Below, piece after piece: positions 1 through 64,000 of a DNA stretch of 64,000 nucleotides (positions are counted from its first letter, which is position 1; each line of letters begins with the position of its first letter). The translations under genes were made by a program, and so were the position numbers. Source of the stretch: Streptomyces sp. CG 926 (lineage in GTDB: Bacteria; Actinomycetota; Actinomycetes; Streptomycetales; Streptomycetaceae); the NCBI RefSeq assembly GCF_003148825.1, contig NZ_QGGZ01000012.1, positions 62,001 to 126,000 of the forward strand, read 5' to 3'. The notes beneath the pieces were generated by a model. That model was given only the letters and a program-made list of their open reading frames with translations, had not been told where the DNA came from and made no database searches.

Positions 1-2
1 CG

Positions 3-17
3 GTCACCGTCGAGTAG
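3..17 (+). CDS. Possible last codons of an upstream gene
   Basis: Frame 3 reads V-T-V-E and a TAG stop at 15-17, directly before a strong hairpin. This could be the end of a rightward gene lying mostly outside the window. Four codons are too few to identify anything. Confidence 0.25.
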   Translation, partial: VTVE

Positions 18-32
18 AAGCACCCCGCGCAT

Positions 33-68
33 GCGTACGGCCCCCGGGATCTCCCGGGGGCCGTACGC
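33..68. terminator. Bidirectional hairpin terminator
   Basis: Near-perfect inverted repeat with 17-bp arms at 33-49 and 52-68 and a 2-nt loop. It sits after the stop of the leftward acetate-transporter-family gene (stop at 107) and after a possible rightward gene end, so it could serve both strands. Confidence 0.7.
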
Positions 69-106
69 GTGCACCTGCCGTGCCGTGCAGTGCCGTGCCG
101 TGTCCG

Positions 107-676
107 TCAGCCCGTGGCGACCGCGCCTCGGCTCGACGACTTGCCGAAGGCCAGCGGCCAATGGGCGAGGGCGGCGGTGGCCCCGTACCAGGCCAGGAGC
201 CCGCCGACCGCGGCCACCCAGCCGGCCACCTTGGCCAGCATGCTGTTGTCGGCGAAGGCGCCTATCGCCAGGAGCAGCAGGGAGAGGGTGAACAGGCCGT
301 ACACGCCCTGCCCGAAGAGTCCGCTCGCCGCGCCCACCGTGAGGGTGACGCCGAGGAGGGCGAACAGGACGAGGAACGTTCCGGCGGCGTCCGCCGAAAC
401 CTTTCCGTCGGCTCCCGCGGCCCAGGTGAACCAGAAGGCTCCGAGGCCCGCGAACGCCGTGCCGTTGAAGCCGTTGCCGCCGCGGAATTCGAGGACTCCG
501 AGGACGAACAGGGCCAGACCGCCGACGTACGTCGCGAGTGACACGGAGCTGGCAGCGGACACGCCGTCGATGACACCGGTGTGGCCGATACCGAATGCGA
601 GAAGGGTGAGCCCCAGGGCGATGTGCCCGAGGGTCGAAGTCGAGGCCGTGCTTCCCGCAGAGACACCATTGTCCAC
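107..676 (-). CDS. GPR1/FUN34/YaaH (SatP-type) acetate transporter family membrane protein
   Basis: A 189-aa, very hydrophobic protein with about six predicted membrane segments filling residues 15-170, the size and layout of the GPR1/FUN34/YaaH family of acetate/succinate permeases. A G-x-FN-G...GAFWFTWA stretch near residues 67-86 is typical of the family. The canonical N-terminal NPAPLGL-like motif is not clearly conserved (HIALGLTLLAFG here), so the substrate is uncertain. The start is a GTG at 676 preceded by a GGGAG ribosome site six bases away. It stands alone, followed by a hairpin terminator and with an insertion element upstream. Confidence 0.8.
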   Translation of the reverse strand: MDNGVSAGSTASTSTLGHIALGLTLLAFGIGHTGVIDGVSAASSVSLATYVGGLALFVLGVLEFRGGNGFNGTAFAGLGAFWFTWAAGADGKVSADAAGTFLVLFALLGVTLTVGAASGLFGQGVYGLFTLSLLLLAIGAFADNSMLAKVAGWVAAVGGLLAWYGATAALAHWPLAFGKSSSRGAVATG

Positions 677-874
677 GGCGGGCTCCCTTCGATCTGCAGT
701 TGTTTGCTGCGTCCCAGCAGCATTTATCTACCCTTTACACGGGGGCACAACCGCACAAGCGACTTAACAAACGGTCACAGAACGACAACGTTGAGCGATG
801 AGATCGGCCACTCGTTCGAGGGAACGTCACCCACTCCGGACGCCCTGCGACGGACACGGCCTTACGGTCGCGCC

Positions 875-2107
875 ATGACGACACCACGAACGGCCGAAGA
901 TGCCGGGCACGCCGCCCGGTACACCTTCAGGCTTCGTGTGTCATCCACTGCCCATGCGTCTCTACTGGGCGAGTGGGACCGGATCCGGTGGATCTGGAAC
1001 GAGTGCGTGGCCAAGTCCATGCAAGTCCACGTCTGGAACAAGACCAGGCCCGATGGCACGGACAAGCGCACCTGCGGTCCCGCGCAACTCGACAGAATGC
1101 TGACCGCGACCCGGAAGGCGAACGCCTGGCTGAGAGAAGGCGCCTCGGTCCCGCAGCAACAGCTGATACGCGACTTCGGCAGGTCCAGGGCCAAGGCGCA
1201 GAAAGACATCCAGGACCGCCTGCCCATGGCGCGTCGGGCCGGGATGCCAAAGTACAAGAAGAAGCGTGAGGCCACCCCGTCGCTGAACTACACAAAGCGT
1301 GGCTTCCGCCTGAAGAACGGCACTCTGCACCTGGCCGGGGGCATCATCCTGACAGTGGTGTGGTCGCGCAAGCTGCCCGCCGACCCGTCCGGCGTGCGCG
1401 TCTATCAGGACAGCCTCGGACACTGGTACTGCTCATTCGTCGTCCGGGTCCAAGCCGAGTCACTGCCTGCTACCGGGCGGGTGATCGGTATCGACTGGGG
1501 CGTGCGCGAGACCGCGACCACCACCAGCGACACCCACGATCTGCCGCACGCCGAGCACGGCAGAAGGGCCGCCGCGAAGCTGACCCGGTACGACCGGATG
1601 ATGGCCCGCCGGAAACCCGGGAAGGGGCGGGCCGCGTCAAGGGGCCACCGCAGGGTGAAGAGACAGCGCGCCAAGCTGTACAAGAAGGTCGTCCGGCAGC
1701 GGCAGGACACGGCCCGCAAGTGGGCAAAGTCGGTGGTGCGCGACCACGACGCCCTTGCGGTGGAGAATTTCCGGCCGAAGTTCCTCGCGAAGACCACCAT
1801 GGCCAGGAAGGCAGCTGACGCCGCCATCGGCGCCACCAAACAAGCCCTGATCGAAATGAGTCGCAAGCACGGCCGCGTCGTGCACTTGGTACACCCCGCG
1901 CACACCACGATGGACTGCGCGCAGTGCGGAGCGAGAGCCAAGCACACACTGCCGCTGGGAGAGCGCACATACACCTGCACCGCGTGCGGAGCTGTTTCCC
2001 CTCGGGACAAGAATTCCGCGCGCGTGATGCTCGTCCGGGCAGGTCTGACCCCGGTTGGTACTGATCGTGGAAGACCTCCCGAGGCGCCGCCTCGGGAGGC
2101 TGCGTGA
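875..2107 (+). CDS. tnpB: IS200/IS605-family TnpB, RNA-guided endonuclease
   Basis: A 410-aa TnpB. The split RuvC triad is intact: D207 in GIDWG, E297 in VENF and D378 in SPRDKNSA. Between the last two lies a zinc ribbon with C348/C351 and C368/C371. Known TnpB proteins are DNA nucleases guided by an RNA from the element's right end and help retain the transposon. I chose ATG 875 because conserved sequence begins just after it; an open frame extends upstream to 581 without family similarity. There is no TnpA nearby, so this is a TnpB-only element. The catalytic residues suggest a working nuclease rather than a relic. Confidence 0.92.
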   Translation: MTTPRTAEDAGHAARYTFRLRVSSTAHASLLGEWDRIRWIWNECVAKSMQVHVWNKTRPDGTDKRTCGPAQLDRMLTATRKANAWLREGASVPQQQLIRDFGRSRAKAQKDIQDRLPMARRAGMPKYKKKREATPSLNYTKRGFRLKNGTLHLAGGIILTVVWSRKLPADPSGVRVYQDSLGHWYCSFVVRVQAESLPATGRVIGIDWGVRETATTTSDTHDLPHAEHGRRAAAKLTRYDRMMARRKPGKGRAASRGHRRVKRQRAKLYKKVVRQRQDTARKWAKSVVRDHDALAVENFRPKFLAKTTMARKAADAAIGATKQALIEMSRKHGRVVHLVHPAHTTMDCAQCGARAKHTLPLGERTYTCTACGAVSPRDKNSARVMLVRAGLTPVGTDRGRPPEAPPREAA

Positions 2108-2144
2108 GCCAGGAATCTCCTTCCGTCAGGGAGGAGAGCAGTCA
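2040..2144 (+). ncRNA. Putative TnpB guide RNA (omega-RNA) 3' part and element right end
   Basis: Two consecutive hairpins end the element: 2075-2085 with 2089-2099, inside the tnpB stop region, and 2117-2124 with 2129-2136. The second resembles the right-end hairpin of IS605-type elements. In known TnpB systems the omega-RNA overlaps the gene's 3' end and the guide is read from flanking DNA after the right end, here from about 2145. The 5' boundary and exact end are guesses. Confidence 0.5.
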
Positions 2145-2675
2145 AGGAATGACAACGACGGGTCGCTGTGCGCGCTTGGCCAGTCGGCCCGCGACCGATC
2201 CGAAGATCCGGCCCACGATGCCGTGCGTGGAGCCGACCACGATGGCGTCGGCCGAATACTCCCGGCCGACCTCCTCCAGCTCATGGCAGATGTCACCACC
2301 GCGCTCGACCAGGATCCACGGCACTTCGGACAGATAGTCCGCGCAGGCGAGCTCCAGCCCGAGCACCTCGGTGCGATGGTCCGGCACGTCGACGAAGACG
2401 GGCGGCTCGCAGCCGGCCCACACCGTGGTGGGCAGTCGGTTGGCGACATGGACGATGATCAGACCGGATCCCGAGCGACGTGCCATGCCGATCGCATAGG
2501 CGAGCGCGCGCTCACTGGAAGTGGATCCGTCGAATCCCACAACGACGCCGTGCCGGAAGGCCGGATCGCAGTGCACGCGTGTCTGTTCCACCGCGCGCAG
2601 ATCGGCGGCCGACGAGGGGTCGACGACGCGTTTGCGCTTGCGGTCCGCGGGTTCGGAGAATTCGTGACCGGCCAT
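2142..2675 (-). CDS. Universal stress protein (UspA family)
   Basis: A 177-aa single-domain UspA protein. The core runs from about residue 43 (GVVVGFDGSTSSERAL) to the end, and the ATP-type G-x2-G-x9-G(S) motif appears near the C-terminus (GSTHGIVGRIFGSVAG). I chose ATG 2675 because the upstream open frame to 2915 shows no similarity. UspA proteins bind ATP and respond to starvation or stress. The stop codon (2142-2144) coincides with the inferred right end of the TnpB element, so the insertion may have set the C-terminus. Confidence 0.85.
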   Translation of the reverse strand: MAGHEFSEPADRKRKRVVDPSSAADLRAVEQTRVHCDPAFRHGVVVGFDGSTSSERALAYAIGMARRSGSGLIIVHVANRLPTTVWAGCEPPVFVDVPDHRTEVLGLELACADYLSEVPWILVERGGDICHELEEVGREYSADAIVVGSTHGIVGRIFGSVAGRLAKRAQRPVVVIP

Positions 2676-3012
2676 GGGTGTCTCGGCGAAGAGGTCCTTG
2701 GAGGAAGCAACAGGGGCGAAATCGGCGACGCAGTGTGACGGAGCTCTGTCCGGGAAGCATCTTCCCAAGCCCATACCCACCAGGGTACGGCGACACTCCT
2801 GTCCTGCACAGGGCATGCCGCCCTTGGAGAGCGTCCCAGGGAGCATGCCGGAGCGAGCGCGCCTTGGCAATGACCACTGCCCCCTACAGCCAGTGACGAG
2901 AACGGTCATCGCCACCCGTTGGCGCAGTGACCGAGCCCCGCCGCCGGGCGTTGGGACATGCGTCCGACCTTCAGGTAAGAGCCTTCAGGTAAGAGCCCGC
3001 AGGGAGTACGCC
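2676..3012. other. Gene-free 337-bp region between divergent genes
   Basis: Lies upstream of both the leftward universal stress gene and the rightward 147-aa gene, so it should hold both promoters. A short direct repeat (tcaggtaagagcc) occurs twice just before the rightward gene, around 2970-2999. I see no RNA gene or coding signal. Confidence 0.5.
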
Positions 3013-3456
3013 GTGCCCGGTCATCCGGTTCACCCCGTCCAGCCAGCTCAGCCGACGCAGCCCGTCCGGTCCCTCCAGAACGCCGACCCCGCCTCGCACT
3101 TCACGCCGTCCGCCCGCTCCGCCCTTCACCCGTCCGTGCGTTCCGCCGGGCACCCCCACGACGACCCCGCGGGTGACGTCGTGCGCTGGGCGGCCTTCAG
3201 CTGCCTGCTCGTCCCCGTGGTCCTCGTCGTCTACGGAACCTCCTACGGCGGAGCCGCCGTCGCCACCCTCGGCCTGCTCGCCGTCACGGCCGCGTGTCGG
3301 GTCCTGCTGCGCCACTCGGAGAAGAATGAGCGGGCCATGGCCCGGGTGCGGGCGGAGGAGCCCCTTCCGCCCGGCCACCGCGGCCGGCACTCGCGCACCG
3401 GAACCGGCAGCCGCCGCGGTTGCCGGGGCTCCGGCCCCCTCTCCCCGCAGGACTGA
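3013..3456 (+). CDS. Hypothetical membrane protein upstream of adpA
   Basis: A 147-aa protein from GTG 3013, with AGGGAG (3001-3006) as ribosome site. The first 55 residues are rich in Pro, His and Gln. Two membrane segments follow (about residues 57-76 and 79-97), then a basic Arg/Gly-rich tail. No known domain was recognised. Proteins with a disordered N-terminus and one hairpin of two helices are common in streptomycetes and mostly uncharacterised. It lies in the same direction as adpA but 376 bp away, so co-transcription is doubtful. Confidence 0.6.
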   Translation: MPGHPVHPVQPAQPTQPVRSLQNADPASHFTPSARSALHPSVRSAGHPHDDPAGDVVRWAAFSCLLVPVVLVVYGTSYGGAAVATLGLLAVTAACRVLLRHSEKNERAMARVRAEEPLPPGHRGRHSRTGTGSRRGCRGSGPLSPQD

Positions 3457-3832
3457 CTCATTCGCACACCCACACACGCATGTTTTCAGCCAACTTCCCG
3501 GCAGGGTGCCCTCCTTGCCGGAATGTCCCACCGTCCCCCTCACCACCAGCGACGACAGACCTCGGGGGCCACGATGGCCCTACGGGTACTGGCCATGGCC
3601 GGGGACCACGCTTCCCGTTCGGGTAGCGGAGTGGAACGCTTACTGATCGAATGCTTTTCGCCAAGTTGAGAAGTCGACATAGCGCTGCGTGCTGAACTTG
3701 TCACGCCGACACCACGGGACGCAGTAGATTCGATCATGTATTTACGGCGGGGGATCCACGTGCAAGGCCGAGGGGAAACGTGCAGGTGCGACCAGACCAA
3801 GGAGTCGCGACACCCAAGGGGGGCTTAGCGCC
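3457..3832 (+). promoter_or_regulatory. Long upstream region of adpA
   Basis: A 376-bp non-coding stretch, AT-richer than its surroundings from about 3640 to 3750. A weak TTGTCA (3698-3703) and TAGATT (3725-3730) are spaced 21 bp, longer than ideal. Known adpA genes have long leaders and are controlled by gamma-butyrolactone receptors and by AdpA itself. I cannot place those operators from sequence alone. Confidence 0.4.
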
Positions 3833-5008
3833 ATGAGCCAGGATTCCACCGCCGTCGTCACAGCAGACGCCGGCCGGAAGCTCGCGGGGCGTCGCCGCAG
3901 GGAGATCGTCGCGGTGCTGCTCTTCAGCGGCGGACCGATCTTCGAGAGCTCCATTCCACTTTCCGTGTTCGGCATTGACCGGCAGGACGCGGGAGTTCCA
4001 CGCTATCGATTGCTCGTGTGCGCCGGTGAGGACGGTCCGCTCAGGACCACCGGCGGACTCGAACTGACCGCGCCGTACGGGTTGGAGGCGATCGCCCGGG
4101 CAGGAACGGTCGTCGTTCCCGCCTGGCGCTCCATCACTTCACCGCCGCCGCCCGAGGCGCTCGACGCACTGCGTCTGGCGCACGAGGAGGGGGCCCGGAT
4201 CGTCGGACTGTGCACGGGAGCCTTCGTGCTCGCCGCCGCCGGTCTGCTGGACGGCCGGCCCGCGACGACGCACTGGATGTACGCGCCGACGCTGGCCAAG
4301 CGGTACCCGTCCGTCCATGTCGATCCGCGCGAACTCTTCGTCGACGACGGCGACGTGCTCACGTCCGCCGGCACGGCGGCCGGAATCGACCTGTGCCTGC
4401 ACATCGTGCGCACGGACCACGGCAGCGAGGCGGCCGGGGCCCTGGCCCGCAGGCTCGTCGTGCCGCCGCGCCGGACCGGCGGCCAGGAACGCTATCTCGA
4501 CCGGTCGCTGCCGGAGGAGATCGGCGCCGACCCGCTGGCCGAGGTCGTCGCCTGGGCACTGGAACACCTCCACGAGCAGTTCGACGTGGAGACGCTGGCC
4601 GCCCGCGCCTACATGAGCAGGCGCACCTTCGACCGGCGGTTCCGTTCGCTCACCGGCAGCGCCCCGCTCCAGTGGCTGATCACCCAGCGGGTGCTCCAGG
4701 CACAGCGGCTGCTGGAGACCTCCGACTACTCGGTCGACGAGGTCGCCGGACGCTGCGGGTTCCGCTCGCCGGTCGCCCTGCGGGGTCACTTCCGGCGCCA
4801 GCTGGGGTCCTCCCCGGCCGCCTACCGCTCGGCCTACCGGGCACGCCGCCCGCAGGCGGACGTGGCACAGGTCTCGGAGATCTCCAGCGGGCCGGTTCCG
4901 CACCAGCGCACTCCGCAGCCCCACCGGGCGGCGGCGGCACTGGCCGCGTCGGGTCCCACGGTGACGGAGCTCTACGCCCCGGGCCGGGTCATGCGGGAAC
5001 ACGCCTGA
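3833..5008 (+). CDS. adpA: AdpA, central AraC-family developmental regulator
   Basis: A 391-aa protein nearly identical in layout to known AdpA. Residues about 24-210 form the ThiJ/PfpI-like (DJ-1 superfamily) dimerisation domain, containing GLCTGAFVLAAAG. Residues about 235-345 hold two AraC helix-turn-helix motifs (LAARAYMSRRTFDRRF; VDEVAGRCGFRSPVALRGHF). AdpA activates hundreds of genes for aerial growth and secondary metabolism. The downstream neighbour is ornA, as in other streptomycetes. I read every leucine codon and found no TTA, whereas most streptomycete adpA genes carry one in the interdomain linker that makes translation depend on bldA tRNA. The C-terminal 45 residues are variable and disordered. 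Confidence 0.97.
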   Translation: MSQDSTAVVTADAGRKLAGRRRREIVAVLLFSGGPIFESSIPLSVFGIDRQDAGVPRYRLLVCAGEDGPLRTTGGLELTAPYGLEAIARAGTVVVPAWRSITSPPPPEALDALRLAHEEGARIVGLCTGAFVLAAAGLLDGRPATTHWMYAPTLAKRYPSVHVDPRELFVDDGDVLTSAGTAAGIDLCLHIVRTDHGSEAAGALARRLVVPPRRTGGQERYLDRSLPEEIGADPLAEVVAWALEHLHEQFDVETLAARAYMSRRTFDRRFRSLTGSAPLQWLITQRVLQAQRLLETSDYSVDEVAGRCGFRSPVALRGHFRRQLGSSPAAYRSAYRARRPQADVAQVSEISSGPVPHQRTPQPHRAAAALAASGPTVTELYAPGRVMREHA

Positions 5009-5030
5009 CCGCAGGCTGAGTACGACGCAC

Positions 5031-5068
5031 GAGGGTCCTCCATCGGCCACCGCCGATGGGGGACCTTC
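5031..5068 (+). terminator. Hairpin between adpA and ornA
   Basis: A 17-bp stem (5031-5047 with 5052-5068, a few G-T pairs) 22 bp after the adpA stop. It probably terminates adpA transcripts or attenuates read-through into ornA. Confidence 0.6.
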
Positions 5069-5073
5069 CGCAT

Positions 5074-5101
5074 ATGCGGTCCGCGCCCCGGGGGACCGCA
5101 T
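5074..5101 (+). promoter_or_regulatory. Hairpin abutting the ornA ribosome site
   Basis: A 9-bp stem (5074-5082 with 5093-5101) ends immediately before the AAGGTGG ribosome-binding segment of ornA. It could affect ornA translation or be part of a promoter region. The role is inferred. Confidence 0.4.
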
Positions 5102-5113
5102 AAGGTGGGACAC

Positions 5114-5716
5114 ATGAACGATCGCATGGTGTGGATCGACTGCGAGATGACCGGGCTCTCGTTGACGGACGACGCACTTATCGAGGTGGCCGCACTGGTC
5201 ACCGACTCGGAGCTCAACGTGCTCGGCGAAGGCGTGGACATCGTGATCCGCCCGCCGGACGCCGCCCTGGAGACCATGCCCGACGTGGTCCGCGAGATGC
5301 ACACCGCCTCCGGCCTGCTCGACGAGCTGGCCGGCGGGACCACCCTCGCGGATGCCGAGGCCCAGGTCCTGGCCTACGTGCGGGAGCACGTGAAGGAACC
5401 CCGTAAGGCGCCGCTCTGCGGAAACTCGGTCGGCACCGACCGTGGCTTCCTGCTGCGCGACATGGCCGCGCTGGAGAGCTACCTGCACTACCGGATCGTG
5501 GACGTGTCCTCGGTCAAGGAGCTGGCGCGCCGCTGGTACCCCCGGGCGTACTTCAACAGCCCGCCGAAGAACGGCAACCACCGGGCGCTGGCGGACATCA
5601 AGGACTCCATCACCGAGCTGCGCTACTACCGGGAGGCGGTCTTCGTACCCCAGCCCGGGCCCGACTCGGACACGGCCCGCGGTATCGCCGCCAAGCACGC
5701 CGCGCCGGGCGCGTAG
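5114..5716 (+). CDS. ornA: Oligoribonuclease OrnA
   Basis: A 200-aa DEDDh exonuclease. WIDCEMTGL near the N-terminus supplies the first D and E. A later D lies in the central part, and [11 protein letters not shown] near residue 158 gives the catalytic H and last D. Oligoribonuclease degrades RNA fragments of 2-5 nt, including pGpG made from c-di-GMP, so it connects with the GGDEF/EAL gene in this window. I chose ATG 5114; an in-frame GTG at 5105 overlaps the ribosome site. Disruption of ornA in S. griseus and S. coelicolor is known to slow growth and development. The order adpA-ornA is conserved. Confidence 0.96.
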
Positions 5717-5787
5717 CACCTCCCGGGGAGGGGGCGCGGGAAAGGGGGGAGCGAGCACCCTCCCGGACCCTGTACCCTTTTCTTCGG

Positions 5788-5807
5788 CCGGTCGGTTTTC
5801 CGACCGG
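5788..5807 (+). terminator. Small hairpin before tRNA-His
   Basis: An 8-bp stem, 5788-5795 with 5800-5807, and a 4-nt T loop between ornA and tRNA-His. It could end ornA transcripts or form the leader of the tRNA precursor. Confidence 0.45.
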
Positions 5808-5811
5808 ACAT

Positions 5812-5885
5812 GGTGGGTGTAGCTCAGTTGGTAGAGCACCTGGTTGTGGTCCAGGTGGCCGCGGGTTCAAGTCCCGTCACTCACC
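5812..5885 (+). tRNA. tRNA-His (anticodon GTG)
   Basis: Cloverleaf: acceptor 5813-5819 pairs with 5878-5884 (one G-T pair), the extra 5' G is at 5812 and discriminator C at 5885, as histidine tRNAs require. The anticodon loop reads TTGTGGT, and the T-loop is TTCAAGT. CCA is not encoded. The same tRNA sits beside ornA in other streptomycetes. Confidence 0.97.
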
Positions 5886-5890
5886 CTGCG

Positions 5891-5925
5891 GGAAGGCCCC
5901 GATCGCGAAGCGATCGGGGCCTTCC
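5891..5925. terminator. Bidirectional terminator, tRNA-His / cebR
   Basis: Perfect 16-bp arms (5891-5906 and 5910-5925) with a 3-nt loop between the tRNA and the convergent cebR stop at 5932. Confidence 0.85.
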
Positions 5926-5931
5926 GTATTC

Positions 5932-6957
5932 CTAGGACGACTCCCGGACCACCAGACGGTTCGGCAGGACGGCGGCCGCCTCGCCCGCCTCCCCCGCGAT
6001 CCTGCCCAGCAGCATCCGCGTCATGGTCCGGCCCATCTCCTCGATCGGCTGCCGGACGCTGGTCAGCGGCGGGTCCATGTGGCGGGCCACCACCGAGTCG
6101 TCGAAGCCGACCAGCGCCACGTCCCGCGGAATCCGGCGGCCGGCCGCGCGCAGCTCCCGCCGGGCGCCCGCCGCCATGACGTCCGAGGCGGCGAAGACCG
6201 CGTCGAGCCCGGGGTGGCGCTCCAGCAGCTCGCGCATGGCCCGCCGGCCGCCCTCCTCGGTGAAGTCGCCGACCGCGATCAACAGCTCGTCGAGCGGACG
6301 CCCGGCGGACGCCAGAGCCTGCCGGTAGCCGTCGAGGCGGCACTGGGCCCCGTACACGTCCAGCGGGCCGGTGATCGTGGCGATCGTGCTCCGACCCCGG
6401 TCGAGGAGGTGGCGTACCGCCTCGGCCGCGCCCGCCAGGTTGTCGGAGTCCACGCAGGGCAGGGTCTCGGCGGCGGAACGGCGCCCGCTGATCACCGTCG
6501 GGATGCCCAGCTCGGCCAGCAGCTCCGGCAGCGGGTCCCCGGCGTGGACCGAGACGAGCAGCACCCCGTCGACGCGGTGCCCGGACAGGTACTGGGCGAG
6601 TCGGCGGCGCTCGCGGTCGCTGCCCGCCAGGGTGAGGACGAGCTGGACCTCGGTGTCGGCGAGCTCGGCGCCGACCCCGCGGACCACTTCGGAGAAGTAG
6701 GGCTCGGCGAAGAAGCGGGCCTCGGGTTCGGGGATCACCAGGGCGATGGCGTCCGTCCGGTTGGCCGCGAGGGCCCGCGCGGCGCGGTTCGGTACGTATC
6801 CCAGCTCGGCCACGGCCGCCTCGACGGCGACCCTGGTGTGCTCGCTGACCTTGGAGGATCCGTTGATCACCCGGGAGACCGTGCCGCGCCCGACTCCGGC
6901 GCGCGCCGCGACCTCCTCCAGGGTCGGTCGTCCCCCACTGCGCCCGTGCCCGTTCAT
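5932..6957 (-). CDS. cebR: CebR, LacI-family repressor of cellobiose uptake
   Basis: A 341-aa LacI-type regulator. An N-terminal HTH at about residues 12-33 (LEEVAARAGVGRGTVSRVING) is followed by a periplasmic-binding-like sensor domain. Context identifies it as CebR: it diverges from cebEFG-bglC, and the intergenic region holds a perfect copy of the CebR operator. In S. griseus and S. scabiei, CebR represses the ceb operon until cellobiose or cellotriose releases it. The start is ATG 6957 with GGGAGG just upstream. The leading basic GHGRSGGR segment before the HTH is normal for this group. Confidence 0.95.
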   Translation of the reverse strand: MNGHGRSGGRPTLEEVAARAGVGRGTVSRVINGSSKVSEHTRVAVEAAVAELGYVPNRAARALAANRTDAIALVIPEPEARFFAEPYFSEVVRGVGAELADTEVQLVLTLAGSDRERRRLAQYLSGHRVDGVLLVSVHAGDPLPELLAELGIPTVISGRRSAAETLPCVDSDNLAGAAEAVRHLLDRGRSTIATITGPLDVYGAQCRLDGYRQALASAGRPLDELLIAVGDFTEEGGRRAMRELLERHPGLDAVFAASDVMAAGARRELRAAGRRIPRDVALVGFDDSVVARHMDPPLTSVRQPIEEMGRTMTRMLLGRIAGEAGEAAAVLPNRLVVRESS

Positions 6958-6993
6958 GGCTTCCTCCCGGTTGTGAATCTACCTCTTGACGAC

Positions 6994-7011
6994 TGTGGGA
7001 GCGCTCCCACA
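6994..7011. promoter_or_regulatory. CebR operator
   Basis: Perfect 18-bp palindrome at 6994-7011 whose core TGGGAGCGCTCCCA (6996-7009) equals the published CebR box. A TTGACG -35-like element lies just before it. Its position between cebR and cebE allows control of both. Confidence 0.93.
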
Positions 7012-7059
7012 CTGTGTCACACGACACCTGGCACGTTCCGTCCTTCAGGGAGGAAGCCC

Positions 7060-8415
7060 ATGAGCGTCCGAACCCGAGCCCGAGCCCGAAGAACCCTTCT
7101 CACGACCGTCACCGCGCTCGGGGCGGCCGCCCTGCTGCTCGCGGGGTGCGCCCAGGACCCCGAGGAGGACACCGGCAAGGGCGCCCCGACCTCCGGCACG
7201 TCCGGCGGCGGCGCCCGTACCACCCTCACCGTCGGCGTCTTCGGAGCCTTCGGCCTCAAGGAGGCCGGGCTCTACGACGAGTACATGGCGCAGAATCCCG
7301 GGATCCGCATCGAGCAGACCTCCATCGAGCGGAACGAGAACTACTACCCGCAGCTCCTCACCCACCTGGGCACCGGCAGCGGGCTCGCCGACATCCAGGC
7401 CGTCGAGGTCAACAACATCGCCGAGATCACCGCCACCCAGGCCGACAAGCTGGTGGACCTGGCGAAGGCCCCCGGCGTGGACAAGGCCGCGTACCTGCCG
7501 TGGAAGTGGGCCCAGGGCACGGCGCCCGCCGCCAAGGGCGGGGCCACGGTCGCCCTCGGTACGGACATCGGCCCGCAGGGCATCTGCTACCGCAAGGACC
7601 TCTTCGAGGCGGCCGGGCTGCCCACCGACCGGACGGCGGTCGGGGCGCTGTGGGCGGGCGACTGGAACAAGTACCTGGAGGCGGGCCGGACCTACAAGGC
7701 CAAGGCCGGCGAGGGCAAGGCCTTCGTGGACTCGGCGTCCGGCGTGATGGCGGCGGTGACCGGCAGCAGCGCCCAGCGGTTCTACGACGACCAGGGCAAG
7801 GTCGTCTACAAGACCAACCCGGCGGTGCGCGGGGCCTTCGACCTGGCGGCATCCTTCGCCACCGACGGCCTGAGCGCCAAGCTCCAGCAGTTCACCCCGG
7901 CCTGGGACCAGGGCTTCTCCAACGGCAACTTCGCCACCCTCTCCTGCCCGGCCTGGATGCTCGGCTACATCCAGGACAAGGCGGGCCCGGCGGGCAAGGA
8001 CAAGTGGGACGTGGCGCAGGCGCCGAAGCCCAGCAACTGGGGCGGGTCCTTCCTGGTGGTGCCGAAGGCGGGCAAGCAGGCCCAGGAGGCCGCGAAGCTG
8101 GCGGCCTGGCTGACGGCTCCGGCGCAGCAGGCGAAGCTCTTCGAGAAGCGGGGCAGTTTCCCGAGCGCGAGCGCCGCATACAAGCTGCCGACCGTGTCGG
8201 GCGCGCAGCACGCGTACTTCGGCGGCGCCCCGATCGGCGAGATCTTCGCGAAGGCGGCCGAGGGCGTGCCGGTGGCCGCGGTCGGCCCGAAGGACCTGGT
8301 GATCGCGCAGAACCTGGCGGACATCGGGATGCTCCAGGTCGACCAGAAGGGGCGCAGCCCGCAGGAGGGCTGGGAGGCCGCGGTGAAGGCGATCGACAAC
8401 GCCTTGGACCAGTGA
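7060..8415 (+). CDS. cebE: CebE, cellobiose/cellotriose-binding lipoprotein
   Basis: A 451-aa solute-binding protein of the CUT1 carbohydrate ABC class. A basic N-terminus and hydrophobic stretch lead to lipobox LLAGC with the lipidated Cys at residue 30, so the mature protein is anchored outside the membrane. The rest is a typical extracellular solute-binding family 1 fold. CebE of S. reticuli and relatives binds cellobiose and cellotriose. The start ATG 7060 follows an AGGGAGGA ribosome site. It is the first gene of cebEFG-bglC and ends 7 bp before cebF. The shared ATPase MsiK is not encoded here, as expected. Confidence 0.95.
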   Translation: MSVRTRARARRTLLTTVTALGAAALLLAGCAQDPEEDTGKGAPTSGTSGGGARTTLTVGVFGAFGLKEAGLYDEYMAQNPGIRIEQTSIERNENYYPQLLTHLGTGSGLADIQAVEVNNIAEITATQADKLVDLAKAPGVDKAAYLPWKWAQGTAPAAKGGATVALGTDIGPQGICYRKDLFEAAGLPTDRTAVGALWAGDWNKYLEAGRTYKAKAGEGKAFVDSASGVMAAVTGSSAQRFYDDQGKVVYKTNPAVRGAFDLAASFATDGLSAKLQQFTPAWDQGFSNGNFATLSCPAWMLGYIQDKAGPAGKDKWDVAQAPKPSNWGGSFLVVPKAGKQAQEAAKLAAWLTAPAQQAKLFEKRGSFPSASAAYKLPTVSGAQHAYFGGAPIGEIFAKAAEGVPVAAVGPKDLVIAQNLADIGMLQVDQKGRSPQEGWEAAVKAIDNALDQ

Positions 8416-8422
8416 GGCGCCG

Positions 8423-9418
8423 GTGACGGACGAGACCGCTGTCCTGTCCCCTTCCGCCGTCGGCCCGGAGCGGCCGGCGGCGGAAGGGGGCGGCCGGAAC
8501 CGGCCGGGCCAGGTGTGGCGTTCGCGCCGCTACCGCTGGGACCTGCGCTGGAGCCCGTACGCCTTCGTGGCGCCCTTCTTCCTCTTCTTCGCCGCCTTCG
8601 GGCTGTTCCCGCTGCTGTACACGGGCTGGGCCGCGCTGCACCAGGTGGAGCTGACCGATCCCGACAGCATGACGTGGGTGGGGCTGCGCAACTTCACCCG
8701 GCTGTGGGACGACGAGTTCTTCTGGAACGCGCTGCGCAACACGGTGACCATCGGGCTGCTGTCCACGGTGCCGCAGCTCGCGATCGCGCTGGGCCTGGCC
8801 CATCTGCTCAACTACCGGTTGCGGGGCTCCACCTTCTTCCGGGTCGCGGTGCTCACCCCGTACGCGACCTCGGTGGCGGCGGCCACGCTCGTCTTCGTCC
8901 TGCTCTTCGGGCGGGACTACGGGATGGTCAACTGGGCGCTCTCGGCGGTCGGTTTCGACGCGGTCGACTGGCAGAACGGCACCTTCGCGCCCCAGTTCGC
9001 GGTCTCCACCATCGTGGTCTGGCGGTGGACCGGCTACAACGCGCTGATCTACCTGGCGGCCATGCAGGCCGTACCGGCCGAGCTGTACGAGTCGGCCGCG
9101 CTGGACGGGGCCTCGCGCTTCCAGCAGTTCCTCCACGTCACCGTGCCCTCGCTGCGGCCGACGATCTTCTTCACCTGTGTGGTGTCGACGATCGGGGCGA
9201 CCCAGCTGTTCGGCGAGCCGCTGCTGTTCAACGGCGCGGCGGGCGCGACGGGCGGCTCGGACCACCAGTTCCAGACGCTCGGGCTGTACCTGTACGAGCA
9301 GGGCTGGGTGAACCTGCACCTCGGGCGGGCCTCGGCGATCGCGTGGGCGATGTTCCTGATCCTGCTGCTGATCGCCGGGGCGGCGCGGCTGCTGCGCGGA
9401 CGGAAGGGCTCCTCATGA
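8423..9418 (+). CDS. cebF: CebF, cellobiose ABC transporter permease
   Basis: A 331-aa permease with six membrane helices. A cytoplasmic N-terminus of about 45 residues precedes the first helix ([19 protein letters not shown]). The EAA loop that contacts the ATPase reads [15 protein letters not shown] around residue 220. The GTG start at 8423 lies 7 bp after cebE, and the stop overlaps the cebG ATG by four bases (ATGA), so the two permeases are translationally coupled. With CebG it forms the membrane channel for cello-oligosaccharides, energised in streptomycetes by MsiK encoded elsewhere. Confidence 0.94.
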
Positions 9419-10239
9419 GGTCACTGCGCGCGGGCCGGCTCACGTACGTGGTGCTGGCCCTGTTCACGGCCGGTTCGCTCTTCCCCCTCGTGTGGACGGC
9501 GATCGCGGCCTCCCGCAGCAACACGCGCCTCGCGCAGACCCCGCCGCCGTTCTGGTTCGGCGGGAACCTGGGGCGCAACCTGCAGGTCGCGTGGACCGAC
9601 GCCAACATGGGGACGGCTCTGCTGAACACCGTGATCGTGGCGGGCACGGTCGCCGCGGGCACCGTGTTCTTCTCCACCCTCGCCGGGTTCGCCTTCGCCA
9701 AGCTCCGCTTCCGCGGCAGCCGGCCGCTGCTGGCGATGGTGATCGCGACGATGCTGATCCCGCCGCAGCTGAGCGTGGTGCCGCTGTACATGCTGATCGC
9801 GAAGCTGTCCTGGACCGACCGGCTCCAGGCGGTGATCCTGCCGACCCTGGTGGGTGCGTTCGGGGTGTTCTTCATGCGCCAGTACCTGGTGCACGCGCTG
9901 CCGATGGAGCTGGTGGAGGCGGCGCGTACGGACGGGGCCAGTTCGTTGCGGGTCCTGTGGCACGTGGTGTTCCCCGCCGCCCGGCCCGCGATGGCCGTGC
10001 TGGGGATGCTGACCTTCGTCATGGCCTGGAACGACTTCTTCTGGCCGATCGTCGCGCTGACGCAGAACGGCAGCCCGACGGTGCAGGTGGCCCTGACCGG
10101 GCTGGGCCGGGGTTACATCCCCGACCAGTCGGTGATCATGGCGGGCGCGCTGCTGGGCACGCTCCCGCTGCTGCTGGTGTTCCTCGTCTTCGGCCGGCAG
10201 ATCGTCGGCGGCATCATGCAAGGAGCGGTGAAGGGATGA
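9415..10239 (+). CDS. cebG: CebG, cellobiose ABC transporter permease
   Basis: A 274-aa permease, partner of CebF. Six helices, with the EAA loop [15 protein letters not shown] around residue 165 and a [10 protein letters not shown] segment typical of CUT1 permeases. ATG 9415 overlaps the cebF stop, and its own stop (10237-10239) overlaps the ATG of bglC at 10236, so cebF, cebG and bglC are all coupled by 4-nt overlaps. Length and motifs match characterised CebG. Confidence 0.94.
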
Positions 10240-11705
10240 CCCACCTCCCGACGAGCACGAATACGAATACGAATACGAATACAACCACGCGTACGGACCC
10301 GACCGCGGACGCCGGCGGGCGGGAACTGCGGTTCCCCGACGGGTTCCTGTGGGGGACGGCCACGGCGGCCTTCCAGATCGAGGGCGCGGCGAGCCTGCGC
10401 GGACCGTCCATCTGGGACACCTTCTGCCGTACGCCGGGCAAGGTGCACGGCGGTGACACGGGCGACGTGGCCGTCGACCACCACCGGCTGTGGCGGGAGG
10501 ACGTCCGGCTGATGGCCTCGCTCGGGCTCGGCGCGTACCGGTTCTCGGTGTCCTGGCCGCGCGTCCTCGCCGGCGGGATCGGCTTCTACGACGCGCTGGT
10601 CGACGAGCTGCTGTCGTACGGGATCCGGCCCTGCGTGACCCTGTACCACTGGGACCTGCCGCAGGAGCTGGAGAGCGCGGGCGGCTGGCCCGAGCGGGAG
10701 ACGGCCTACGCCTTCGCCCGCTACGCCGAGCAGGTCGCGGCGGTGCTGGGCGACCGGGTGGAGCTCTGGACCACCCTCAACGAGCCCTGGTGCAGCGCCT
10801 TCCTCGGCTACGCCTCGGGGGTGCACGCCCCCGGCCGCACCTCCCCCGCCGACTCGCTGCGCGCCGCCCACCACCTCAACCTGGCCCACGGGCTGGCCGC
10901 GGCGACCCTGCCGGCCCGGGCCAGGGCCGGTATCGCGCTCAACCCCAGCGCGGTAAGGCCGTTGACCGGCTCGGCGGCCGACGCGGACGCGGCCCGCCGG
11001 ATCGACGCGCTGGCCAACCGGGTCTTCACCGGCCCGCTGCTGCACGGGGCCTACCCGCAGGACCTGCTCGCGGACACCGCCGCCGTGACGGACTGGTCCT
11101 TCGTCCGCCACGGCGACGAGGCGCTGATCCACCAGCCGCTGGACTTCCTGGGGGTGAACTACTACACCCCGGCGGTGGTCTCGGCCGCCCCCGACGGGGG
11201 CGGACCGCGCGCCGACGGGCACGGGGCGACGGAGCACTCCCCCTGGCCCGCGGCGGAGTCGGTCGCCTTCCACCAACCGCCGGGCGAGCAGACCGACATG
11301 GGCTGGTCGATCGACCCCACCGGCCTGTACGACCTGCTGATGCGCTTCACGAAGGAGGCGCCCGGGCTGCCGCTGCTGGTCACCGAGAACGGCGCGGCGT
11401 ACGCCCCGGACCTGCACGACCCGCAGCGCATCGGCTACCTGGAGGCCCACCTCGCGTCCGTCCACCGCGCCTTGGCGGACGGCGCCCCGGTGGAGGGCTA
11501 TTTCCTCTGGTCGCTGATGGACAACTTCGAGTGGTCCTACGGGTACAGCAAGCGCTTCGGCATCGTGCAGGTCGACTACGAGACCCAGGCCCGCACCCCG
11601 CGTTCCAGCGCCCACTGGTACGCCCGCCTGGCCAGGAAGGGGAGCTTCCTCAGCTACGGGGACGAGACCGGCCTGGACCTGGGCGAAGCGGAGCGGAGGG
11701 CCTAG
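10236..11705 (+). CDS. bglC: BglC, GH1 beta-glucosidase
   Basis: A 489-aa family 1 glycoside hydrolase that splits imported cellobiose to glucose in the cytoplasm. The acid/base is E183 in LNEPW and the nucleophile E384 in TENGAA. The [15 protein letters not shown] start motif begins near residue 36. Two oddities were seen. First, the N-terminus contains a run of alternating Thr-Asn encoded by a hexanucleotide repeat. Second, the segment after SWPRV (about residue 108) goes directly to GGIGFYD, about 8-9 residues shorter than the usual GH1 loop with GRGxVNxxGLDFY. The active-site residues are intact, so activity is likely but should not be assumed. Confidence 0.9.
10257..10282. repeat. Hexanucleotide tandem repeat in bglC 5' end
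   Basis: Slightly more than four copies of ACGAAT, in frame, encode alternating Thr-Asn. Slippage would change length by two residues without shifting the frame. Confidence 0.9.
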
Positions 11706-11789
11706 GCCGTCTCTTTCGGATCGTGGCGGCCGAGCCCGCGGCGTCCGGTGCCGTGCCCGGCAAGGCGGAGGGGCGCCCGTGTACCGGAC

Positions 11790-12250
11790 GTACTCGGGCG
11801 CCCCGACAACGCGGCCGGGTGCGGTGCCGGGCGTCGCGGGCCGCTCCCTCGGGGTGACCGGGGCGGGTCCGGTGAGCTCGTAGGTCCGGCCCGCGTGGCC
11901 CGGCTCGCGCAGGACGACCGCCGCGACCTCGGCGACGTCCGCCGGGTCGACGGTCGGGAGCCCGACGTCGCCGAAGGGCGCGGCGGCCGTGCGCTGCGTA
12001 CGGATGCTCTCGGCCCAGGCGTAGGCGTTGGAGTCGAGGCCGCCGGAGCGCAGGATCGTCCATTCCAGGCCGCTGCGCCGGACGGCGTCCTCGAACCGCG
12101 CGGGGCGACGAGCAGGAACAGCGCGTGGGCCCCTTCGAGCGCGGGGCCGAGGCCCTGCGGCTCGGCCAGGTCGCCCTGGTGGTGGCGGACCCCGTCGGGC
12201 ATGTGCGCCGGCCGCCGGGAGACGGCGGTCACGCGCTCGGCGCGGTCGGC
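11790..12250 (-). pseudogene. Decayed NAD(P)-binding (NmrA-like) oxidoreductase
   Basis: Two reading frames on the minus strand carry pieces of one NmrA/SDR-type protein. One holds VTAVSRRP...HHQGDLAEP...ALFLLVAP (nearer 12230). The other holds SGLEWTILRSGGLDSNAYAW and DPADVAEVAAVVLREPGHAGRTYELTGP (about 12090-11850). The nucleotide-binding GxxGxxG at the start and the middle of the fold are missing, and the frame shifts between the pieces. I see no way to translate it as a whole. It lies right after bglC in a short zone of gene remains. Boundaries are approximate. Confidence 0.65.
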
Positions 12251-12252
12251 TG

Positions 12253-12420
12253 CTGCTGACCGTCGCGACGACCGAGTGGCAGGCGGACGGGAGGAGCTGG
12301 ATCCCGCTGGGGGACGGACCGATGAGCCCGACCGGGGTCGTCGTCGGGAACCACGGCAAGCTCAACATCTTCGCCTGCCCCCAGGACCCGTCGCACCCGC
12401 ACGGCTTCAGCGTCCAGTGA
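12253..12420 (+). pseudogene. C-terminal remnant of an unknown protein
   Basis: A plus-strand frame ending in TGA at 12418-12420 reads like a genuine C-terminus (VATTEWQADGRSW... then VVVGNHGKLNIFAC and PHGFSVQ). It has no start codon or ribosome site of its own and begins where the neighbouring pseudogene breaks off. I do not recognise the family. It is probably what is left of a larger gene deleted in the same event. Confidence 0.4.
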
Positions 12421-12426
12421 GGCCGG

Positions 12427-12720
12427 TCAGGTCCCCATGGCCGCCAGGCCCCTCGCCAGCTCCTCGGCGTTCATCACGGGAGCGACCTCGACCTCGGCAT
12501 TGAACTGCAGGAACAGGTCCTCCATCAGCGACGGCATCTGCGCGCTGTCCTGCAGGTCGAAGACCATCCAGCAGGAGCGCACGCCCTCGTGCAGGCCGAA
12601 GTAGGCGGCCTCCGGCTTCACCCTCTCCATCAGCTTCTTGATCGCCTGGGGCATGGCCCCGGTCTTGATGCCGTCGTTGGTCGCGACCGTGTCCATGTGC
12701 GCCCTGAGCATGACTCTCAT
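12427..12720 (-). CDS. Conserved hypothetical protein, 97 aa
   Basis: A compact 97-aa soluble protein starting MRVMLRAHMDT, with an AAYFGLHEGVRSCWMVFDL core and a C-terminal NAEELARGLA helix. It resembles a widespread actinobacterial family of about 95 residues with a ferredoxin-like, dimeric alpha+beta-barrel feel, of no assigned function. ATG 12720 is preceded by AAGGAGCC. It lies alone, downstream of the DsbB-like pair on the same strand but 80 bp away. Confidence 0.75.
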   Translation of the reverse strand: MRVMLRAHMDTVATNDGIKTGAMPQAIKKLMERVKPEAAYFGLHEGVRSCWMVFDLQDSAQMPSLMEDLFLQFNAEVEVAPVMNAEELARGLAAMGT

Positions 12721-12800
12721 GCGTGGCTCCTTCCGTCACGGCCACCCTCCGCGCGGGCCGGGGGCGCGGCAACATATGCGCCCCCGTCCGGACGGTCCGG

Positions 12801-13442
12801 TCAGTCCACGAATCCGAGGTCGGAGAAGAACCGGTACCGGTTCGGGGCGTCCGGGAGGAACCAGTGGAAGCCCTCCTCCAGGAAGACCGCCAGCAGCTCC
12901 ACCCCGATGACCATGCCCAGGAACCACAGCGCGCACATGCCCGCCGTGCGCAGCGCCCCCGGCCGGACCGCCGGGACGGCACGGTCGGCCGTCACATGGG
13001 CGAAGGCCAGGGCGACGCCGACACCGACCACCGAGAGCTGGAAGAGGATCCACGCCCACACGTACAGGTGCAGGCCGAACACCTCGCTCCCGTACCCCTT
13101 GGCCCCCGGCAGGATGTGCAGCGTGGTCTGCCGCCAGGAGGCGAAGGAGCCACCGATCGCCGCGACCAGGGACATCCCCCAGCCGGTCATGTAGACGCGG
13201 GCCGTCACCGTGCCGCTGATCAGCGCCGCGCGGATGATGTACGCCGCGCCCAAGGCCGCCAGCAGCATGAACATCCGCTGCGCGACGCACAGCGGGCACG
13301 GGATCTGCCCCAGCCCGAACTGGTGGTAGAGGCCGCCCACGACGACGCACGTCCAGCCGAAGGCGAAGAAACAGGCGAACCAGTACTGGGCGCGGCCCAG
13401 CAGGCCGCTCTCCGGCGGGGCGTCCGGCACGAGGCTGTGCAT
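12801..13442 (-). CDS. DsbB-like disulfide bond formation / thiol oxidoreductase membrane protein
   Basis: A 213-aa membrane protein with about five helices and a CPLC motif (IPCPLCVAQRMFM, about residues 43-55) at the start of a helix, the hallmark of DsbB-type quinone-linked oxidoreductases. The second periplasmic Cys pair of classical DsbB was not found, so it may be a DsbB-related family with only the quinone-proximal pair. ATG 13442 was chosen by similarity onset. The 54-aa membrane protein ends 14 bp upstream, suggesting a two-gene operon. Confidence 0.75.
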   Translation of the reverse strand: MHSLVPDAPPESGLLGRAQYWFACFFAFGWTCVVVGGLYHQFGLGQIPCPLCVAQRMFMLLAALGAAYIIRAALISGTVTARVYMTGWGMSLVAAIGGSFASWRQTTLHILPGAKGYGSEVFGLHLYVWAWILFQLSVVGVGVALAFAHVTADRAVPAVRPGALRTAGMCALWFLGMVIGVELLAVFLEEGFHWFLPDAPNRYRFFSDLGFVD

Positions 13443-13456
13443 CGTCGCGGCCACGA

Positions 13457-13621
13457 TCAGTAGCTCAGCTTCAGCGCGAGACCGCTGGTGATGTGGTGAG
13501 CCGTCAGCAGGGTGACGGCGATCAGCACCGCCCACCACGCACCGAGCACGACCGTTCGGGACGCGCCCCGGTACAGGGCGACCAGCGTGGCGAGGAGCCC
13601 GCCGAAGATGAGGGTGTCCAT
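13457..13621 (-). CDS. Small membrane protein paired with the DsbB-like gene
   Basis: A 54-aa ORF, ATG 13621 to TGA 13457, reading MDTLIFGGLLATLVALYRGA at its start. It has two hydrophobic segments separated by an Arg-Gly-Ala-Ser-Arg turn, then HHITSGLALKLSY. Codon third positions are strongly GC-rich, as in real streptomycete genes. Its stop lies 14 bp before the DsbB-like start, so the two are probably co-transcribed and may act together in the membrane. No function is known to me. Confidence 0.65.
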   Translation of the reverse strand: MDTLIFGGLLATLVALYRGASRTVVLGAWWAVLIAVTLLTAHHITSGLALKLSY

Positions 13622-13657
13622 GCCGCGGACCGTACCGAGACGGCGACATCACGCCTG

Positions 13658-15055
13658 CTAGGCGCGCCCCCGGTTACGTCGGTTGCCGCGTCGGCCGCGC
13701 CCGGCGCGCCCCGCGCCGGGGCCGCCGAGGGTCCGGCCGTCCAGGCCGATCCAGACCCGGACCTCGGTCCCGCCGAGCACCGAGCGCCCCAGCCGTACGT
13801 CGCCGCCGGTCGACTCGGCGACCCGCCGCACGATGTCCAGGCCGAGGCCCGTCGACCCGTCGCGACCGCCGTCGTTGCCGCGGCGCAGGGCCGCGTCCGG
13901 GTCGGCGATGCCGGGACCGGCGTCCGAGACGAGCACGATGACCGCGTCGGAGGCGTCGTGGACGTCCACCGAGAAGGGGGTGCCCTCGGGGGTGTGCCGG
14001 AAGACGTTGCCCAGCATGGCGTCGAGGGCGGCGGCGAGTTCGGGCCGCGCCACGGGGATCCGTACCGTACGGTCCACGCCGGCGAGGCGCACCTCGCGGC
14101 CCTCGTCCTCCGCGAGCGCCGACCAGAAGTCCATCCGGTCGCGGATCACCTCGGAGGCGTCGCAGCCCGCGCCCGCCCCGGATCCCGGGCCGGTCGCCGG
14201 GCGCTGTTCCCGCGCGGTACGGATGATGGTGTCGACCTCTCGCTCCAGCTGCTCCACGGCGGCCCGGGTCTGTTCGGCGGCCGGCCCGTCGCCGAGCGAG
14301 GCGGTGTTGAGCCGCAGCACGGTCAGCGGGGTCCGCAGTCGGTGCGAGAGGTCGGCGGCCAGTTCCCGCTCGTTGGCGAGGAGCTCGACGACCTGGTCCG
14401 CCATCGCGTTGAACGCGGCGGCCGCCGAGCGGAGTTCCTTCGGCCCGTCCTCGGGTACCCGAGCGCCGAGCCTGCCCTCGCCGAGCTGGTGGGCGGCGTC
14501 CGCGAGCCGTTCGGCCGGCCGGACCAGCCGGGCGCCGAGCCGGTCGGCGACCGCGACCGAGCCCACGATCAGGGCGAGGCCGACGCCGGCGAGCACCAGC
14601 CAGGCCGTCGCGACGCCGTTGCTGACCTCGCTCTCCGGTACGAAGATCTCCACCACGGCGATGTCGCCGGAGCCGAGCGCGGTCGGCTGGAGCAGCGCCG
14701 AGCCGCCGCCGGAGACCTTGGCCGTCGTGGCCCGCCCCATCCGCCGGGTCTCCGCGACGGCGCGTTCCCCGGCCCGGCCCCGGCCGATGTCCACCGGCGG
14801 GCTGTCGCCGATGGCGGGCACATGGACGGCCATCCGCCGGGCGGCGCCCATCTGCGTGGACTCCACGGCCTTCTGCAGCTGCACGGGGTCGGTGGTGATG
14901 GAGAGGGTCGGCCCGATGCTGGCGGCCTGCCGCTCGGCGTTGGAGAAGGCCCGGTCGCTGGCCATCTCCTGGACGACGAGGCCGAGGGGGACGGCGAAGG
15001 CCACGACCACCATGGCCGTGACCGCGAGGCACACCTTGACGAGCGCCCATCTCAT
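13658..15055 (-). CDS. Two-component sensor histidine kinase
   Basis: A 465-aa membrane kinase. TM1 (residues 5-27), an extracellular sensor of about 130 residues, TM2 (about 150-172), HAMP, then HisKA with the phospho-acceptor H in ADLSHRLRTPLTVL, N-box GNVFRHTPEG, G1 DAGPGIADP and G2 STGLGLDI. The C-terminus is a very basic Gly/Arg tail (GRAGRGRRGNRRNRG), unusual for a kinase and possibly a membrane or nucleic-acid contact. It starts 7 bp after its response regulator. The signal is unknown. Confidence 0.92.
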   Translation of the reverse strand: MRWALVKVCLAVTAMVVVAFAVPLGLVVQEMASDRAFSNAERQAASIGPTLSITTDPVQLQKAVESTQMGAARRMAVHVPAIGDSPPVDIGRGRAGERAVAETRRMGRATTAKVSGGGSALLQPTALGSGDIAVVEIFVPESEVSNGVATAWLVLAGVGLALIVGSVAVADRLGARLVRPAERLADAAHQLGEGRLGARVPEDGPKELRSAAAAFNAMADQVVELLANERELAADLSHRLRTPLTVLRLNTASLGDGPAAEQTRAAVEQLEREVDTIIRTAREQRPATGPGSGAGAGCDASEVIRDRMDFWSALAEDEGREVRLAGVDRTVRIPVARPELAAALDAMLGNVFRHTPEGTPFSVDVHDASDAVIVLVSDAGPGIADPDAALRRGNDGGRDGSTGLGLDIVRRVAESTGGDVRLGRSVLGGTEVRVWIGLDGRTLGGPGAGRAGRGRRGNRRNRGRA

Positions 15056-15062
15056 CGCGCGC

Positions 15063-15752
15063 TCACCGGGGCGGCTCCAGCTTGACCCCGACCCCCCGCA
15101 GCGTGTGCAGGTAGCGCGGCCGGGCGGCGGTCTCGCCGAGTTTGCGGCGCAGCCACGACAGGTGGACGTCGATCGTCTGGTCGTCGCCGTACGACTGCTG
15201 CCAGACCTCGGCGAGCAGTTCACGTCGGGCCACGACCACCCCGGGCCGCCCGGCGAGGAAGGCCAGCAGGTCGAACTCCCGGCGGGTGAGGTCCAGTACG
15301 GCCCCGTCCAGCTCGGCCTGGCGGCGCAGCGGGTCGATGGCGAGGCCGCCGACGCGCAGGACGCGCGAGGGCGGCTCGGCCCCGGCGGCGGCCCGGGCGC
15401 GGCGCAGGACGGCGGACATCCGGGCGGAGAGGTGCTCCACGGAGAAGGGTTTGGTCAGGTAGTCGTCGGCGCCGTCGTTGAGCAGCCGGACGATCTCCGC
15501 CTCGTCGTCGCGCGCGGTGGCGATGATCACGGGTACGTCGGTGATGCCGCGCAGCATCTTGAGCGCCTCGGACCCGTCCAGGTCGGGCAGTCCGAGGTCG
15601 AGGATGACCACGTCGAAGCGGTGGTGCGCGACCTCGCGCAGGGCCTCCAGGGCCGTGCCGACGCTCCGCACGGTGTGCGAGGCCTCGGTCAGGTGCCGGA
15701 TGAGGGCGGAACGTACGAACTGGTCGTCCTCGACCACGAGCACACTTGCCAT
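15063..15752 (-). CDS. OmpR-family response regulator
   Basis: A 229-aa regulator. The receiver domain (residues 1-115) has acidic EDD at 8-10, phospho-acceptor D in ILDLGLPDLDG and the conserved K in LTKPFS. The winged-helix DNA-binding domain occupies residues about 130-225 and ends RYLHTLRGVGVKLE. It is followed closely by its histidine kinase and is divergent from a secreted-protein gene starting at 15832, a plausible target. Confidence 0.93.
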   Translation of the reverse strand: MASVLVVEDDQFVRSALIRHLTEASHTVRSVGTALEALREVAHHRFDVVILDLGLPDLDGSEALKMLRGITDVPVIIATARDDEAEIVRLLNDGADDYLTKPFSVEHLSARMSAVLRRARAAAGAEPPSRVLRVGGLAIDPLRRQAELDGAVLDLTRREFDLLAFLAGRPGVVVARRELLAEVWQQSYGDDQTIDVHLSWLRRKLGETAARPRYLHTLRGVGVKLEPPR

Positions 15753-15831
15753 GGCCCGCACGGTAGTCCATCCGAGCGACTCAGCGGGGTGTCGGGCCAC
15801 TCTTGTGGCGGGTGGTGCAGTATGTGCCTTG

Positions 15832-16377
15832 ATGCGACGAGGACTTCTCCATGCCATGGCCTGGATGCTGGCGACCGGCGCGGCGGTGACGCTGTCGTGG
15901 TGGGGCGTGCACACCGTCATGTCGGGAACCGCCTACGATCCACCGCTCGCGGTGCCCCTGACCACGCATCCCCTGTCCTCGTCGACACACGGCGCGCAGG
16001 CGTCCCCGTCCGCCTCGCAATCCTCCTCCCCGTCGCCCTCCGGGTCGCCCACGCCGGAGGCGTCGCCGTCCGCCGAGGCCTCCCCGGGGAAGTCCCCGAA
16101 GCCGTCGGCCACCCCGAACCCGTACCAGCGGGCGGAGGGCCAAGGGGCGGACGCGGGCAAGGTACAGGCCTATCCCGTGTCCGGCGGCCGGGTCGTCTTC
16201 TCCCTGGGCGCGTCCTCCGCCGAGCTGGTCTCGGCCACGCCTGCGGCCGGGTGGCGGATGCAGGTGTGGAAGACGGACTTCTGGATCCGGGTCACCTTCA
16301 CCCGGGACGGCCGTGAGGTGTCGGTCTTCTGCACCTGGCACGACCACCCGCCGCAGGTGGAGATCCTCGACCCCTGA
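15832..16377 (+). CDS. Membrane-anchored/secreted protein with Pro-Ser linker
   Basis: A 181-aa protein. A signal peptide or anchor at residues 8-30 is followed by a long Ser/Pro/Thr linker (about 45-105) and a C-terminal globular domain of about 75 residues with VFSLGASSAELVSATPAAGW and VTFTRDGREVSVFCTWHD. The layout suggests a surface protein whose small domain is held away from the membrane. The same kind of protein is found beside two-component systems in streptomycetes, but the domain has no name I can give. It diverges from the response regulator across 79 bp. Confidence 0.75.
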   Translation: MRRGLLHAMAWMLATGAAVTLSWWGVHTVMSGTAYDPPLAVPLTTHPLSSSTHGAQASPSASQSSSPSPSGSPTPEASPSAEASPGKSPKPSATPNPYQRAEGQGADAGKVQAYPVSGGRVVFSLGASSAELVSATPAAGWRMQVWKTDFWIRVTFTRDGREVSVFCTWHDHPPQVEILDP

Positions 16378-16398
16378 CGGACGGACACGCCAGGCCGT

Positions 16399-17280
16399 CT
16401 AGCGGAAGACCGAGGGCGGCGGCTGCGGCGAGGCGACCGCGGAGGCGTCCGCCACCGGGGTCGCGCCGCCCGCGAAGTCCGCGAGGGCCCGGCCGTGCTC
16501 GACCCGGCCGGGGTGCGGGTCGCTCGCGACCCGGCGGGTGAATTCCGCGACGGGCAGCTCACGGTCCGCCGCCACCAGGACGGCGTTGCCGAACCGTTTC
16601 CCCCGCCACACCACCGGATCCGCGGCCAGCGCCAGCTCCGTGAACCGGGACGCGGCCGTCGCGATCTGGCTCCGCAGATGCGCCAGCGGCGGACCGTCCG
16701 CCAGATTGGCCACGTACCACCCGGTGGGCGCCAGCGCCCGGCGTACGTCGTCCAGGAACTCCGTGCTCGTCAGGTGCGCCGGGGTGCGCGCCCCGCTGAA
16801 CACGTCCGCGATCACCAGGTCCGCCCAGCCGTCCGGGATCTTCGCCAGCCCCGCCCGCGCGTCCACCGCCCGGACCCGGACCCGCGCCTGCGGATCCAGC
16901 GGCAGGTGTTCCCGTACGAAGGCCACCAGGGCGGCGTCGATCTCCACCACCTGCTGGGTGGAGCGGGGGCGGGAGGCGGCCGTGTAGCGGGCCAGGGTGA
17001 AGGCTCCGCCGCCCAGGTGCACCACGTTCAAGGGCTGCCGGGCGGGCGCGACGAGGTCGATCAGGTGGCCGATCCGCCGCTGGTACGCGAAGTCCAGGTA
17101 CCCGGGATCGTCGAGGTCCACATGCGACTGCGGGGCCCCGTCGATCAGCAGGGTCCAGGCGCCGGACCGCTCCCGGTCCGGCTCCAGCTCCGCCCGACCG
17201 CCGTCCACCTGCCCGACGACCGCCTCGGCGCCGCCGCGGCCGCGCTGCTTGCCCTTGTTCCTGTCCTTGCCTGCCACCAC
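16399..17280 (-). CDS. Spermidine synthase-like methyltransferase-fold protein
   Basis: A 293-aa soluble protein of the spermine/spermidine synthase superfamily. The SAM-binding motif VVHLGGGAFTLARY lies near residues 87-100, a VVEIDAALV acidic strand follows, and then DLVIADVFSGARTPAHLT. The first 35 residues are basic and low in complexity. Actinobacterial members often lack the membrane transporter domain and have unproven polyamine activity; true aminopropyltransferases have a stricter D-x-D in the active-site loop. I call only the fold. It is flanked by 18-60 bp gaps, so it may be its own unit. Confidence 0.82.
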   Translation of the reverse strand: MVAGKDRNKGKQRGRGGAEAVVGQVDGGRAELEPDRERSGAWTLLIDGAPQSHVDLDDPGYLDFAYQRRIGHLIDLVAPARQPLNVVHLGGGAFTLARYTAASRPRSTQQVVEIDAALVAFVREHLPLDPQARVRVRAVDARAGLAKIPDGWADLVIADVFSGARTPAHLTSTEFLDDVRRALAPTGWYVANLADGPPLAHLRSQIATAASRFTELALAADPVVWRGKRFGNAVLVAADRELPVAEFTRRVASDPHPGRVEHGRALADFAGGATPVADASAVASPQPPPSVFR

Positions 17281-17322
17281 CCCATTGTGACGGGCGGCGG
17301 CGCACGACCCGGCCCGCGGGAG

Positions 17323-17724
17323 TCAGCGGCAGTTGTCCGCGGCCTCGATCAGCCGGGCCGCCTCCCCCAGCGCCGCACGCAGCACGTCCGGATCCGTGAC
17401 CGGCCCGACGGCCTCCGGCGGCAGCAGCCAGCCGGTGGCGCCCGCGGTGGGCGAGGCGGCGTCGCCGAAGCGCACGCCGCGCCCGTTGGTCTGCGTACAC
17501 GCACTGCCCGGCAGGTCCCACGCGTCGGCCGTGCCGGACGGGACGAGGAAGCCGAGGGTGTCGCCGGACCCGTCGTGCAGGACCGGCCCGACCCCGCCGG
17601 CCTGGCTGGCCGCGCGGCGGATGATGTCCACCGCCTCCAGCCCCTGCCGGGCGGGAACGGTCACCAGGTCCAGGTCCGCGGCCGCACCGGGCTCGGACGC
17701 GGTATTCGTACCAGTGCTCTCCAT
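17323..17724 (-). CDS. Conserved hypothetical, primase/polymerase-related short family
   Basis: A 133-aa protein from ATG 17724, supported by GGAGG five bases upstream. It has the pattern VP...GP(V)LHDGSGDTLGFLVPSGTA, then a NGRGVRF and a TGWLLPP segment. The same order (GPVAVHRGRILLFAAPGTA, HGRGDAV, SRWLVAP) occurs in the 198-aa protein at 27471, so the two are paralogues. Such short proteins are often named bifunctional DNA primase/polymerase N-terminal-like, but no catalytic residues were recognised. It is divergent from an XRE/TPR regulator. Confidence 0.6.
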   Translation of the reverse strand: MESTGTNTASEPGAAADLDLVTVPARQGLEAVDIIRRAASQAGGVGPVLHDGSGDTLGFLVPSGTADAWDLPGSACTQTNGRGVRFGDAASPTAGATGWLLPPEAVGPVTDPDVLRAALGEAARLIEAADNCR

Positions 17725-17966
17725 GCCGGCCTCCACCAAGGGAACCCCTCCTCGATCCGTATCCGCATGGGTTCAACGCACGGGAACGTCAACGGGTGCG
17801 GTGGCAAGACGCCGCAAAGGATGGCAGTTCATGGCGGATCGCGGGTGAGATATCCGTTTTGTAGCCAAACATCGCATGAACACCCCCTCGCTGGCGGTAC
17901 GTTCATGCGCGCCGGACCCCCAGTCACAGCACCGGCGCTGCGTTCCTTGCCAGAGAGGTCACGTCC

Positions 17967-19283
17967 ATGGCGGCGTCCCCCCACGCACCCAACTCCACGT
18001 TCCGGAAGCTGCGCGGGCAGCACTCCCCGGCCGAGTTCGCGGCCCTGGTCCGCCGGGCCGCGAAGGAAATCGGAGAAACGGTTTCCTGCGACGCGCGCTA
18101 CATCGGCCGGGTCGAGTCCGGCGAGATCCGCTGCCCCAACTACGCCTACGAGCGGGTCTTCCTCCACATGTTCCCCGGCCACACCCTGGCCGATCTGGGC
18201 TTCTCCCCCCGCGAGACCGTCCGCGGCCGCTCGGGCCGACGCGCCCCCCTCTCCCTCCCCCTCCACCGATCCCCTTCCAGTGCCAAGGAGAGCGACGTGC
18301 TGCGTCGCGCGTTCATGGCGGGCGGCTCCGCGACCGTGGCGGCCGCGACGCTCAGCCTCACCCTGCTCGGCGACACCCGCCGGCTTCCCTCCCGCGCCGG
18401 CGAGTCCGAAGCCGCCGCCGTCGAGGACGCGGTACGCCAGATCCGCCTGCTGGACGACCGGCACGGCGCCGACGCCCTCTACCGGCGGGCCGCCGAACCG
18501 CTGCGCACCGCCTACGCACTGCTCGACGCGGGAGCCACCCGGCAGTCCACCGAGGACCGGCTGCACTCGGGCGCCGGTGAACTGGCCGTCTCGGTCGGCT
18601 GGTTGGCCCACGACTCGGGCCGCTTCGACGACGCCCGCTCGCACTACGCCGAGGCCCTGGCCACGGCCCGGGTCGCGCGGGACGCGGGCCTGGAGGCGCA
18701 CGCCTTCAGCAACATGGCCTTCCTGGCCCGGGACTGCGGCCGCTCCCGCGAAGCGGTACGCGCCGCCCAGGCGGGCCACCGCGCCGCCCGCTCCCTCGGC
18801 TCCCCACGACTGCTGTCCCTGCTCGCGCTACGGGAGGCGGGCGGCTGGGCGGGACTGGCCGACCGCAAGGCCTGCGAGGAGGCGCTGGCCCGAGCGCACA
18901 CGGAGTTCGCGCGGGGCGAGTCGGACGCCGACCCCGAGTGGATGTCCTTCTTCGGACAGGCCGAACTGGAGTCCCTGGAGGCGCGCTGCTGGTCGGCGCT
19001 GGGCGAGCACGCCCGCGCGGCCCGGCACGCCCGCCGCGCCGCCGACCTCCAGGACCCGCACTTCGCCCGGAACGTGGCCCTCTACACCGCCGAACTGGCC
19101 GGCGACCTGGCCCGTGCGGGGGCCCCGGACGAGGCCGCGTGGGCGGGGGGCCGCGTACTGGACCTCCTGACCGAGGTCCAGTCCACCCGCATCCGCTCGA
19201 TGCTGGCGGAAACGGCCGCCACCCTCATCCCCCACCAACGCTCCCCCCGGGTAGCGACGTTCCTGACCCGCCAAGGGGTGTGA
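17967..19283 (+). CDS. XRE-type regulator with TPR repeats
   Basis: A 438-aa protein. The first 80 residues form an HTH-like domain (SPAEFAALVRRAAKEIG...YIGRVESGEIRCPNYAYERVFL). A hydrophobic patch near residues 115-135 (FMAGGSATVAAATLSLTLLG) is followed by a long alpha-helical TPR-like array (AHDSGRFDDARSHYAEAL; RDCGRSREAVRAA) to about residue 420. Streptomycetes have many such HTH-TPR proteins, some controlling antibiotic synthesis and sporulation. The ligand is unknown. ATG 17967 follows GAGAGG. It ends before a large inverted-repeat region that probably terminates it. Confidence 0.8.
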   Translation: MAASPHAPNSTFRKLRGQHSPAEFAALVRRAAKEIGETVSCDARYIGRVESGEIRCPNYAYERVFLHMFPGHTLADLGFSPRETVRGRSGRRAPLSLPLHRSPSSAKESDVLRRAFMAGGSATVAAATLSLTLLGDTRRLPSRAGESEAAAVEDAVRQIRLLDDRHGADALYRRAAEPLRTAYALLDAGATRQSTEDRLHSGAGELAVSVGWLAHDSGRFDDARSHYAEALATARVARDAGLEAHAFSNMAFLARDCGRSREAVRAAQAGHRAARSLGSPRLLSLLALREAGGWAGLADRKACEEALARAHTEFARGESDADPEWMSFFGQAELESLEARCWSALGEHARAARHARRAADLQDPHFARNVALYTAELAGDLARAGAPDEAAWAGGRVLDLLTEVQSTRIRSMLAETAATLIPHQRSPRVATFLTRQGV

Positions 19284-19296
19284 CGGGTCCCTGTGG

Positions 19297-19365
19297 TGTC
19301 CCTGCGGGGTGCTCGGCGGTGTCCCTGCGGGGTGCTCGGCGGTGTCCCTGCGGGGTGCTCGGTGG
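19297..19365. repeat. Three tandem 23-bp repeats
   Basis: Units at 19297-19319, 19320-19342 and 19343-19365 differ by one base. A diverged inverted copy lies at about 19772-19800, making them part of the outer arm of the long inverted repeat. Confidence 0.9.
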
Positions 19366-19800
19366 TGTGCGGTACTGCTCGGGCTGCGCCCGGCCGGCCG
19401 CCTCAAACGCCGGCGGGGCTGGTGGTGTGGGCCGGGGCCCCGCAGGAGGATCTCCTCGGCTCGGCGCGTGCTGCCTCGTCACGGCAAGACGGCCATGGTC
19501 GCGCCTCGTCCTGCGGGGACCCTCCTCCGTGTCCCCGCCCCACGGCAGGGCTACGACAGCGACGGCCCAAGGGGCGGGGGGACGGGGTGGGGTGTCCCCG
19601 CAGGACGAGCGCACAACCCCGCCCCACAACCGAGACAAACCAGTAAGGCGCGAGCCGAGGAGACACCCCACCCCGGCCCCCCGCCCCGACCCTCACTGAC
19701 ATACCGACCCGCCATCCCAGCCCCGCCGGCGCTTGAGGCGGCCGCCCGGGCGCAGCCCGAGCAGTACCGCACACCGCCGAGCAACCCCGCAGGGGCACCG
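19343..19800. repeat. Nested long inverted repeat, REP-like
   Basis: Outer arms of about 80 bp (19343-19422 and 19717-19800) are mostly complementary. Inside them lie further pairs: 19451-19468 with 19649-19664, and 19502-19524 with 19591-19612. The right arm contains the CCAGCCCCGCCGGCG-TTGAGGCG sequence also found in the 61890-62040 repeats. The 520-bp stretch between two convergent genes has no credible coding frame. It may fold into one branched hairpin and act as a bidirectional terminator. Confidence 0.8.
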
Positions 19801-19806
19801 CGGGGG

Positions 19807-20403
19807 CTACACGTCCAAGTGACCGGTGTCGTTCCAGCGTTCCAGCGCCGGCGCGCCGTACGCCCACCCCAGGACCGAGAGGGAGGTCGGCTCCAGGCGG
19901 ATGCGGGCACCGAAGGAGGCTTCGAAGCCGAGCCAGCGGGCGGCCAGCGTGCGCAGGATGTGGCCGTGCGCGAAGACCAGGACGTCGCGTTCCGCCGCAC
20001 GCGCCCACGCCACGACCTCGTCCGCCCGCGCCGCGACGTCCGCCACGGACTCACCGCCCGGGACCCCGTCCCGCCAGATCAGCCAGCCCGGCCGCACCGC
20101 CTGGATCTCGGCCGGGGTCATGCCCTCGTACTCGCCGTAGTCCCACTCCATCAGCGCGTCCCACGGCTCGGCCCGCGCCCCGAAGCCAGCCAGGTCGCAG
20201 CTCTCGCTCGCGCGCACCAGCGGGCTGGTGCGGACCTCCACGCCCGGCAGGCCCCGCCAGGGGTCCCGCGCCAGCCGCTCGCCGAGCAGCTTCGCGCCCA
20301 GCTTGCCCTCCTCCAGCATCGGCACGTCCGTGCGTCCGGTGTGCTTGCCGAGCTGGGACCAGGCCGTCTGGCCGTGGCGGGCCAGCAGGATGCGGGGGGC
20401 CAT
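19807..20403 (-). CDS. Histidine phosphatase family (phosphoglycerate mutase-like) protein
   Basis: A 198-aa member of the histidine phosphatase superfamily. The catalytic RHG is in [11 protein letters not shown] at residues 4-14, the acid E in EWDYGEYEG near residue 84, and the second histidine in VFAHGHILR near residue 155. Substrates in this branch range from sugar phosphates to alpha-ribazole phosphate and cannot be assigned. ATG 20403 was chosen over an upstream frame because the family starts at MAPRIL. It converges on the inverted-repeat region. Confidence 0.88.
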
Positions 20404-20521
20404 GTGAATTCTCCCGGTCGAGTCGAGTCCTTCCATCATCCAACAGCCGGGCACCCGGCAGCTCGCCCGGCCCGTACCCCCGCCCTCACCACCGGTTTCC
20501 GCGGTAGGTCCACGATTGTCA

Positions 20522-21730
20522 GTGGCGGATGGGACACTTCCGCGGGTGAGCTCCTACCCGCCCAGCAGCCCCGCGCAGCCGACGACTCTGCGGCAGCGGC
20601 TCGCCGGTCTGCGCGGCCCCGCCGTGCCGCCCCGTCCGCTCGACGCCCGGGCACTGGCGGCCCTCGCCGCCAATCCCGGCTGCGGCAGACGCGCCCTGCT
20701 CGACGGCGCCGGGGTGGACAAGACCGCCTTGGCGACGGCGCTCGGCTCGCCCGCCTCGTTCGGGCAGTCGCAGTTCGCGATAGTCCGCGGGAACTCCTTC
20801 GAGGCCAAGGTCAAGGGTGACGGCGGCGCCGAGCTGCTGCGGCTGGTCCACGCGCACCTCGCGCCGACCACCGAGCCGCCCGGGCCCGGCGCCCGCGTCC
20901 CCGACCTGACCGCCGCCGGGCCCGAGGGCCGCGCGGCCCGGACCGCGCTCGCGCTGCGCGAGGCGACCGCCGCCGGCCTCGACGCCGGGGCCTGGACGCT
21001 GTTGGACCACCCGATGCTGGCCCTGGAGGTGGCCGGTTCCCCGGCCTATCTGGAGCCCGACGCCGTCGTCGTGCACCCCGACGGTCGCTGGACCGTGGTG
21101 GAGATCAAGTCGTTCCCGATGATCGACGGCGCCGCCGACGCCGCGAAGGTGGGCGCCGCCGCCCGGCAGGCCGCCGTCTACGTGCTGGCGCTGGAGAAGA
21201 CCGCCGGCAAGCTGCCCGGCGCCGAGGTGGGGCACACCGTGCTGCTGGTCTGCCCGAAGGACTTCTCCAACCTGCCCACCGCCGCCCCCGTCGACATCCG
21301 CCGCGAGCGCTCCGTGACCCGCCGCCAGCTGGACCGGCTGACTCGGGTCGAGGAGCTGGCCGCCGCGCTGCCCGAGGGCCTCAGCTTCGATCCGGCGACC
21401 CGGACCGCCGAGGAGCTCGACCGGGCCGTGTCGGCGGTCGACGCCGCCTACGCCCCCGAGTGCCTGGCCGCGTGTGAGCTCGCCTTCCACTGCCGTGACC
21501 GGGCCCGTTCCGCCGACCAGGTCACCGCGCTGGGCCGGTCGGTACGGGGTGAGCTGGGCGCGCTGACCACCGTCGAGGCCGCCCTCGCGGCGGCCGGCGG
21601 GACCGGCTGCGCCGAGGATCCGACCGCCGCAGCGTTGCACCGGGCCGCCCGGTTGCGCGCCGAGGCCTTGGACCTGGCCGCCGCCCGTCCGCCGCACCCC
21701 TCCCCGGAGACCCCCGCATGCCCCTGCTGA
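20522..21730 (+). CDS. PD-(D/E)XK nuclease-like protein with possible Fe-S cysteines
   Basis: A 402-aa protein with a RecB/Cas4-like PD-(D/E)XK core: D180 in EPDAVVV, then E194 and K196 in VVEIKSF. Four cysteines are placed like the iron-staple of Cas4 and AddB nucleases: C54 early, then C314, C318 and C324 late (C-x3-C-x5-C, versus C-x2-C-x5-C in those families). The [15 protein letters not shown] segment matches RecB-like exonucleases. It overlaps the next gene by 13 bp and forms a three-gene operon with an SF1 helicase. The start could also be GTG 20546. DNA processing is likely, but the pathway is unknown. Confidence 0.7.
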
Positions 21731-23310
21731 GCACTCTGGCCCGGCTGGAGGCCGTACGCGCGGGTCGCGCCCAGCCGCTCGCGACCGTCCGGCACCGCCA
21801 CCTGAGCGAGCGCCCGATGGTGTTCGTGCCGCTGACCACGGCCGGTGAGGCGGGTGCCCCGCTCGGCGCGATGGTGGGCACCGACCGGCACGATCCGCGG
21901 CTGTTCGTGATACCGCAGCCGCGCGACCGTGACCGGCGCTGGGCCTTCCTCGCGGACCTGGCCGTGCAGGTGCTGGCCCACATCGACGCGTACGCGGACG
22001 CCGTGGAGCCGGCCGAGCGCAGCGAGACCGACCCGGAGACGGGCAAGAAGGTCAAGGTCGAGACCGAGCTGTGCGTGGACGCGCCGCAGCTGATCGTGCC
22101 GAGCCGGGCGGGCGTGGAGTACGTACGGCTGCTGGGGCGCTCGATGCGCTTCCGGCGCACCGCCGAGGAGGATCCGGAGAATCCGTATCCGGCGCCTTCG
22201 CAGGTGCCGCTGCTCGGGCGCTGGTTCACGCACCTCGCCGAGCGTTCGCGGGTGCCCGGTTCCTCGATGCTGCTGTCGGCCACGGACCTGTTGTCCCGGC
22301 ACTGGGCCACCGGCCAGAGCAACCTGGAGGACCAGCACCTGGGCGCACTGCTGGGTTGGATCGACCCGCCCGAGGGCCGGTCGGGTGCCGAGGAGGCCCA
22401 TCGGGCCGAGCTGGGCCGGGGCAAGGACGGCCAGCTGCTGTGTCCGCCCGCCGGTCCGGCCACCGACCCGGCCTTCGACAACAAGCTGCTGGCCCCGGCC
22501 ATCACCCGCTACGACGCCGCGCGTACGGAGCTGGCGGCCGGGCTCGGGGACGACGACCGCCGTGTCCGGGCGGCCGAGCAGGAGGTGCGCCGGCTGGTCG
22601 AGTCCCAGCTGTCGAGCACGTGGTGGAAGACCTGGGAGGCGATCGACCTGCTGCGCGCGCTGCCGCCGGGTGAGCGTGCGGAGGAGCGCTGGACGCGCGA
22701 CCGCTGGTCCTACACCGGGCACCGGGACCGGGTACGGGCGGGCGAGCCGCCGCAGCCGCGCCGCGACGACGCGGTGACGGCGGCCCAGAAGCTGGCCACG
22801 CGGGAGACCGAGCAGGTGCGGCTCGACGCGCAGGAGGCCTTGGACGATCCCTTGGTGATGGCGGGCCGGCGGCTCGCGGGCGAGGCCTTCGCCGGTGAGG
22901 TCACCGAGGTGGTGATGGAGTGGACGGAGTCGAAGCGGCCGAGTCCGCGTCCGTTGGTGACGGTGTCGACGGAGGACCGGCCGCAGCTCGCGGACGAGCG
23001 TGGCGCGGGCGGCGGGAAGGTGTTCCGTTCGCTGGACGGGCGTCCGCAGAGCGCGCAGTTCGTCCGCTTCGAGGAGGGCGGGCAGGTGGTGCTGCGGCTC
23101 CTGGACAAGATGGGCCGCGGCCGGGATCCCGAGCCGGGGTCCGTCCCGGAGAAGGGCGACCGGCTGTGCTGGACGCTCTTCGAGCACGACGCGCGCGGCG
23201 GCCCGAAGCTTCCGGACCCCGAGCAGACCCCGTGGACGCACGGCGGCCCGCCGGGATCGGCGGGCGCCCTTCCCCTGCCCGACTCCGTGACCGACGAGGA
23301 CCTGCTGTGA
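21718..23310 (+). CDS. Unknown protein between nuclease-like and helicase genes
   Basis: A 530-aa soluble protein that I do not recognise. It begins [16 protein letters not shown], has an MVFVPLTTAGEAGAPLGAMVGT region and a long charged middle with coiled-coil character (about residues 255-305 and 355-385). A later TESKRPSPRPLVTVSTEDRPQL segment suggests a small beta domain. It overlaps its upstream neighbour by 13 bp and its downstream neighbour by 4 bp, so all three are made together. The tight coupling argues that it is a subunit or adaptor of a nuclease-helicase complex. Confidence 0.7.
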   Translation: MPLLSTLARLEAVRAGRAQPLATVRHRHLSERPMVFVPLTTAGEAGAPLGAMVGTDRHDPRLFVIPQPRDRDRRWAFLADLAVQVLAHIDAYADAVEPAERSETDPETGKKVKVETELCVDAPQLIVPSRAGVEYVRLLGRSMRFRRTAEEDPENPYPAPSQVPLLGRWFTHLAERSRVPGSSMLLSATDLLSRHWATGQSNLEDQHLGALLGWIDPPEGRSGAEEAHRAELGRGKDGQLLCPPAGPATDPAFDNKLLAPAITRYDAARTELAAGLGDDDRRVRAAEQEVRRLVESQLSSTWWKTWEAIDLLRALPPGERAEERWTRDRWSYTGHRDRVRAGEPPQPRRDDAVTAAQKLATRETEQVRLDAQEALDDPLVMAGRRLAGEAFAGEVTEVVMEWTESKRPSPRPLVTVSTEDRPQLADERGAGGGKVFRSLDGRPQSAQFVRFEEGGQVVLRLLDKMGRGRDPEPGSVPEKGDRLCWTLFEHDARGGPKLPDPEQTPWTHGGPPGSAGALPLPDSVTDEDLL

Positions 23311-24647
23311 CCACGACCGCTTCCTTCGACCCGGGTGCGGCGGCCGCCCGGGCGACCGCCGCGATCCTGGCCGACACCCTGCACGGGTCCGAGCGGGGCG
23401 TGGTCGTCGACTCCCCGCCGGGCGCCGGCAAGTCCACGCTGGTGGTCCGGGCGGCCCGGGAGCTGGCCGCGGCCGGCCGCCGGTTGATGGTGGTGGCGCA
23501 GACCAACGCGCAGGTCGACGACCTGGTGCTCCGGCTCGCGGAGAAGGATCCGGAGCTGAAGGTCGGCCGGTTGCACAGCAGTGAGGGGGACTCCTACGAT
23601 CCGGCGCTGCGCGAGCTGCCCTCGGTCACCCTGTCGGCCAAGCCGAAGGATCTGGCGGAGTTGCCGATCACCATCTCCACGGCGGCCAAGTGGGCGTTCG
23701 TCAAGGACGTCGAGCCCTGGCAGCACGCGATCGTCGACGAGGCGTACCAGATGCGTTCGGACGCGCTGCTGGCCGTGGCCGGGCTGTTCGAGCGGGCGCT
23801 GTTCGTGGGCGATCCGGGGCAGTTGGACCCGTTCAGCGTGGTCGGCGCGGAGCAGTGGGCGGGCCTGTCCTACGACCCCTCGGCCTCGGCGGTGAGCACC
23901 CTGCTCGCGCACAATCCGCAGCTGCCGCAGCACCGGCTGCCGGTGTCGTGGCGGCTCCCGGCGTCGGCGGCGCCGCTGGTCTCCCGCGCCTTCTACCCGT
24001 ACACGCAGTTCCGTAGCGGTACGGGCCCGGGCGAGCGGCGGCTGTCGTACGGGGTGCCCTCGGACGGGTCGGGTCCGGACCGGGTGCTGGACGAGGCGGC
24101 GGAGGCGGGCTGGGGCCTGCTGGAGCTGCCGGCGCGGCACACCCCGCGCACCGACCCGGAGGCGGTGCGGGCGGTGGCCCTGGTGGTCCGTCGGGCCTTG
24201 GACCGGGGGGCGGTGACCTCGGACGAGCAGTCCCCGGCGCCGTCCCCGCTGACGGCGGACCGGATCGCGGTGGGTACGGCGCACCGGGATCAGGCGGCCG
24301 CGGTCCGTGCGGCGTTGGCCTCGCTCGGGGTCACGGGGGTCACGGTGGACACCGCGAACCGGCTGCAGGGCCGCGAGTACGACCTCACGGTGGTGCTGCA
24401 CCCGCTGTCGGGCCGCCCGGACGCGACGGCGTTCCATCTGGAGACGGGCCGGCTGTGCGTGCTGGCCTCCCGGCACCGGCACGCGTGCGTGGTGGTGGCC
24501 CGGGCGGGGATAGCGGAGCTGCTGGACGACCATCCCTCGACGGAACCGGTCCAGCTGGGCGTGACGGTCAAGTTCCCGGACGGCTGGGAGGCGAACCACT
24601 CGGTCCTGGCCCATCTGGCGGAGCACCGGGTGTCCTGGCGGCCTTGA
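23307..24647 (+). CDS. Superfamily 1 (DNA2/NAM7-like) helicase or ATPase
   Basis: A 446-aa compact SF1 enzyme. Walker A SPPGAGKST is at residues 36-44, Walker B VDEAYQM at 143-149, motif III GDPGQLDP at 168-175, motif IV-like SWRLP, motif V DTANRLQGREYDLTVV and motif VI ASRHRHACVVV. The family acts on DNA or RNA; accessory 1B and 2B domains are very small or absent. GTG 23307 overlaps the previous stop by 4 bp. With the PD-(D/E)XK-like gene it recalls AddAB/RecBCD, Cas4-associated or anti-phage nuclease-helicase systems, but it is not an orthologue of any I know. Confidence 0.8.
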   Translation: MTTTASFDPGAAAARATAAILADTLHGSERGVVVDSPPGAGKSTLVVRAARELAAAGRRLMVVAQTNAQVDDLVLRLAEKDPELKVGRLHSSEGDSYDPALRELPSVTLSAKPKDLAELPITISTAAKWAFVKDVEPWQHAIVDEAYQMRSDALLAVAGLFERALFVGDPGQLDPFSVVGAEQWAGLSYDPSASAVSTLLAHNPQLPQHRLPVSWRLPASAAPLVSRAFYPYTQFRSGTGPGERRLSYGVPSDGSGPDRVLDEAAEAGWGLLELPARHTPRTDPEAVRAVALVVRRALDRGAVTSDEQSPAPSPLTADRIAVGTAHRDQAAAVRAALASLGVTGVTVDTANRLQGREYDLTVVLHPLSGRPDATAFHLETGRLCVLASRHRHACVVVARAGIAELLDDHPSTEPVQLGVTVKFPDGWEANHSVLAHLAEHRVSWRP

Positions 24648-24727
24648 CGATCGGCCTGTAGGGAACCGGGGAGCCCCCGATCGCATCCTTGAACATGTTC
24701 AAGTGAATGTGACCAGGGGGTTCTTCA

Positions 24728-25189
24728 GTGATGACCGTACGACGCAAGCGCCTCACGACGTGGCTCGTGATCACCGGCACGACGGCCGTACTGGCCGTCG
24801 GAGGCTGGTGGGCGTACCAGGTGTCGGCGGCCATGGTCGGCACCTTGGGCGTGCCCTGCGACGAGGCGGCCCGGTTCGTCCGCGCCGCCGAGCTGCCCGC
24901 GGGGACGCGCGACCGGCGGTGCACCACCGGCCAGTGGTTGAGCATCTCGTACGAGCTGGACTTCCGCGCGCCACGGGAGGAGACGGAGGCGTGGCTCCGG
25001 GCCTCCTATCCCGACATGGAGATCTCCTGGGGATGCTCGGGCGCCGACGCGTGCGGGAGGGCGCAGCTGCGGGGTCGCACGCCCTTCAATGACAAGAACG
25101 GCCAACGACTCGCGGACGGCGTGAACATCGAGCTGGACCACGAGGACGGGGACGTCACGCACGTAAGGATCTCCGGGTTCACCGTCTGA
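24728..25189 (+). CDS. Membrane-anchored hypothetical protein
   Basis: A 153-aa protein with a short basic N-terminus, one membrane helix (residues 11-31) and an extracytoplasmic domain of about 120 residues. The domain has four cysteines (C44, C65, C102 and C108, approximate) that could form two disulfides. Its N-terminal third (VPCDEAARFVRAAELPAGT) resembles small streptomycete surface proteins of unknown role. GTG 24728 fits the AGGGGG ribosome site better than ATG 24731. Confidence 0.6.
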   Translation: MMTVRRKRLTTWLVITGTTAVLAVGGWWAYQVSAAMVGTLGVPCDEAARFVRAAELPAGTRDRRCTTGQWLSISYELDFRAPREETEAWLRASYPDMEISWGCSGADACGRAQLRGRTPFNDKNGQRLADGVNIELDHEDGDVTHVRISGFTV

Positions 25190-25241
25190 GGGCCGCAGGT
25201 GCGCGGGACGCGGCCGACCGGCCCCGGGGGAATCCGCCGAC

Positions 25242-25733
25242 TCACGCCTTCCGCCGGGCTCCCAGTCGCTCGCGGAGCACCTCGCCGACCTCGGCCAGGG
25301 TGCGCAGCTGTTCCGGTGTCAGCACGTCGACGAGGTGGCGGCGTACGGACTCCACGTGGAGCGGGGCCGCCTCCGTGATCAGGGTGACGCCGGCCGCGGT
25401 GAGGACCACCTCCGCGCCCCGGCCGTCGCCGACCACCTCCTCGCGACGGACGGCGCCGCGCTGCTCCATGCGCGTGAGCTGGTGGGACAGTCGGCTGCGG
25501 GACCAGCGCATGAGGTCGGCCAGCGCGCTGATGCGCATACGGTGGCCGTCCGTGGAACCGAGCACCGACAGGACGTCGTAGTCGGCCTCGGAGAGTCCGC
25601 TGTCCTGGTTGAGGTCGCGCGCGATCTCGGCGTTGACCAGCGGGAACATCCGCCGCCACGCGTACCAGGCGTCCTGTTCGGACTCGGTGAGCCAGCGGGG
25701 GCCCGGCTCCGGTGCGGGGGTCATGTCCGCCAC
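25242..25733 (-). CDS. MarR-family transcriptional regulator
   Basis: A 163-aa winged-helix regulator of the MarR family: the recognition region ISALADLMRWSRSRLSHQLTRMEQRGAVRRE is typical, followed by the beta-wing (DGRGAEVVLTAAG). It diverges from an FMN reductase gene, and the 106 bp between them hold several repeated operator-like sites. A likely role is repression of the reductase and itself until a quinone, phenolic or oxidant releases it. GTG 25733 or ATG 25724 may be the start. Confidence 0.9.
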   Translation of the reverse strand: MADMTPAPEPGPRWLTESEQDAWYAWRRMFPLVNAEIARDLNQDSGLSEADYDVLSVLGSTDGHRMRISALADLMRWSRSRLSHQLTRMEQRGAVRREEVVGDGRGAEVVLTAAGVTLITEAAPLHVESVRRHLVDVLTPEQLRTLAEVGEVLRERLGARRKA

Positions 25734-25745
25734 TCTAGCGAGATC

Positions 25746-25812
25746 GGTGACACATCACCTATCTGATTGACATGTCATCCAGATTTTGGGTTTCATCAGG
25801 TGACACATCAAC
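25746..25812. promoter_or_regulatory. Operator cluster between marR-type gene and FMN reductase
   Basis: GGTGACACATCACC (25746-25759, an interrupted palindrome), TGACATGTCA (25768-25777, a perfect palindrome) and a second GGTGACACATCA (25799-25810) lie within 67 bp. They are probably sites for the divergent MarR regulator. Confidence 0.7.
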
Positions 25813-25839
25813 AACCGCATCCAACGGGGAGTCCTGACC

Positions 25840-26409
25840 ATGACCCGCCTGCACGTCATCTCCGCCGCCACCCGCCCCACCTCCTCCGGCCGGCCGCTCG
25901 CCCGCTGGGTGAGCGAGCAGGCCCGCGAGCGGGGTGGCTTCGACGTCACCTCCGTCGACCTCGCCGAGATCGCCCTGCCCTTCCTCGACGAGCCCGAATA
26001 CGCCTCCACCGGCAACTACGCGCACCAGCACACCCGCGACTGGAGCGCCCTGGTCGACTCGGCCGACGCCTTCCTCTTCGTCCTGCCGATGTACAACGGC
26101 GGCTTCACGGCCCCCTTCAAGAACGCCATCGACTTCCTCTACAACGAGTGGAAGGGCAAGCCGGTCGGCATCGTCAGCTACAGCGCCGGCCCCACCGGCG
26201 GCGCCCCGGCGGCCGAGATGCTGCTGCCGGTCCTGACGCGGCTCGGCATGCTGCCCGCCGAGCGCTCCGTCGCGATCCCGGGTATCCCCAAGCTGCTGGG
26301 CCCCGAGGGCTTCCAGGCTCCGGAGACGCTCGCGGGCGAACTCGCCGGAGTCCTGGACGACGTGGCCGAACTGGCCGGCCGGCGCGCCGCCGAGGCCGTC
26401 GCGGTCTGA
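25840..26409 (+). CDS. NADPH-dependent FMN reductase / flavodoxin-fold oxidoreductase
   Basis: A 189-aa flavodoxin-fold protein. The phosphate-binding loop is near residues 9-18 (SAATRPTSSGRP), the FMN segment is LPMYNGGFTAPFKNAIDFLYNEW around residues 82-104, and SYSAGPTGGAPA lies near 118-128. Members reduce FMN, quinones, azo dyes or chromate with NAD(P)H. Control by the divergent MarR regulator suggests a quinone or oxidant detoxification role. A hairpin terminator follows at 26445. Confidence 0.9.
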   Translation: MTRLHVISAATRPTSSGRPLARWVSEQARERGGFDVTSVDLAEIALPFLDEPEYASTGNYAHQHTRDWSALVDSADAFLFVLPMYNGGFTAPFKNAIDFLYNEWKGKPVGIVSYSAGPTGGAPAAEMLLPVLTRLGMLPAERSVAIPGIPKLLGPEGFQAPETLAGELAGVLDDVAELAGRRAAEAVAV

Positions 26410-26444
26410 GCGACGTGTCGGCATCGACTGCGGCGTAGCGGTCT

Positions 26445-26470
26445 GGGGCCGGTGGTCACCCACCGGCCCC
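26445..26470 (+). terminator. Terminator after FMN reductase
   Basis: 10-bp GC arms (26445-26454 with 26461-26470) and a 6-nt loop, 36 bp after the reductase stop. Confidence 0.75.
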
Positions 26471-26770
26471 GACCGCGCGGCGGCCGTACACCCGCTCGGC
26501 GCGCTCGGCGAGGAGGCGTGCGACTGACAGCCGGTCAGCACGAGGCGGACCGGACATCACCCACCCGCGTGGGAGGCGGCCGAGGATTCCGGTGCGGATA
26601 TCGGCGCCGACCGATCGCCCGTGCGACTCCCTCGCCACCGAGCCCGTCGGGCTGCTCCTGCGCCTCATCGGTCGTACGGGTGTCCCCTCCCCTCGCGCAG
26701 GGGACTTGCGTGGCGTTGGACAATGGACGGTGGCCCGGAATCACTTCGCACGCGCAGCAGGAGGACACGC
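26471..26770. other. Gene-free region before the 115-aa gene
   Basis: About 300 bp with no convincing coding frame on either strand. A promoter for the next gene is expected near its end, where TTGGACA (about 26715-26721) appears. Nothing else was recognised. Confidence 0.4.
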
Positions 26771-27118
26771 ATGGCAGAGCCCGAGCGGACCGAGCGACGG
26801 CTGCGGCCGGCGCCTCTGCTCTTCGAGCCCTCGGAGGCCGTGGCGGACCCGGAGCACTTCTTCGACCTGGAGTCGATCGAGGACCCGCGGGAGCTACTGA
26901 CCCGTGCGACCGAACTGACACTGGCCTTCCGGGCCGCGCAGGAGCGCGCGGTGGAGTTCCAGGCCTTGGCTGCGGCCCAGCTGGCGGATCCCCGCCGGTT
27001 CGACCGGCTCTCGCCGGCGCTGATCGCCGAGCAGGCGGAGTGGACCGAGGACTACGCCCGCAAGATGATCGAGTTCGGCGAGACCCTCCAGCGGGGCACC
27101 GGCACCGATCTCACGTAG
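26771..27118 (+). CDS. Conserved hypothetical acidic protein
   Basis: A 115-aa, strongly helical, acidic protein from ATG 26771, with AGGAGG seven bases upstream. After a variable N-terminus (AEPERTERRLRPAPLLFEPSE), a helical bundle with RATELTLAFRAAQERAVEFQ and FDRLSPALIAEQAEWTEDYARKMIEF fills the rest. It has no known domain to my knowledge. It stands alone. Confidence 0.7.
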   Translation: MAEPERTERRLRPAPLLFEPSEAVADPEHFFDLESIEDPRELLTRATELTLAFRAAQERAVEFQALAAAQLADPRRFDRLSPALIAEQAEWTEDYARKMIEFGETLQRGTGTDLT

Positions 27119-27470
27119 GCCGCCCCTCCCCCATCCTGCCGGGCTCACGCCCCCGGGGCCCCGGTACGTCCGGTACGGACGCCGCGCGCCCGACCGGCAA
27201 GATCCGGAAGGGACGACCTGGACCCGTGGGCGTGGACGCCGCCGAGGCCGATCGGCCCGGCGGCCACGCCCACCGGCCGGCCCGCCGGGCGGGCCCGATG
27301 TCCCCGGGCGGCCGGATTGCTTCGCACGCCCGACCGATGGACCGACGGACCACCCCGCACCACCGAGCACAGCGGGCCGACGGTGCGCAAAATACTCCAG
27401 CGGCACCCACCCCGTCCCGGCTTTCGGTAACTCCAGGCATCCAAATCGCTACGGCGGGTACACCTGGCAT
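27119..27470. other. Gene-free 352-bp region
   Basis: A long minus-strand open frame across it is simply GC bias, and neither strand has a supported gene. The last 60 bp before 27471 are less GC-rich and probably hold the promoter of the next gene. Confidence 0.4.
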
Positions 27471-28067
27471 ATGACGACGCTGACGAAGGCTCCCGGCTGC
27501 ACCGCCCTTCACGCGCGCGGCGAGCGCACTCGCACCGCTCCCGCCACCCACGTCACCCCGCAGGGCGCCGCCTGGCTCGCCTCCGCGGCCGCCCACCCCC
27601 GGCGCACCCTCGCGGTGTGGGAGGCGCGGCCCGGGCTGCCCGCCACGCTGCCGTGCGGGGATCCCTTCGACGTCGTCAACGTCCCGCTCGTCCTCGGGCG
27701 CCGCATCCTGGACCTGCTCTGGGCCGAGGGTCCCGGCTCCGGGCCGGTCGCCGTGCACCGCGGCCGGATCCTGCTGTTCGCCGCGCCCGGTACCGCGCAC
27801 CGACTGCCGGCCCTGCTGGCGTGGGAGGAGTGGGGAGGTTCCCGTACCGCCCCGGCGCCGCTGTGCCACGGCCGTGGCGACGCCGTCACCGTGCCGCCGC
27901 TGGCCGCCACACCCGGGCAGTCCCGGTGGCTCGTGGCCCCGGACGCGCGCGAGCCCTGGCTTCCCGGGCCCGAGGCCCTGCTCTGGGCCTTCGTGCGGGC
28001 GGCCCGTACCCCCGCACCGACCGGACCTGGGGATATCGATTTTTCGTTCCGCGGATCCTCCTGCTAA
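27471..28067 (+). CDS. Hypothetical protein, paralogue of the 133-aa protein at 17323
   Basis: A 198-aa protein. It contains PCGDPFDVVNVPLVLGRRILD, GPVAVHRGRILLFAAPGTA, HGRGDAVTVPPLAATPG and SRWLVAP, the same block order as the shorter protein at 17323-17724. Related actinobacterial proteins are commonly labelled bifunctional DNA primase/polymerase-like, yet the metal-binding residues of prim-pol enzymes are not visible here. ATG 27471 marks the start. It ends 18 bp before a tRNA-Lys gene in the same direction, an intimate arrangement that may link their transcripts. Confidence 0.65.
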   Translation: MTTLTKAPGCTALHARGERTRTAPATHVTPQGAAWLASAAAHPRRTLAVWEARPGLPATLPCGDPFDVVNVPLVLGRRILDLLWAEGPGSGPVAVHRGRILLFAAPGTAHRLPALLAWEEWGGSRTAPAPLCHGRGDAVTVPPLAATPGQSRWLVAPDAREPWLPGPEALLWAFVRAARTPAPTGPGDIDFSFRGSSC

Positions 28068-28085
28068 TGTCTCTCTCGTCACCAA

Positions 28086-28159
28086 GCGCCGCTAGCTCAG
28101 TTGGTTAGAGCAGCTGACTCTTAATCAGCGGGTCCGGGGTTCGAGTCCCTGGCGGCGCA
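28086..28159 (+). tRNA. tRNA-Lys (anticodon CTT), copy 1
   Basis: Acceptor 28086-28092 pairs with 28152-28158, with discriminator A at 28159. The anticodon loop reads CTCTTAA and the T-loop TTCGAGT. CCA is not encoded. Sequence is identical to the copies at 45845-45918 (minus) and 55024-55097. Confidence 0.97.
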
Positions 28160-28176
28160 CAGCGAGGTAATCGCCT

Positions 28177-28211
28177 GACGAGGCCGTTCTTCCTTCGGGA
28201 AGAGCGGCCTT
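28177..28211 (+). terminator. Terminator after tRNA-Lys copy 1
   Basis: A stem of about 14 bp with a TTCG loop (roughly 28179-28192 with 28197-28210) lies 20 bp after the tRNA and ends its transcript before the Crp-family gene. Confidence 0.75.
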
Positions 28212-28265
28212 CGGCGTTCGTGGACTAGGTTGGACGGGTCGCGCGCACCGACCGAGGAAGCACTC

Positions 28266-28949
28266 ATGACTGGCAAGAGCGATCTGTGGGAAGCCCTGGC
28301 CGGCGAGCACGCGGCCGCCCTTCGGGGGCTCGGCCTCCCGATCCGATACCGGCCCGGAGACGTGATCCTGCGCGAGCACGAGCCGTCGACGCACGCGGTC
28401 CTGCTCCAAGAGGGCATCGCCAAGGTCGTGGTCAGCGCCGAGACCGGCCACGAGGTCATCCTGGGCTTGCGCGAAGGCCCCGACATCGTGGGCGAGATGG
28501 CGGCGCTGGACGGCCGACCGCGGTCCGCCTCGGTGATCGCGAAGAACGAGGTCACGGCGACCATCGTCACCGCCGATCAGCTCAACGCCTTCCTGGACAC
28601 GCACCCGGAGGTCCTGCGCACCCTGGTCCGGATCCTGACGGCCCGACTCCGCCAGTCGGACCAGGCCCGGCTGGACATGGCCTCCCAGAACGTCCTCCAG
28701 CGCATCGCGACGCAGCTCGTCAACCTCGCCGAGCAGCTCGACACCTCGCCGGAGAGCCCGGATCCCGCATCGTCGCCCCTGCCCATCACCCAGGGCGAGC
28801 TGGCGGCGATGGTCGGCTCTTCCCGCGAGGCCGTCGCCAAAGCCCTGACCCTGCTGCGCGACCAGGGCGTGGTCACGACCGGCCGAGGCCACATCGCCGT
28901 CATCGACCTTCCGACCCTGCACGCGCTGGCGGCCGGCAACAGCCAGTAG
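28266..28949 (+). CDS. Crp/Fnr-family cyclic-nucleotide-binding regulator
   Basis: A 227-aa protein. Residues about 18-130 form a cNMP-binding beta-roll with REGPDIVGEMAALDGRPRSASV, matching the phosphate-binding cassette with G-E and the R-S-A segment. A dimerisation helix follows, then a winged HTH at about 165-215 (QGELAAMVGSSREAVAKALTLL). It is a paralogue of, not the orthologue of, the well-known S. coelicolor Crp. A cyclase-like gene follows, so the natural ligand may be made by its neighbour. ATG 28266 has GAGGA upstream. Confidence 0.88.
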   Translation: MTGKSDLWEALAGEHAAALRGLGLPIRYRPGDVILREHEPSTHAVLLQEGIAKVVVSAETGHEVILGLREGPDIVGEMAALDGRPRSASVIAKNEVTATIVTADQLNAFLDTHPEVLRTLVRILTARLRQSDQARLDMASQNVLQRIATQLVNLAEQLDTSPESPDPASSPLPITQGELAAMVGSSREAVAKALTLLRDQGVVTTGRGHIAVIDLPTLHALAAGNSQ

Positions 28950-28985
28950 AACTGGTAATTTTCACACTCCTTCCATGTAGAACTG
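28946..28985 (+). promoter_or_regulatory. Direct repeats and promoter before the cyclase-like gene
   Basis: GTAGAACTG occurs at 28946-28954 and again at 28977-28985, 31 bp apart or about three helix turns. A -10-like TAGCGT at 28995-29000 leaves only six bases before ATG 29007, and no ribosome site is present, so the mRNA may be leaderless. The repeats are placed well for an activator or repressor, possibly the adjacent Crp protein. Confidence 0.5.
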
Positions 28986-29006
28986 ACAGTGTGTTAGCGT
29001 AGTCGT

Positions 29007-29636
29007 ATGCACACGCCCGTGCGTAAGACCTTCCTGGGCCTGGACATCGTGGGCTTCACCCGACCCGACCGCACCGACCGCGACTGTCTGGCGATGCGAG
29101 GGGTCCTGTACGACGCCCTGGCGACCGGGCTCCGGAGGGCAGGGATCCGACCCGCGGCCTGCGAGATGCTCGACCGCGGGGACGGCATCATGAGCCTCCT
29201 CGACGACACCGTCGAACCCGGCCTCGTCCTCGACACCGTCGTACCCTCGCTGGTCGCCGCGCTCCGCCACCACAACACGACGGCCAACCGCCACGCGCGG
29301 ATCCAACTGCGCGCCGTCCTGCACACGGGAACGACGGTCCAGGACGCCAGGGGCTATGCCGGCAGGGACATCAGCCACGCCTTCCGACTCCTGGACGCCC
29401 CCGAGCTGCGGCTCGCCCTCACCGACAGCCGCGCCGAACTCGTCCTGGCCGTGACCGAGACGGCATGGGACGGGATCCGGCCGGACCTGCGCCGTCGGCC
29501 CGTCGGCCGATTCCGTCGCACCCTGCTCAGCACCAAAGAAACAGCCGTTCAGGCCTGGGTGACGATCGTGGCGCCCGACCCGCTCCCGGCCGGCCGGCCG
29601 CACCCCGTTCCGAGCGATGAGGAGACGACGTCATGA
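29007..29636 (+). CDS. Class III nucleotidyl cyclase-like protein
   Basis: A 209-aa stand-alone domain. FLGLDIVGFTRPDRTD at residues 8-23 matches the metal-binding start of class III cyclases, and RGDGIMSLL near residue 58 gives the second metal Asp. Later, RAVLHTGTTV and GRDISHAFRLLDAPE correspond to the strand and the V-N-x-A-A-R-L helix. In that helix the usual transition-state Asn is replaced by Ser, while Arg remains, so catalysis may be altered. It follows a Crp-type gene and overlaps a small membrane protein by 4 bp. Confidence 0.7.
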   Translation: MHTPVRKTFLGLDIVGFTRPDRTDRDCLAMRGVLYDALATGLRRAGIRPAACEMLDRGDGIMSLLDDTVEPGLVLDTVVPSLVAALRHHNTTANRHARIQLRAVLHTGTTVQDARGYAGRDISHAFRLLDAPELRLALTDSRAELVLAVTETAWDGIRPDLRRRPVGRFRRTLLSTKETAVQAWVTIVAPDPLPAGRPHPVPSDEETTS

Positions 29637-29905
29637 ACAACACCCCGCCCCGGCTCGAAGGTCAGTACCGCGGCGAGGAGCCGGAGCCGCAGTCCGGCTG
29701 GCGGATGGCCTCCCTGCCCGTCCCCCTGCCGCGCAACGCGACGAAGGCCGTCGCGCACTACCGCGGCATGGCACCCGCGGGTCTGGCCGTCTACATCCCG
29801 TTCGGCGATGTGCACGGCGAGACCCTGTGGGCGCTCGTGATCGTGATCGCCATCCTGGTGATGGCAGACATCGCCGCCTCCTGGCGGCGCGCCGCCCCCG
29901 CCTGA
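29633..29905 (+). CDS. Small single-pass membrane protein of the cyclase cassette
   Basis: A 90-aa protein. The N-terminal 60 residues are polar and Pro-rich (PLPRNATKAVAHYRGMAP), and one C-terminal helix spans residues 63-82 (ETLWALVIVIAILVMADIAA), ending in a basic tail. ATG 29633 overlaps the cyclase-like stop (ATGA), so the two are made together. In Pycsar defence systems a cyclase is paired with a membrane effector that binds its product. This one lacks an obvious nucleotide-binding domain, so the comparison is only suggestive. Confidence 0.7.
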   Translation: MNNTPPRLEGQYRGEEPEPQSGWRMASLPVPLPRNATKAVAHYRGMAPAGLAVYIPFGDVHGETLWALVIVIAILVMADIAASWRRAAPA

Positions 29906-29916
29906 CGCGTCGGCGG

Positions 29917-29958
29917 GAACGGCGGAGGCCCCCACGCGCGTGAGGGCCTCCGCCGTTC
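29917..29958. terminator. Bidirectional terminator
   Basis: A strong inverted repeat (arms of about 20 bp, 29917-29937 with 29939-29958, small mismatches) lies between the convergent membrane-protein gene and the metalloprotease gene. Confidence 0.8.
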
Positions 29959-29966
29959 TCCGGTGG

Positions 29967-31202
29967 TCACGTCGTGATCTTCACCGTGTACGCGCCGGAC
30001 CGGGTGCGGTCCGCCACCTCGATGGTGATCCGCTCGCCCGGGACGGTGTACGTCTCGCCCACCTCCAGCGGCGCGTCCGCCAGCGGCGGGTACACCGAGC
30101 GGTCCCAGCACGCCTCCGTCGACGGGTGCGCGTCCAGCACCTCGATGGGGCCGCCGCCCGACGAGGCCTCGTTGCGCACCCGGTAGACCAGGACGCCCTC
30201 CGTGCAGGTGTCCCCGTCGTTGCCGGCGGAGCCCCGCGCCTCGACGGCGATCGCGCTGCCGGGGCCCGTACGGATCACCGCGAGCCGGGTGCCGCCCGTA
30301 CCGCCGCTCGGCGGGGCCTGGGCCAGCGGCTGCAGGGTGTGCATCGAGGAGCCCGTCTGCACGCAGTCCACCTGGGTGGGGTCCAGCCAGCCCAGCTTCC
30401 ACTTGTGCCAGGCGAAGAGGTCCGGGGCCATGCCGAACTGGCTGCCCATGACGTCCCAGTCCCCGACGTACGTGTCCCAGTCGCCCTTGCCGTCCGTCGG
30501 CCGGTGGTAGAGGTCGGGCAGGTCGAAGACGTGCCCGGTCTCGTGGGCCAGGACGTTGCGGTCCGGCGGGTGGCGCTCGAAGACGGTGACGATCCGCCGC
30601 AGTTCCGTGCCGTCCGCGACGATCGGATGCTCGAAGTTGACGACCTTCGTGGCATCGGAGTCCACGCCGGGCGCGTCCGGGTCGGCGACGAAGTAGACGA
30701 CGTCGTACTGGCGGAAGTCCACCTGGGCGTCGGCGGTGGCGACGGCGTCCCGCAGGTAGGAGGCCCGGTCCCCGGCGGCCCAGTCCCGCTTTATCCCGTA
30801 CGCGGTCGACGGCTTGGGCATCTGGATCCACTGCTTCTGCGGGTGCGGGGCCAGCCGGAACCTGCCGTACGACGCCTGCTCGAAGAAGTCGCTGGTGGCG
30901 GGGAAGTAGTCGGAGACGATCTCCTCGGTCTTCAGGGCGCTGTGGTGGTCGGGGAAGGAGAGGAAGACCATCACCGCATCGAGGGTGCGCTCCGGCTTGG
31001 GGTAGGCACCGTTCCAGGTGTCCAGGCCGAGGGAGTGGTGCGCCGAGGTGCGGGTCAGCGCACAGGGTCCGGCTCCGGAGTCGGCCACCGCGGGACCGGC
31101 GACGAGCGACATGGCGGCGAGCGCCGTCAGGGAGGTGAGTGCCGCGGCGGTACTTCGGAGGCGGGAACGTTCCACTCCCCCGGGTGTCTGCTGACGCGCC
31201 AC
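29967..31202 (-). CDS. Secreted M6-type metalloprotease
   Basis: A 411-aa secreted protease. A basic N-terminus and signal peptide (about residues 14-41) end in GPAVADSG. The zinc motif HETGH lies in VLAHETGHVFDLPDLYH near residue 230, followed by WDVMGSQFGMAPDLFAWHKWKLGWL, typical of M6 (immune inhibitor A-like) enzymes. The C-terminal 110 residues form a beta domain. GTG 31202 was chosen because GGAGG lies six bases upstream; the longer upstream frame has none. It likely degrades extracellular proteins. Confidence 0.88.
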   Translation of the reverse strand: MARQQTPGGVERSRLRSTAAALTSLTALAAMSLVAGPAVADSGAGPCALTRTSAHHSLGLDTWNGAYPKPERTLDAVMVFLSFPDHHSALKTEEIVSDYFPATSDFFEQASYGRFRLAPHPQKQWIQMPKPSTAYGIKRDWAAGDRASYLRDAVATADAQVDFRQYDVVYFVADPDAPGVDSDATKVVNFEHPIVADGTELRRIVTVFERHPPDRNVLAHETGHVFDLPDLYHRPTDGKGDWDTYVGDWDVMGSQFGMAPDLFAWHKWKLGWLDPTQVDCVQTGSSMHTLQPLAQAPPSGGTGGTRLAVIRTGPGSAIAVEARGSAGNDGDTCTEGVLVYRVRNEASSGGGPIEVLDAHPSTEACWDRSVYPPLADAPLEVGETYTVPGERITIEVADRTRSGAYTVKITT

Positions 31203-31548
31203 ATCGACCTCCGGTGGTGGATTCGTACCTGTCCATCCACTTTGAGGCGATTGTCTTACTAATGCCCTGTTCCGCTGCCCCACACGAGTGAGTAATACGG
31301 CAAGTCGGTGACCCTCGAACTTCACGCCTGTGCCTACAGAACGTCACGACCGATCACCTGAGATCAGCAGAAGCCCCCGCATGCTCACAGCCGCGCAGAA
31401 ACGATCGCCCGGTCCGGCGTCAGCGATCCGTCATCACGCCGAACTGAACCGTCTCAACCGGTGGCGCCGCTGGATAGGGCCTCCCCGCAGCCTCTATGAT
31501 CGGCACACTTTCCTGCGCGGACACTCACGAACACTGCGGGAGCCAACG
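31203..31548. other. Divergent promoter region, protease / cdgA-like gene
   Basis: A 346-bp non-coding stretch with a notably AT-richer patch at 31235-31300. It should hold promoters for both flanking genes. The known S. coelicolor cdgA is a BldD target, but I could not find a convincing BldD box by eye. Confidence 0.4.
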
Positions 31549-33420
31549 GTGAGCGGAACCTCAGAAGGAACCGGTTCGGCGGCCGACAGCATCCGATCGG
31601 CCATTACGGAGCGTCACACAGCAGTGCCGGCAGCGCCGTCGGTATCGGCCACCCCGGCCGGCCCTGCGTCGTCGTACCGCGCCGACTCCGACCTGCGCGA
31701 CTACCGGGCCGCCTTCAACGCGGCCCACCTCGCCATGGCCGTCGTCGACCGCGAGGGCTACGTGGTCGCCGCCAACCAGGCCTTCGCCGGGCTGCTCGGC
31801 AGCGAACCGCACACCCTCGTGCACCGGTCCGCCGCCGACCTGGTGGACCTGGCCGCGGAAGCCCGCACCTGGGCCGCGTACCAGGAGGTGCTCCGCGGCC
31901 GGCAGGCCCGACTGCGCTGTACCCGCCGCCTCAAGCATCCCGACGGACACTCGCTCTGGACCGAGGTCACGCTCGGACCCGTCCCCGGTACCGGGGACGT
32001 CCTGTTGTCCGTGAGCGACATCAGCGACCGCCGCGACCTCCAGGCCCGGCTGCGCCACCTGCAGATGCACGACCCCGTCACGCGCCTGCCCAACCGCGCG
32101 CTGTTCTTCGAGCGGCTCTCCGCCGCCCTGGAGGCCTCCTCGTACGAACACGGCGGCGGCACCGGCCGGATCGGGCTGTGCTACCTGGACCTCGACGGGT
32201 TCAAGGCGGTCAACGACACCCTCGGCCACCGGGTCGGCGACCGGCTGCTGACCGCCGTCGCCGCCCGGCTGACGCAGTGCGCCGACCAGTCCGGCTACGG
32301 GCGCACCGGCGGCCACCTGGTCGCGCGCCTCGGTGGCGACGAGTTCGCCCTGCTGGTCGAGGACTCCACCGGCACCGAACAACTCGCCGACCTGGCGCGG
32401 AGCGTGCTGGCCGCCGTACAGGAGCCTTTCGACCTGGCCGGGCAGCGACTGTCGGTCTCGGCCTCGATCGGGGTCGTGGAGAGGGCGACGGCCGGCACCT
32501 CGGCGACCGGTCTGATGCAGGCCGCCGACACGACCCTGTACTGGGCCAAGGCGGACGGCAAGGCCCGCTGGACGCTCTTCGACCCGGAACGCAACGCCCA
32601 CCGCATGACCCGCCAGGCCCTCTCCTCGACGCTCCGACCGGCCGTGGAACGGGGCGAGTTCGAGCTGGAGTACCAGCCGCTGGTGGACCTGGAGAGCGGC
32701 TCCGTGCGCGGGGTCGAGGCCCTGGTGCGCTGGAACCACCCGCAATTCGGCACACTCACGCCGAATCGGTTCATCGGGATCGCCGAAGAGGACGGGTCCA
32801 TCGTCCAGTTGGGGCAGTGGGTGCTGCGGACCGCCTGTCGGCAGGCCCGGCGCTGGCAGATCGAACAGCCCAGCGACGCCCCCGTCTTCGTGTCCGTCAA
32901 CGTCGCCGTCCGTCAGGTCTGGGACTCCGACCTCGTGGGCGATGTCGCGGAGATCCTGGCCGAGACGGGCCTGGCCCCGCAGCTGCTGCAGTTGGAGCTG
33001 ACCGAGTCCGCGGTGATGGGTTCCGCCGGGCGGCCCTTGCAGGCCCTTCAGGCGCTGAGCGACATGGGCGTGCGGATCGCGATCGACGACTTCGGCACCG
33101 GCTACTCGAACCTCGCCTACCTCAGCAGGCTTCCTGTATCAGTTCTGAAACTGGACGGTTCCTTCGTCCGTGGATTCCGCTACGAGGAGGGCACGCACCC
33201 GAACCCGGCCGACGAGACCATCGTCGAGGCCTTGGTCCAGCTCGCGCACCGGCTCGGCCTGACGGTGACCGCGGAGTGCGTGGAGACCGCCGGCCAGGCG
33301 GCACGGCTGCGGCGCGTGGGCTGCGACACGGGCCAGGGCTGGCTCTACTCACGAGCGGTGGCCCCGGAGCGGATCGCCGAGATGATCGGCACCCGGCCGG
33401 GGGCGGACCAGCCCGGATAG
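31549..33420 (+). CDS. cdgA: PAS-GGDEF-EAL c-di-GMP enzyme, CdgA-like
   Basis: A 623-aa soluble protein: PAS domain at about residues 45-165, GGDEF at 180-345 with intact GGDEF at 262-266, and EAL at 360-615 with E390-A-L, LELTES, DDFGTGYSNL, KLDGSF and ECVET. Both domains look catalytically competent. No RxxD inhibitory site precedes GGDEF, so feedback control by c-di-GMP is doubtful. PAS-GGDEF-EAL order and its position about 28 kb from adpA fit S. coelicolor CdgA (SCO2817), which is why I use the name. GTG 31549 has CGGGAG upstream. Substrate turnover connects with OrnA, which removes pGpG. Confidence 0.85.
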   Translation: MSGTSEGTGSAADSIRSAITERHTAVPAAPSVSATPAGPASSYRADSDLRDYRAAFNAAHLAMAVVDREGYVVAANQAFAGLLGSEPHTLVHRSAADLVDLAAEARTWAAYQEVLRGRQARLRCTRRLKHPDGHSLWTEVTLGPVPGTGDVLLSVSDISDRRDLQARLRHLQMHDPVTRLPNRALFFERLSAALEASSYEHGGGTGRIGLCYLDLDGFKAVNDTLGHRVGDRLLTAVAARLTQCADQSGYGRTGGHLVARLGGDEFALLVEDSTGTEQLADLARSVLAAVQEPFDLAGQRLSVSASIGVVERATAGTSATGLMQAADTTLYWAKADGKARWTLFDPERNAHRMTRQALSSTLRPAVERGEFELEYQPLVDLESGSVRGVEALVRWNHPQFGTLTPNRFIGIAEEDGSIVQLGQWVLRTACRQARRWQIEQPSDAPVFVSVNVAVRQVWDSDLVGDVAEILAETGLAPQLLQLELTESAVMGSAGRPLQALQALSDMGVRIAIDDFGTGYSNLAYLSRLPVSVLKLDGSFVRGFRYEEGTHPNPADETIVEALVQLAHRLGLTVTAECVETAGQAARLRRVGCDTGQGWLYSRAVAPERIAEMIGTRPGADQPG

Positions 33421-33549
33421 TCTGTTCCGCTTCGCCGCCGGGAGGGCTTCTAGGGGCCCTTTCGTCGTTGGACAGCCCGGAATCCCCTTGTGACGATCTT
33501 CAGGCCAAAGGTTCTTGACCAAGTTCCTTGATCTGTGGGGGAAACCAGC

Positions 33550-34281
33550 ATGAAGCTCACCCGTACCGCGCTCGCCGTGACCGTCGGCGCCCTGGCCCCG
33601 GCCCTGCTCCTCGCCACCCCGGCCCTCGCCGCCGGCCAAGCCGCCGCCGCTCCCGCCAAGGTGGCCGCGGTGACCGCCGGGGAGTCGCCGTACGACACCA
33701 TGACGGACACCCAGCTCCGCTTCGAGGTCGCCCGCATCCTGGCCGCCAACCCGGGCAAGGGCGTCACCCGTGCGGCGAACAAGGCCCTGGACGGCACCAC
33801 CGAGGACGTCCGCACCTTCCTCAAGACCGGCCTGGCGAAGGCCCAGGACGAGGACAACAAGGTCGCCATCCTTCGGATCCTGAACACCAAACCCGGCAAG
33901 GGCGTCACCCGCGAGATCAACCGCGCCCTGGACGGCACCCCGGCCGACCGCGTCGCGTTCCTGGCCACCGGCTACGCCAAGGCTCAGGACGAGGACAACA
34001 AGGTTGCCATCCTGCGGATCCTGCACGCCAACCCGGCCACCGGAAAGGGCGTCAAGCGCGAGGCGAACAAGGCCCTCGACGGCACCCCGGCCGACCGGAC
34101 CGCGTTCCTGAAGACCGGGCTGCGGCTGGCGCAGGCCGAGGACGACCGCGTCGACGTCGCCCGCATCCTGGCCCGCCCGGTCATCAGCGACGCGCTGTAC
34201 GCGGAGTGCCAGAGGCTCCTGAACGGCAGCACTCCGGAGGAGCTCCGGTACTTCATCACGGTGGGCCAGTACCAGTTCTGA
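33550..34281 (+). CDS. Secreted ALF-repeat protein
   Basis: A 243-aa secreted protein. Signal peptide at residues 1-28 (VTVGALAPALLLATPALAAG). It then has four repeats of about 45-50 residues, each with an ALDGTPADR-x-AFL-x-TGL-x-AQ-x-ED and R-IL pattern, the ALF repeat found in many secreted actinobacterial proteins, often with toxin or enzyme domains. Here the repeats stand alone. The final repeat is diverged and ends YFITVGQYQF. ATG 33550 follows GGGGGA. Function is unknown; the repeats probably form a helical solenoid for adhesion or protein binding. Confidence 0.8.
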   Translation: MKLTRTALAVTVGALAPALLLATPALAAGQAAAAPAKVAAVTAGESPYDTMTDTQLRFEVARILAANPGKGVTRAANKALDGTTEDVRTFLKTGLAKAQDEDNKVAILRILNTKPGKGVTREINRALDGTPADRVAFLATGYAKAQDEDNKVAILRILHANPATGKGVKREANKALDGTPADRTAFLKTGLRLAQAEDDRVDVARILARPVISDALYAECQRLLNGSTPEELRYFITVGQYQF

Positions 34282-34289
34282 CGCGCGGA

Positions 34290-34317
34290 GGCCGGACCGC
34301 CCGTCGGCGGTCCGGCC
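34290..34317. terminator. Bidirectional terminator
   Basis: 12-bp arms (34290-34301 and 34306-34317) around a 4-nt loop, between the convergent ALF-repeat and NlpC/P60 genes. Confidence 0.85.
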
Positions 34318-34335
34318 CGATCCGCAGGACACTCC

Positions 34336-35649
34336 CTAGCCGCTGACGACCTTGTCGTAGCGCAGGGCGACGTAGCCCGAGGCGGCGTGACCCGCGATGC
34401 GGCCGTCGGTGCCGCCGTTCAGGTAGTCCTGGCCGCGCATCATGTCGTCGTTGGTGTTGGCCTCGTGGATGTACGAGAACTTGCCCGCGCCCTTGTCGAT
34501 CCACTTCTCGAAGAGCACCACGTGCCCGTCCAGGGTGTTCAGCGCGTCGCCGGGCTGCAGGTCGGACTTGGAGATGGTGGCGGCGACGCCCGGCAGGCTC
34601 TGGGTCGTGTAGCTGGTACCGGCGTGCCAGACCATGGACACGAAGCCGGAGCAGTCGGTGCGGTAGGTGTGGTCGCCGTCCGGGTCGGAGGCGTACGCGC
34701 CCTGGTTGTACGGGATGTCGCGGCTCAGCCAGTTCGCGGCCCGGCTCATGATCTCGCTGCGCGCGATCTGCCCGCCCTTGGTGGAGGGGGTGGGGGTGGG
34801 CGGCGCCGGCGGCTGGTAGGTGCAGTCGTCGGCGAAGGCGGACAGCAGGCTCTGGGTCCAGCCGCTCGCGTCGACCGGGTCGGCGGGGTGGTAGGCGATG
34901 TCGTCGCCCTTGCCGTCGGTGGGGTCGGCGTCGTGGTACCAGTACATCCCGCCGTTCGTCCGGCCGTAGTAGAGGCCGCCGCCGGGCGAGACGAGGTTGT
35001 CGACCGCCGCCCAGCCGGAGCTCTTGAGCTGCGAACTCTCCCAGTCGCCGACGCCGTTGATCTGGTACGAGAGCAGTCGACCGTCGGCGGTGCTCGCGAT
35101 GAGGACGTCGTCGCCGGCCGCGGCGAGCGTCTTGAGGACGAAGCCCGTGTCGATGACCGCGTGCTTGGCGATGTGCGCGGGGCCGCTGGGCTTCGCCTGG
35201 GAGACGTTGTAGCGGTGGAGCTCGCCGGCGACCGTGCCGTAGAGGTGGCCGGCGCCGTCGTAGGTCAGCTTGTCGAAGGTCCAGCCGCTGTCCCAGATCT
35301 TGGTGACCCCGGCCAGGGCCAGGGCGCTGTCGTTGGTCTGGATGTCGACGCGGTACAGCTCGCCGGCCGTCGACGTCACGAGGACGGTGTTGAAGTTGAG
35401 GGTGGCCATCGCCTTGGGCGTGAAGCCGAGGTTCGCGCCGATCAGGGTCTTGACGCGGTCACCGGTGTTGGGGGCTATCGCCGTGTAGGTGAGGCGTCCG
35501 TCCGGGAGGATTCCGTAGACCGACACGTTGCCGCCGCAGATGGCGGCGGCCTGGGCCGGGGCCGTCGAGCTGAGGGTGACCATGCCGAGGGTGGTGGCGG
35601 CGACGGCCAGGGTGGCGGCGAAGCGGCGCTTGCGGGACGACGAGGACAT
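34336..35649 (-). CDS. Secreted tachylectin-like propeller with NlpC/P60 hydrolase domain
   Basis: A 437-aa secreted protein. Signal peptide about 1-35; a five-bladed tachylectin-2-like propeller at about 37-285 (repeats such as YGILPDGRLTY, TLNFNTVLVTS, WDSGWTFDKLTYDGAGHLYG and LYYGRTNGGMYWYHD), a family that binds N-acetylglucosamine. A Pro/Thr linker follows, then a C-terminal NlpC/P60-like domain with catalytic Cys in TDCSGFVSMVW and His in LDGHVVLF. It likely cuts peptidoglycan stem peptides while the propeller holds cell wall or chitin. It lies 91 bp after its paralogue on the same strand and is probably the last gene of a four-gene operon. Confidence 0.85.
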   Translation of the reverse strand: MSSSSRKRRFAATLAVAATTLGMVTLSSTAPAQAAAICGGNVSVYGILPDGRLTYTAIAPNTGDRVKTLIGANLGFTPKAMATLNFNTVLVTSTAGELYRVDIQTNDSALALAGVTKIWDSGWTFDKLTYDGAGHLYGTVAGELHRYNVSQAKPSGPAHIAKHAVIDTGFVLKTLAAAGDDVLIASTADGRLLSYQINGVGDWESSQLKSSGWAAVDNLVSPGGGLYYGRTNGGMYWYHDADPTDGKGDDIAYHPADPVDASGWTQSLLSAFADDCTYQPPAPPTPTPSTKGGQIARSEIMSRAANWLSRDIPYNQGAYASDPDGDHTYRTDCSGFVSMVWHAGTSYTTQSLPGVAATISKSDLQPGDALNTLDGHVVLFEKWIDKGAGKFSYIHEANTNDDMMRGQDYLNGGTDGRIAGHAASGYVALRYDKVVSG

Positions 35650-35740
35650 GGGTGTCTCCGGATTCTGGGCAGCCCTGACGTACGCGCGTCGGGCCGGGGA
35701 GGTGAGGGGAAAAAGGCGAGCGGGCGTGACTCGGGGCCGC

Positions 35741-36946
35741 TCAGTACCAGTTGTGGCTCAGGAAGTGGTTCCAGGCGCCGCAGGGCGTGTCGTACTGGCC
35801 GTCGATGTAGGACAGGCCCCACTTGATCTGGGTGACCGGGTTGGTGCGCCAGTCGTCGCCGAAGGCGTCCATCTTGGAGCCGGGCAGGGCTTGGGGGATG
35901 CCGTAGGCCGTCGAGTTCGGGTTGTCGGCCCAGTAGCGCCAGCCGCTCTCCTTGTCCCAGAGCTGCTCCAGGCAGTTCCACTGGGTGGTGCTGTTCCAGG
36001 CGCCGCCGTCGTGCTTGTTCATCAGGTCGCGGCCGGCCGCCTTCACGGCGGGGATGTTCCGGCCGTCGAGCGGGTCCGCGGTGGTGGTGCAGCTGAAGGT
36101 CGCCGGCTGGGCGGAAAGGAGCTGCTGCGTCCAACCGCCGGTGTTGACGGGCGTGTCGTTGTGGTACGCGATGTCGGCGCCGGTGCCGTCGGCCGGATCG
36201 GCGTCCTTGTACCAGTACATGGCACCCGTGGTCTCGATCCGGCCGTAGTAGAGACCCCCACCGGGCGACACGACCTGGTCGAAGCCGGACCAGCCGGAGG
36301 TCTTGAGGTCGTCGCGACCCCAGGAACCGTCACTGTTGATCTTGTAGGAGTACAGGGCGCCCGCCGAGGTGGTGGCGAGCAGGCGGTCGTCCCCGGCGGC
36401 CGTGAGGGTCTTCAGGACGAAGCCGGTCCCTATCTCCTTGCGCTGCCCGATGTGCGCCGAGCCGGTCGGCTTGGGCTGGGAGACCAGGTACTGGAGCAGG
36501 ACCCCGCCCGCCGTGCCGTACAGGTGGCCGTGGCCGTCGTAGGCGAGCTTGTCGTGGGTCCAGCCGCTGTCGAAGATCTTGACGGGCGGGCGTTCCAGGA
36601 CGAGGGACTCGTTGTTGGTGAGGACGTCGAGACGGTAGAGCGCCCCGGACGTGGAGGTCACCAGGATGGTGTTGAAGTCGAGGGTGGCCATCGCCTTGGG
36701 CTCGAACCCCAGGTCCGCTCCGACCCGCACCTTCTTCAACGCGCCGGTGGCCGGGGTGATCGTGCTGAAGGTGAGCCGCCCGTCGGGAAGGACGCCGTAG
36801 ATCGAGGCGGTCCCACCGCAGGTGGTCGCGGCCTGTGCGGCCGGGGCGGTGGCGACGGACGCGGCCGTGAGCAGTCCGGCGCCGAGGACGGTGGAGAGGG
36901 CGGCGACCGCGCTCGTGCGGGCAGCCTGACGGAGGGTGGTGGTCAC
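35741..36946 (-). CDS. Secreted tachylectin-like propeller with lytic transglycosylase-type domain
   Basis: A 401-aa secreted protein, paralogue of the previous one over the propeller (YGVLPDGRLTF, TLDFNTILVTS, IFDSGWTHDKLAYDGHGHLYG). The C-terminal 100 residues differ: LWDKESGWRYWADNPNSTAYGIPQAL is the catalytic-Glu region of aggregation-promoting-factor/lysozyme-like transglycosylases. GTG 36946 has CAGGAG seven bases upstream. It starts 20 bp after the 91-aa gene. The two paralogues keep one binding module and carry different peptidoglycan-cleaving modules. Confidence 0.87.
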   Translation of the reverse strand: MTTTLRQAARTSAVAALSTVLGAGLLTAASVATAPAAQAATTCGGTASIYGVLPDGRLTFSTITPATGALKKVRVGADLGFEPKAMATLDFNTILVTSTSGALYRLDVLTNNESLVLERPPVKIFDSGWTHDKLAYDGHGHLYGTAGGVLLQYLVSQPKPTGSAHIGQRKEIGTGFVLKTLTAAGDDRLLATTSAGALYSYKINSDGSWGRDDLKTSGWSGFDQVVSPGGGLYYGRIETTGAMYWYKDADPADGTGADIAYHNDTPVNTGGWTQQLLSAQPATFSCTTTADPLDGRNIPAVKAAGRDLMNKHDGGAWNSTTQWNCLEQLWDKESGWRYWADNPNSTAYGIPQALPGSKMDAFGDDWRTNPVTQIKWGLSYIDGQYDTPCGAWNHFLSHNWY

Positions 36947-36966
36947 TGCGTTCTCCTGAGGAACGG

Positions 36967-37242
36967 TCACGGGAGCGGCCCGGCGGTGCGGTAGCCGTGC
37001 GCCCGCAGCGGGGCGCGGGCGCCGTCGAGGATGGCGTGGGCCTGGGCGAGGGCCGCGGCTTCGGAGGCGGCCCGCAGGAAGAGGTAGACGTGGACGCCGT
37101 CGGCGGCGGCTCTGGTCCGCAGGTGCTCCAGTCCGTGCGCCGCGGGCGTGTGGGCCCAGATCAGATCGGAGACGAGCGCGAGCACGCCCTCCTGGTCCGG
37201 ATCGGTACGAGGCCCTGCGAGGGAGGCCCGGATGACGCGCAC
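36967..37242 (-). CDS. Small cytoplasmic protein of the SINWD peptide operon
   Basis: A 91-aa protein from GTG 37242, only five bases after the peptide gene's stop. It has one central beta strand VHVYLFLRA and flanking helices (LEHLRTRAAADG; ALAQAHAILDGARAPLRAHGY). No signal peptide, no known domain. Its placement between a secreted peptide gene and secreted cell-wall hydrolases in one apparent operon suggests an immunity, chaperone or regulatory role, but this is only context. Confidence 0.65.
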   Translation of the reverse strand: MRVIRASLAGPRTDPDQEGVLALVSDLIWAHTPAAHGLEHLRTRAAADGVHVYLFLRAASEAAALAQAHAILDGARAPLRAHGYRTAGPLP

Positions 37243-37247
37243 GCCGG

Positions 37248-37430
37248 CTAGTCCCAGTTGATGCTGTCCTCGACGGACACGGGGGCCGTGTCCCAGTTGA
37301 TGCTGTCCTCCGCGGAGGCGCTGACGTGGTGGCTACCTGCGGAGGAGACCACCGGGACGGTGGTGACCGTAGCGGCGCAGAGGGCGGCGAGGACGGCGGC
37401 GGCAGCGGCGAGGCGGGCGGTGCGGGACAT
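37248..37430 (-). CDS. Secreted peptide with duplicated EDSINWD C-terminus
   Basis: A 60-aa precursor from ATG 37430, with GGGAGAAGCC ribosome site. Residues 1-32 form a Sec-type signal (RTARLAAAAAVLAALCAATV). The mature part is about 28 residues and ends with two copies of EDSINWD (residues 41-47 and 54-60), the last being the exact C-terminus. The DNA of the two copies is also nearly identical. Small exported peptides with conserved C-termini serve as pheromones or RiPP cores in Gram-positives; no modification enzyme is present here. A TrmB/LuxR-type regulator diverges from it. Confidence 0.75.
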   Translation of the reverse strand: MSRTARLAAAAAVLAALCAATVTTVPVVSSAGSHHVSASAEDSINWDTAPVSVEDSINWD

Positions 37431-37696
37431 GGCTTCTCCCAGGGTCACGGGGCGTCGGGCGATGCGTTCGGTGCGGTGTGCTGCGCGCTGATCCGGATCG
37501 TCCTTGCGGCTCTGGCCTGAGTCGGGGACTTCCGTCCCCGCCGTCCCGGTGGTCACCATGCTGCTGCCCCCGGACCCCGCGAAGAAGAGGTTCCGGCCGG
37601 CACCAACAGGCCTGGCACCTTGGTGACAGACATCGCCTACGATCGCGGTGGCCGCGCTCACCGAACACGGCCCAACTACGGCCGGGGGGCTGGGAG

Positions 37697-38683
37697 ATGC
37701 TGCAGACGCTGGGGCTCGGGGCCGACGTGGAAGCCGTGTACCGGGGCATGCTGGCCGACCCGTCGGGAGGGATCGCCGAGCTCAGCGCCCGCCTCGGCAT
37801 CCCCGAGGCCCAGGTCCGCGCCGGTCTGGACCGGCTCGTCGATCTCGACCTGCTCAGACCGTCCCGGGACTGCCCCGGCGCGCTGCGGGCGGTACGGCCC
37901 GAGCTGGGTCTGGAACTCCTGCTGCGCCGCCAGGAGGAGGAACTGGCCCGGCAGCAGCAGGAGCTGGCCCGCAGCAAGGCGGCAGCGGCGCAGGTGGTCT
38001 CCGAGTTCGCCGACCTCAGCCCGAACACCGAGGTCGACGGCGCGGAACGGCTGGTGGGGATGGATGCCATCCAGAGCCGGCTGGAGCAGCTCGCCCACGG
38101 GCTGACCCGGGAATGCCTGGCGATCCTGCCGGGCGGCGCGCTGTCGGAGGCGAGCCTGGAGTCCTCCCGGCCGCTGGACCGACGGGCACTGGCTCGCGGC
38201 ATCGAGATGCGCTCGGTGTACCAGGACAGCGCGCGCAACGATCCGACGACGCTGGCCTACGCCCGGTGGCTGACGGAGGAGGGCGGCCAGGTGCGGACCA
38301 GCCCGCTCCTGCCGCCGCGCCTGCTGATCTTCGACCGGGCGGTGGCGGTGGTCCCGATCGACCCCGCCCACTCGCGCCTGGGCGCCCTGTGCACGAGCGC
38401 GCCGGGCATCGTGGCCTCGCTGGTCAACCTGTTCGAGCAGACGTGGGACTCGGCCGTCCCGCTCGGAGCCGACCGCCCGCGCCCCAGCGACTCCCGGCCC
38501 ACGGCGACCGAGTTGGAACTGCTCAAGCTGCTGGCGTCGGGGATGACCGACGAGGCGGCGGCCAAGCGGCTCGGGGTGTCGTTGCGCACCGTCCGGCGCC
38601 AGATGGCGGCCCTGATGGAACGCCTCCACGCGACGAGCCGCTTCGAGGCCGGCCTGAAGGCGGCGCAGCAGGGCTGGCTCTGA
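37697..38683 (+). CDS. TrmB/LuxR-like helix-turn-helix regulator
   Basis: A 328-aa regulator. The N-terminal winged helix (about residues 10-60; GGIAELSARLGIPEAQVRAGLDRLVDLDLL) is TrmB-like. A coiled coil follows (about 75-105; RRQEEELARQQQELARSK), a phospholipase-D-like sensor region, then a C-terminal LuxR-type HTH at about 265-325 (ATELELLKLLASGMTDEAAAKRLGVSLRTVRRQMAAL). This architecture is common in streptomycetes next to peptide and lanthipeptide genes. It diverges from the SINWD peptide gene across 266 bp and is the natural candidate to sense or control it. ATG 37697 was chosen with GGGGGG seven bases upstream. Confidence 0.85.
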   Translation: MLQTLGLGADVEAVYRGMLADPSGGIAELSARLGIPEAQVRAGLDRLVDLDLLRPSRDCPGALRAVRPELGLELLLRRQEEELARQQQELARSKAAAAQVVSEFADLSPNTEVDGAERLVGMDAIQSRLEQLAHGLTRECLAILPGGALSEASLESSRPLDRRALARGIEMRSVYQDSARNDPTTLAYARWLTEEGGQVRTSPLLPPRLLIFDRAVAVVPIDPAHSRLGALCTSAPGIVASLVNLFEQTWDSAVPLGADRPRPSDSRPTATELELLKLLASGMTDEAAAKRLGVSLRTVRRQMAALMERLHATSRFEAGLKAAQQGWL

Positions 38684-38708
38684 GAGGGACGGCTCGCGCC
38701 CCGCCAGG

Positions 38709-39479
38709 TCAGCGGCCCGGAGCGGACAGGAACTCCTCGACGGCGGCGGCGAACCGGGCCGGGGCATCGTGGTGCACGACATGTCCGGCGGGCAGCTCGA
38801 CGAGACGCGCCCGGCCGTCGGCACGACGGGTGATCATCTCCCGGGCGTGGGCGGCGGTCAGCTCATCGCTGCGCGTTCCACGGATCAGCAGGGTGGGGCA
38901 CGCCACCGCCGTCCAGTCCTGCCAGTGGTCGCCGCCCAGGGCCTTCTGGGAGGCCACGGTGTCGTCGACGTCGAACGAGAACCCCCAGTCGCCGTCGGTA
39001 CGGCGGAAGGAACACTCCAGATAGGCGGCGGCCGAACCCAGTGCGGCCACCAGATCCTGGCGCGACGGCACCGGGCGGGGCAGACCCAAGGTGAACGACC
39101 AGTCGCAGTCCACCACCGCACCGATGTCCTCGACGATCAGCGCACTGACCCGATCCGACTGCCGGGCGGCGTACTGGTAGGCGTTCACCCCGCCCAGCGA
39201 GTGACCCAGCACCGGCACCGGGCCGATGTCCAGGTGCCGGTGGAAGGCGGCGACGTCCGCGACGTAGTCGTCCCGCTCGTAGCCTTCGGCACGATCGGAC
39301 TCGCCGTGCCCTCGCTGATCGAGCGCGATCACCCTCCAGCGCGGCGCCAGCGCCTCGGCCAACGGCGCGAATGCCGAGGCCTCGTTGTAGTGCCCGTGAA
39401 GGGCCAGGAGCGGCGCACCCGGACCGCCGAAGTCCAGGTACGACAGCGTCCGCCCGCCGACCGCGAAGAAGCCCCGCAT
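38709..39479 (-). CDS. Alpha/beta hydrolase
   Basis: A 256-aa alpha/beta hydrolase. The nucleophile S is in VLGHSLGGVNAYQYA near residue 95, an oxyanion segment HGHYNEAS lies at about 27-34, DQRGHGESD at about 52-60 and the catalytic His in PAGHVVHHDAP near 236. The substrate cannot be told. It begins six bases after the stop of the DUF397 gene, so it belongs to the XRE-DUF397-hydrolase unit. ATG 39479 is the start where similarity begins. Confidence 0.85.
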   Translation of the reverse strand: MRGFFAVGGRTLSYLDFGGPGAPLLALHGHYNEASAFAPLAEALAPRWRVIALDQRGHGESDRAEGYERDDYVADVAAFHRHLDIGPVPVLGHSLGGVNAYQYAARQSDRVSALIVEDIGAVVDCDWSFTLGLPRPVPSRQDLVAALGSAAAYLECSFRRTDGDWGFSFDVDDTVASQKALGGDHWQDWTAVACPTLLIRGTRSDELTAAHAREMITRRADGRARLVELPAGHVVHHDAPARFAAAVEEFLSAPGR

Positions 39480-39484
39480 CCGGT

Positions 39485-39721
39485 TCAGAGGCTCCGGACG
39501 AACGCGCCGAAGGCCGTTGCCGTGACCGTGAAGACCGGCCCGCCGGGGTTCTTGGAGTCCCGGACCGCCACCCGGCCGTCTCCTCCGGTGGTTCCGCTGT
39601 ACGAAGCCTTGCGCCAGGCGGCGGTGCCGAGCGGAGAGCACTCGACGCAGTCGCCGCCGGTGTTCCCGCTGTAGCTGGACTTACGCCACACAGCGCCCGC
39701 CAGGTTCTGGTTGCTCCGCAT
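39485..39721 (-). CDS. DUF397 protein, two half-domains
   Basis: A 78-aa protein with the W-R-K-S-S-Y-S-G pattern twice: residues about 12-31 (truncated first domain) and 35-75 (complete, ending VRDSKNPGGPVFTVTATAFGAFV). DUF397 proteins are paired with Scr1/BldB-associated XRE regulators in actinomycetes and may act as small toxins or co-regulators. Its ATG at 39721 lies inside the 3' end of the XRE gene, a 41-bp overlap. Confidence 0.9.
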   Translation of the reverse strand: MRSNQNLAGAVWRKSSYSGNTGGDCVECSPLGTAAWRKASYSGTTGGDGRVAVRDSKNPGGPVFTVTATAFGAFVRSL

Positions 39722-40550
39722 AACGCTCCTCCATGACCCGCGTGATCAACGCCGCCGAGTCCTCGACGGAGAGCGCGGCGGCCTGCAAGTGAGCGTAACG
39801 AAGGGCGGCTTCCCTGACTGTGTCAGGGTTGGCCGTCGTGTGCCCCGAGATGAGGTCCTCGGTGTAGACAAGGTCCGGGTCGCTGGCGAACCGCATCGCG
39901 TTGAACGCCCCGATGAGACCGGCATGTTCGCCAGCCGAGTTGGGCAGCACCTGGATCTGCACCCATCGGTTCTCACGGAAGCTCAGCAGGTGGACGAGCT
40001 GCTCGCGCATCGCCTCTCGACCACCGATCTCCCTGTGGAGCACCCCCTCGTCAAGCACCACCCAGACCATCGGCGGCCTCTCCCGCCGCAGGATGCGGTG
40101 GCGCTCCATGCGGGCCGCGACCAGCTCTTCGAGCTTGTCCGGCAGCCCGCTGGCCAGCACAGCTCGCGCGTACGCCTCCGTCTGGAGCAGCCCGTGCACC
40201 AGTTGGGGCTGATAGGCGGAGATGTACGCCGCCCGGGCTTCCATCTCGGCGTATGCCTGGAACCACGTCGGTAGGACGCTCCGTAGGACCAGCCCCACCA
40301 GGCGGGAAAAGTGCCCGTCCGTGCCCAGGGCCGCGTCCACCCGCTCCGAGAAGTCCCGCGTCGGGACCCGTTTGCCGTTCTCGATCATGCCGATCAAGGA
40401 GCCCGTGCAGAAGATGATCGCGCCCAGCTGTGCCTGCTTCAGGCCCGCTTCTTCTCTCAATCGGCGCAGCTCGTAGCTGTAGTAGTCCAGCGGTGAGGCG
40501 CTGGGATCGATGTCGCGGGCCTGGACCAAGGGATGGTCACCCCCATGCAA
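39681..40550 (-). CDS. Scr1-type XRE regulator with DUF5753 domain
   Basis: A 289-aa regulator. XRE HTH at about residues 25-80 (LRRLREEAGLKQAQLGAIIFCTGSLIGMIENGKRVP), then the Scr1/DUF5753 domain to about 275 (YQPQLVHGLLQTEAYARAVL; FRENRWVQIQVLP). In streptomycetes this family pairs with DUF397 proteins in units resembling the whiJ locus. The open frame starts with TTG 40550; TTG 40529, preceded by GGGGGTG, is also possible. It overlaps the DUF397 gene, and the hydrolase follows, making a three-gene unit. Confidence 0.88.
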   Translation of the reverse strand: MHGGDHPLVQARDIDPSASPLDYYSYELRRLREEAGLKQAQLGAIIFCTGSLIGMIENGKRVPTRDFSERVDAALGTDGHFSRLVGLVLRSVLPTWFQAYAEMEARAAYISAYQPQLVHGLLQTEAYARAVLASGLPDKLEELVAARMERHRILRRERPPMVWVVLDEGVLHREIGGREAMREQLVHLLSFRENRWVQIQVLPNSAGEHAGLIGAFNAMRFASDPDLVYTEDLISGHTTANPDTVREAALRYAHLQAAALSVEDSAALITRVMEERYAEQPEPGGRCVA

Positions 40551-40620
40551 ACGCGGGTCGGGGCCGGATTCGGCCTGCGGCCGAGCGTAACGACTTCCCT
40601 ACGCTCCGGGGTCGGAATCG

Positions 40621-41040
40621 TCAGATCCCGATCTCGACCGCCGGGTAGGCCTCGACGTAGCTGTCGCCGTCGGCGCCGTAGTAGGTGCAGGTCCGCGCGC
40701 TCAGGTCGACCTCGTACCGGACGACGCCGGCCTGCCAGCAGCCCCGCACGAACTCGGGGAACGTGGTCTCCCCCGCCTGGTCGGCCCGCAGCGCGGCGAT
40801 GAGCGCCTCGCGGTCGAACGGCGCGACGTCGATCATGCCGGTGACCAGGGGCTCGCCCTGGACGGCGACCGGGCCGGCGTCGGTGAGGTACAGCATGGCG
40901 TTCGACGGCACGGCCATCCGGCAGTGGGTCACGCCGGCCTGGCGCAGGGCCTCGGCGAGGTAGGGGAAGCCGCCGACCTGGGGGCGGACGGTCGCCGCGC
41001 GCTCCAGGGCGGCTTGCAGAGTGGTGATCGCGGTGCTCAT
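40621..41040 (-). CDS. DUF1398 family protein
   Basis: A 139-aa protein of the DUF1398 (YbcV-like) family: the conserved G-V-x-x-C/Y block HCRMAVPSNAMLYLTDAGPVAV, then IAALRADQAGETTFPEFVRGCWQAGVVRYEVDL and CTYYGADGDSYVEAYP. Members are small cytoplasmic proteins without a proven function. ATG 41040 has GAGGGAG upstream. It diverges from a MarR regulator, and palindromic sites fill the gap, so it is probably repressed by it. Confidence 0.88.
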   Translation of the reverse strand: MSTAITTLQAALERAATVRPQVGGFPYLAEALRQAGVTHCRMAVPSNAMLYLTDAGPVAVQGEPLVTGMIDVAPFDREALIAALRADQAGETTFPEFVRGCWQAGVVRYEVDLSARTCTYYGADGDSYVEAYPAVEIGI

Positions 41041-41058
41041 GGTTTCTCCCTCGTATAC

Positions 41059-41093
41059 TGACAACAGGTTTACGCACTGACATCATGTTGTCA
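41059..41093. promoter_or_regulatory. Palindromic operator between DUF1398 and marR genes
   Basis: TGACAACA at 41059-41066 and its complement TGTTGTCA at 41086-41093 form inverted arms with a 19-bp spacer. ACTGACAACA and ACTGACATCA are also near direct repeats. This is probably the site of the divergent MarR regulator. Confidence 0.75.
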
Positions 41094-41113
41094 ATCGAAG
41101 GAGGCGGGGCGGC

Positions 41114-41566
41114 ATGCCCGACGAGATGGCCCTGCTGGTCGCGGACGTGTTCGAGGCGGCGGGACTGCTGCGCAGGTCCGGCGAGGCGATCGCCGCGACC
41201 GAAGGGCAGACGCAGGCCCGGTGGCAGCTGCTGAGCGTGGTCTCCGAGGAGTCGCTGACCGTGGCCCAGGCCGCCCGCCGCCTGGGGATCGCCCGCCAGG
41301 GGGTGCAGCGCGTCGCCAACGATCTCGTCCGTGAGGACCTGGCCGCCTTCCGCCCCAACCCCGACCACCGTGGCTCGCCGCTCCTGGCTCTCACGCCCCA
41401 CGGGCACCTCGTGCTGGACAGGATCACGGTGCGCGCCGCCGATGTGCACCGCGAGCTGACCGCCGACATCCCCGCCGAGGAGATCGCCCGCGCACGCGCC
41501 CTGCTGCACCGCGTCATCGAGCAGGTGCACCGCCACGAGGCCGACGGGCGAACCCCGCCCGGGTAG
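41114..41566 (+). CDS. MarR-family transcriptional regulator
   Basis: A 150-aa winged-helix regulator: LTVAQAARRLGIARQGVQRVANDLVREDLAAF is the recognition region and NPDHRGSPLLALTPHGH the wing. GGAGG precedes ATG 41114 by seven bases. It is divergent from the DUF1398 gene with an inverted-repeat operator between them and a shared terminator with the convergent chitinase. The inducer is unknown. Confidence 0.9.
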   Translation: MPDEMALLVADVFEAAGLLRRSGEAIAATEGQTQARWQLLSVVSEESLTVAQAARRLGIARQGVQRVANDLVREDLAAFRPNPDHRGSPLLALTPHGHLVLDRITVRAADVHRELTADIPAEEIARARALLHRVIEQVHRHEADGRTPPG

Positions 41567-41572
41567 GAACAC

Positions 41573-41609
41573 CTCCGCCCCGCCCCCGGGAGAGTGGGGG
41601 CGGGGCGGA
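41573..41609. terminator. Bidirectional terminator, marR / chitinase
   Basis: A 14-bp GC-rich stem (about 41574-41588 with 41596-41609) between the convergent stops. Confidence 0.85.
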
Positions 41610-41638
41610 TGCGTCGCTCGGCGCGGGGTGGGGGGAGA

Positions 41639-43336
<1,698 letters not shown>

Positions 43337-43417
43337 GAGCTGTCTCCGTGGGGGTGGGAGGGGAGTTCAAGCGGTTCGGGTGAGAGAAGTGATAGCGATC
43401 ACGCCACCCCCACGTCA

Positions 43418-43448
43418 ATGGTTCGGACCAAAGAAGGACTAGACCACT
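43418..43448. promoter_or_regulatory. DasR-like (dre) sites upstream of chitinase
   Basis: On the minus strand AGTGGTCTAGTCCT (43435-43448) matches the dre core TGGTCTAGACCA except for its last bases, and 43418-43431 (TTGGTCCGAACCAT) is a second, weaker palindrome. Both lie 80-115 bp upstream of the chitinase start. Confidence 0.8.
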
Positions 43449-43493
43449 CACGCGCCATTTCCCCAAGTCAGAGACCTGAGCGCACATCAGAAA

Positions 43494-43542
43494 CCGCTCG
43501 CCACCCCGGGTGACGAGCGGTTTAAGGCTGCCTTCAGGCAGC
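43494..43542 (-). terminator. Two hairpins, terminator of LLM gene
   Basis: Arms 43494-43500 and 43514-43520, and a second small stem of GCTGCC / GGCAGC around 43527-43542. On the minus strand the first is followed by a T-rich GGTTTCT tail. Confidence 0.65.
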
Positions 43543-43591
43543 TCCGCGCAAGGTTTCGGCAACGAACCAGCAAAACGCCGTTCGTGCGCCG

Positions 43592-44734
43592 TCAATCCGC
43601 GGCGGGCGCCTCCACGGGCATGCCGTATGCATCCGCGATGAGCTCGTACGAGCGCAACCGGGCAGCCCCGCTGTGGGCGTTGCCGGTCAACATCAGCTCG
43701 TCCGCGCCGGTCCGCTTCGCCAGGTCGTCCAGCCCGGTGCGCACCTCGTCCGGGGTGCCGTGGACGACGTTGGCGAGCCAGCTGTCGACGAACTCCCGCT
43801 CCGGCGAGGAGTACGGGTACGCGGCCGCCTCCTCGGGCGTCGGGATCAGGCCGGGCCGTCCGGTGCGCAGGCGCAGCATCGACAGGGCGCCCGTGAGCAC
43901 CTGGGCGCCGGCCGCCTCGGCGGTGTCGGCGGCGAGCGCCGAGACGCCGATGACGGCGTAGGGGGCGTCGAGGACGACCGAGGGGCGGAAGCTCTGGCGG
44001 TAGAGGTCGAGCGCGGGCAGGGTGCCGGCGGCCGAGAAGTGGTGGGCGTAGGCGAAGGGGAGGCCGAGCTCGCCGGCGAGGCGGGCGCTGAAGCCGGAGG
44101 AGCCGAGCAGCCAGATCGGCGGCCGGCCGGCGGGGCCCTGGACGGGGCCCGGTACGGCGTGCACGCGGGCGTACGGATGCCCGTCGGGGAAGTCGTCGTC
44201 GAGGAAGCGGGTGAGCTCGGCGAGGCTCCGGGGGAACTCGTCGGCGGCCTCGTCCAGGCGCCCGGGTCCGCGCAGGGCGGCGGCGGTGCGGCCGTCGGTG
44301 CCGGGGGCGCGGCCGAGTCCGAGGTCGATCCGGCCCGGGGCGAGCGCCTCCAGGGTGCCGAACTGCTCGGCGACGGCGAGCGGGGCGTGGTTGGGCAGCA
44401 TGACCCCGCCGGAACCGAGCCGGATGCGGGAGGTGTGCGCGGCGAGGTGGGCCAGGATCACGGCGGGCGAGGAGCTGGCGACGCCGGGCATGGAGTGGTG
44501 CTCGGCGACCCAGTGGCGGTGGTAGCCGCGGGACTCGGCGAGGCGGGCGATCTCGACGCTGGTGCGGAGGGAGGCGTGGGCGGTGCTGCCCGAGCCGACC
44601 GTGACGAGGTCCAGGACGGAGAGCGGTACGGTCGCCCGGCCTTGTGCGGTGGCGCGGATCCCGTTGCCCGCGTTCCGGTTCGCCTCGCCGCTCCCGCTCG
44701 CGTCGCCCCGTACGTCGTCCCCTGCGTCACTCAT
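43592..44734 (-). CDS. LLM-class flavin-dependent oxidoreductase
   Basis: A 380-aa bacterial-luciferase-like monooxygenase of the group similar to alkanal monooxygenase alpha. It has SVLDLVTVGSG near residue 38, then YHRHWVAEHHSMPGVASSSP, RIRLGSGGVMLPNH, LGLGRAPGTDGRT and LLGSSGFSARLA, all usual FMN or F420 pocket segments. The EHH motif suggests the FMN type. ATG 44734 was chosen for GGGAGCG upstream; residues 1-30 are low-complexity. The substrate is unknown. Confidence 0.88.
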   Translation of the reverse strand: MSDAGDDVRGDASGSGEANRNAGNGIRATAQGRATVPLSVLDLVTVGSGSTAHASLRTSVEIARLAESRGYHRHWVAEHHSMPGVASSSPAVILAHLAAHTSRIRLGSGGVMLPNHAPLAVAEQFGTLEALAPGRIDLGLGRAPGTDGRTAAALRGPGRLDEAADEFPRSLAELTRFLDDDFPDGHPYARVHAVPGPVQGPAGRPPIWLLGSSGFSARLAGELGLPFAYAHHFSAAGTLPALDLYRQSFRPSVVLDAPYAVIGVSALAADTAEAAGAQVLTGALSMLRLRTGRPGLIPTPEEAAAYPYSSPEREFVDSWLANVVHGTPDEVRTGLDDLAKRTGADELMLTGNAHSGAARLRSYELIADAYGMPVEAPAAD

Positions 44735-44894
44735 CGTCGCTCCCGTTTCGCTCTCCGGTCCGTACGACATCAGTGCGACACCGTACGAAGAACTCGAACC
44801 GTGGACGGCCGCAGGGCATTCCCGGCGCTGAGCGATGTCGCGCATGACCTTGGCATATGCCAGTGGAGTAGATCCAGGCAGATAGATCCGATTG

Positions 44895-44942
44895 AGCCAT
44901 CAATCTCCTCAACAGGCGCTCCACATGGGCCTCTTGATGGCT
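44895..44942. promoter_or_regulatory. Inverted repeat upstream of iclR-type gene
   Basis: AGCCATCAA (44895-44903) and TTGATGGCT (44934-44942) are perfect 9-bp inverted arms, 30 bp apart, 43 bp before the regulator's start. They could be an operator pair bound by the regulator. Confidence 0.5.
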
Positions 44943-44984
44943 ATCGTGGTAGGGCAAGCGGTAACAACCTGCTAGGGGGAAACC

Positions 44985-45743
44985 GTGGCGCTGAAGCCCG
45001 AGCCGACCGCGCCGTTCCACTCGGTGCAGTACGCACTACGCGTACTCGAAACGATCGCACGTCACACCGGTGGTGTGACGGACGTGCAGATCGCGCGTGA
45101 GACCGGCCTGCCCGCAGCCCATCTCGCTCCGATGCTGCTCATGCTGCGCCGGGAGGGATACGTCCTGCAGGTGTCCGACGGTGCTTACGCCATAGGGGAT
45201 TCCCTCGTCCTGCTCGGCTCCGGGATCGACCGGCAGCAGGCGCTCACCGACAAGCTCCAGGAGACCCTGGACCGGCTGCGCGACTCGGTCGGCGCGGCCG
45301 TCTACATCAGCCGGTACGTGGACGGCGAGGTCAGGATCACGCAGTTCGCGGACAGTCCCCGCACCCCGAAGGTGCACGAGTGGGTCGACTTCCGCTCCGC
45401 CGCACACGCCAGCGCGGTCGGCAAGTGCCTGCTGACGCAGTTGGACCTGAACGGACGACGCGACCACCTGTCCCGACACAAGATCGCCCGGCTCACGTCG
45501 AAGACGATCGTGAACGAGCGGATCCTGTTCTCCAAGCTGGACGCCCAGCCCGCCACCGTGCCGATGCTGGACCTGCAGGAATACGCCGTGGGTACGGTCT
45601 GCGCGGCGGTGCCGATCACGGCTGGGGCCTCGGTGGGCTGCCTGGCCCTGTCGATGCCGGTCGAGCACGCGCACCGACTGCGGGCCGCCGCGGACACCCT
45701 GAACCGGAAGGCCGCACCGCTGCTGCTGTCGCTCACGCTCTAG
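44985..45743 (+). CDS. IclR-family transcriptional regulator
   Basis: A 252-aa regulator. N-terminal winged helix at about residues 14-75 (YALRVLETIARHTGGVTDVQIARETGLPAAHLAPMLLML), then the IclR effector domain with AAVYISRYVDGEVRITQFADSP, HASAVGKCLLTQLD and GTVCAAVPITAG. GTG 44985 follows GGGGGA. The 250 bp upstream hold a 9-bp inverted repeat. No obvious target operon adjoins it, so it may act on itself or distant genes. Confidence 0.9.
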   Translation: MALKPEPTAPFHSVQYALRVLETIARHTGGVTDVQIARETGLPAAHLAPMLLMLRREGYVLQVSDGAYAIGDSLVLLGSGIDRQQALTDKLQETLDRLRDSVGAAVYISRYVDGEVRITQFADSPRTPKVHEWVDFRSAAHASAVGKCLLTQLDLNGRRDHLSRHKIARLTSKTIVNERILFSKLDAQPATVPMLDLQEYAVGTVCAAVPITAGASVGCLALSMPVEHAHRLRAAADTLNRKAAPLLLSLTL

Positions 45744-45797
45744 GGCGAGCGGCGGGGCCTGCGGCCGGGCCCGGAGGGGCCCGGACAAGCCGGAAAA

Positions 45798-45839
45798 CAC
45801 TTCGGGCGGTTCCCGGTGATACCGGAAACCGCCCGAAGT
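45798..45839 (+). terminator. Terminator after iclR-type gene
   Basis: Long stem (about 18 bp with one or two mismatches, 45798-45816 and 45821-45839), 55 bp after the stop and just before the convergent tRNA-Lys. Confidence 0.85.
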
Positions 45840-45844
45840 ACAGG

Positions 45845-45918
45845 TGCGCCGCCAGGGACTCGAACCCCGGACCCGCTGATTAAGAGTCAGCTGCTCTAAC
45901 CAACTGAGCTAGCGGCGC
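45845..45918 (-). tRNA. tRNA-Lys (anticodon CTT), copy 2
   Basis: Minus-strand gene identical in sequence to copies 1 and 3. The acceptor 5' strand is at 45912-45918 and the discriminator at 45845. Confidence 0.97.
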
Positions 45919-45963
45919 CTGACAGAGAAAATACTACCTGGTCCTCAGGGGTGCTCAAAACCA

Positions 45964-46611
45964 TTAGCCGCGGAGGTACGCGAGGACCGCCAGGACCCGG
46001 CGGTGGGTGTCCTCGGCGGGCGGCAGGTCGAGCTTTCCCAGGATGTTCCCGATGTGTTTGCCGACGGCCGCCTCGGACACCACCAGCTCCCGGGCTATCG
46101 CCCCGTTCGACTTCCCCTCCGCCACCAGGCCCAGCACCTCCCGCTCCCGCGGGGTCAGCGCGGCCAGCGGATCGCGCCGCCGCCGCAGCAGCTGGCGTAC
46201 GACCTCCGGGTCGACCACCGTGCCGCCGCCGGCCACCGTGACCACCGCGTCGAGGAACTGCTCCACCTGCCCGACCCGGTCCTTCAGCAGGTAGCCGACG
46301 CCCCTGCCGTCCCCGGAGTCCAGCAGGTCGGCGGCGTACGAGCGCTGCACGTACTGGCTGAGCACCAGCACCGGCAGGGCCGGGCGGGCGGCCCGCAGCT
46401 CCACGGCGGCGCGCAGCCCGTCGTCGGCCAGGCCCGGGGGCATCCGTACGTCGGTCACCACGATGTCCGGGTCGTGGGCGGCCACGGCGGTGCGGAGCTC
46501 GTCCGCGTCCCCGACGGCGGCCACCACCCGGTGGCCGAAACGCGTCAGCAGGCCTACGAGCCCCTCGCGCAGCAGGACCCCGTCCTCGGCGAGGACGATC
46601 CTCAGGGACAC
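45964..46611 (-). CDS. NarL/FixJ-family response regulator
   Basis: A 215-aa regulator. Receiver with acidic ED in VLAEDGVLLREGL, phospho-acceptor D in IVVTDVRMPP and K in YLLKDRV; LuxR-type HTH at about 148-205 (LTPREREVLGLVAEGKSNGAIARELVVSEAAVGKHIGNIL). GTG 46611 lies inside the kinase's last codons (10-bp overlap), so the pair is coupled. Genes it controls are unknown. Confidence 0.92.
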   Translation of the reverse strand: MSLRIVLAEDGVLLREGLVGLLTRFGHRVVAAVGDADELRTAVAAHDPDIVVTDVRMPPGLADDGLRAAVELRAARPALPVLVLSQYVQRSYAADLLDSGDGRGVGYLLKDRVGQVEQFLDAVVTVAGGGTVVDPEVVRQLLRRRRDPLAALTPREREVLGLVAEGKSNGAIARELVVSEAAVGKHIGNILGKLDLPPAEDTHRRVLAVLAYLRG

Positions 46612-47906
46612 GTCGCGGGAGGGCTGGTCACCGGGCACGGGATCTCCAGGCTCAGAACGGTCGGGCCGCCGGGCGGGCTGGTGATCGTCAGTGTGCCATC
46701 GAGGACCGCGATCCGGTCGGCCAGTCCGGTCAGCCCGGAGCCGGCGGCCGGATCGGCGCCGCCGCGGCCGTCGTCGGTGACGTCGATGAGCAGGGCGTCG
46801 CCGGTGTGCCGGGCGGTGAGGGCGGCGCGGGCCGCGCCGCTGTGCCGGCCGACGTTGGCGAGCGCCTCGCAGACCCCGAAGTAGGCGGCGGCCTCCACGG
46901 ACTCCGGCAGGCGCGGCAGGTCGGCGCTCAGATCGGCGTCCACGGGGACGGCGGAACGCTCGGCGACGTCGGCGAGGGCGCCGGTGAGGCCGTAGTCGGA
47001 GAGGACCTGCGGGTGGATGCCGTGGATCAGCTCGCGCAGTTCCGCGAGGACCTTGCCGGCCTCGTCGTGGGCGGTCGCGAGCCGGTCGGCGAGCGGTCCC
47101 GGGGGCGCGTCGAGGCGGGCGAGGCCGAGGGTCATGGTGAGGGCGACGAGCCGCTGCTGGGCGCCGTCGTGGAGGTCCCGCTCGATCCGGCGGCGCTCGG
47201 CCTCGAAGGCGTCGACCAGCCGGGCCCGGGAGCGGGTGACCTCGGCGAGCCGACCCTGGAGTTCGCGCTCGCGGGGAGCGAGCAGGGCGCGGGTGAGGGC
47301 GGCGCGGGCCCCGGCGAACGCGCCGAGCGGATGGAGGAGGGCGGGGAGCAGCACGGCCCCGGCGGCGGCGAAGGCGAAGGCGGCCGGGTAGGAGGTGACC
47401 AGCCAGAGCTTGATCACCTTGACCTCGCCGTCGGGCGCCAGGGCGAGCTGGAGCGGGGTGGTGAGCAGCAGCAGCGGCAGGCCGAGGAGGGCCGCCACGG
47501 CGGCCAGGTCGATCCACCAGAGCAGGAGGCCGTGCAGGACGGCGTAGCCGAGCTCGCGCCAGGTGGCCTGCTCGCGGTAGCGCAGCCGGGCCCAGGCGAG
47601 GAGGCCGGGCTCGGCGGGCGTGCGGTGGGGGGTGCGGGCGGGTGTGCGGTCGATCAGGCGCAGCCGGCGGCGCTCGACGGCGCCGGTCGGTACGCCGACC
47701 AGGCAGAGCAGGGCGAGCAGCGGCAGGCCGACGAGGACGAGGCCGAGCGCGGCGCCCGCCCCGGCGAGGAGGACGACGGCCAGCAGGACGGGGATCCCGG
47801 TGAGGGCGCTCCCGGCGAGGTACCCGGCGGATCGCCAGGGCCAGGCGGACCGCAGGTACCGGCCGCGGGCCAGGGCCTGCCAGGGGGTGCGGGGCTGATC
47901 GTCCAT
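46602..47906 (-). CDS. NarL-type sensor histidine kinase (HisKA_3)
   Basis: A 434-aa membrane kinase. Four membrane helices lie in the first 210 residues (a sensor region of the streptomycete DUF4097-like kinase type, without a clear extracellular domain). The phosphorylation site follows in RRRIERDLHDGAQQRLVAL at about residue 235, and the ATPase with EALANVGRHSGA and DDGRGGADPAAGSGLTGLADRI. It is translated ahead of its response regulator with overlap. The lack of a large extracellular domain suggests intramembrane sensing. Confidence 0.92.
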   Translation of the reverse strand: MDDQPRTPWQALARGRYLRSAWPWRSAGYLAGSALTGIPVLLAVVLLAGAGAALGLVLVGLPLLALLCLVGVPTGAVERRRLRLIDRTPARTPHRTPAEPGLLAWARLRYREQATWRELGYAVLHGLLLWWIDLAAVAALLGLPLLLLTTPLQLALAPDGEVKVIKLWLVTSYPAAFAFAAAGAVLLPALLHPLGAFAGARAALTRALLAPRERELQGRLAEVTRSRARLVDAFEAERRRIERDLHDGAQQRLVALTMTLGLARLDAPPGPLADRLATAHDEAGKVLAELRELIHGIHPQVLSDYGLTGALADVAERSAVPVDADLSADLPRLPESVEAAAYFGVCEALANVGRHSGAARAALTARHTGDALLIDVTDDGRGGADPAAGSGLTGLADRIAVLDGTLTITSPPGGPTVLSLEIPCPVTSPPATCP

Positions 47907-48103
47907 ACGGGCAAGCTATCCGGGGGCCCGGCGGAGCGGGATACCTCCTGCGGGCGTCCCGGGGGTAGCCCTGGCCCTACCCCCGGCTCCCGGCTCGGCG
48001 GCGGGGACGTGGGGCCGACCCGACCGGACCGGGCACAGGAAGTCGGGTCCGGCACAGTGGGACCTCCCTAGCGTGGAGATCGACAAGGGAAGGACGGCCA
48101 CAC

Positions 48104-48970
48104 GTGCTGGAGCGGCTGAACCAGGCCATGGACCACATCGAGGAGCACCTCGACGAGCCCGTCGACGCGGCCGAGCTGGCGCGGATCGCCATGACGTCGG
48201 AGTACCACTTCCGCCGGATGTTCTCGGCGCTGGCGGGCATCCCGCTCTCGGAGTACGTCCGCCGCAGGCGGCTGACGCTCGCGGGGGCCGAGGTGCTCGA
48301 CGGGCGGCGGACGCTGCTCGACGTCGCGGTGCGGTACGGGTACGGCTCGGGCGAGGCGTTCGCGCGGGCCTTTCGCGCCGTGCACGGGGTCGGCCCCGGC
48401 GAGGCGCGGCGGACGGGCGCGGCACTGCGCTCCCAGCCACGGATGTCCTTCCGGTTGATCGTCGAAGGGAGAAGCAGCATGCGGTACCGGGTGGTGGAGA
48501 AGGACGGGTTCCGGCTCGTGGGCAGGGGGACGCGGATCCCGCTGGTCTACGAGGGGATGAACCCGGCCATCGTGGAGTTCGTCAAAGGCATCGGCAAGGA
48601 GACACTGGGGCGGTGGGAGGCGGCCGGGTCCGGGGAGCCGGGCGGTGTGCTGGCCGTGGTCGGCAACCACGCCGCGCAGGACGCGGAGGGCACCGAACTG
48701 GACTACTTCCACGGGGTGCTGAGCGACGAGGACGTGCCGGGGGCTTCGGAGAGCCTGGACGTGGAGCCGGGTACGTGGGCGGTGTTCGAGTCCTCGGGTG
48801 AGTTCCCGCTGGCGGTCCAGCACCTCTGGCGGGACGTGTACACGCAGTGGTTCCCGTCCAACCCGTACCGGAGCCGCCCGGGTCCGTCGCTCTCGCGGAC
48901 GCGGGTGTCGCCGGACGGCACGCACGCGGACGCGGAGCTGTGGATCCCGGTGGTGCGGGCCGACGACTAG
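48104..48970 (+). CDS. AraC-family regulator with GyrI-like effector domain
   Basis: A 288-aa protein. N-terminal double HTH at about residues 8-105 (LDEPVDAAELARIAMTSEYHFRRMFSALAGIPLSEYVRRRRL), then a C-terminal GyrI-like small-molecule-binding domain from about 125 (YRVVEKDGFRLVGRGTRIP ... EFPLAVQHLWRDVYTQWFPSNPY). This is the Rob-like order. Such proteins answer to drugs and other hydrophobic ligands. The GTG start 48104 directly follows the divergent kinase gene's promoter region. Confidence 0.9.
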   Translation: MLERLNQAMDHIEEHLDEPVDAAELARIAMTSEYHFRRMFSALAGIPLSEYVRRRRLTLAGAEVLDGRRTLLDVAVRYGYGSGEAFARAFRAVHGVGPGEARRTGAALRSQPRMSFRLIVEGRSSMRYRVVEKDGFRLVGRGTRIPLVYEGMNPAIVEFVKGIGKETLGRWEAAGSGEPGGVLAVVGNHAAQDAEGTELDYFHGVLSDEDVPGASESLDVEPGTWAVFESSGEFPLAVQHLWRDVYTQWFPSNPYRSRPGPSLSRTRVSPDGTHADAELWIPVVRADD

Positions 48971-49004
48971 GGCGTCGGCCTGCCCCGACGGGGTCAGGGC
49001 CCGG

Positions 49005-50711
49005 TCACGGACCCGGTGTCCGTGGCCGGCGCAGCAGGTCGGAGCGGCCCTGGGCCTCGTAGGTCGCCAGGAGGGCGGTGAGGGCGGCTTCGTCCAGGCG
49101 GCGGTAGCCGTCGGCTCCGGCCGGGGAGCGGTGCCAGACGGGGTCCGCGCAGTGGAAGCCCTCCTGGCGGAGGGAAACCCGGTGGATCTTGTTCGTCGCC
49201 GTGGTCGGCATGGCGGCGACGAGGCGGACGTAGCGCGGGGCCATCTTCGTGCCGAGGTCGGGCTGGCGGGAGAGGAAGGCCGCGAAGGCGTCCGGGTCGA
49301 AGGTCGCGCCGTCCCGCAGGGCGAGGGCCGCCATGACCTGGTCCCCCGCGACCTCGTCCGGGACGGCGTAGACGGCGACCGCCGCCGCGTCCGTCCAGCG
49401 GGCCAGGATGTTCTCGATCACCGCGGCGGCGAGGTTCTCGCTGTCGACGCGGAGCCGGTCGTCGGTGCGGCCCGCGAAGTAGAGGAAGCCGGCCGCGTCG
49501 CGGAAGAAGAGGTCGCCGGTCCAGTACCAGCCGTCGCGGGTGCGGTCGGCCTCCGCGTCGGGGTTGCGCCAGTAGCCCTCGAAGAGGCTGCGGCCGCGGT
49601 TGACCAGTTCGCCGATCGCCGCCGAGCCGTTGAGCAGGCGGCCGTCCGGGTCGAGGACCGCGGGCGGGCATTCCGCGCCCGTCGCCGGGTCGATCACCGC
49701 GAGCTCGTCGCCCGCACCGGCGCGGCCCAGGGCGCCCGGCGGGGTGTCCGGGGTGCGCTGGACGGAGGCGCCGCCCTCGGTGGCGCCGTAGCCCTCCACC
49801 AGCCGGACCCCGAACCGCTCGGCGAAGCGGGCCGCGTCCACCGCCCCGGCCTCGGTGCCGAAGCCGAGCCGCAGGGTGTGGGCGCGGTCGTCGGGGCGGG
49901 GTTCGGTGGCCAGCAGGTACTGGATCGCCCGCCCGACGTAGGTGAAGTACGTGGCCCCGTACGCCCGTACGTCGTCCAGGAACGCGGAGGCCGAGAAGCG
50001 GCGGCGCAGCGCCACCGGGGCCCCGCCGACCAGGGCCGGCAGCCAGTCGGCGATGACGGCGTTGCCGTGGAAGAGCGGCATGCAGATGTAGTGGACGTCG
50101 TCCGGCGTGACGGTGAACTGGCGGGCCAGCGCGGCTCCGGCGGCCGCGAGCCGGCCCTGGGTGCAGATGGCGGCCTTGGGGGCGCCGGTGGAGCCGGAGG
50201 TGAAGTAGAGCAGGAGGCGGGAGTCGGGTGCGGGCGGCCGTAGGGCGGCTTCGCCGGGCTTGGCGGCGGCGTAGGGGGCGAGCAGGGCCTCGTACTCCTC
50301 GGTGCCGGTGACCAGGACGCGGACGCCGGGCAGGTCGAGGCCGCGCAGCAGCGGCAGGTGGGCGCGCTCGGTGATCAGGATCCGGCAGTCGGTGTGCAGG
50401 ATGTCGCGGGCCAGCTCGGGGCCGCGCCGGGTGGGGTTGATCCCGGCGACGGCGGCCCCGGCGAGGGCCGCCGCGCCGAGCCAGAACGGGAACTCGGGGG
50501 TGTTGTCGAGCAGGATCCCGAGGTGCGGCTCGGCCCCCGGGGGCATGAGGTCGACGAGGAGCGCGGCGCGTGCGGCGGCCTCCTGGGCGGTCCGGTGGTG
50601 GCTGAGGACGTGCCGTTCGGCGTCGTCCTCGTACATCAGCCCGGGCCGGTGGTCGCCCCATCGGCGCGCTACGAGCTCCGCGACGGTGTCAGGTGCAGTC
50701 GTCGTCCGCAT
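49005..50711 (-). CDS. AMP-binding acyl-CoA synthetase (FadD-like)
   Basis: A 568-aa adenylate-forming enzyme. The P-loop-like A3 motif YFTSGSTGAPKAA is at about residues 172-184, A5 GYGATEGG at about 308-315, A7 YWTGDLFFRDAAG at about 398-410 and A10 lysine in TATNKIHRVSLRQ near 505. The length and the PEFPFWLGAAALAGA region resemble long-chain fatty acyl-CoA ligases. It activates a carboxylate with ATP and joins it to CoA. Chain specificity cannot be given. It stands alone between an AraC gene and the AA10 gene. Confidence 0.9.
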   Translation of the reverse strand: MRTTTAPDTVAELVARRWGDHRPGLMYEDDAERHVLSHHRTAQEAAARAALLVDLMPPGAEPHLGILLDNTPEFPFWLGAAALAGAAVAGINPTRRGPELARDILHTDCRILITERAHLPLLRGLDLPGVRVLVTGTEEYEALLAPYAAAKPGEAALRPPAPDSRLLLYFTSGSTGAPKAAICTQGRLAAAGAALARQFTVTPDDVHYICMPLFHGNAVIADWLPALVGGAPVALRRRFSASAFLDDVRAYGATYFTYVGRAIQYLLATEPRPDDRAHTLRLGFGTEAGAVDAARFAERFGVRLVEGYGATEGGASVQRTPDTPPGALGRAGAGDELAVIDPATGAECPPAVLDPDGRLLNGSAAIGELVNRGRSLFEGYWRNPDAEADRTRDGWYWTGDLFFRDAAGFLYFAGRTDDRLRVDSENLAAAVIENILARWTDAAAVAVYAVPDEVAGDQVMAALALRDGATFDPDAFAAFLSRQPDLGTKMAPRYVRLVAAMPTTATNKIHRVSLRQEGFHCADPVWHRSPAGADGYRRLDEAALTALLATYEAQGRSDLLRRPRTPGP

Positions 50712-50759
50712 GCCGCCGGAGGGTAGTTGACGTGACGTCAGAACTGAACGGTGGAACGA

Positions 50760-51377
50760 TCAGAACTGGACGTCGGAGCAGGCGTAGAAGGCCATCGGGG
50801 TGTCGTTGACGGTCCAGACGGCCAGGATCAGGTGCCGACCGGTCTTGCCGCTCGGCATGGCGCCCTGGTGGACGGTGGTCATGGACGGGCGGGCGCCGTT
50901 GTAGGCGACGGTGAGGAAGGGCTGGGGTTCGAGGTCGGCGCGGGTGAGGGCCTTGGTGCCGGTCCAGCCGTCCTTGGTGACGTAGTACTTGAAGTCGGTG
51001 GTGGAGTGGTTGGCGGTGAACTGCCACCGGAAGGAGTAGCTCTGCCCACCGGTCACCTTGGTGGTGGGCCAGGCGCCGCCGCGCGGGTTGTCGAGCTCGG
51101 CGAACTGCGGGAGCCCGCCGGAACATATCTTGCCGTCGGCGGGGCCGGCGGCCGGGAAGCCCTTGAAGCCCTCGACGCTCTGCGGCTCCCACTGGATCGC
51201 GCCGCAGTCGGAGACGGTCCTGTTGGCGCAGAGCTTCTGCCGGCTGATCGGGGTGTCGGTGTAGCCGTGGCTGCTGGCGGCGGGGGCGGTGACGAGGGTG
51301 ATGCCGGCGACGAGGCCGAGGCCGAGCGCGGCGACGCCGGCCCGCCGGGGGATTCTGGGCATGCGGATGGGACGCAT
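50760..51377 (-). CDS. Secreted AA10 lytic polysaccharide monooxygenase (chitin-active type)
   Basis: A 205-aa single-domain AA10 enzyme. The signal peptide ends before H37, so the mature protein starts HGYTDTP with the copper-binding His. The second His of the brace is H124 in FTANHSTTDFKYYVT. Small single-domain members such as S. coelicolor CHB oxidise crystalline chitin. A dre-like site 54 bp upstream links it with the chitinase and N-acetylglucosamine control. ATG 51377 is the start; MPRIPRR at residue 6 is an alternative. Confidence 0.94.
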   Translation of the reverse strand: MRPIRMPRIPRRAGVAALGLGLVAGITLVTAPAASSHGYTDTPISRQKLCANRTVSDCGAIQWEPQSVEGFKGFPAAGPADGKICSGGLPQFAELDNPRGGAWPTTKVTGGQSYSFRWQFTANHSTTDFKYYVTKDGWTGTKALTRADLEPQPFLTVAYNGARPSMTTVHQGAMPSGKTGRHLILAVWTVNDTPMAFYACSDVQF

Positions 51378-51430
51378 GATGCTCCTTGAACGTGGGGGGA
51401 GTTCGGTGAGAGCGCGCGCGTGTGGGGATC

Positions 51431-51442
51431 AGGTCTAGACCA
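51431..51442. promoter_or_regulatory. DasR-like (dre) site upstream of AA10 gene
   Basis: AGGTCTAGACCA (51431-51442) matches the dre consensus at all but the first base, with a perfect GGTCTAGACC palindrome (51432-51441). It lies 54 bp from the AA10 start. Confidence 0.85.
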
Positions 51443-51484
51443 AGTCCCAGATTATTGACGAGAGTTGGCCATGTCCATACCAAT

Positions 51485-51527
51485 GGGAGAACGGGTGGTC
51501 CGTCACCTTCCGGCCACCCGTTCTCCC
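51485..51527 (-). terminator. Terminator of the flotillin-like gene
   Basis: Perfect 14-bp arms (51485-51498 and 51514-51527) with a 15-nt loop, 39 bp after the stop of the leftward flotillin-like gene. Confidence 0.8.
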
Positions 51528-51565
51528 GCGCGTTCCCGGCCTCGCCGGCCCCCTACGCCGCCGCC

Positions 51566-53437
51566 CTACTCGGAGCGGCCCGTGTAGAAGGCGACCGTGA
51601 GGTCCTTCACCAGCGCCTTGCGCTCGTAGTCGTCGAGCTCGACCAGCCCGCGTGAGGTCAGCCGGTGGACGGTGTCGTCGACGGCGTCCACGACCGAGGT
51701 CAGCACGGTGTCCCGGTGCTTGGCGTCGATCGCCGCGACCCGGCGGCGGCGCATGGCTTCGGCCACCTCGGCCGCGTACTCGATCCGGGTCGGCTGGGCC
51801 GAGAACACCTCGATCCCGACCGCCTCGGTCTCGGCGGCCAGCATCCGGGTCAGCGCGTCACCGACGGCCTCGGCGTCGCGCAGGGTCGGGGCGTCCTCGT
51901 GGAAGGCGTCGGCGGGCAGCTGCGAGAGCACGCGGGCCATCGCCGATTCGACCTGCTCGGCGAGGTAGTCCGTGTGGTCCTCGACGGCCAGGGTGGCGCG
52001 TGCGGTGTCCTTGACCTGCCAGACGACCTGGACGACGACCTGGAGGGCGAGGCCGCCCGAGTCCACGGCGGGCATCGGGTCGCTGCGCCAGTGGCGCAGG
52101 CGTACGTCGACCCGGCGGCGCAGGAGCAGCGGACTCACCCAGGTCAGGCCGGTACGCCGGACCGTGCCGCGGTAGCGGCCGAAGAGGGTGAGCACCCAGG
52201 CGTGGCCGGTGCGGACCCGGCCGAGGCCGCCGAGTGACACGAGGGCGACGATGCCGAGGAAGGCGAGCGGCGGCCAGTGGGTGGCGCGCAGGCCGTGGTA
52301 GGCGCGGGGGGCCGCCCCGAAGGCGGCCACGAGGGGGGCGGGGACGACCCCGGCGCGCCAGAGCACGGCCGCGCAGCCGGCCAGTGCCAGCCCGCCGACG
52401 GCCACGCCGACCCAGCCGGGCAGCACCGGGCCGCGGTGCTCGCGGAGCCGGTCGTCGCCGCGCGGAACGCGGCGGCCGGGGGCGGGACGCGGGGCGCGGG
52501 CGGCGGGCGGGGTGGCCCGGGCGGCCGCGGGGGCGGGTACGGGTACGGGTGCCGCGACCACCGGCAGCTGCCGGGTACCGCGGAACGGGAGGTGCACCGG
52601 CACCTCGGTGACGGCGGTGCCCCGGTGGGCTCCGGGGTACGGGAGGTCCGGCTCGGCGCCCCCCTCGCCCAGACCGCGAGCCACCGCCTGGGCGACGATC
52701 TCGACCGGGCCGGGTCCGGGGACGCCGGAATGCGGCCGCGCGTCAGCGGATTCGGGGGCGGGCTCGGGCTCGAACTCGTGCTCAGGCTCGGGTTCGGGAT
52801 CGAATTCCGGCTCGGGATCGAATTCCGGTTCGGAATCGAACTCGGCCTCCGGCTCGGGATCGAACCCGGTCTCCTGCTCGGGCGTGGCTTCGGGCGCGGC
52901 CACCGGTTCGGGCGCGGCGGTGCGCAGGCGCAGGGTCGCCACGCCGGCGGCCGGGACCTCCGGCTCCTGCGGGTGCGGGATGTCCAGGACCGCCGTGGCC
53001 ACCGGGTCGGCGGCGCCCTGGTCCCCCTCGTCGTACGGGTGGGCCCGGGCCGCCGGCACCTCCCGGCCGTGCTGCGGCTCGGGCGCCGGGCGGGCGGCCG
53101 GCGCCGCGGCCCAGCCGAAGGAGGTCTCGGCCGCACCGGCGTGCTCCGCCGCGGCCGGGCCGCCCACCAGGGCCGGCGGCGGGCTCGCCGGGACGGTCTC
53201 GCGCGGCGCCGCGACGGCCACGGCCGCGTGCGCGGGCTCCGGCACGGGCAGCGGCGCGGGGGCGGGGGCGGGCATCGGCTGCGCGGCCCACACGGAAGGG
53301 GGTGCGGGCGCGGCCGTCGGCATGGGTACGGGGGCAGGCGCGGGGGCGGGGGCGGGATCCGCCGGCCGGACCGCCATCGGGCCGGCCGGCGGCACGCGGA
53401 GGGTGCCCGTGGTCGATGTGGTGCGCGTGGGGAACAT
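51566..53437 (-). CDS. SPFH/Band 7 (flotillin-like) membrane protein with long disordered N-terminus
   Basis: A 623-aa protein. The first 355 or so residues are disordered: a Pro/Ala half, then an acidic EFDPEPE repeat tract (about 205-240). Two membrane helices follow (GWVGVAVGGLALAGCAAVLW and WPPLAFLGIVALVSLGGLG), then a Band 7 domain to about residue 600 (RTGHAWVLTLFGRYRGTVRRTGLTWVSPLLLRRRVDVRL). ATG 53437 is favoured because GGAGGT precedes it; ATG 53452 would give an ATGA overlap with the upstream hydrolase. SPFH proteins organise membrane microdomains. Linkage to a cell-wall hydrolase suggests a wall-remodelling platform. Confidence 0.85.
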   Translation of the reverse strand: MFPTRTTSTTGTLRVPPAGPMAVRPADPAPAPAPAPVPMPTAAPAPPSVWAAQPMPAPAPAPLPVPEPAHAAVAVAAPRETVPASPPPALVGGPAAAEHAGAAETSFGWAAAPAARPAPEPQHGREVPAARAHPYDEGDQGAADPVATAVLDIPHPQEPEVPAAGVATLRLRTAAPEPVAAPEATPEQETGFDPEPEAEFDSEPEFDPEPEFDPEPEPEHEFEPEPAPESADARPHSGVPGPGPVEIVAQAVARGLGEGGAEPDLPYPGAHRGTAVTEVPVHLPFRGTRQLPVVAAPVPVPAPAAARATPPAARAPRPAPGRRVPRGDDRLREHRGPVLPGWVGVAVGGLALAGCAAVLWRAGVVPAPLVAAFGAAPRAYHGLRATHWPPLAFLGIVALVSLGGLGRVRTGHAWVLTLFGRYRGTVRRTGLTWVSPLLLRRRVDVRLRHWRSDPMPAVDSGGLALQVVVQVVWQVKDTARATLAVEDHTDYLAEQVESAMARVLSQLPADAFHEDAPTLRDAEAVGDALTRMLAAETEAVGIEVFSAQPTRIEYAAEVAEAMRRRRVAAIDAKHRDTVLTSVVDAVDDTVHRLTSRGLVELDDYERKALVKDLTVAFYTGRSE

Positions 53438-53448
53438 CGTTACCTCCG

Positions 53449-54822
53449 TCATGCGAACAGCCGGCGCCAGGTTTCCGGGCCCGGGTAGCCGTTGGCCGAA
53501 GCGCCGGTCCAGCCCTGCGCGCGCTGGAAGGCCTCGACGTTGCGGCGGTCGGCCTCGCTCCAGTGCAGGCCCGGACCGGATGTGTAGTACTTGCCGAAGC
53601 CCTTCTTCACCAGCTGCCGGCCCAGAGCCCTGATGGCCTCGTGCGACCGGCCCGGGCGGAACACCGCGGCACCCGGGTAGGCCCGTACCCCGCCCGGTCC
53701 GGGCGCGGCCGCCACCGTCGGCGGGATGTTCTTGCCCTGCTTCTCGACCAGCAGCTTCCAGGTGTGCGTGCCGGGGATGCCGTCGGCGTCCGCGCCCGTC
53801 CAGCCCTGTGCGCGCTGGAAGGCGGCGGTGGCGAGCTTGTCGTGGTCGCTCCACGTCCGGTCGGCCACCCCCTTGGGGTAGAACCGGTACGCGCCGCGCT
53901 CGATCAGCATCCGGCCGAGCTGGGCCACGTGATCGTTGGTGGCGCCGGGGCCGAACTTGTCCGCGCCGGGGAAGACGGTCGCGTCCCCCGGCTTGGGGCC
54001 CGCGGGCGGCTGGGCGCCCGGGGCTTCCGGGAGGATGCCGCCCGGCACGCCGTTGAACCGGTACGGGACGTACTTCGTCGCGTTGCTCCAGTACCCGTAG
54101 GGCGTGGCCAGCTTCCGCGTGTTCGGGCGGGTCTGCTCGTAGGCGACGTAGTGCGTGCGCGTCGAGTCGACCCAGCCGCCGAAGATGACCACGTGCGAGC
54201 CGTTGTTGGGGTCCGCCGGGTTGTGGAAGAGGAGCATGTCCCCCGGCAGCAGCTCATCCTTGGTGATCTTGGTGGCGAACTTGTCGAGGCTGCCGGTCCA
54301 TTCGTTCGACCCCAGGTTCCAGACCATGGAGACGTAGCCCGAGCAGTCCTGCCGGTACCCGTCGGTCCAGTACTCGGACATGCTGTAGGGGACCTCCGCG
54401 TCCAGCCACAGCTTCGCCCGGTTGATGATCGTCGCGCGGTCGATCCGCCGCACCGCGCCGGGCTGGGCCGGAGCGCCGGGCTTGCCCACCGGCCCACCCT
54501 TGGGGCCGTGCAGCGGGGTCCGGGCGCCCTGCGGGGAGCTCGGGTCGTCCAGGGGGGCCGCCGGCCCCGGCGGCGGGGCGGTCACGGCGACCGCGGTCGC
54601 ACCGCCGCCACCCAGGACCACTCCCGCGGCGGTGGCCAGCACCAGCGCCCGGCGGGCGCCGCGTGCGGCCGGGTGCCCCCCGTCCCGGAGCGGTATGGCC
54701 CGCGCGCGGGCGAGGGCGCGGCGGCGCTGGGCGCAGCCCCGGCACGCACAGTCGCCCGCGGGCTCGTACTCCTCGAAACCGGGCATCGGCATCTGCACAT
54801 GCGTCGGAGGCTGCATCCTCAT
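53449..54822 (-). CDS. NlpC/P60-type hydrolase with two peptidoglycan-binding domains
   Basis: A 457-aa protein. The cytoplasmic N-terminus has a CACRGC cysteine cluster near residues 24-29, then a membrane anchor (about 60-80). A C40/NlpC-like amidase domain follows at about 130-260, with the catalytic Cys in RQDCSGYVSMVW and the His in GSHVVIFGGW. Two homologous peptidoglycan-binding repeats end the protein (each with FQRAQGWTGA and a final TW). ATG 54822 and ATG 54816 are both possible. Its stop overlaps the upstream part of the flotillin-like gene, so the two form an operon. Confidence 0.85.
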   Translation of the reverse strand: MRMQPPTHVQMPMPGFEEYEPAGDCACRGCAQRRRALARARAIPLRDGGHPAARGARRALVLATAAGVVLGGGGATAVAVTAPPPGPAAPLDDPSSPQGARTPLHGPKGGPVGKPGAPAQPGAVRRIDRATIINRAKLWLDAEVPYSMSEYWTDGYRQDCSGYVSMVWNLGSNEWTGSLDKFATKITKDELLPGDMLLFHNPADPNNGSHVVIFGGWVDSTRTHYVAYEQTRPNTRKLATPYGYWSNATKYVPYRFNGVPGGILPEAPGAQPPAGPKPGDATVFPGADKFGPGATNDHVAQLGRMLIERGAYRFYPKGVADRTWSDHDKLATAAFQRAQGWTGADADGIPGTHTWKLLVEKQGKNIPPTVAAAPGPGGVRAYPGAAVFRPGRSHEAIRALGRQLVKKGFGKYYTSGPGLHWSEADRRNVEAFQRAQGWTGASANGYPGPETWRRLFA

Positions 54823-55023
54823 GCGGTTCCGTCCACTCCCCTGCTCGTCCACACGTCCACTCGTCCACTGGTCGACCGGAGCCGCACCTGATAAAGCATC
54901 AGATGCGGCACGCGCAGACATATGGTGCACGATAAACCCGTCAAACATGGGTTAATCGGACAAGGCGGGCGTGGCTGGTCACGGGCACCCCTGGGGGTGG
55001 GGTAGAGTTTTCCCTGTCAGCAA

Positions 55024-55097
55024 GCGCCGCTAGCTCAGTTGGTTAGAGCAGCTGACTCTTAATCAGCGGGTCCGGGGTTCGAGTCCCTGGCGGCGCA
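55024..55097 (+). tRNA. tRNA-Lys (anticodon CTT), copy 3
   Basis: Same sequence as copies 1 and 2: acceptor 55024-55030 with 55090-55096, discriminator A at 55097. Confidence 0.97.
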
Positions 55098-55104
55098 CAG
55101 ACGG

Positions 55105-55143
55105 AGGAAGCCCCTCGCAGCGAAAGCTGCGAGGGGCTTCCTC
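55105..55143. terminator. Terminator after tRNA-Lys copy 3
   Basis: 16-bp arms around a GAAA loop, roughly 55107-55122 and 55127-55142, between the tRNA and the convergent sortase gene. Confidence 0.85.
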
Positions 55144-55151
55144 GTTTCCAC

Positions 55152-55820
55152 TCAGGCCGCGGTGCCCGGCGCGCCCGGGCGGGCTCCGACGCCCGTCAGG
55201 TAGGCGGAGACCACCACGTTCGCCGTGTACTCCTTGGCCGCCTTGTCGTAGGTGCCGCCGCAGGTCACCAGCCTCAGCTCCGCGCGGCCCCGTACCCGCT
55301 GGCCGTAGGCCTTGTGCGCGTCGAAGGCCGCGCGTTCGTAGACCCGTACGTCCTCGACCGTGAACTCCGCGACCGAACCGTCCGTCCGCACCACCCGCAC
55401 CTTGTCGCCCGGCTGCGCGGAGCTCAGGCCGTAGAAGACCGCGGGCTTGGAGCGGGTGTCCACGTGCCCCACCATCAGCGCCGTCCCGGCCGCCCCCGGC
55501 TGGGTGCCCCGACCCCACCAGCCCACCGTGCCCGGCTGCTCGTAAGGGGGCGGCTCCAGCGCCCCGTCCTTGTCCAGGTCCCGGGAGATCACCGGGGCCT
55601 GGATGCCTATGGAAGGCACGTCGACGCGTTGGGGCGGGGCCGCGGCGAGCGGGGCGTGTGCGGCCGGCAGCCCCGGACCCACCGTCCCGCCGGCCTGGCC
55701 GGCGGGCGCGGCCGGCGCCACGGTGAGCTGGCGGCCCCACAGCCACAGGCCCAGCACCAGCACCGCCCAGGCGGCGAAGGTCAGCAGCCGGCCGCCCGCG
55801 GAGGCCTTGTCCTCACTCAC
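55152..55820 (-). CDS. Class F sortase
   Basis: A 222-aa membrane-anchored sortase. One N-terminal helix (residues 12-28) and a linker are followed by the class F barrel with RVDVPSIGIQAPVI and GHVDT; catalytic His is H119 and Cys is C187 (LVTCGG). The usual catalytic Arg after the Cys is not apparent: residues 190-205 read TYDKAAKEYTANVVVS with only Lys. Class F sortases attach proteins to the wall. The neighbouring gene 15 bp upstream has an LPHT motif and is a likely substrate. Confidence 0.88.
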   Translation of the reverse strand: MSEDKASAGGRLLTFAAWAVLVLGLWLWGRQLTVAPAAPAGQAGGTVGPGLPAAHAPLAAAPPQRVDVPSIGIQAPVISRDLDKDGALEPPPYEQPGTVGWWGRGTQPGAAGTALMVGHVDTRSKPAVFYGLSSAQPGDKVRVVRTDGSVAEFTVEDVRVYERAAFDAHKAYGQRVRGRAELRLVTCGGTYDKAAKEYTANVVVSAYLTGVGARPGAPGTAA

Positions 55821-55835
55821 CGACCCGCACCGGCC

Positions 55836-56432
55836 TCACTCACCGCTTCGACGGCGGCGCAGGGCCAGCGCCCGACCCGCGACGGCCAAGGTGGCGACCG
55901 CGGCGAGGACGGCACCGATCACCGTGTGCGGCAGCCCCGGACCGTCGGCGCCGTGGGCCTTCTTGACCGGCTGCGCCGCGAGCTCGGCCGCCATGCCGCC
56001 GCCGCCCGCGTGCACCGGCCAGACGGGACTGGCGTGGTGGGACGGGCGGTACTCGGAGATCTGGATCGAGCCGCTGAACTTCTCGTGGCCGTCGCACATC
56101 ACCCGGACGGAGTGCCAGCCGGGCGAGACGTGCGAGCCGACCATCGCGTCGCCGTAGAGCGGGCTGCGGCCGCCGTCGCGGCCGTAGAGGTCGACGTCCG
56201 ACACGAAGGCGGCGGACTTGGCCGCTCCGCGGTTGCCGTCACAGCCCTGGACGCGCAGCTTGACCTGCGCTCCGGGGTGAGCCGGATTCGGGTCGACCGT
56301 GACGCTGCCGCGGTCGCCGCGGTCACCGCGGTCCTCCTCGCCCGCGAGGGCGATCGGCGCGGTCACCACCGAGAACGCCGCCAGGGTGACGGCCATCGCG
56401 GTGGCGCGGACAGCGATCGGAACACTGCGCAT
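55836..56432 (-). CDS. Secreted protein with LPxT-like C-terminus, likely sortase substrate
   Basis: A 198-aa protein. Signal peptide about 1-30, a beta-rich domain with two cysteines (VQGCDGNRG and RVMCDGHEK) and an N-terminal DRGDRGDRGS stretch. The C-terminus reads LPHT, a membrane helix, then RRRRSGE, the layout of a sortase sorting signal with LPHTV replacing LPxTG. ATG 56432 has GGAGG six bases upstream. It is followed after 15 bp by the class F sortase. The domain family is common in streptomycetes and has no proven function. Confidence 0.8.
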   Translation of the reverse strand: MRSVPIAVRATAMAVTLAAFSVVTAPIALAGEEDRGDRGDRGSVTVDPNPAHPGAQVKLRVQGCDGNRGAAKSAAFVSDVDLYGRDGGRSPLYGDAMVGSHVSPGWHSVRVMCDGHEKFSGSIQISEYRPSHHASPVWPVHAGGGGMAAELAAQPVKKAHGADGPGLPHTVIGAVLAAVATLAVAGRALALRRRRSGE

Positions 56433-56561
56433 GATGAACCTCCTCGACAAGGAGATTCACGCGCGGCGCGCCGTCGCGCATCCGGAGCGGCGCCGTACGT
56501 GTCAGCCGTACGCCCCGAACGCGGTAGGCCCGTTCGGCCGTACGCCGTACCCGGGGGCGGA

Positions 56562-57341
56562 TCAGACCAGGTCGACCAGGTCCGCGATCGAGGCGACCGT
56601 CCTGGTCGGGCGGAACGGGAACTTCTCGGTGTCCTGCTCGGTGGTCAGGCCGGTGAGGACGAGGAAGGTCTGCATGCCGGCCTCCAGGCCGGCCAGCACG
56701 TCGGTGTCCATCCGGTCGCCGATCATCGCGCTGGTCTCCGAGTGCGCGCCGATGGCGTTCAGGCCGGTACGCATCATCAGCGGGTTCGGCTTGCCGGCGA
56801 AGTACGGCTTCTTGCCGGTCGCCTTGGTGATCAGCGCGGCGACGGCGCCGGTGGCCGGGAGCGGGCCCTCGGTGGAGGGGCCCGTCTCGTCGGGGTTGGT
56901 GCAGATGAACCGCGCGCCCGCGTTGATCAGACGGACCGCCTTGGTCATCGCCTCGAAGCTGTACGTCCGGGTCTCGCCCAGGACCACGTAGTCGGGCTCG
57001 TGGTCGGTCAGGATGTAGCCGATGTCGTGGAGGGCGGTGGTCAGGCCCGCCTCGCCGATGACGTAGGCGGTGCCGCCCGGACGCTGGTCGTCGAGGAACT
57101 TCGCGGTGGCCAGCGCCGAGGTCCAGATGTTCTCGACGGGGACCTGCAGCCCCATGCGGCTCAGGCGGGCCTGGAGGTCGCGGGGGGTGTAGATCGAGTT
57201 GTTGGTCAGCACCAGGAAGGGCTTGCCGGAATCGCGCAGCCGCTTGATGAAGGCATCGGCTCCGGGGATCGGGGTGCCCTCGTGGATGAGGACCCCGTCC
57301 ATGTCGGTGAGCCAGGATTCGATCGGCTTGCGCTCTGCCAC
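56562..57341 (-). CDS. HAD-IIA (NagD-like) phosphatase
   Basis: A 259-aa HAD phosphatase. Nucleophile D in WLTDMDGVLIHEG near residue 13, Thr in VLTNNS near 46, Lys in PYFAGKPNPLM near 183 and acidic MIGDRMDTDV near 208. NagD-type enzymes dephosphorylate nucleotides and sugar phosphates in the cytoplasm. GTG 57341 was chosen; similarity begins there. It lies 113 bp from the next gene on the same strand and has no clear operon partner. Confidence 0.9.
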   Translation of the reverse strand: MAERKPIESWLTDMDGVLIHEGTPIPGADAFIKRLRDSGKPFLVLTNNSIYTPRDLQARLSRMGLQVPVENIWTSALATAKFLDDQRPGGTAYVIGEAGLTTALHDIGYILTDHEPDYVVLGETRTYSFEAMTKAVRLINAGARFICTNPDETGPSTEGPLPATGAVAALITKATGKKPYFAGKPNPLMMRTGLNAIGAHSETSAMIGDRMDTDVLAGLEAGMQTFLVLTGLTTEQDTEKFPFRPTRTVASIADLVDLV

Positions 57342-57454
57342 TGGACTGTTCTCCGCTCTGGGTGACCTGCGACCTCTGGTCTGTACCACCCTATCGGGGC
57401 CGAGCCGTGGACGTCCCGGGCGTCCACGGCCCGGACCCGGAGGGCGGGGAGCGG

Positions 57455-58966
57455 TCAGCTCAGGCGGACGTTGTCGACGGTCCAGAACCAGTTGTTGGTG
57501 CCGCTGTAGCGGAAGCGGACCTGGACGTCGGTGGCGCCGGCCGGGACCTGGAGGGCGAGGGACTCGGCCTTGGCGACGGCGTCGGCGGTGTAGGTCTTCA
57601 CCACGGTCGGGGTGGCGCCGTTGTAGGAGACCAGGACCTGGGCGGTCTGGCCGGCCTCGTGCCGGTAGTGCGTCTGGAAGGTCAGATTCCGCGTGCTGCC
57701 GCCGCTGACCGCCCACTTGGGGGTGACGAGGGTGGAGTCGAAGGTGCCGGTGTGGCTCTTGTCGTCCCACTCGTCGGAGTCGGCGACGGCGAAGACGTCA
57801 CGGGAACGGACGTTCAGCTCGCGCCACTGGTCGCGCTGCGACTGGCTCCAGAATTCGTCGGTCGCGAACGCCCAGCCGGCCCACTCGGTGACACCGCCGG
57901 TACCCATCCGGGAGTTGTCGACGGCCCAACCGGCGGGCGGGGTGTGCGTGAAGCCCTTCACCCCGGCCGGGATGCCCGTCTCGTCCACCCGGGCCTGGAG
58001 GTTCGGGCGCAGGGTGTCGAACGGGTCGTCGTCCGGGGCGTTCAACGGGACGCCGTCGAGGCCGGCGCCGCTGACACCGACCTGGGCGAGCGCGGTCGCG
58101 GCGACGTCGACCAGCCGGACGTCGGAGCGCACGGAACCGGCCGGGATGCCCGCGCCCTTGGCGATGACGAAGGTGCCGCGCTCCTGGATGGTCGAGCCGC
58201 CGTGGCCGCCGGAGTCGGTGTGGCCGTGGTCGGTGGTGACCAGGATCTTCCAGTTCTCCTGGGCGTATGTCGGGCGGTTCTTGACGGCGGTGAGGAGCTG
58301 ACCGACCAGGATGTCGACGCGGGCGACGGTATCGAGGTACTGCTGGGAGGCCGCCCCGTAGGAGTGGCCGGCCGCGTCGATCTCGCCGAGGTAGACGAAG
58401 GCGGCGTCCGGGTTCTGGCCCTGCAGCTCGGCGGCGGCGGCCGCCGCGATCTTCGGGTCCTCGGTGCGGTAACCGTCGCGGTCGCCCTTGAGGGAGAGGC
58501 GCTTGTCGACCTTCGAGGAGAAGATCGGCCCGTTCTGGTCGGTGGAGGTGATGGGCTCCCAGTCCGCGGCCGCGTAGGTGTTGAGCGCCGGCTTGGCGTT
58601 CTCGATGCGGGTCAGGAAGTCGGGGTGGGCGGCGTAGTTCTTGCCGACGAAGGAGTTGTCCTTCACCCCGTGCTTGTCGGGCCAGACCCCGGTGGCGATG
58701 GTGGACCAGCCGGGGCCGGAGGAGGTGGCGGCCATCGGGCCGGCATAGAGGGTGCTGCGGGCGGTCAGACCCTGGGCCATCAGGCCGTTCAGGTGGGGTG
58801 CGTCGGCGACCTTGACGCGGTCGAGGACCGCGCCGTCGACACCGATGACGAGGACCTTGTCGGTGTTGGCCGCCGCGACGGCGGGGGTGGCCAGGGCGGC
58901 GGCGATCAGGGCGGAGGTGACGGCGGTCGCGGCGATGGCACGACGTCCGGGCAGGGCAGGGGACAC
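57455..58966 (-). CDS. Secreted alkaline phosphatase/phosphodiesterase-family enzyme with C-terminal beta domain
   Basis: A 503-aa secreted enzyme. Signal peptide about 1-30 (ends PAVAAANT). The alkaline phosphatase superfamily core follows with VLVIGVDGAVLDRV, nucleophile Thr or Ser in SSGPGWSTIATGVWPDKHGV and metal-binding DHGHTDSGGHGG. The C-terminal 150 residues form a beta-sandwich carbohydrate-binding-like module ending NNWFWTVDNVRLS. GTG 58966 follows AGGAGG. It may release phosphate or nucleotides outside the cell. No PHO box was sought thoroughly. Confidence 0.87.
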   Translation of the reverse strand: MSPALPGRRAIAATAVTSALIAAALATPAVAAANTDKVLVIGVDGAVLDRVKVADAPHLNGLMAQGLTARSTLYAGPMAATSSGPGWSTIATGVWPDKHGVKDNSFVGKNYAAHPDFLTRIENAKPALNTYAAADWEPITSTDQNGPIFSSKVDKRLSLKGDRDGYRTEDPKIAAAAAAELQGQNPDAAFVYLGEIDAAGHSYGAASQQYLDTVARVDILVGQLLTAVKNRPTYAQENWKILVTTDHGHTDSGGHGGSTIQERGTFVIAKGAGIPAGSVRSDVRLVDVAATALAQVGVSGAGLDGVPLNAPDDDPFDTLRPNLQARVDETGIPAGVKGFTHTPPAGWAVDNSRMGTGGVTEWAGWAFATDEFWSQSQRDQWRELNVRSRDVFAVADSDEWDDKSHTGTFDSTLVTPKWAVSGGSTRNLTFQTHYRHEAGQTAQVLVSYNGATPTVVKTYTADAVAKAESLALQVPAGATDVQVRFRYSGTNNWFWTVDNVRLS

Positions 58967-59132
58967 GTACTCCTCCTGGGAGCAAGTGAGCGGCGAAAGG
59001 AGCGGGGGGCGTTCCGGTATGGCGGTGTGCGGCGTTCCGGTGTGCCGGGTCCGGACCGAAGGTGCGGGCTTCGGTCCAGACCCGTTATGCAACAGTCACT
59101 CTGCCGGTCGGGGATGGCCAGGAAGTAACCGG

Positions 59133-60209
59133 TCAGCTTCCGGTTGCCGACTTCCACGCGTCGACGTAACCGGTGAGGTTCTTGTCGATGTCGCCCCAGT
59201 TCGGCTCGAAGATCTCCACGCCCGTCATGAGCTGGGTGAGTGCGACGGCGTTGGCGTCGGTCGGCTTGACGTCGGTGCGCGCCGGGAAGCCGCCGCCGAC
59301 CCCGCTGACCTGCTGCTGGGCCTCCTCACTGAGCAGGAAGTCGAGCAGCTTCCGGCCGTTCTCGGTGTGCGGGGCCTTGTCGACCAGGCCGGCGGCGTAG
59401 GGCAGGGCGAAGCTGGTGGGCTTGCCGCCTTCCTTGGCCGGGAACCAGATGCCCAGGTTCGGCATCGACTTGGACTGCGCGAAGTTCATCTGGACGTCAC
59501 CGTTGGCGACGAGCAGCTCGCCCTTGTCGGTCTTGGGCGCCAGCTTGCTGGTGGAGGAGGACGGGCCGACATTGTTGGCCTGGAGCTTCTTCAGGAACTC
59601 CATCGCCGGTTCGTTGCCGCCGAAGTCGTGCATCGCCTTGATGAGCACAGCGGTGCCGTCACCCGCGACACCCGGGGTGGAGTACTGCAGCTTGCCCTTG
59701 TACTTGGCGTCCAGCAGCTCCTCCCAGGTCTTGGGGGCCTCGGTGAGCTCCTTCTTGTTGTAGACGAAGCCGAAGTAGTTGTTGACGACCGAGGTCCACT
59801 TGCCGTCGGGGGCCTTGTCCGCGCCGTTGACCTTGTCGGAGCCTTGCGGTCGGTAGGACTGGAGCAGGCCCTTGCCGTCGGCCTGCTGGATGAAGGGCGG
59901 CAGGGTGATCAGCACGTCGGCCTGGGTGTTGGTCTTCTCGCGGACGGCGCGCTGCACCATCTCGCCGGAACCGCCCTCGACGTACTTGACCTCGATGCCG
60001 GTCTTCTTCGTGAAGTCGGCGAAGACCTTGTCGTACCAGCCGTCGCCCTTCTCGCTCTTGAGGCCGTCGGCGCTGTAGACGGTGACGATCTTCTCGCCGC
60101 CCTTCGAGTCGGCGGCGGAGGAACCGCCGCCGCAGGCGGTGAGGGAGGAGGCGAGGGCGAGGCCGCCGGTGACGACGGTGGCGATGCGGAGGAGTCTCTT
60201 GCCGGTCAT
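59133..60209 (-). CDS. 2-aminoethylphosphonate-type ABC transporter, substrate-binding lipoprotein
   Basis: A 358-aa lipoprotein. Lipobox SLTAC with the Cys at about residue 26. The mature part is a class of iron/AEP-type binding protein with VTVYSADGLKSEKGDGWYDKVFADFTKKTG, VREKTNTQADVLIT and the NNYFGFVYNKKEL region, resembling the AEP-binding protein PhnS. It ends the transcription unit of phosphonatase, ATPase and two permeases. Binding of AEP or a related phosphonate is inferred from the neighbours. Confidence 0.85.
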   Translation of the reverse strand: MTGKRLLRIATVVTGGLALASSLTACGGGSSAADSKGGEKIVTVYSADGLKSEKGDGWYDKVFADFTKKTGIEVKYVEGGSGEMVQRAVREKTNTQADVLITLPPFIQQADGKGLLQSYRPQGSDKVNGADKAPDGKWTSVVNNYFGFVYNKKELTEAPKTWEELLDAKYKGKLQYSTPGVAGDGTAVLIKAMHDFGGNEPAMEFLKKLQANNVGPSSSTSKLAPKTDKGELLVANGDVQMNFAQSKSMPNLGIWFPAKEGGKPTSFALPYAAGLVDKAPHTENGRKLLDFLLSEEAQQQVSGVGGGFPARTDVKPTDANAVALTQLMTGVEIFEPNWGDIDKNLTGYVDAWKSATGS

Positions 60210-60269
60210 GGAACTTCCTTACGGGGAAAGGGAGTCGGCGGAGGTGGAGGTGCGGGGCCCCTACGAGGT

Positions 60270-61067
60270 TCAGCGGTAGGAGGCCTTGGTGCGGACGCGG
60301 GAGACGGCCAGGAGGACCAGGAGGGTGGTGGCCATCAGGACCACGGCGACGGCGGAGCCGCTGTAGAGCGAACCGCGGTCGGTGGCGGTGAAGACGCGGA
60401 CGGGCAGGGGCATCCAGTCCGGCGGGTAGAGCATCATCGTGGCGCTCAACTCGCCCATGGACAGGGCGAAGCAGAGGCCGGCCGCGGCCGTGAGGGACGG
60501 CAGCAGGAGGGGGAGTTTGACCCGCCACAGCACGTACCCGGGGCGGGCGCCCAGGGAGGCGGCCGCCTGCTCGTACGCGGGGTCGAGTCGTACGATCGCC
60601 GCCGAGACCGACTGGTAGGCGAACGCCGTGACAAGGATCGTGTGCGCCAGGATGACGATCGAGCTGGTGCCGTTGAGCAGGACCGGCGGCCGGCTGAAGG
60701 CGACGAGCACGGCGAGGCCGACGACCACGGACGGCACGGCGACGGGCAGCACGAACAACGCGTCCAGCAGCCGCTTCCCGCGCTTGCGCAGGCCGGCCGC
60801 GGCCAGCGCCGCCCAGGTCCCGACGGTGAGCGCGAGGAGGCCGGCCGCGAGGGCCGTGATCAGGCTGGTGGTCAGGGCCTGGAGGGATTCGCCGCGCACG
60901 GCGGCCGCGTAGTTCTCGGTGGTCGGTCCGGAGGGGAAGGCCCCGGACCAGTGGGTGGCGAAGGAGGCCGCGACCACGACGAGCAGCGGCAGGGCGAACA
61001 GCGGCAGGAAGAGCAGGCCGAAGAGGCCCCAGGCGGCCCAGCGACCGCTCTTGCTATGCACCAGCAC
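60270..61067 (-). CDS. Phosphonate-type ABC transporter permease (PhnV-like)
   Basis: A 265-aa permease with six helices and the EAA loop YEQAAASLGARPGYVLWRVKLPLLLPS at about residues 165-190. GTG 61067 overlaps the stop of the preceding permease by 14 bp. The C-terminus (RVRTKASYR) ends shortly after the last helix. With the other permease and the ATPase it forms the translocator of the AEP-type uptake system. Confidence 0.88.
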   Translation of the reverse strand: MLVHSKSGRWAAWGLFGLLFLPLFALPLLVVVAASFATHWSGAFPSGPTTENYAAAVRGESLQALTTSLITALAAGLLALTVGTWAALAAAGLRKRGKRLLDALFVLPVAVPSVVVGLAVLVAFSRPPVLLNGTSSIVILAHTILVTAFAYQSVSAAIVRLDPAYEQAAASLGARPGYVLWRVKLPLLLPSLTAAAGLCFALSMGELSATMMLYPPDWMPLPVRVFTATDRGSLYSGSAVAVVLMATTLLVLLAVSRVRTKASYR

Positions 61068-62062
61068 GCTTGCCCACCGTCCGGTAGAGGCCGAACAGGC
61101 CGACGGATATCGCGATGTTGACGACGGCGACCACGCAGGCGGCCGAGTAGTCGGATTCGAGGATGGCCTTGCCGTAGATGAGCATCGGGAGCGTCGTGAC
61201 GTCCTTGGCGCCGGTGAACAGGACGATCCCGAACTCGTTCAGGCACATGACGAGGACGAGGCTGCCGCCGGCGGCGAGGGCCGGGAGGGCCTCGGGCAGG
61301 ATCACCTGCCGGACGATCCGGGCGGGCCGGGCACCGAGGCCGGCGGCGACCTCCAGCTGGGCGGTGTCCAGCTGGGAGAAGGCGGCGAGCAGCGGACGCA
61401 TCACGAAGGGCGTGAAGTACGTGATCTCCGCGAGCAGGACGCCCCAGGGGGTGGTCAGGAAGTGGAAGGGCCCCTCGGCGGCTCCGGTGAGGTCGGTGAC
61501 GAGGCCGTTGGCCATGCCGACCGTTCCGTAGACGAAGAGGAGGGCGAGGGTGATGAGGAAGGAGGGGAAGGAGAGGAAGACGTCGATGAACTTGGCGACG
61601 GCGCGGGCCCCGGGGAAGGGCACGAAGGCGATGATCAGCGCGAGCACGAAGCCGAGCACGAGGCAACCGGCGGTCGCGGCGACGGCCAGCCAGACGGTGG
61701 TCCCGAGGGCCTCGCGGAAGCTCTGCGAGGCGAAGACGGAGGCGTAGGCGTCGAAGGCGCCGCCGCCGTTCTCGGGGCTGAACGACTGCTGGACGACCAG
61801 CCCGAGCGGATACAGGAACACGAGCCCGAGCACGACGACAGGCGGCACCACCCACACCCCCGCAAACGTCAGCCTCGCCGGCCCACCATCCAGCCCCGCC
61901 GGCGTTCGAGGCGCGGGGCCCGGGGCGGAGCCCCGCTCTTCCAGCCCCGCCGGCGCTTGAGGCGCGGGGCCCGGGGCGGAGCCCCGCTCTTCCAGCCCCG
62001 CCGGCGTTTGAGGCGCGGGGTCCGGGGCGGAGCCCCGTGGGGGTGCGGCCCGCCGCGAAACG

Positions 62063-62070
<8 letters not shown>
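61054..62070 (-). CDS. Phosphonate-type ABC transporter permease (PhnU-like) with REP-encoded tail
   Basis: A 338-aa permease if started at GTG 62070, which overlaps the stop of the ATPase gene by 8 bp. Residues about 11-64 consist of three 17-residue repeats (RGSAPxPAPxxPAGLEE) encoded by a REP array. The normal permease core starts near residue 68 (LTFAGVWVVPPVVVL). The EAA loop is LEVAAGLGARPARIVRQVILPE. Alternative starts (GTG codons in GVWVV) would skip the tail. Coupling to the ATPase stop favours the long form. Confidence 0.82.
61890..62040. repeat. Three tandem 51-bp REP-type repeats
   Basis: Units 61890-61940, 61941-61991 and 61992-62040 (last shortened by its flank), each with the CCAGCCCCGCCGGCG-TTGAGGCGCGGGG and GGGGCGGAGCCCCG halves. 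The second half is itself a palindrome. Similar sequence occurs at 19343-19422 and 19717-19800. Confidence 0.92.
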
Positions 62071-63108
<1,038 letters not shown>

Positions 63109-63112
<4 letters not shown>

Positions 63113-63855
63113 GGCGACTCCCCGAGGAGGGCGGGGAGTTCGGCGACGGAGGCCAGGACATGGCTCGCGCCGTGCCGGGTGAGCGCCGCGCGGTCGTGGG
63201 CGCCGGTGAGGACGCCCGCCACGATCCCGGCGCCGGCGCGGCGGCCGCTGAGCATGTCGTAGGCGGTGTCGCCCGCGACCACGACGTCGCTCACGTCGGC
63301 GACGGCGCCGGTGCGCAGGAACGCGGTCAGCACCATGTCCGGGTACGGGCGGCCGCGGCCGCCCGCGTCGGCGGGGCACAGGGTGAGGTCGGCGAGGTCC
63401 TGCCAGCCGAGGGCGTCGAGGATGGCGTCCTGGGTGACCCGGGCGAAACCGGTGGTCAGGACGACGGTGCGGCCGTCGGCGCGCAGCCGCTCGATCGCGG
63501 CGCGGGCGCCGGGGAGCGGGGTGACGAGGCCGCCGTCGACGAGGGCACCGTAGGCCTCTTCGAAGGCGGAGTTGGCGCGGTGGGCGAGTTCCTCCGTACC
63601 GAAGAGGTGACGGAAGACCGAGATCTTGGACTCGCCCATGGTGTCGAGGACGTACCGGAGCTTCTCGGCGTGGTCGGGGGTGCCGGGCTCGACGCCCAGG
63701 CGCTCGGCGGCCTGCTCGAAGGCGCGCTCGACGAGGCCGCCGTCGGCGACGGTGGTGCCGGCCATGTCGAGGACGACCAGTCGGCGGCGGCCGGCGGCGG
63801 TGATGTCGTCGTGCGTGTCGGTGTTCGTGTCGGTGTTCGTGTCGCTGTTGCTCAT
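63109..63855 (-). CDS. Phosphonatase-like HAD hydrolase
   Basis: A 248-aa HAD enzyme of the phosphonatase-like group. The nucleophile is in VVLDMAGTTVADGG, with a GESKISVFRHLFG segment in the cap, TTGFARVTQDAILDALGW, and VVVAGDTAYDM for the last acidic site. The group is linked with FAD oxidoreductases (TIGR03364 type) and AEP transporters, which is exactly the layout here. The first 20 residues are low-complexity (DTNTDTNTDTHDD), encoded by a 12-bp repeat. It overlaps the ATPase gene by 4 bp. Confidence 0.88.
63817..63850. repeat. 12-bp repeat at the HAD gene start
   Basis: About 2.8 copies of a 12-bp unit (TCGGTGTTCGTG on the plus strand) at the N-terminus, encoding alternating Asp/Thr/Asn-Thr. 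Confidence 0.85.
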
Positions 63856-63860
63856 CTGAC

Positions 63861-64000
63861 TTACCAGCCCAGTTCGTTCGCGGTGGTCTCGGCTATGGCG
63901 GGCGAGCAGGTCATGCCGCGCCCGCCGGGTCCGGTCACCAACCAGACGCCGTCGGCCACCTGTTGGCGGTGGACGACGCGGGTGGTGTCGGTGCACTGCG
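63861..64000 (-). CDS. FAD-dependent oxidoreductase (TIGR03364-like), C-terminal part
   Basis: The minus strand reads, up to a TAA at 63861-63863, TDTTRVVHRQQVADGVWLVT followed by GPGGRGMTCSPAIAETTANELGW. GPGGRGMT-like sequence near the end is the FAD-binding C-terminal segment of glycine-oxidase-type enzymes, and the TIGR03364 family is typically next to a phosphonatase-like HAD and AEP transporter. Only the last 45 residues are in the window, so the name rests on context. It ends 5 bp before the HAD gene start. Confidence 0.7.
   Translation of the reverse strand, partial: QCTDTTRVVHRQQVADGVWLVTGPGGRGMTCSPAIAETTANELGW

Follow-up and report, generated by a model that had tools for sequence, protein, structure and literature searches.

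A conserved three-gene Streptomyces operon behind a DNA-damage-type promoter encodes a putative split Dna2-like nuclease-helicase with relatives beside Wadjet

Background

Eukaryotic Dna2 carries a RecB-like nuclease, with four cysteines in a 1 + 3 spacing, that works with an SF1B helicase having a 1B barrel. The Streptomyces operon described here resembles Dna2 in these respects, but differs from it in others: nuclease and helicase form one chain in Dna2 and lie in three separate reading frames here, the operon adds a predicted RNase H-like domain, and it is bacterial and placed behind a promoter of DNA-damage type. The order of nuclease, RNase H-like domain and SF1B helicase is that of the TM0106/TIGR03491 fusions (RNase_H_2, AAA_11/AAA_12), with gene 2 of our operon corresponding by fold only. 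These proteins, however, are fused single chains (the four that were scanned have 1,128-1,252 aa).

The motors of AddAB, AdnAB and RecBCD, UvrD-like SF1A helicases, share their chains with the nuclease, and AddB and AdnA possess Fe-S-type cysteines. Gene 1 of the operon resembles these end-processing machines in its nuclease fold and its Fe-S-type cysteines (as in AddB and AdnA), whereas the motor (gene 3) is of the predicted SF1B type and on a separate chain. The closest solved folds of gene 1 are those of Cas4 and the Argonaute-associated Cas4 (ACE1), from which this nuclease differs in having gene 2 as a partner and a helicase encoded in the same operon. Wadjet (JetABCD) is a frequent neighbour of a sister clade of the operon, and the same promoter type occurs in its core type III operons as well as in mobile ones of type I. 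Yet the operon studied here encodes no Jet protein, and the association is that of its paralogues.

Results

The window (the whole stretch of 64,000 nucleotides analysed) contains a three-gene operon on the plus strand, with the following features.

Promoter motif, 20516..20538, plus strand: TTGTCAGTG-N8-GACACT, of the RecA-independent DNA-damage (RecA-NDp/PafBC) type
Gene 1, 20546..21730, plus strand: Cas4/AddB/Dna2-type PD-(D/E)XK nuclease with four conserved cysteines, 394 aa from the GTG at 20546
Gene 2, 21718..23310, plus strand: 530 aa, modelled as an RNase H-like domain and a C-terminal beta barrel
Gene 2 residues 31-325, 21808..22692, plus strand: match to residues 135-341 of an archaeal family B DNA polymerase (VIA)
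Gene 2 residues 380-488, 22855..23181, plus strand: barrel matching domain 1B of IGHMBP2 (VIA)
Gene 3, 23307..24647, plus strand: RecA domains of an SF1B (Upf1/IGHMBP2/Dna2-like) helicase

With gene 1 stopping at 21730, gene 2 running from 21718 to 23310 and gene 3 from 23307 to 24647, the reading frames overlap by 13 bp (genes 1 and 2) and 4 bp (genes 2 and 3), the values given in a preliminary description of this DNA. That description had started gene 1 at 20522 (402 aa), a position which falls in the conserved promoter motif. Since TTGTCAGTG occupies 20516-20524 and the -10-like hexamer is followed, seven bases on, by the conserved GTG (20546), gene 1 is probably 394 aa long, not 402, and its message is probably leaderless.

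The exact motif TTGTCRGTG precedes the operon in 25 of 28 core Streptomyces, with one mismatch in the other three (30 core genomes minus L007 and L019, which have no usable upstream sequence; duplicate loci counted once). Its spacing to the GTG is conserved throughout the genus. Against the full consensus TTGTCRGTG-N8-TAnnnT, the -10 element in the window, GACACT (nAnnCT), is without the first T of TAnnnT, while TTGTCAGTG and the spacing fit. A related motif occurs at 17 sites in this genome, versus none for the reversed control, and a related consensus precedes recA, radA, ruvC, polA, uvrC and a UDG gene (ten downstream genes scanned). The conserved promoter ahead of the operon appears to belong to the RecA-independent DNA-damage type, and induction of the operon by damage is predicted.

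Gene 1 had been proposed, from its letters only, to be a nuclease with a four-cysteine arrangement, and both fold and conservation bear this out. All seven residues then named (C54, D180, E194, K196, C314, C318 and C324, counting the GTG at 20522 as residue 1) are found at these positions. C54 is a cysteine in 124 of 127 homologues, the other three having gaps; C314, C318 and C324 are kept in all 127. The core residues D180 (123/127), E194 (125/127) and K196 (124/127, R in three) are accompanied by H163 (124/127), Q216 (127/127) and Y220 (126/127). Conservation and fold match give gene 1 a PD-(D/E)XK core comprising H, D, ExK and QxxxY, and it has the one upstream and three downstream cysteines of the four-Cys RecB/Cas4/AddB/Dna2 nuclease superfamily. 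The Pfam match is weak (PDDEXK_1, E-value = 0.0049). The AlphaFold model (pLDDT 91.5) presents the nuclease fold, with VIA Z-scores of 10.9 to Cas4 (7mi4_A), 9.2 to EXO5 and RecE, 8.7 to AdnA, 7.8 to AddB and 7.0 to Dna2. Gene 1 has the RecB nuclease fold of Fe-S type together with its conserved residues, and its product presumably contains iron. Two engineered proteins matched by the gene 1 profile had zero passing stretches and were treated as noise. The diDNases (PMC11706625), at about 200 aa, belong to another family.

The SF1 motifs previously noticed in gene 3 are present, as GAGKST, DEA, GDPGQLDPF, SWRLP, NRLQGREYD and SRHRH, and are conserved over 126 homologues. Pfam matches are AAA_11 (E-value = 8.3e-12), AAA_30 (1.9e-8) and AAA_12 (3.6e-6). 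The best PDB sequence matches are SMUBP-2 (2.6e-12) and DNA2 (1.1e-10), both above UPF1, and the UvrD family is absent among the 15 matches listed. These point to an SF1B helicase of the Upf1/IGHMBP2/DNA2 group.

Gene 2 had been described as having no recognisable fold. It has no match in Pfam, NCBIfam, PADLOC or PHROG, none against PDB sequences, and none against viral structures at E 0.001. Its AlphaFold model (pLDDT 90.6), however, divides into an RNase H-like domain and a helicase 1B-type barrel. By VIA, residues 31-325 match 7b07 (Z = 9.4, rmsd 3.7 over 181 residues) in residues 135-341, which we take to be the proofreading exonuclease region of this archaeal family B DNA polymerase. The DxE signature is absent at the expected first strand in a 49-row alignment, with residue equivalence inferred, and the domain is probably not an active DEDD exonuclease. 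The barrel (380-488) matches IGHMBP2 (4b3f; VIA Z = 8.7, rmsd 2.3 over 84 residues), Sen1 (7.9) and Setx (7.8), and other barrels also reach up to 7.9, the dihydroorotate dehydrogenase B subunit being one of them. As modelled, it may be a 1B-type helicase domain whose RecA domains are encoded by a separate gene. Given such a fold for gene 2, the gene order mirrors that of the fused RecB-nuclease/RNase H/helicase proteins, which suggests a split Dna2-like machine; the middling matches of the two domains (Z 8.7-9.4) count against this reading.

Against TIGR03491-type fused proteins, gene 3 aligns with the helicase region (hhalign E-value = 4.5e-21), and the gene 1 and gene 2 profiles give no significant match (0.096 and 0.21, respectively). 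Direct membership in TIGR03491 was rejected: genes 1 and 2 have no NCBIfam match at E-values up to 1. No TIGR03491 match was found in this genome, and none over the family cut-off in the 31 relatives searched.

The Upf1/Sen1-like character of the helicase, whose nearest solved structures include UPF1, Sen1 and senataxin, and the RNase H-like fold of gene 2 would also suit a machine with RNA or RNA-DNA hybrids (R-loops), and not DNA ends, as its substrate. One clade adjoins pPIWI-RE genes, a system for which RNA-DNA hybrids have been put forward as the target (PMC3702460). We consider such a substrate quite improbable, since DNA2 and SMUBP-2 outrank UPF1 as gene 3 matches, the nuclease of gene 1 is Cas4-like, DNA repair genes have promoters of the same class, and gene 2 appears to be without the DxE of an active RNase H-like nuclease.

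The three genes lie side by side in all 20 first relatives. Among 80 wider relatives, 75 keep them in order and adjacent, and five are cut by contig ends (the 75 include L060, whose gene 1 carries an internal deletion and is joined to gene 2). As the genes lie together in relatives, with no separation found, the operon is more than a chance arrangement. Fold, conservation and this permanent linkage argue for the joint DNA-processing role initially suggested. It is hardly credible that the genes are co-transcribed for proteins acting separately, with gene 2 a regulator: order and adjacency hold in mobile and core clades alike, and the gene 2 barrel resembles exactly the domain missing from gene 3.

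The copy in the window is chromosomal and core. Gene 2 is found in 187 of 199 Streptomyces and the operon is syntenic in all five core relatives with long flanks, which rules out an islanded origin and settles, for this copy, the core-or-island question of the preliminary description. Detectable gene 2 is missing from 12 of the 199, so the operon is not essential. Relatives in viral contigs amounted to two pattern matches, none confirmed, and none were found in phages. SCO5183/SCO5184, presumably AdnAB, were rejected as the S. coelicolor orthologues. Our search of the literature found nothing on a "PLuB system". In PMC6637917, SCO5183/SCO5184 appear only as ATP-dependent DNA helicases, and SCO2863, named there as a helicase, proved a wrong lead. 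Separately, hyp281 has a weak UVR match.

A tree of the three proteins (109 distinct rows from 121 loci with all three; gene calls outside length limits omitted) includes a sister clade that has divergent SbcCD and an additional, fourth gene. Wadjet of type I, II or III is present there in 37 of 45 loci (L070 is left out of this count despite its JetA/JetB calls). None of the 35 loci without divergent SbcCD has Wadjet beside it. The promoter motif is absent upstream of the paralogues' fourth gene (0/86). Paralogues reside in defence islands, beside Wadjet I, II, III, pPIWI-RE or other defence genes, while the window copy is repair-like: core, syntenic and behind a DNA-damage-type promoter. The earlier alternative of "repair or defence" does not reduce to a single choice.

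JetA3 is present in 193 of 199 Streptomyces, this genome included. Of 40 listed sites with a promoter of that class, 34 are situated 45-81 bp ahead of JetA3 (checked by hand; of the remainder, five are unchecked and one is on another contig), and 10 of 13 mobile JetA1 genes are likewise preceded by it. The exact motif was found upstream of none of the JetA2 (0/9) or JetA3 (0/12) loci examined, this genome's included, where only the variant TTGTCAGCA-N8-TAGTCT precedes JetA3. The shared promoter type, the near ubiquity of JetA3 and the defence neighbours of the paralogues would fit a core operon that is itself an anti-plasmid or anti-phage system, working in trans with core type III Wadjet, to which it is not linked, and using DNA damage as an alarm signal only. 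We regard this as rather unlikely. Vertical inheritance and synteny mark the core copy. A tblastn search with Jet queries of types I-III detected no Jet gene in the window, and PADLOC gave no Jet match for the three operon proteins. The fourth gene is missing from this genome and no SbcCD adjoins the operon. Across the 199 genomes, the core operon and JetA3 are not lost together, except in two low-completeness assemblies.

Discussion

The operon probably encodes one damage-inducible DNA-end processing machine, a Dna2/RecB-like nuclease-helicase split over three proteins, whose relatives work beside Wadjet. In such a machine the gene 2 barrel would dock onto gene 3 and complete the helicase, and gene 2 would position gene 1 where the DNA emerges from its path. 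After damage, the complex would unwind and trim broken or collapsed DNA. The partner contacts, the substrate and the iron content of the three-gene complex are what we infer. Joined by SbcCD and a fourth protein, this engine would have been taken up next to Wadjet in the sister clade, and there it could resect the linear products of JetABCD cleavage and destroy them. This context need not reveal the role of the core copy.

A wider proposal, which we offer tentatively and as the less probable of the two, is that actinomycete Wadjet is half of a damage-inducible two-stage pathway of DNA destruction. The SMC complex would recognise circular DNA and cut it, and the split Dna2-like machine would consume the linear product, the halves being together in islands, and unlinked but under one promoter type in the Streptomyces core. 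The mobile form of this pathway would include SbcCD and the fourth protein. We found no description of a linkage of SbcCD, the four genes and Wadjet in the literature covered, which includes parts of PMC10586767, PMC3702460 and PMC11706625 and few subscription papers or bioRxiv preprints.

If the split-machine reading is true, it gives a first function to a three-gene operon of nearly all Streptomyces, the middle gene of which is without a family model in the libraries searched. It would also provide a bacterial Dna2-like machine in separable parts, and a concrete test of the events that follow Wadjet cleavage. As the sister version travels with Wadjet, a repair-type machine is linked to bacterial immunity. 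The common promoter type and the repeated linkage suggest that the damage response and plasmid immunity run on the same parts.

Organisation of the operon

Three open reading frames lie head to tail on the + strand of the window in this 8.5 Mb, high-GC, Streptomyces-type genome, in agreement with the preliminary description.

19807-20454, divergent from the operon: histidine phosphatase gene, upstream of gene 1
20516, + strand: putative promoter motif TTGTCAGTG, with GACACT at 20533-20538, 7 bases ahead of the GTG at 20546
20546 (probable GTG start) to 21730 (stop), + strand: gene 1
21718-23310, + strand: gene 2
23307-24647, + strand: gene 3

Gene 3 is probably the last gene of the operon, since the next + strand gene (start 24728) does not stay beside it in relatives. 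Three tRNA-Lys (CTT) genes also occur inside 27 kb of the window (28086-28160, 45843-45918 and 55024-55098).

Gene 2 is present in 32 of 41 relatives, among them every one of the 25 genomes from the same genus, in 187 of 199 Streptomyces and in 14 of the 396 genomes of a phylum sample. The flanking genes are conserved in all five relatives of this chromosomal, "core" form for which long flanks were obtained (L021, L022, L028-L030).

Predicted products

Gene 1 exhibits a weak Pfam match to PDDEXK_1 (E-value = 0.0049). The putative catalytic residues (D180, E194, K196) and cysteines (C54, C314, C318, C324) singled out previously, numbered from the GTG at 20522, are near-invariant in 127 gene 1 homologues, where H163, Q216 and Y220 are conserved as well. 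The AlphaFold model (pLDDT 91.5, 47-row alignment) matches Cas4 (7mi4_A; Z = 10.9, rmsd 4.4 over 198), with further structural matches to EXO5, RecE, AdnA, AddB and Dna2. The residue conservation and the Cas4-type fold of the model thus support the earlier nuclease assignment. In one relative (L060:10902-12494), the N-terminus of gene 1 is fused in frame to gene 2, the nuclease core being gone by internal deletion.

Gene 3 carries the Pfam domains AAA_11/AAA_30/AAA_12, its closest solved sequences are SMUBP-2 (IGHMBP2), DNA2 and UPF1, and its helicase motifs are conserved across 126 homologues. Upf1-type helicases place a 1B barrel ahead of the Walker A motif. The gene 3 chain is short (446 aa) and starts near Walker A; it therefore lacks this barrel.

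Searches of Pfam, NCBIfam, PADLOC, PHROGs and PDB sequences returned nothing for gene 2. Its model (pLDDT 90.6, 49-row alignment) resembles known structures in two parts. Residues 31-325 match the RNase H-like proofreading domain of archaeal family B DNA polymerases (residues 135-341; Z = 9.4, rmsd 3.7 over 181). The alignment exhibits no DxE at the expected first strand, so this domain is presumably non-catalytic, the residue equivalence being our own reading rather than tool-derived; P38 and L39, at that strand, are nearly invariant. Residues 380-488 match residues 36-139 of IGHMBP2 (Z = 8.7, rmsd 2.3 over 84), as well as parts of Sen1 and senataxin, all presumably domain 1B. Reductase-type barrels score up to Z = 7.9 against the same residues, so the barrel fold by itself does not prove a 1B role. 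Such a role is nevertheless likely for the modelled barrel, because gene 2 immediately precedes gene 3.

Relation to fused proteins

Fused actinomycete proteins found with TIGR03491, a model of their nuclease part, carry RNase_H_2 followed by AAA_11/AAA_12 in all four cases scanned, and Pfam detects PDDEXK_1 ahead of RNase_H_2 in one of them. Their domain order is the same as the gene order 1-2-3, yet hhalign joins only gene 3 to them (helicase part, E-value = 4.5e-21), leaving genes 1 and 2 unjoined (0.096 and 0.21). We therefore reject membership of TIGR03491 and regard the operon as a split, diverged machine of the same general nuclease/RNase H/helicase kind.

A putative damage-type promoter

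Of 30 core Streptomyces genomes, 28 have upstream DNA. The element TTGTCRGTG, part of a putative RecA-independent DNA-damage (RecA-NDp/PafBC) motif, is exact ahead of the operon in 25 of these 28 and differs at one position in the remaining three. With a GTGA start added to the pattern, 168 of 199 Streptomyces have a match, some sites being located elsewhere than this operon; the reversed control gave 0 in every row among the matches listed. The Streptomyces recA promoter is similar to the PafBC motif. In our genome TTGTCRGTG-N8-TAnnnT occurs at 17 sites, against 0 for the control. Ten genes downstream of such sites were scanned, and six of them are recA, radA (a sequence-based name, with AAA_25/ChlI-type domains in Pfam), ruvC, polA, uvrC and a member of the UDG family. 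The remaining four comprise DUF4132, DUF3670 (SNF2) and SWIM genes and one gene with no family assigned. The mycobacterial PafBC motif is given as TGTCGG/TGTCAG-10N-TA-3N-T in PMC8151990. The motif is absent upstream of the fourth gene in the paralogues described below (0/86). For a place of the core operon in DNA-damage repair, this promoter is the strongest evidence.

Such damage-type motifs precede the DUF4132 (L173), SNF2/DUF3670 (L179) and SWIM (L187) genes, and a 465-aa protein without Pfam match (L184:1531-2925) begins 7 bases past a perfect one.

Paralogues and Wadjet

A second form of the operon carries a fourth gene, hyp281. Among 80 loci kept out of 309 relatives from one scan, 75 have hyp281 followed by all three genes, the other five being truncated by contig ends. 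Divergent SbcCD genes precede hyp281 at 45 loci, and PADLOC finds the plasmid-destroying system Wadjet in the fetched flank of 37 of these (type I, 14; II, 11; III, 12), against none of the 35 loci without divergent SbcCD. A tree of 109 sequences sets apart two halves, of 44 tips (37 Wadjet-linked, two of these plasmid records) and 65 tips (none linked); the node uniting the core clade with pPIWI-RE-linked loci has no support. Wadjet type requires 12 changes on this tree (shuffled mean 17.6, minimum 11 of 1000); Wadjet types have thus been swapped often among these loci.

Compound islands of SbcCD, hyp281 and genes 1-3 (L031, L032, L034-L073, L075, L094, L095, L103), most with Wadjet I, II or III, exchange Wadjet type among close relatives. 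At L026 and L138 the four-gene form adjoins pPIWI-RE nuclease and REase genes, with an SMC-like ATPase gene also in L026. In two genomes, hyp281 copies of equal score are found close to either end of the chromosome (G459:C1:24151 and 10652172; G533:C1:24343 and 8507423), probably within terminal inverted repeats; the copies on plasmids are likewise close to the ends of their records.

Within the 199 Streptomyces, hyp281 occurs in 17 genomes, at least eight of which have JetA no more than about 15 kb away (six adjacent); most JetA1 and JetA2 loci (types I and II) lack the module. JetA3 (type III) occurs in 193, including ours:

G000:C7:24732-26183 (L130): JetA3 of core Wadjet type III, often behind a damage-type promoter in Streptomyces

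No module lies beside this gene, and the variant TTGTCAGCA-N8-TAGTCT is found upstream. Among the matches listed for the 199 Streptomyces, at least 40 sites read CCTAnTCT...GTGA or nearly so; a comparison by hand places 34 of the 40 at 45-81 bp ahead of JetA3, five have no JetA3 position among the matches listed and one is on another contig. At the mobile islands examined, the exact motif occurs 79-83 bp upstream of 10 of 13 JetA1 genes, 0 of 9 JetA2 and 0 of 12 JetA3.

Proposed function

Judging from sequence and models, the core operon probably encodes a damage-inducible DNA-end processing complex. Its three products would most likely form a helicase-nuclease loading onto broken or single-stranded DNA, in which gene 3 would pull, the gene 2 barrel would complete the helicase and gene 1 would cut. 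A two-stage pathway joining the module with Wadjet is a more doubtful proposal. Wadjet cleaves circular and not linear DNA, according to PMC10586767. In the mobile form, the linear DNA so made would be destroyed by SbcCD, hyp281 and genes 1-3; blocked ends could be opened by SbcCD, and hyp281 may help the complex to bind DNA. The core copy would use this activity for repair, perhaps acting alongside core Wadjet III on extrachromosomal circles that have been damaged.

Follow-up and report, generated by a model that had tools for sequence, protein, structure and literature searches.

The window, by which we mean the whole 64,000-nucleotide stretch of DNA that was analysed, contains a peptide gene that is followed on the minus strand by three further genes and faces a divergent regulator gene. 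All of these genes lie where an earlier note on this DNA had placed them. The features of the locus are as follows.

37248..37430, minus strand: propeptide of 60 aa with two SINWD copies and a TAP-containing linker between them (open reading frame and translation)
37290..37304, minus strand: SINWD copy 1 of the propeptide (translation; DNA repeat)
37251..37265, minus strand: SINWD copy 2 of the propeptide, abutting the stop codon (translation; DNA repeat)
36967..37242, minus strand: gene for the EH protein, 91 aa, cytosolic, with a predicted ferredoxin-like fold and a conserved Glu39-His40 (AF2, mean pLDDT 93.2)
35741..36946, minus strand: secreted wall hydrolase, propeller plus APF C-terminal lysozyme-like domain (NCBIfam; start from homologues)
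34336..35649, minus strand: secreted wall hydrolase, tachylectin-type propeller plus NlpC/P60-like domain with DCSGFVSM (Pfam; motif)
37697..38683, plus strand: regulator of 328 aa, TrmB/PLD-like/LuxR, candidate peptide receptor (Pfam, AF2, Foldseek)
37613..37628, no strand assigned: putative operator TGGCACCTTGGTGACA in the shared divergent promoter, one mismatch from TGGCACCwwGGTGCCA
37548..37557, no strand assigned: second conserved intergenic element GGTGGTCACC, which is GGTGATCACC or GGTGAACACC in relatives (intergenic alignments of SINWD and VIGWD loci)

The 91-aa gene lies 5 bp past the peptide stop and the first hydrolase gene 20 bp past the 91-aa stop, both as previously claimed, with the GTG at 36946 picked as the start of the hydrolase from homologues beginning MTTTLRQ or MTPTLRQ. 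The regulator, which had been called TrmB/LuxR-like, starts divergently at ATG 37697 and its domains were confirmed as described below. The peptide and EH genes are also annotated independently in RefSeq, where both appear as hypothetical proteins in each of two plasmid copies. Past the hydrolases, and convergent with them, is a gene for a secreted protein with four ALF repeats (33535-34281; PF03752, E 6e-42), and a gene resembling it also adjoins another of the loci described below (L214). Beyond the regulator, positions 39485-40550 encode an XRE/DUF5753 regulator with a DUF397 partner, a pair that is common in Streptomyces.

The end of the peptide had been described as a duplicated EDSINWD. 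Two copies are indeed present, the last one at the stop codon, and behind them is a 27-nt DNA repeat (93% identical, copies 39 bp apart); the conserved unit, however, is the shorter SINWD, since the preceding ED is replaced by DG, PG, TN or PA in other peptides. A basic-hydrophobic, Sec-like N-terminus is predicted from hydropathy in all of the family peptides, and the precursors range from 44 to 103 aa in length. Reading the window's peptide as a lipoprotein on the strength of Cys 18 was rejected upon inspection of the sequences, as Leu precedes the Cys and the Cys is absent in other clades.

The genome from which the window comes contains a second full cassette, comprising a regulator 89% identical to that of the window, a peptide, a relative of the 91-aa protein and an NlpC-type hydrolase. 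SINWD peptides were found in 5 of the 199 genus genomes searched, the window's own included, and in one genome the precursor carries four copies. A scan of named genomes, using a 7-row alignment of close regulators, added S. flavotricini, avidinii, roseus, toxytricini, fulvorobeus and other strains, giving a total of about ten genomes beyond the window's own; tblastn of plasmids with the short peptide as query gave no match. The arrangement goes beyond chance, given this paralogous cassette and the roughly ten other genomes with SINWD peptides. The earlier note had proposed a search of other streptomycetes for the word at peptide C-termini and for the regulator next to it, and both were present in other species; homologues lacking the regulator and any C-terminal motif, which it had named as evidence against its reading, were not the pattern encountered. 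At one locus (L216, Streptomyces sp. JH14) a three-unit SINWD precursor lies ~270-480 bp upstream of the regulator start, with the middle unit decayed to STNGD and the last unit intact.

The neighbourhoods of 176 regulator copies were read, with peptides detected by hydropathy and codon bias. As these regulators were drawn from among the best matches, fractions such as the 89 of 164 well-covered loci with a divergent, short, predicted-secreted peptide ending in a Trp word are not genus-wide frequencies. The words ending in Asp are SINWD, SISWD, VIGWD, IIGWD, GIGWD, TIGWD, SIGWD, GFGWD and NLNWD; the others are TTVWE, TTAWE, TTGWE, SLGWG, DAGWQ, DMGWQ, SMGWQ, DLGWQ, DMSWQ and DLPWTR. The general form is xxxW-D/E/Q/G, present in one to five copies per peptide, and the spacers between copies often start with TAP, SAP, VAP or VTP. 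Of 83 divergent short signal-peptide-like ORFs, 65 have a Trp among their four C-terminal residues, compared to 21 of 93 nearby control stretches (Fisher p 9e-14), some of the 21 control matches being family peptides themselves or pieces of the regulator gene. The peptide family is defined by the Trp filter, on which neither the control stretches nor the exact repeats depend. Among 88 non-identical loci, the peptide stops exactly one residue after the Trp in 81, and the last five residues occur as two to five exact copies in 54. Internal copies together with an exact terminal copy would mark the released product.

Two groups of loci depart from this layout. In L075-L079, a precursor with three to five GAGWD(TAP) copies lies ~2.7-3.1 kb downstream on the minus strand (in regulator orientation), and the EH gene is still divergent upstream of the regulator despite the precursor being on the far side. 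In L095, L109, L173 and L184, signal-peptide-like ORFs upstream of the regulator carry the word internally (GYGWSAPRDG, GFGWNAPADG) with a tail after it.

Peptide and EH genes occur together in 77 of the 164 loci, the peptide alone in 12, EH without a detected peptide in 40 and neither in 35; in some clades the EH gene sits between the regulator and the propeptide. All six EH genes found in the window's genome adjoin one of its 13 regulators of the family. A search of 148 genomes of the class detected EH almost exclusively in the sampled genus, with a single genome from another family in addition; loci among the 14 non-genus genomes of the order carry EH as well. The predicted ferredoxin-like fold is confident and the Glu-His pair near-invariant. 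The EH family matches no Pfam and no NCBIfam entry, there is no PDB sequence relative, and Foldseek returned generic ferredoxin-like folds (best E 0.02), and for this reason the EH protein is given no function here.

The regulator comprises a TrmB-type winged helix (residues ~1-66), a long helix (68-105), a PLD-like domain (~112-255) without the HKD motif, and a LuxR/GerE helix-turn-helix (~265-325). The AF2 model has a mean pLDDT of 87.6 and a pTM of 0.65, and its best Foldseek matches are archaeal TrmBL2 (E 1e-11), PLD enzymes and the TrmB sugar-binding domain 2f5t (E 7e-6). The winged-helix family PF01978 is matched by 57 of 82 regulator family members at E<=0.01 (best 2.8e-10), the window's regulator scoring 19.1 bits, under the Pfam cut-off of 25.6; GerE (PF00196) is matched by all 82, with 31.2 bits for the window's regulator over a cut-off of 23.5. 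No TPR is among the Pfam matches listed for these 82 members. The HKD catalytic motif is not among the conserved residues of the family, and the PLD-like domain is therefore probably ligand-binding. TrmB binds sugars, and we know of no PLD-like/TrmB regulator that binds peptides. The family is widespread, being present in 117 of 121 genus genomes (E<=1e-20) and in all 148 sampled genomes of the order (E<=1e-25). In Streptomyces virginiae (L066 and L220), a SINWD-type regulator 88% identical to that of the window adjoins neither a peptide nor an EH gene, and is a candidate orphan receptor.

The 16-bp palindrome given above is a feature of most WD-type loci, at -80 to -170 relative to the regulator start. 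Its single match in the window (with one mismatch) compares to 0.05 expected by chance, and in the 8.5-Mb genome the only sites with <=1 mismatch are the two SINWD promoters. Three sites have two mismatches, one of which is the promoter of the NLNWD locus; a reversed control pattern matched 7 times altogether with <=2 mismatches on each strand. This distribution of the palindrome fits a putative operator for autoregulation. The second intergenic element, taken as the bare palindromic pattern GGTGNNCACC, is weakly enriched (15/115 vs 11/221). Another k-mer, ATGTATCTCGT, was considered as an operator of the Q-type clades and discarded, as it is only where the coding sequence of their EH genes begins (M-Y-L-V). 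A sigma-70 scan, which is uninformative for Streptomyces, gave no promoter match. There is also a 29-nt inverted repeat, 83% complementary (37344-37372 / 37529-37557), that joins the portion of the peptide gene encoding the signal sequence to the conserved intergenic element.

We consider it rather probable that these genes form a peptide-pheromone module with the regulator as receptor, similar to RRNPP/ComRS systems and built on a non-TPR receptor. The propeptide would leave the cell via Sec, and extracellular cleavage would release identical short peptides terminating in W-D, approximately SINWD at this locus. These would re-enter the cell, presumably through an oligopeptide permease, and would bind to the PLD-like middle domain of the neighbouring regulator, which may then act at the palindrome of the shared promoter, resulting in autoregulation, and may control the peptide gene, the EH gene and the downstream wall hydrolases. 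Different words (SINWD, VIGWD, TTVWE, DMGWQ and so on) would constitute separate channels, several per cell. Export, cleavage, import, binding and the direction of regulation are steps that we infer, and what is present in the sequences themselves is the gene order, the repeats, the association of motif with regulator, the palindrome and the association with hydrolases. Counting against this reading, no importer or processing protease was linked to the loci, and a peptide is lacking both at the 40 loci with EH only and at the 35 with neither gene.

The two hydrolases of the window share a propeller, as had been noted (62% identical; Tachylectin in Pfam for 34336-35649). The APF C-terminal lysozyme-like domain of 35741-36946 is a clear match (NCBIfam 1.7e-34), and the NlpC/P60-like match of 34336-35649 is weak (Pfam E 0.11) with the DCSGF motif present. 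Sharing of a C- or N-terminal propeller or repeat region by a neighbouring hydrolase pair was also observed in L087, L068, L089, L152 and L085, and the shared region differs by locus (FG-GAP, PLL-like, tachylectin), as though it were exchanged in one piece.

The earlier note suggested that the peptide could report on or control cell-wall turnover. Its link to wall hydrolases extends beyond this locus, as NlpC, CHAP, Rpf or APF hydrolases are co-directional on the peptide side in 52 of the 129 loci that have at least one of the peptide and EH genes, compared to 6 on the other side, and Rpf-type hydrolases (PF06737) alone number 21 on the peptide side and 1 on the other. The link does not hold throughout, since many loci with the same word have other hydrolases or none, and wall turnover is thus at most one output. 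The same distribution bears on the possibility that the peptide acts outside the cell on the co-encoded hydrolases, as an inhibitor, targeting or activating factor, with the regulator doing no more than controlling the operon. The co-directional hydrolases are what this would predict, but VIGWD loci have CHAP+Rpf, NlpC+Rpf, NlpC alone or no hydrolase, GIGWD likewise occurs with differing hydrolase types, propellers or none, and SINWD occurs both with NlpC+APF/tachylectin and with NlpC+FG-GAP (L009). In S. lavendulae and two relatives (L069, L151, L229) there is neither an EH gene nor a hydrolase, and the word is still present two to five times. We regard an extracellular action on the hydrolases as unlikely; that the word stays with the regulator while the hydrolases change or vanish favours the regulator as the partner of the peptide.

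The lineage of the regulator predicts the word. On a maximum-likelihood tree of 88 regulators (quick search, simple model), the residue after the Trp requires 14 changes compared to a mean of 39 and a minimum of 33 in shuffled assignments, and the five-letter word requires 40 compared to a mean of 70 and a minimum of 66. In regulator pairs 80–97% identical, the last five residues of the peptides are 95% identical, the signal 67% and the other aligned mature part 55%; at 70–80% regulator identity the corresponding values are 71%, 48% and 42%. At 50–60% the advantage of the word is gone (35%, 36% and 32%), which is the range in which the word itself has changed. In VIGWD and GIGWD, the codons for Val and Gly differ synonymously, which shows that selection acts on the protein word, whereas the SINWD codons are nearly fixed, with almost no synonymous variation, and add nothing to this argument.

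Neighbouring genes share descent, so the agreement between word and regulator is consistent with, and no proof of, a ligand-receptor pairing. Linkage alone yields agreement of trees, and the signal sequences also partly agree with the regulator, so that the released word might have no defined function and belong to a fast-evolving peptide inherited jointly with its neighbour. We think this quite improbable, given that in close relatives the last five residues are conserved well above signal and spacer, and that they recur as exact copies and run up to the stop codon.

A secreted antimicrobial or toxin-like peptide, with EH as an immunity or handling factor, would account for the EH gene beside the peptide in 77 of the 89 peptide loci, and tandem copies would raise the dose. 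However, the mature words are acidic, 5–7 residues long and not membrane-active in character, the 12 loci with peptide and no EH and the 40 with the reverse do not suit an immunity pair, and the linkage to the regulator would be left unexplained, so we hold this to be very improbable. Equally hard to credit is a RiPP precursor with a linked Trp-Asp/Glu/Gln core, for although repeated short cores with a conserved end look like multi-core precursors, the neighbourhoods read share no conserved modifying enzyme and Sec-type signals are unusual in bacterial RiPP precursors.

The pheromone module proposed above most closely resembles the RRNPP systems (Rgg-SHP, ComRS, PlcR-PapR, NprR-NprX, AimR-AimP), with which it has in common a small propeptide with a putative Sec signal and a conserved C-terminal word, encoded directly beside a cytoplasmic DNA-binding regulator of 250–500 aa, and several putatively orthogonal pairs per genome. 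The criteria used for that group are a propeptide of 10–100 aa, Sec export, a receptor of 250–500 aa, TPR in the receptor and adjacent genes (PMC10075063). Four of these five are present or plausibly present here, the propeptide having 60 aa and the candidate receptor 328 aa, and the two genes being adjacent, with EH between them in some clades. RRNPP receptors have TPR, whereas the regulator here combines a TrmB-type winged helix, a PLD-like domain and a LuxR helix-turn-helix, and for this reason the system is not filed as RRNPP. It also comes from Actinomycetota rather than Firmicutes, and many of its precursors carry 2–5 identical copies. The winged helix, long helix and PLD-like effector domain are those of archaeal TrmB/TrmBL2, to which the C-terminal LuxR helix-turn-helix is an addition; whole-chain TM-scores to these proteins are low (0.33–0.36) because the placement of the domains differs. 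The downstream genes of many modules belong to the Rpf (PF06737) and NlpC/CHAP hydrolase families, the difference being that here they occur in pairs that share one locus-specific propeller and lie beside a peptide-regulator module.

What is known of signalling in Streptomyces concerns chiefly gamma-butyrolactones and related small molecules, and to our knowledge no peptide has been assigned to the signal that the BldK importer implies. SINWD, VIGWD, GAGWD, DMGWQ, TTVWE, DAGWQ and GIGWD as peptides, and a TrmB/LuxR-peptide pair in Streptomyces, were not found in the open-access papers searched; subscription journals and preprints were outside the scope of that search, and earlier description elsewhere is possible. 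The large family of Trp-word peptides in Streptomyces and relatives is thus apparently undescribed. With the word predicted by regulator lineage and wall-cutting enzymes often alongside, these peptides look like chemical signals, and the candidate pheromones can be read from sequence to about five residues, each with its own regulator. If this holds, peptide communication in antibiotic producers, tied to wall-lytic enzymes, would be directly testable with synthetic peptides. More tentatively, and at slightly less than an even chance, the modules might represent a separate gene-encoded class of peptide quorum sensing in Streptomycetales, in which tandem-copy Trp-ended pheromones and PLD-like/LuxR receptors form many orthogonal channels per genome, several of them switching on muralytic enzymes including resuscitation-promoting factors and possibly timing wall remodelling or dormancy exit by cell density.

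Actinobacterial signals have been described as typically enzyme-made small molecules (PMC10075063). In Streptomyces coelicolor, a 655-Da peptide imported by BldK is a presumed signal, and the authors of a pangenome study argued that strains may use different signal peptides (PMC9640686). The words described here span 504–691 Da, with SINWD at 633.28, a likeness to the 655-Da peptide in size only that we treat as a lead.
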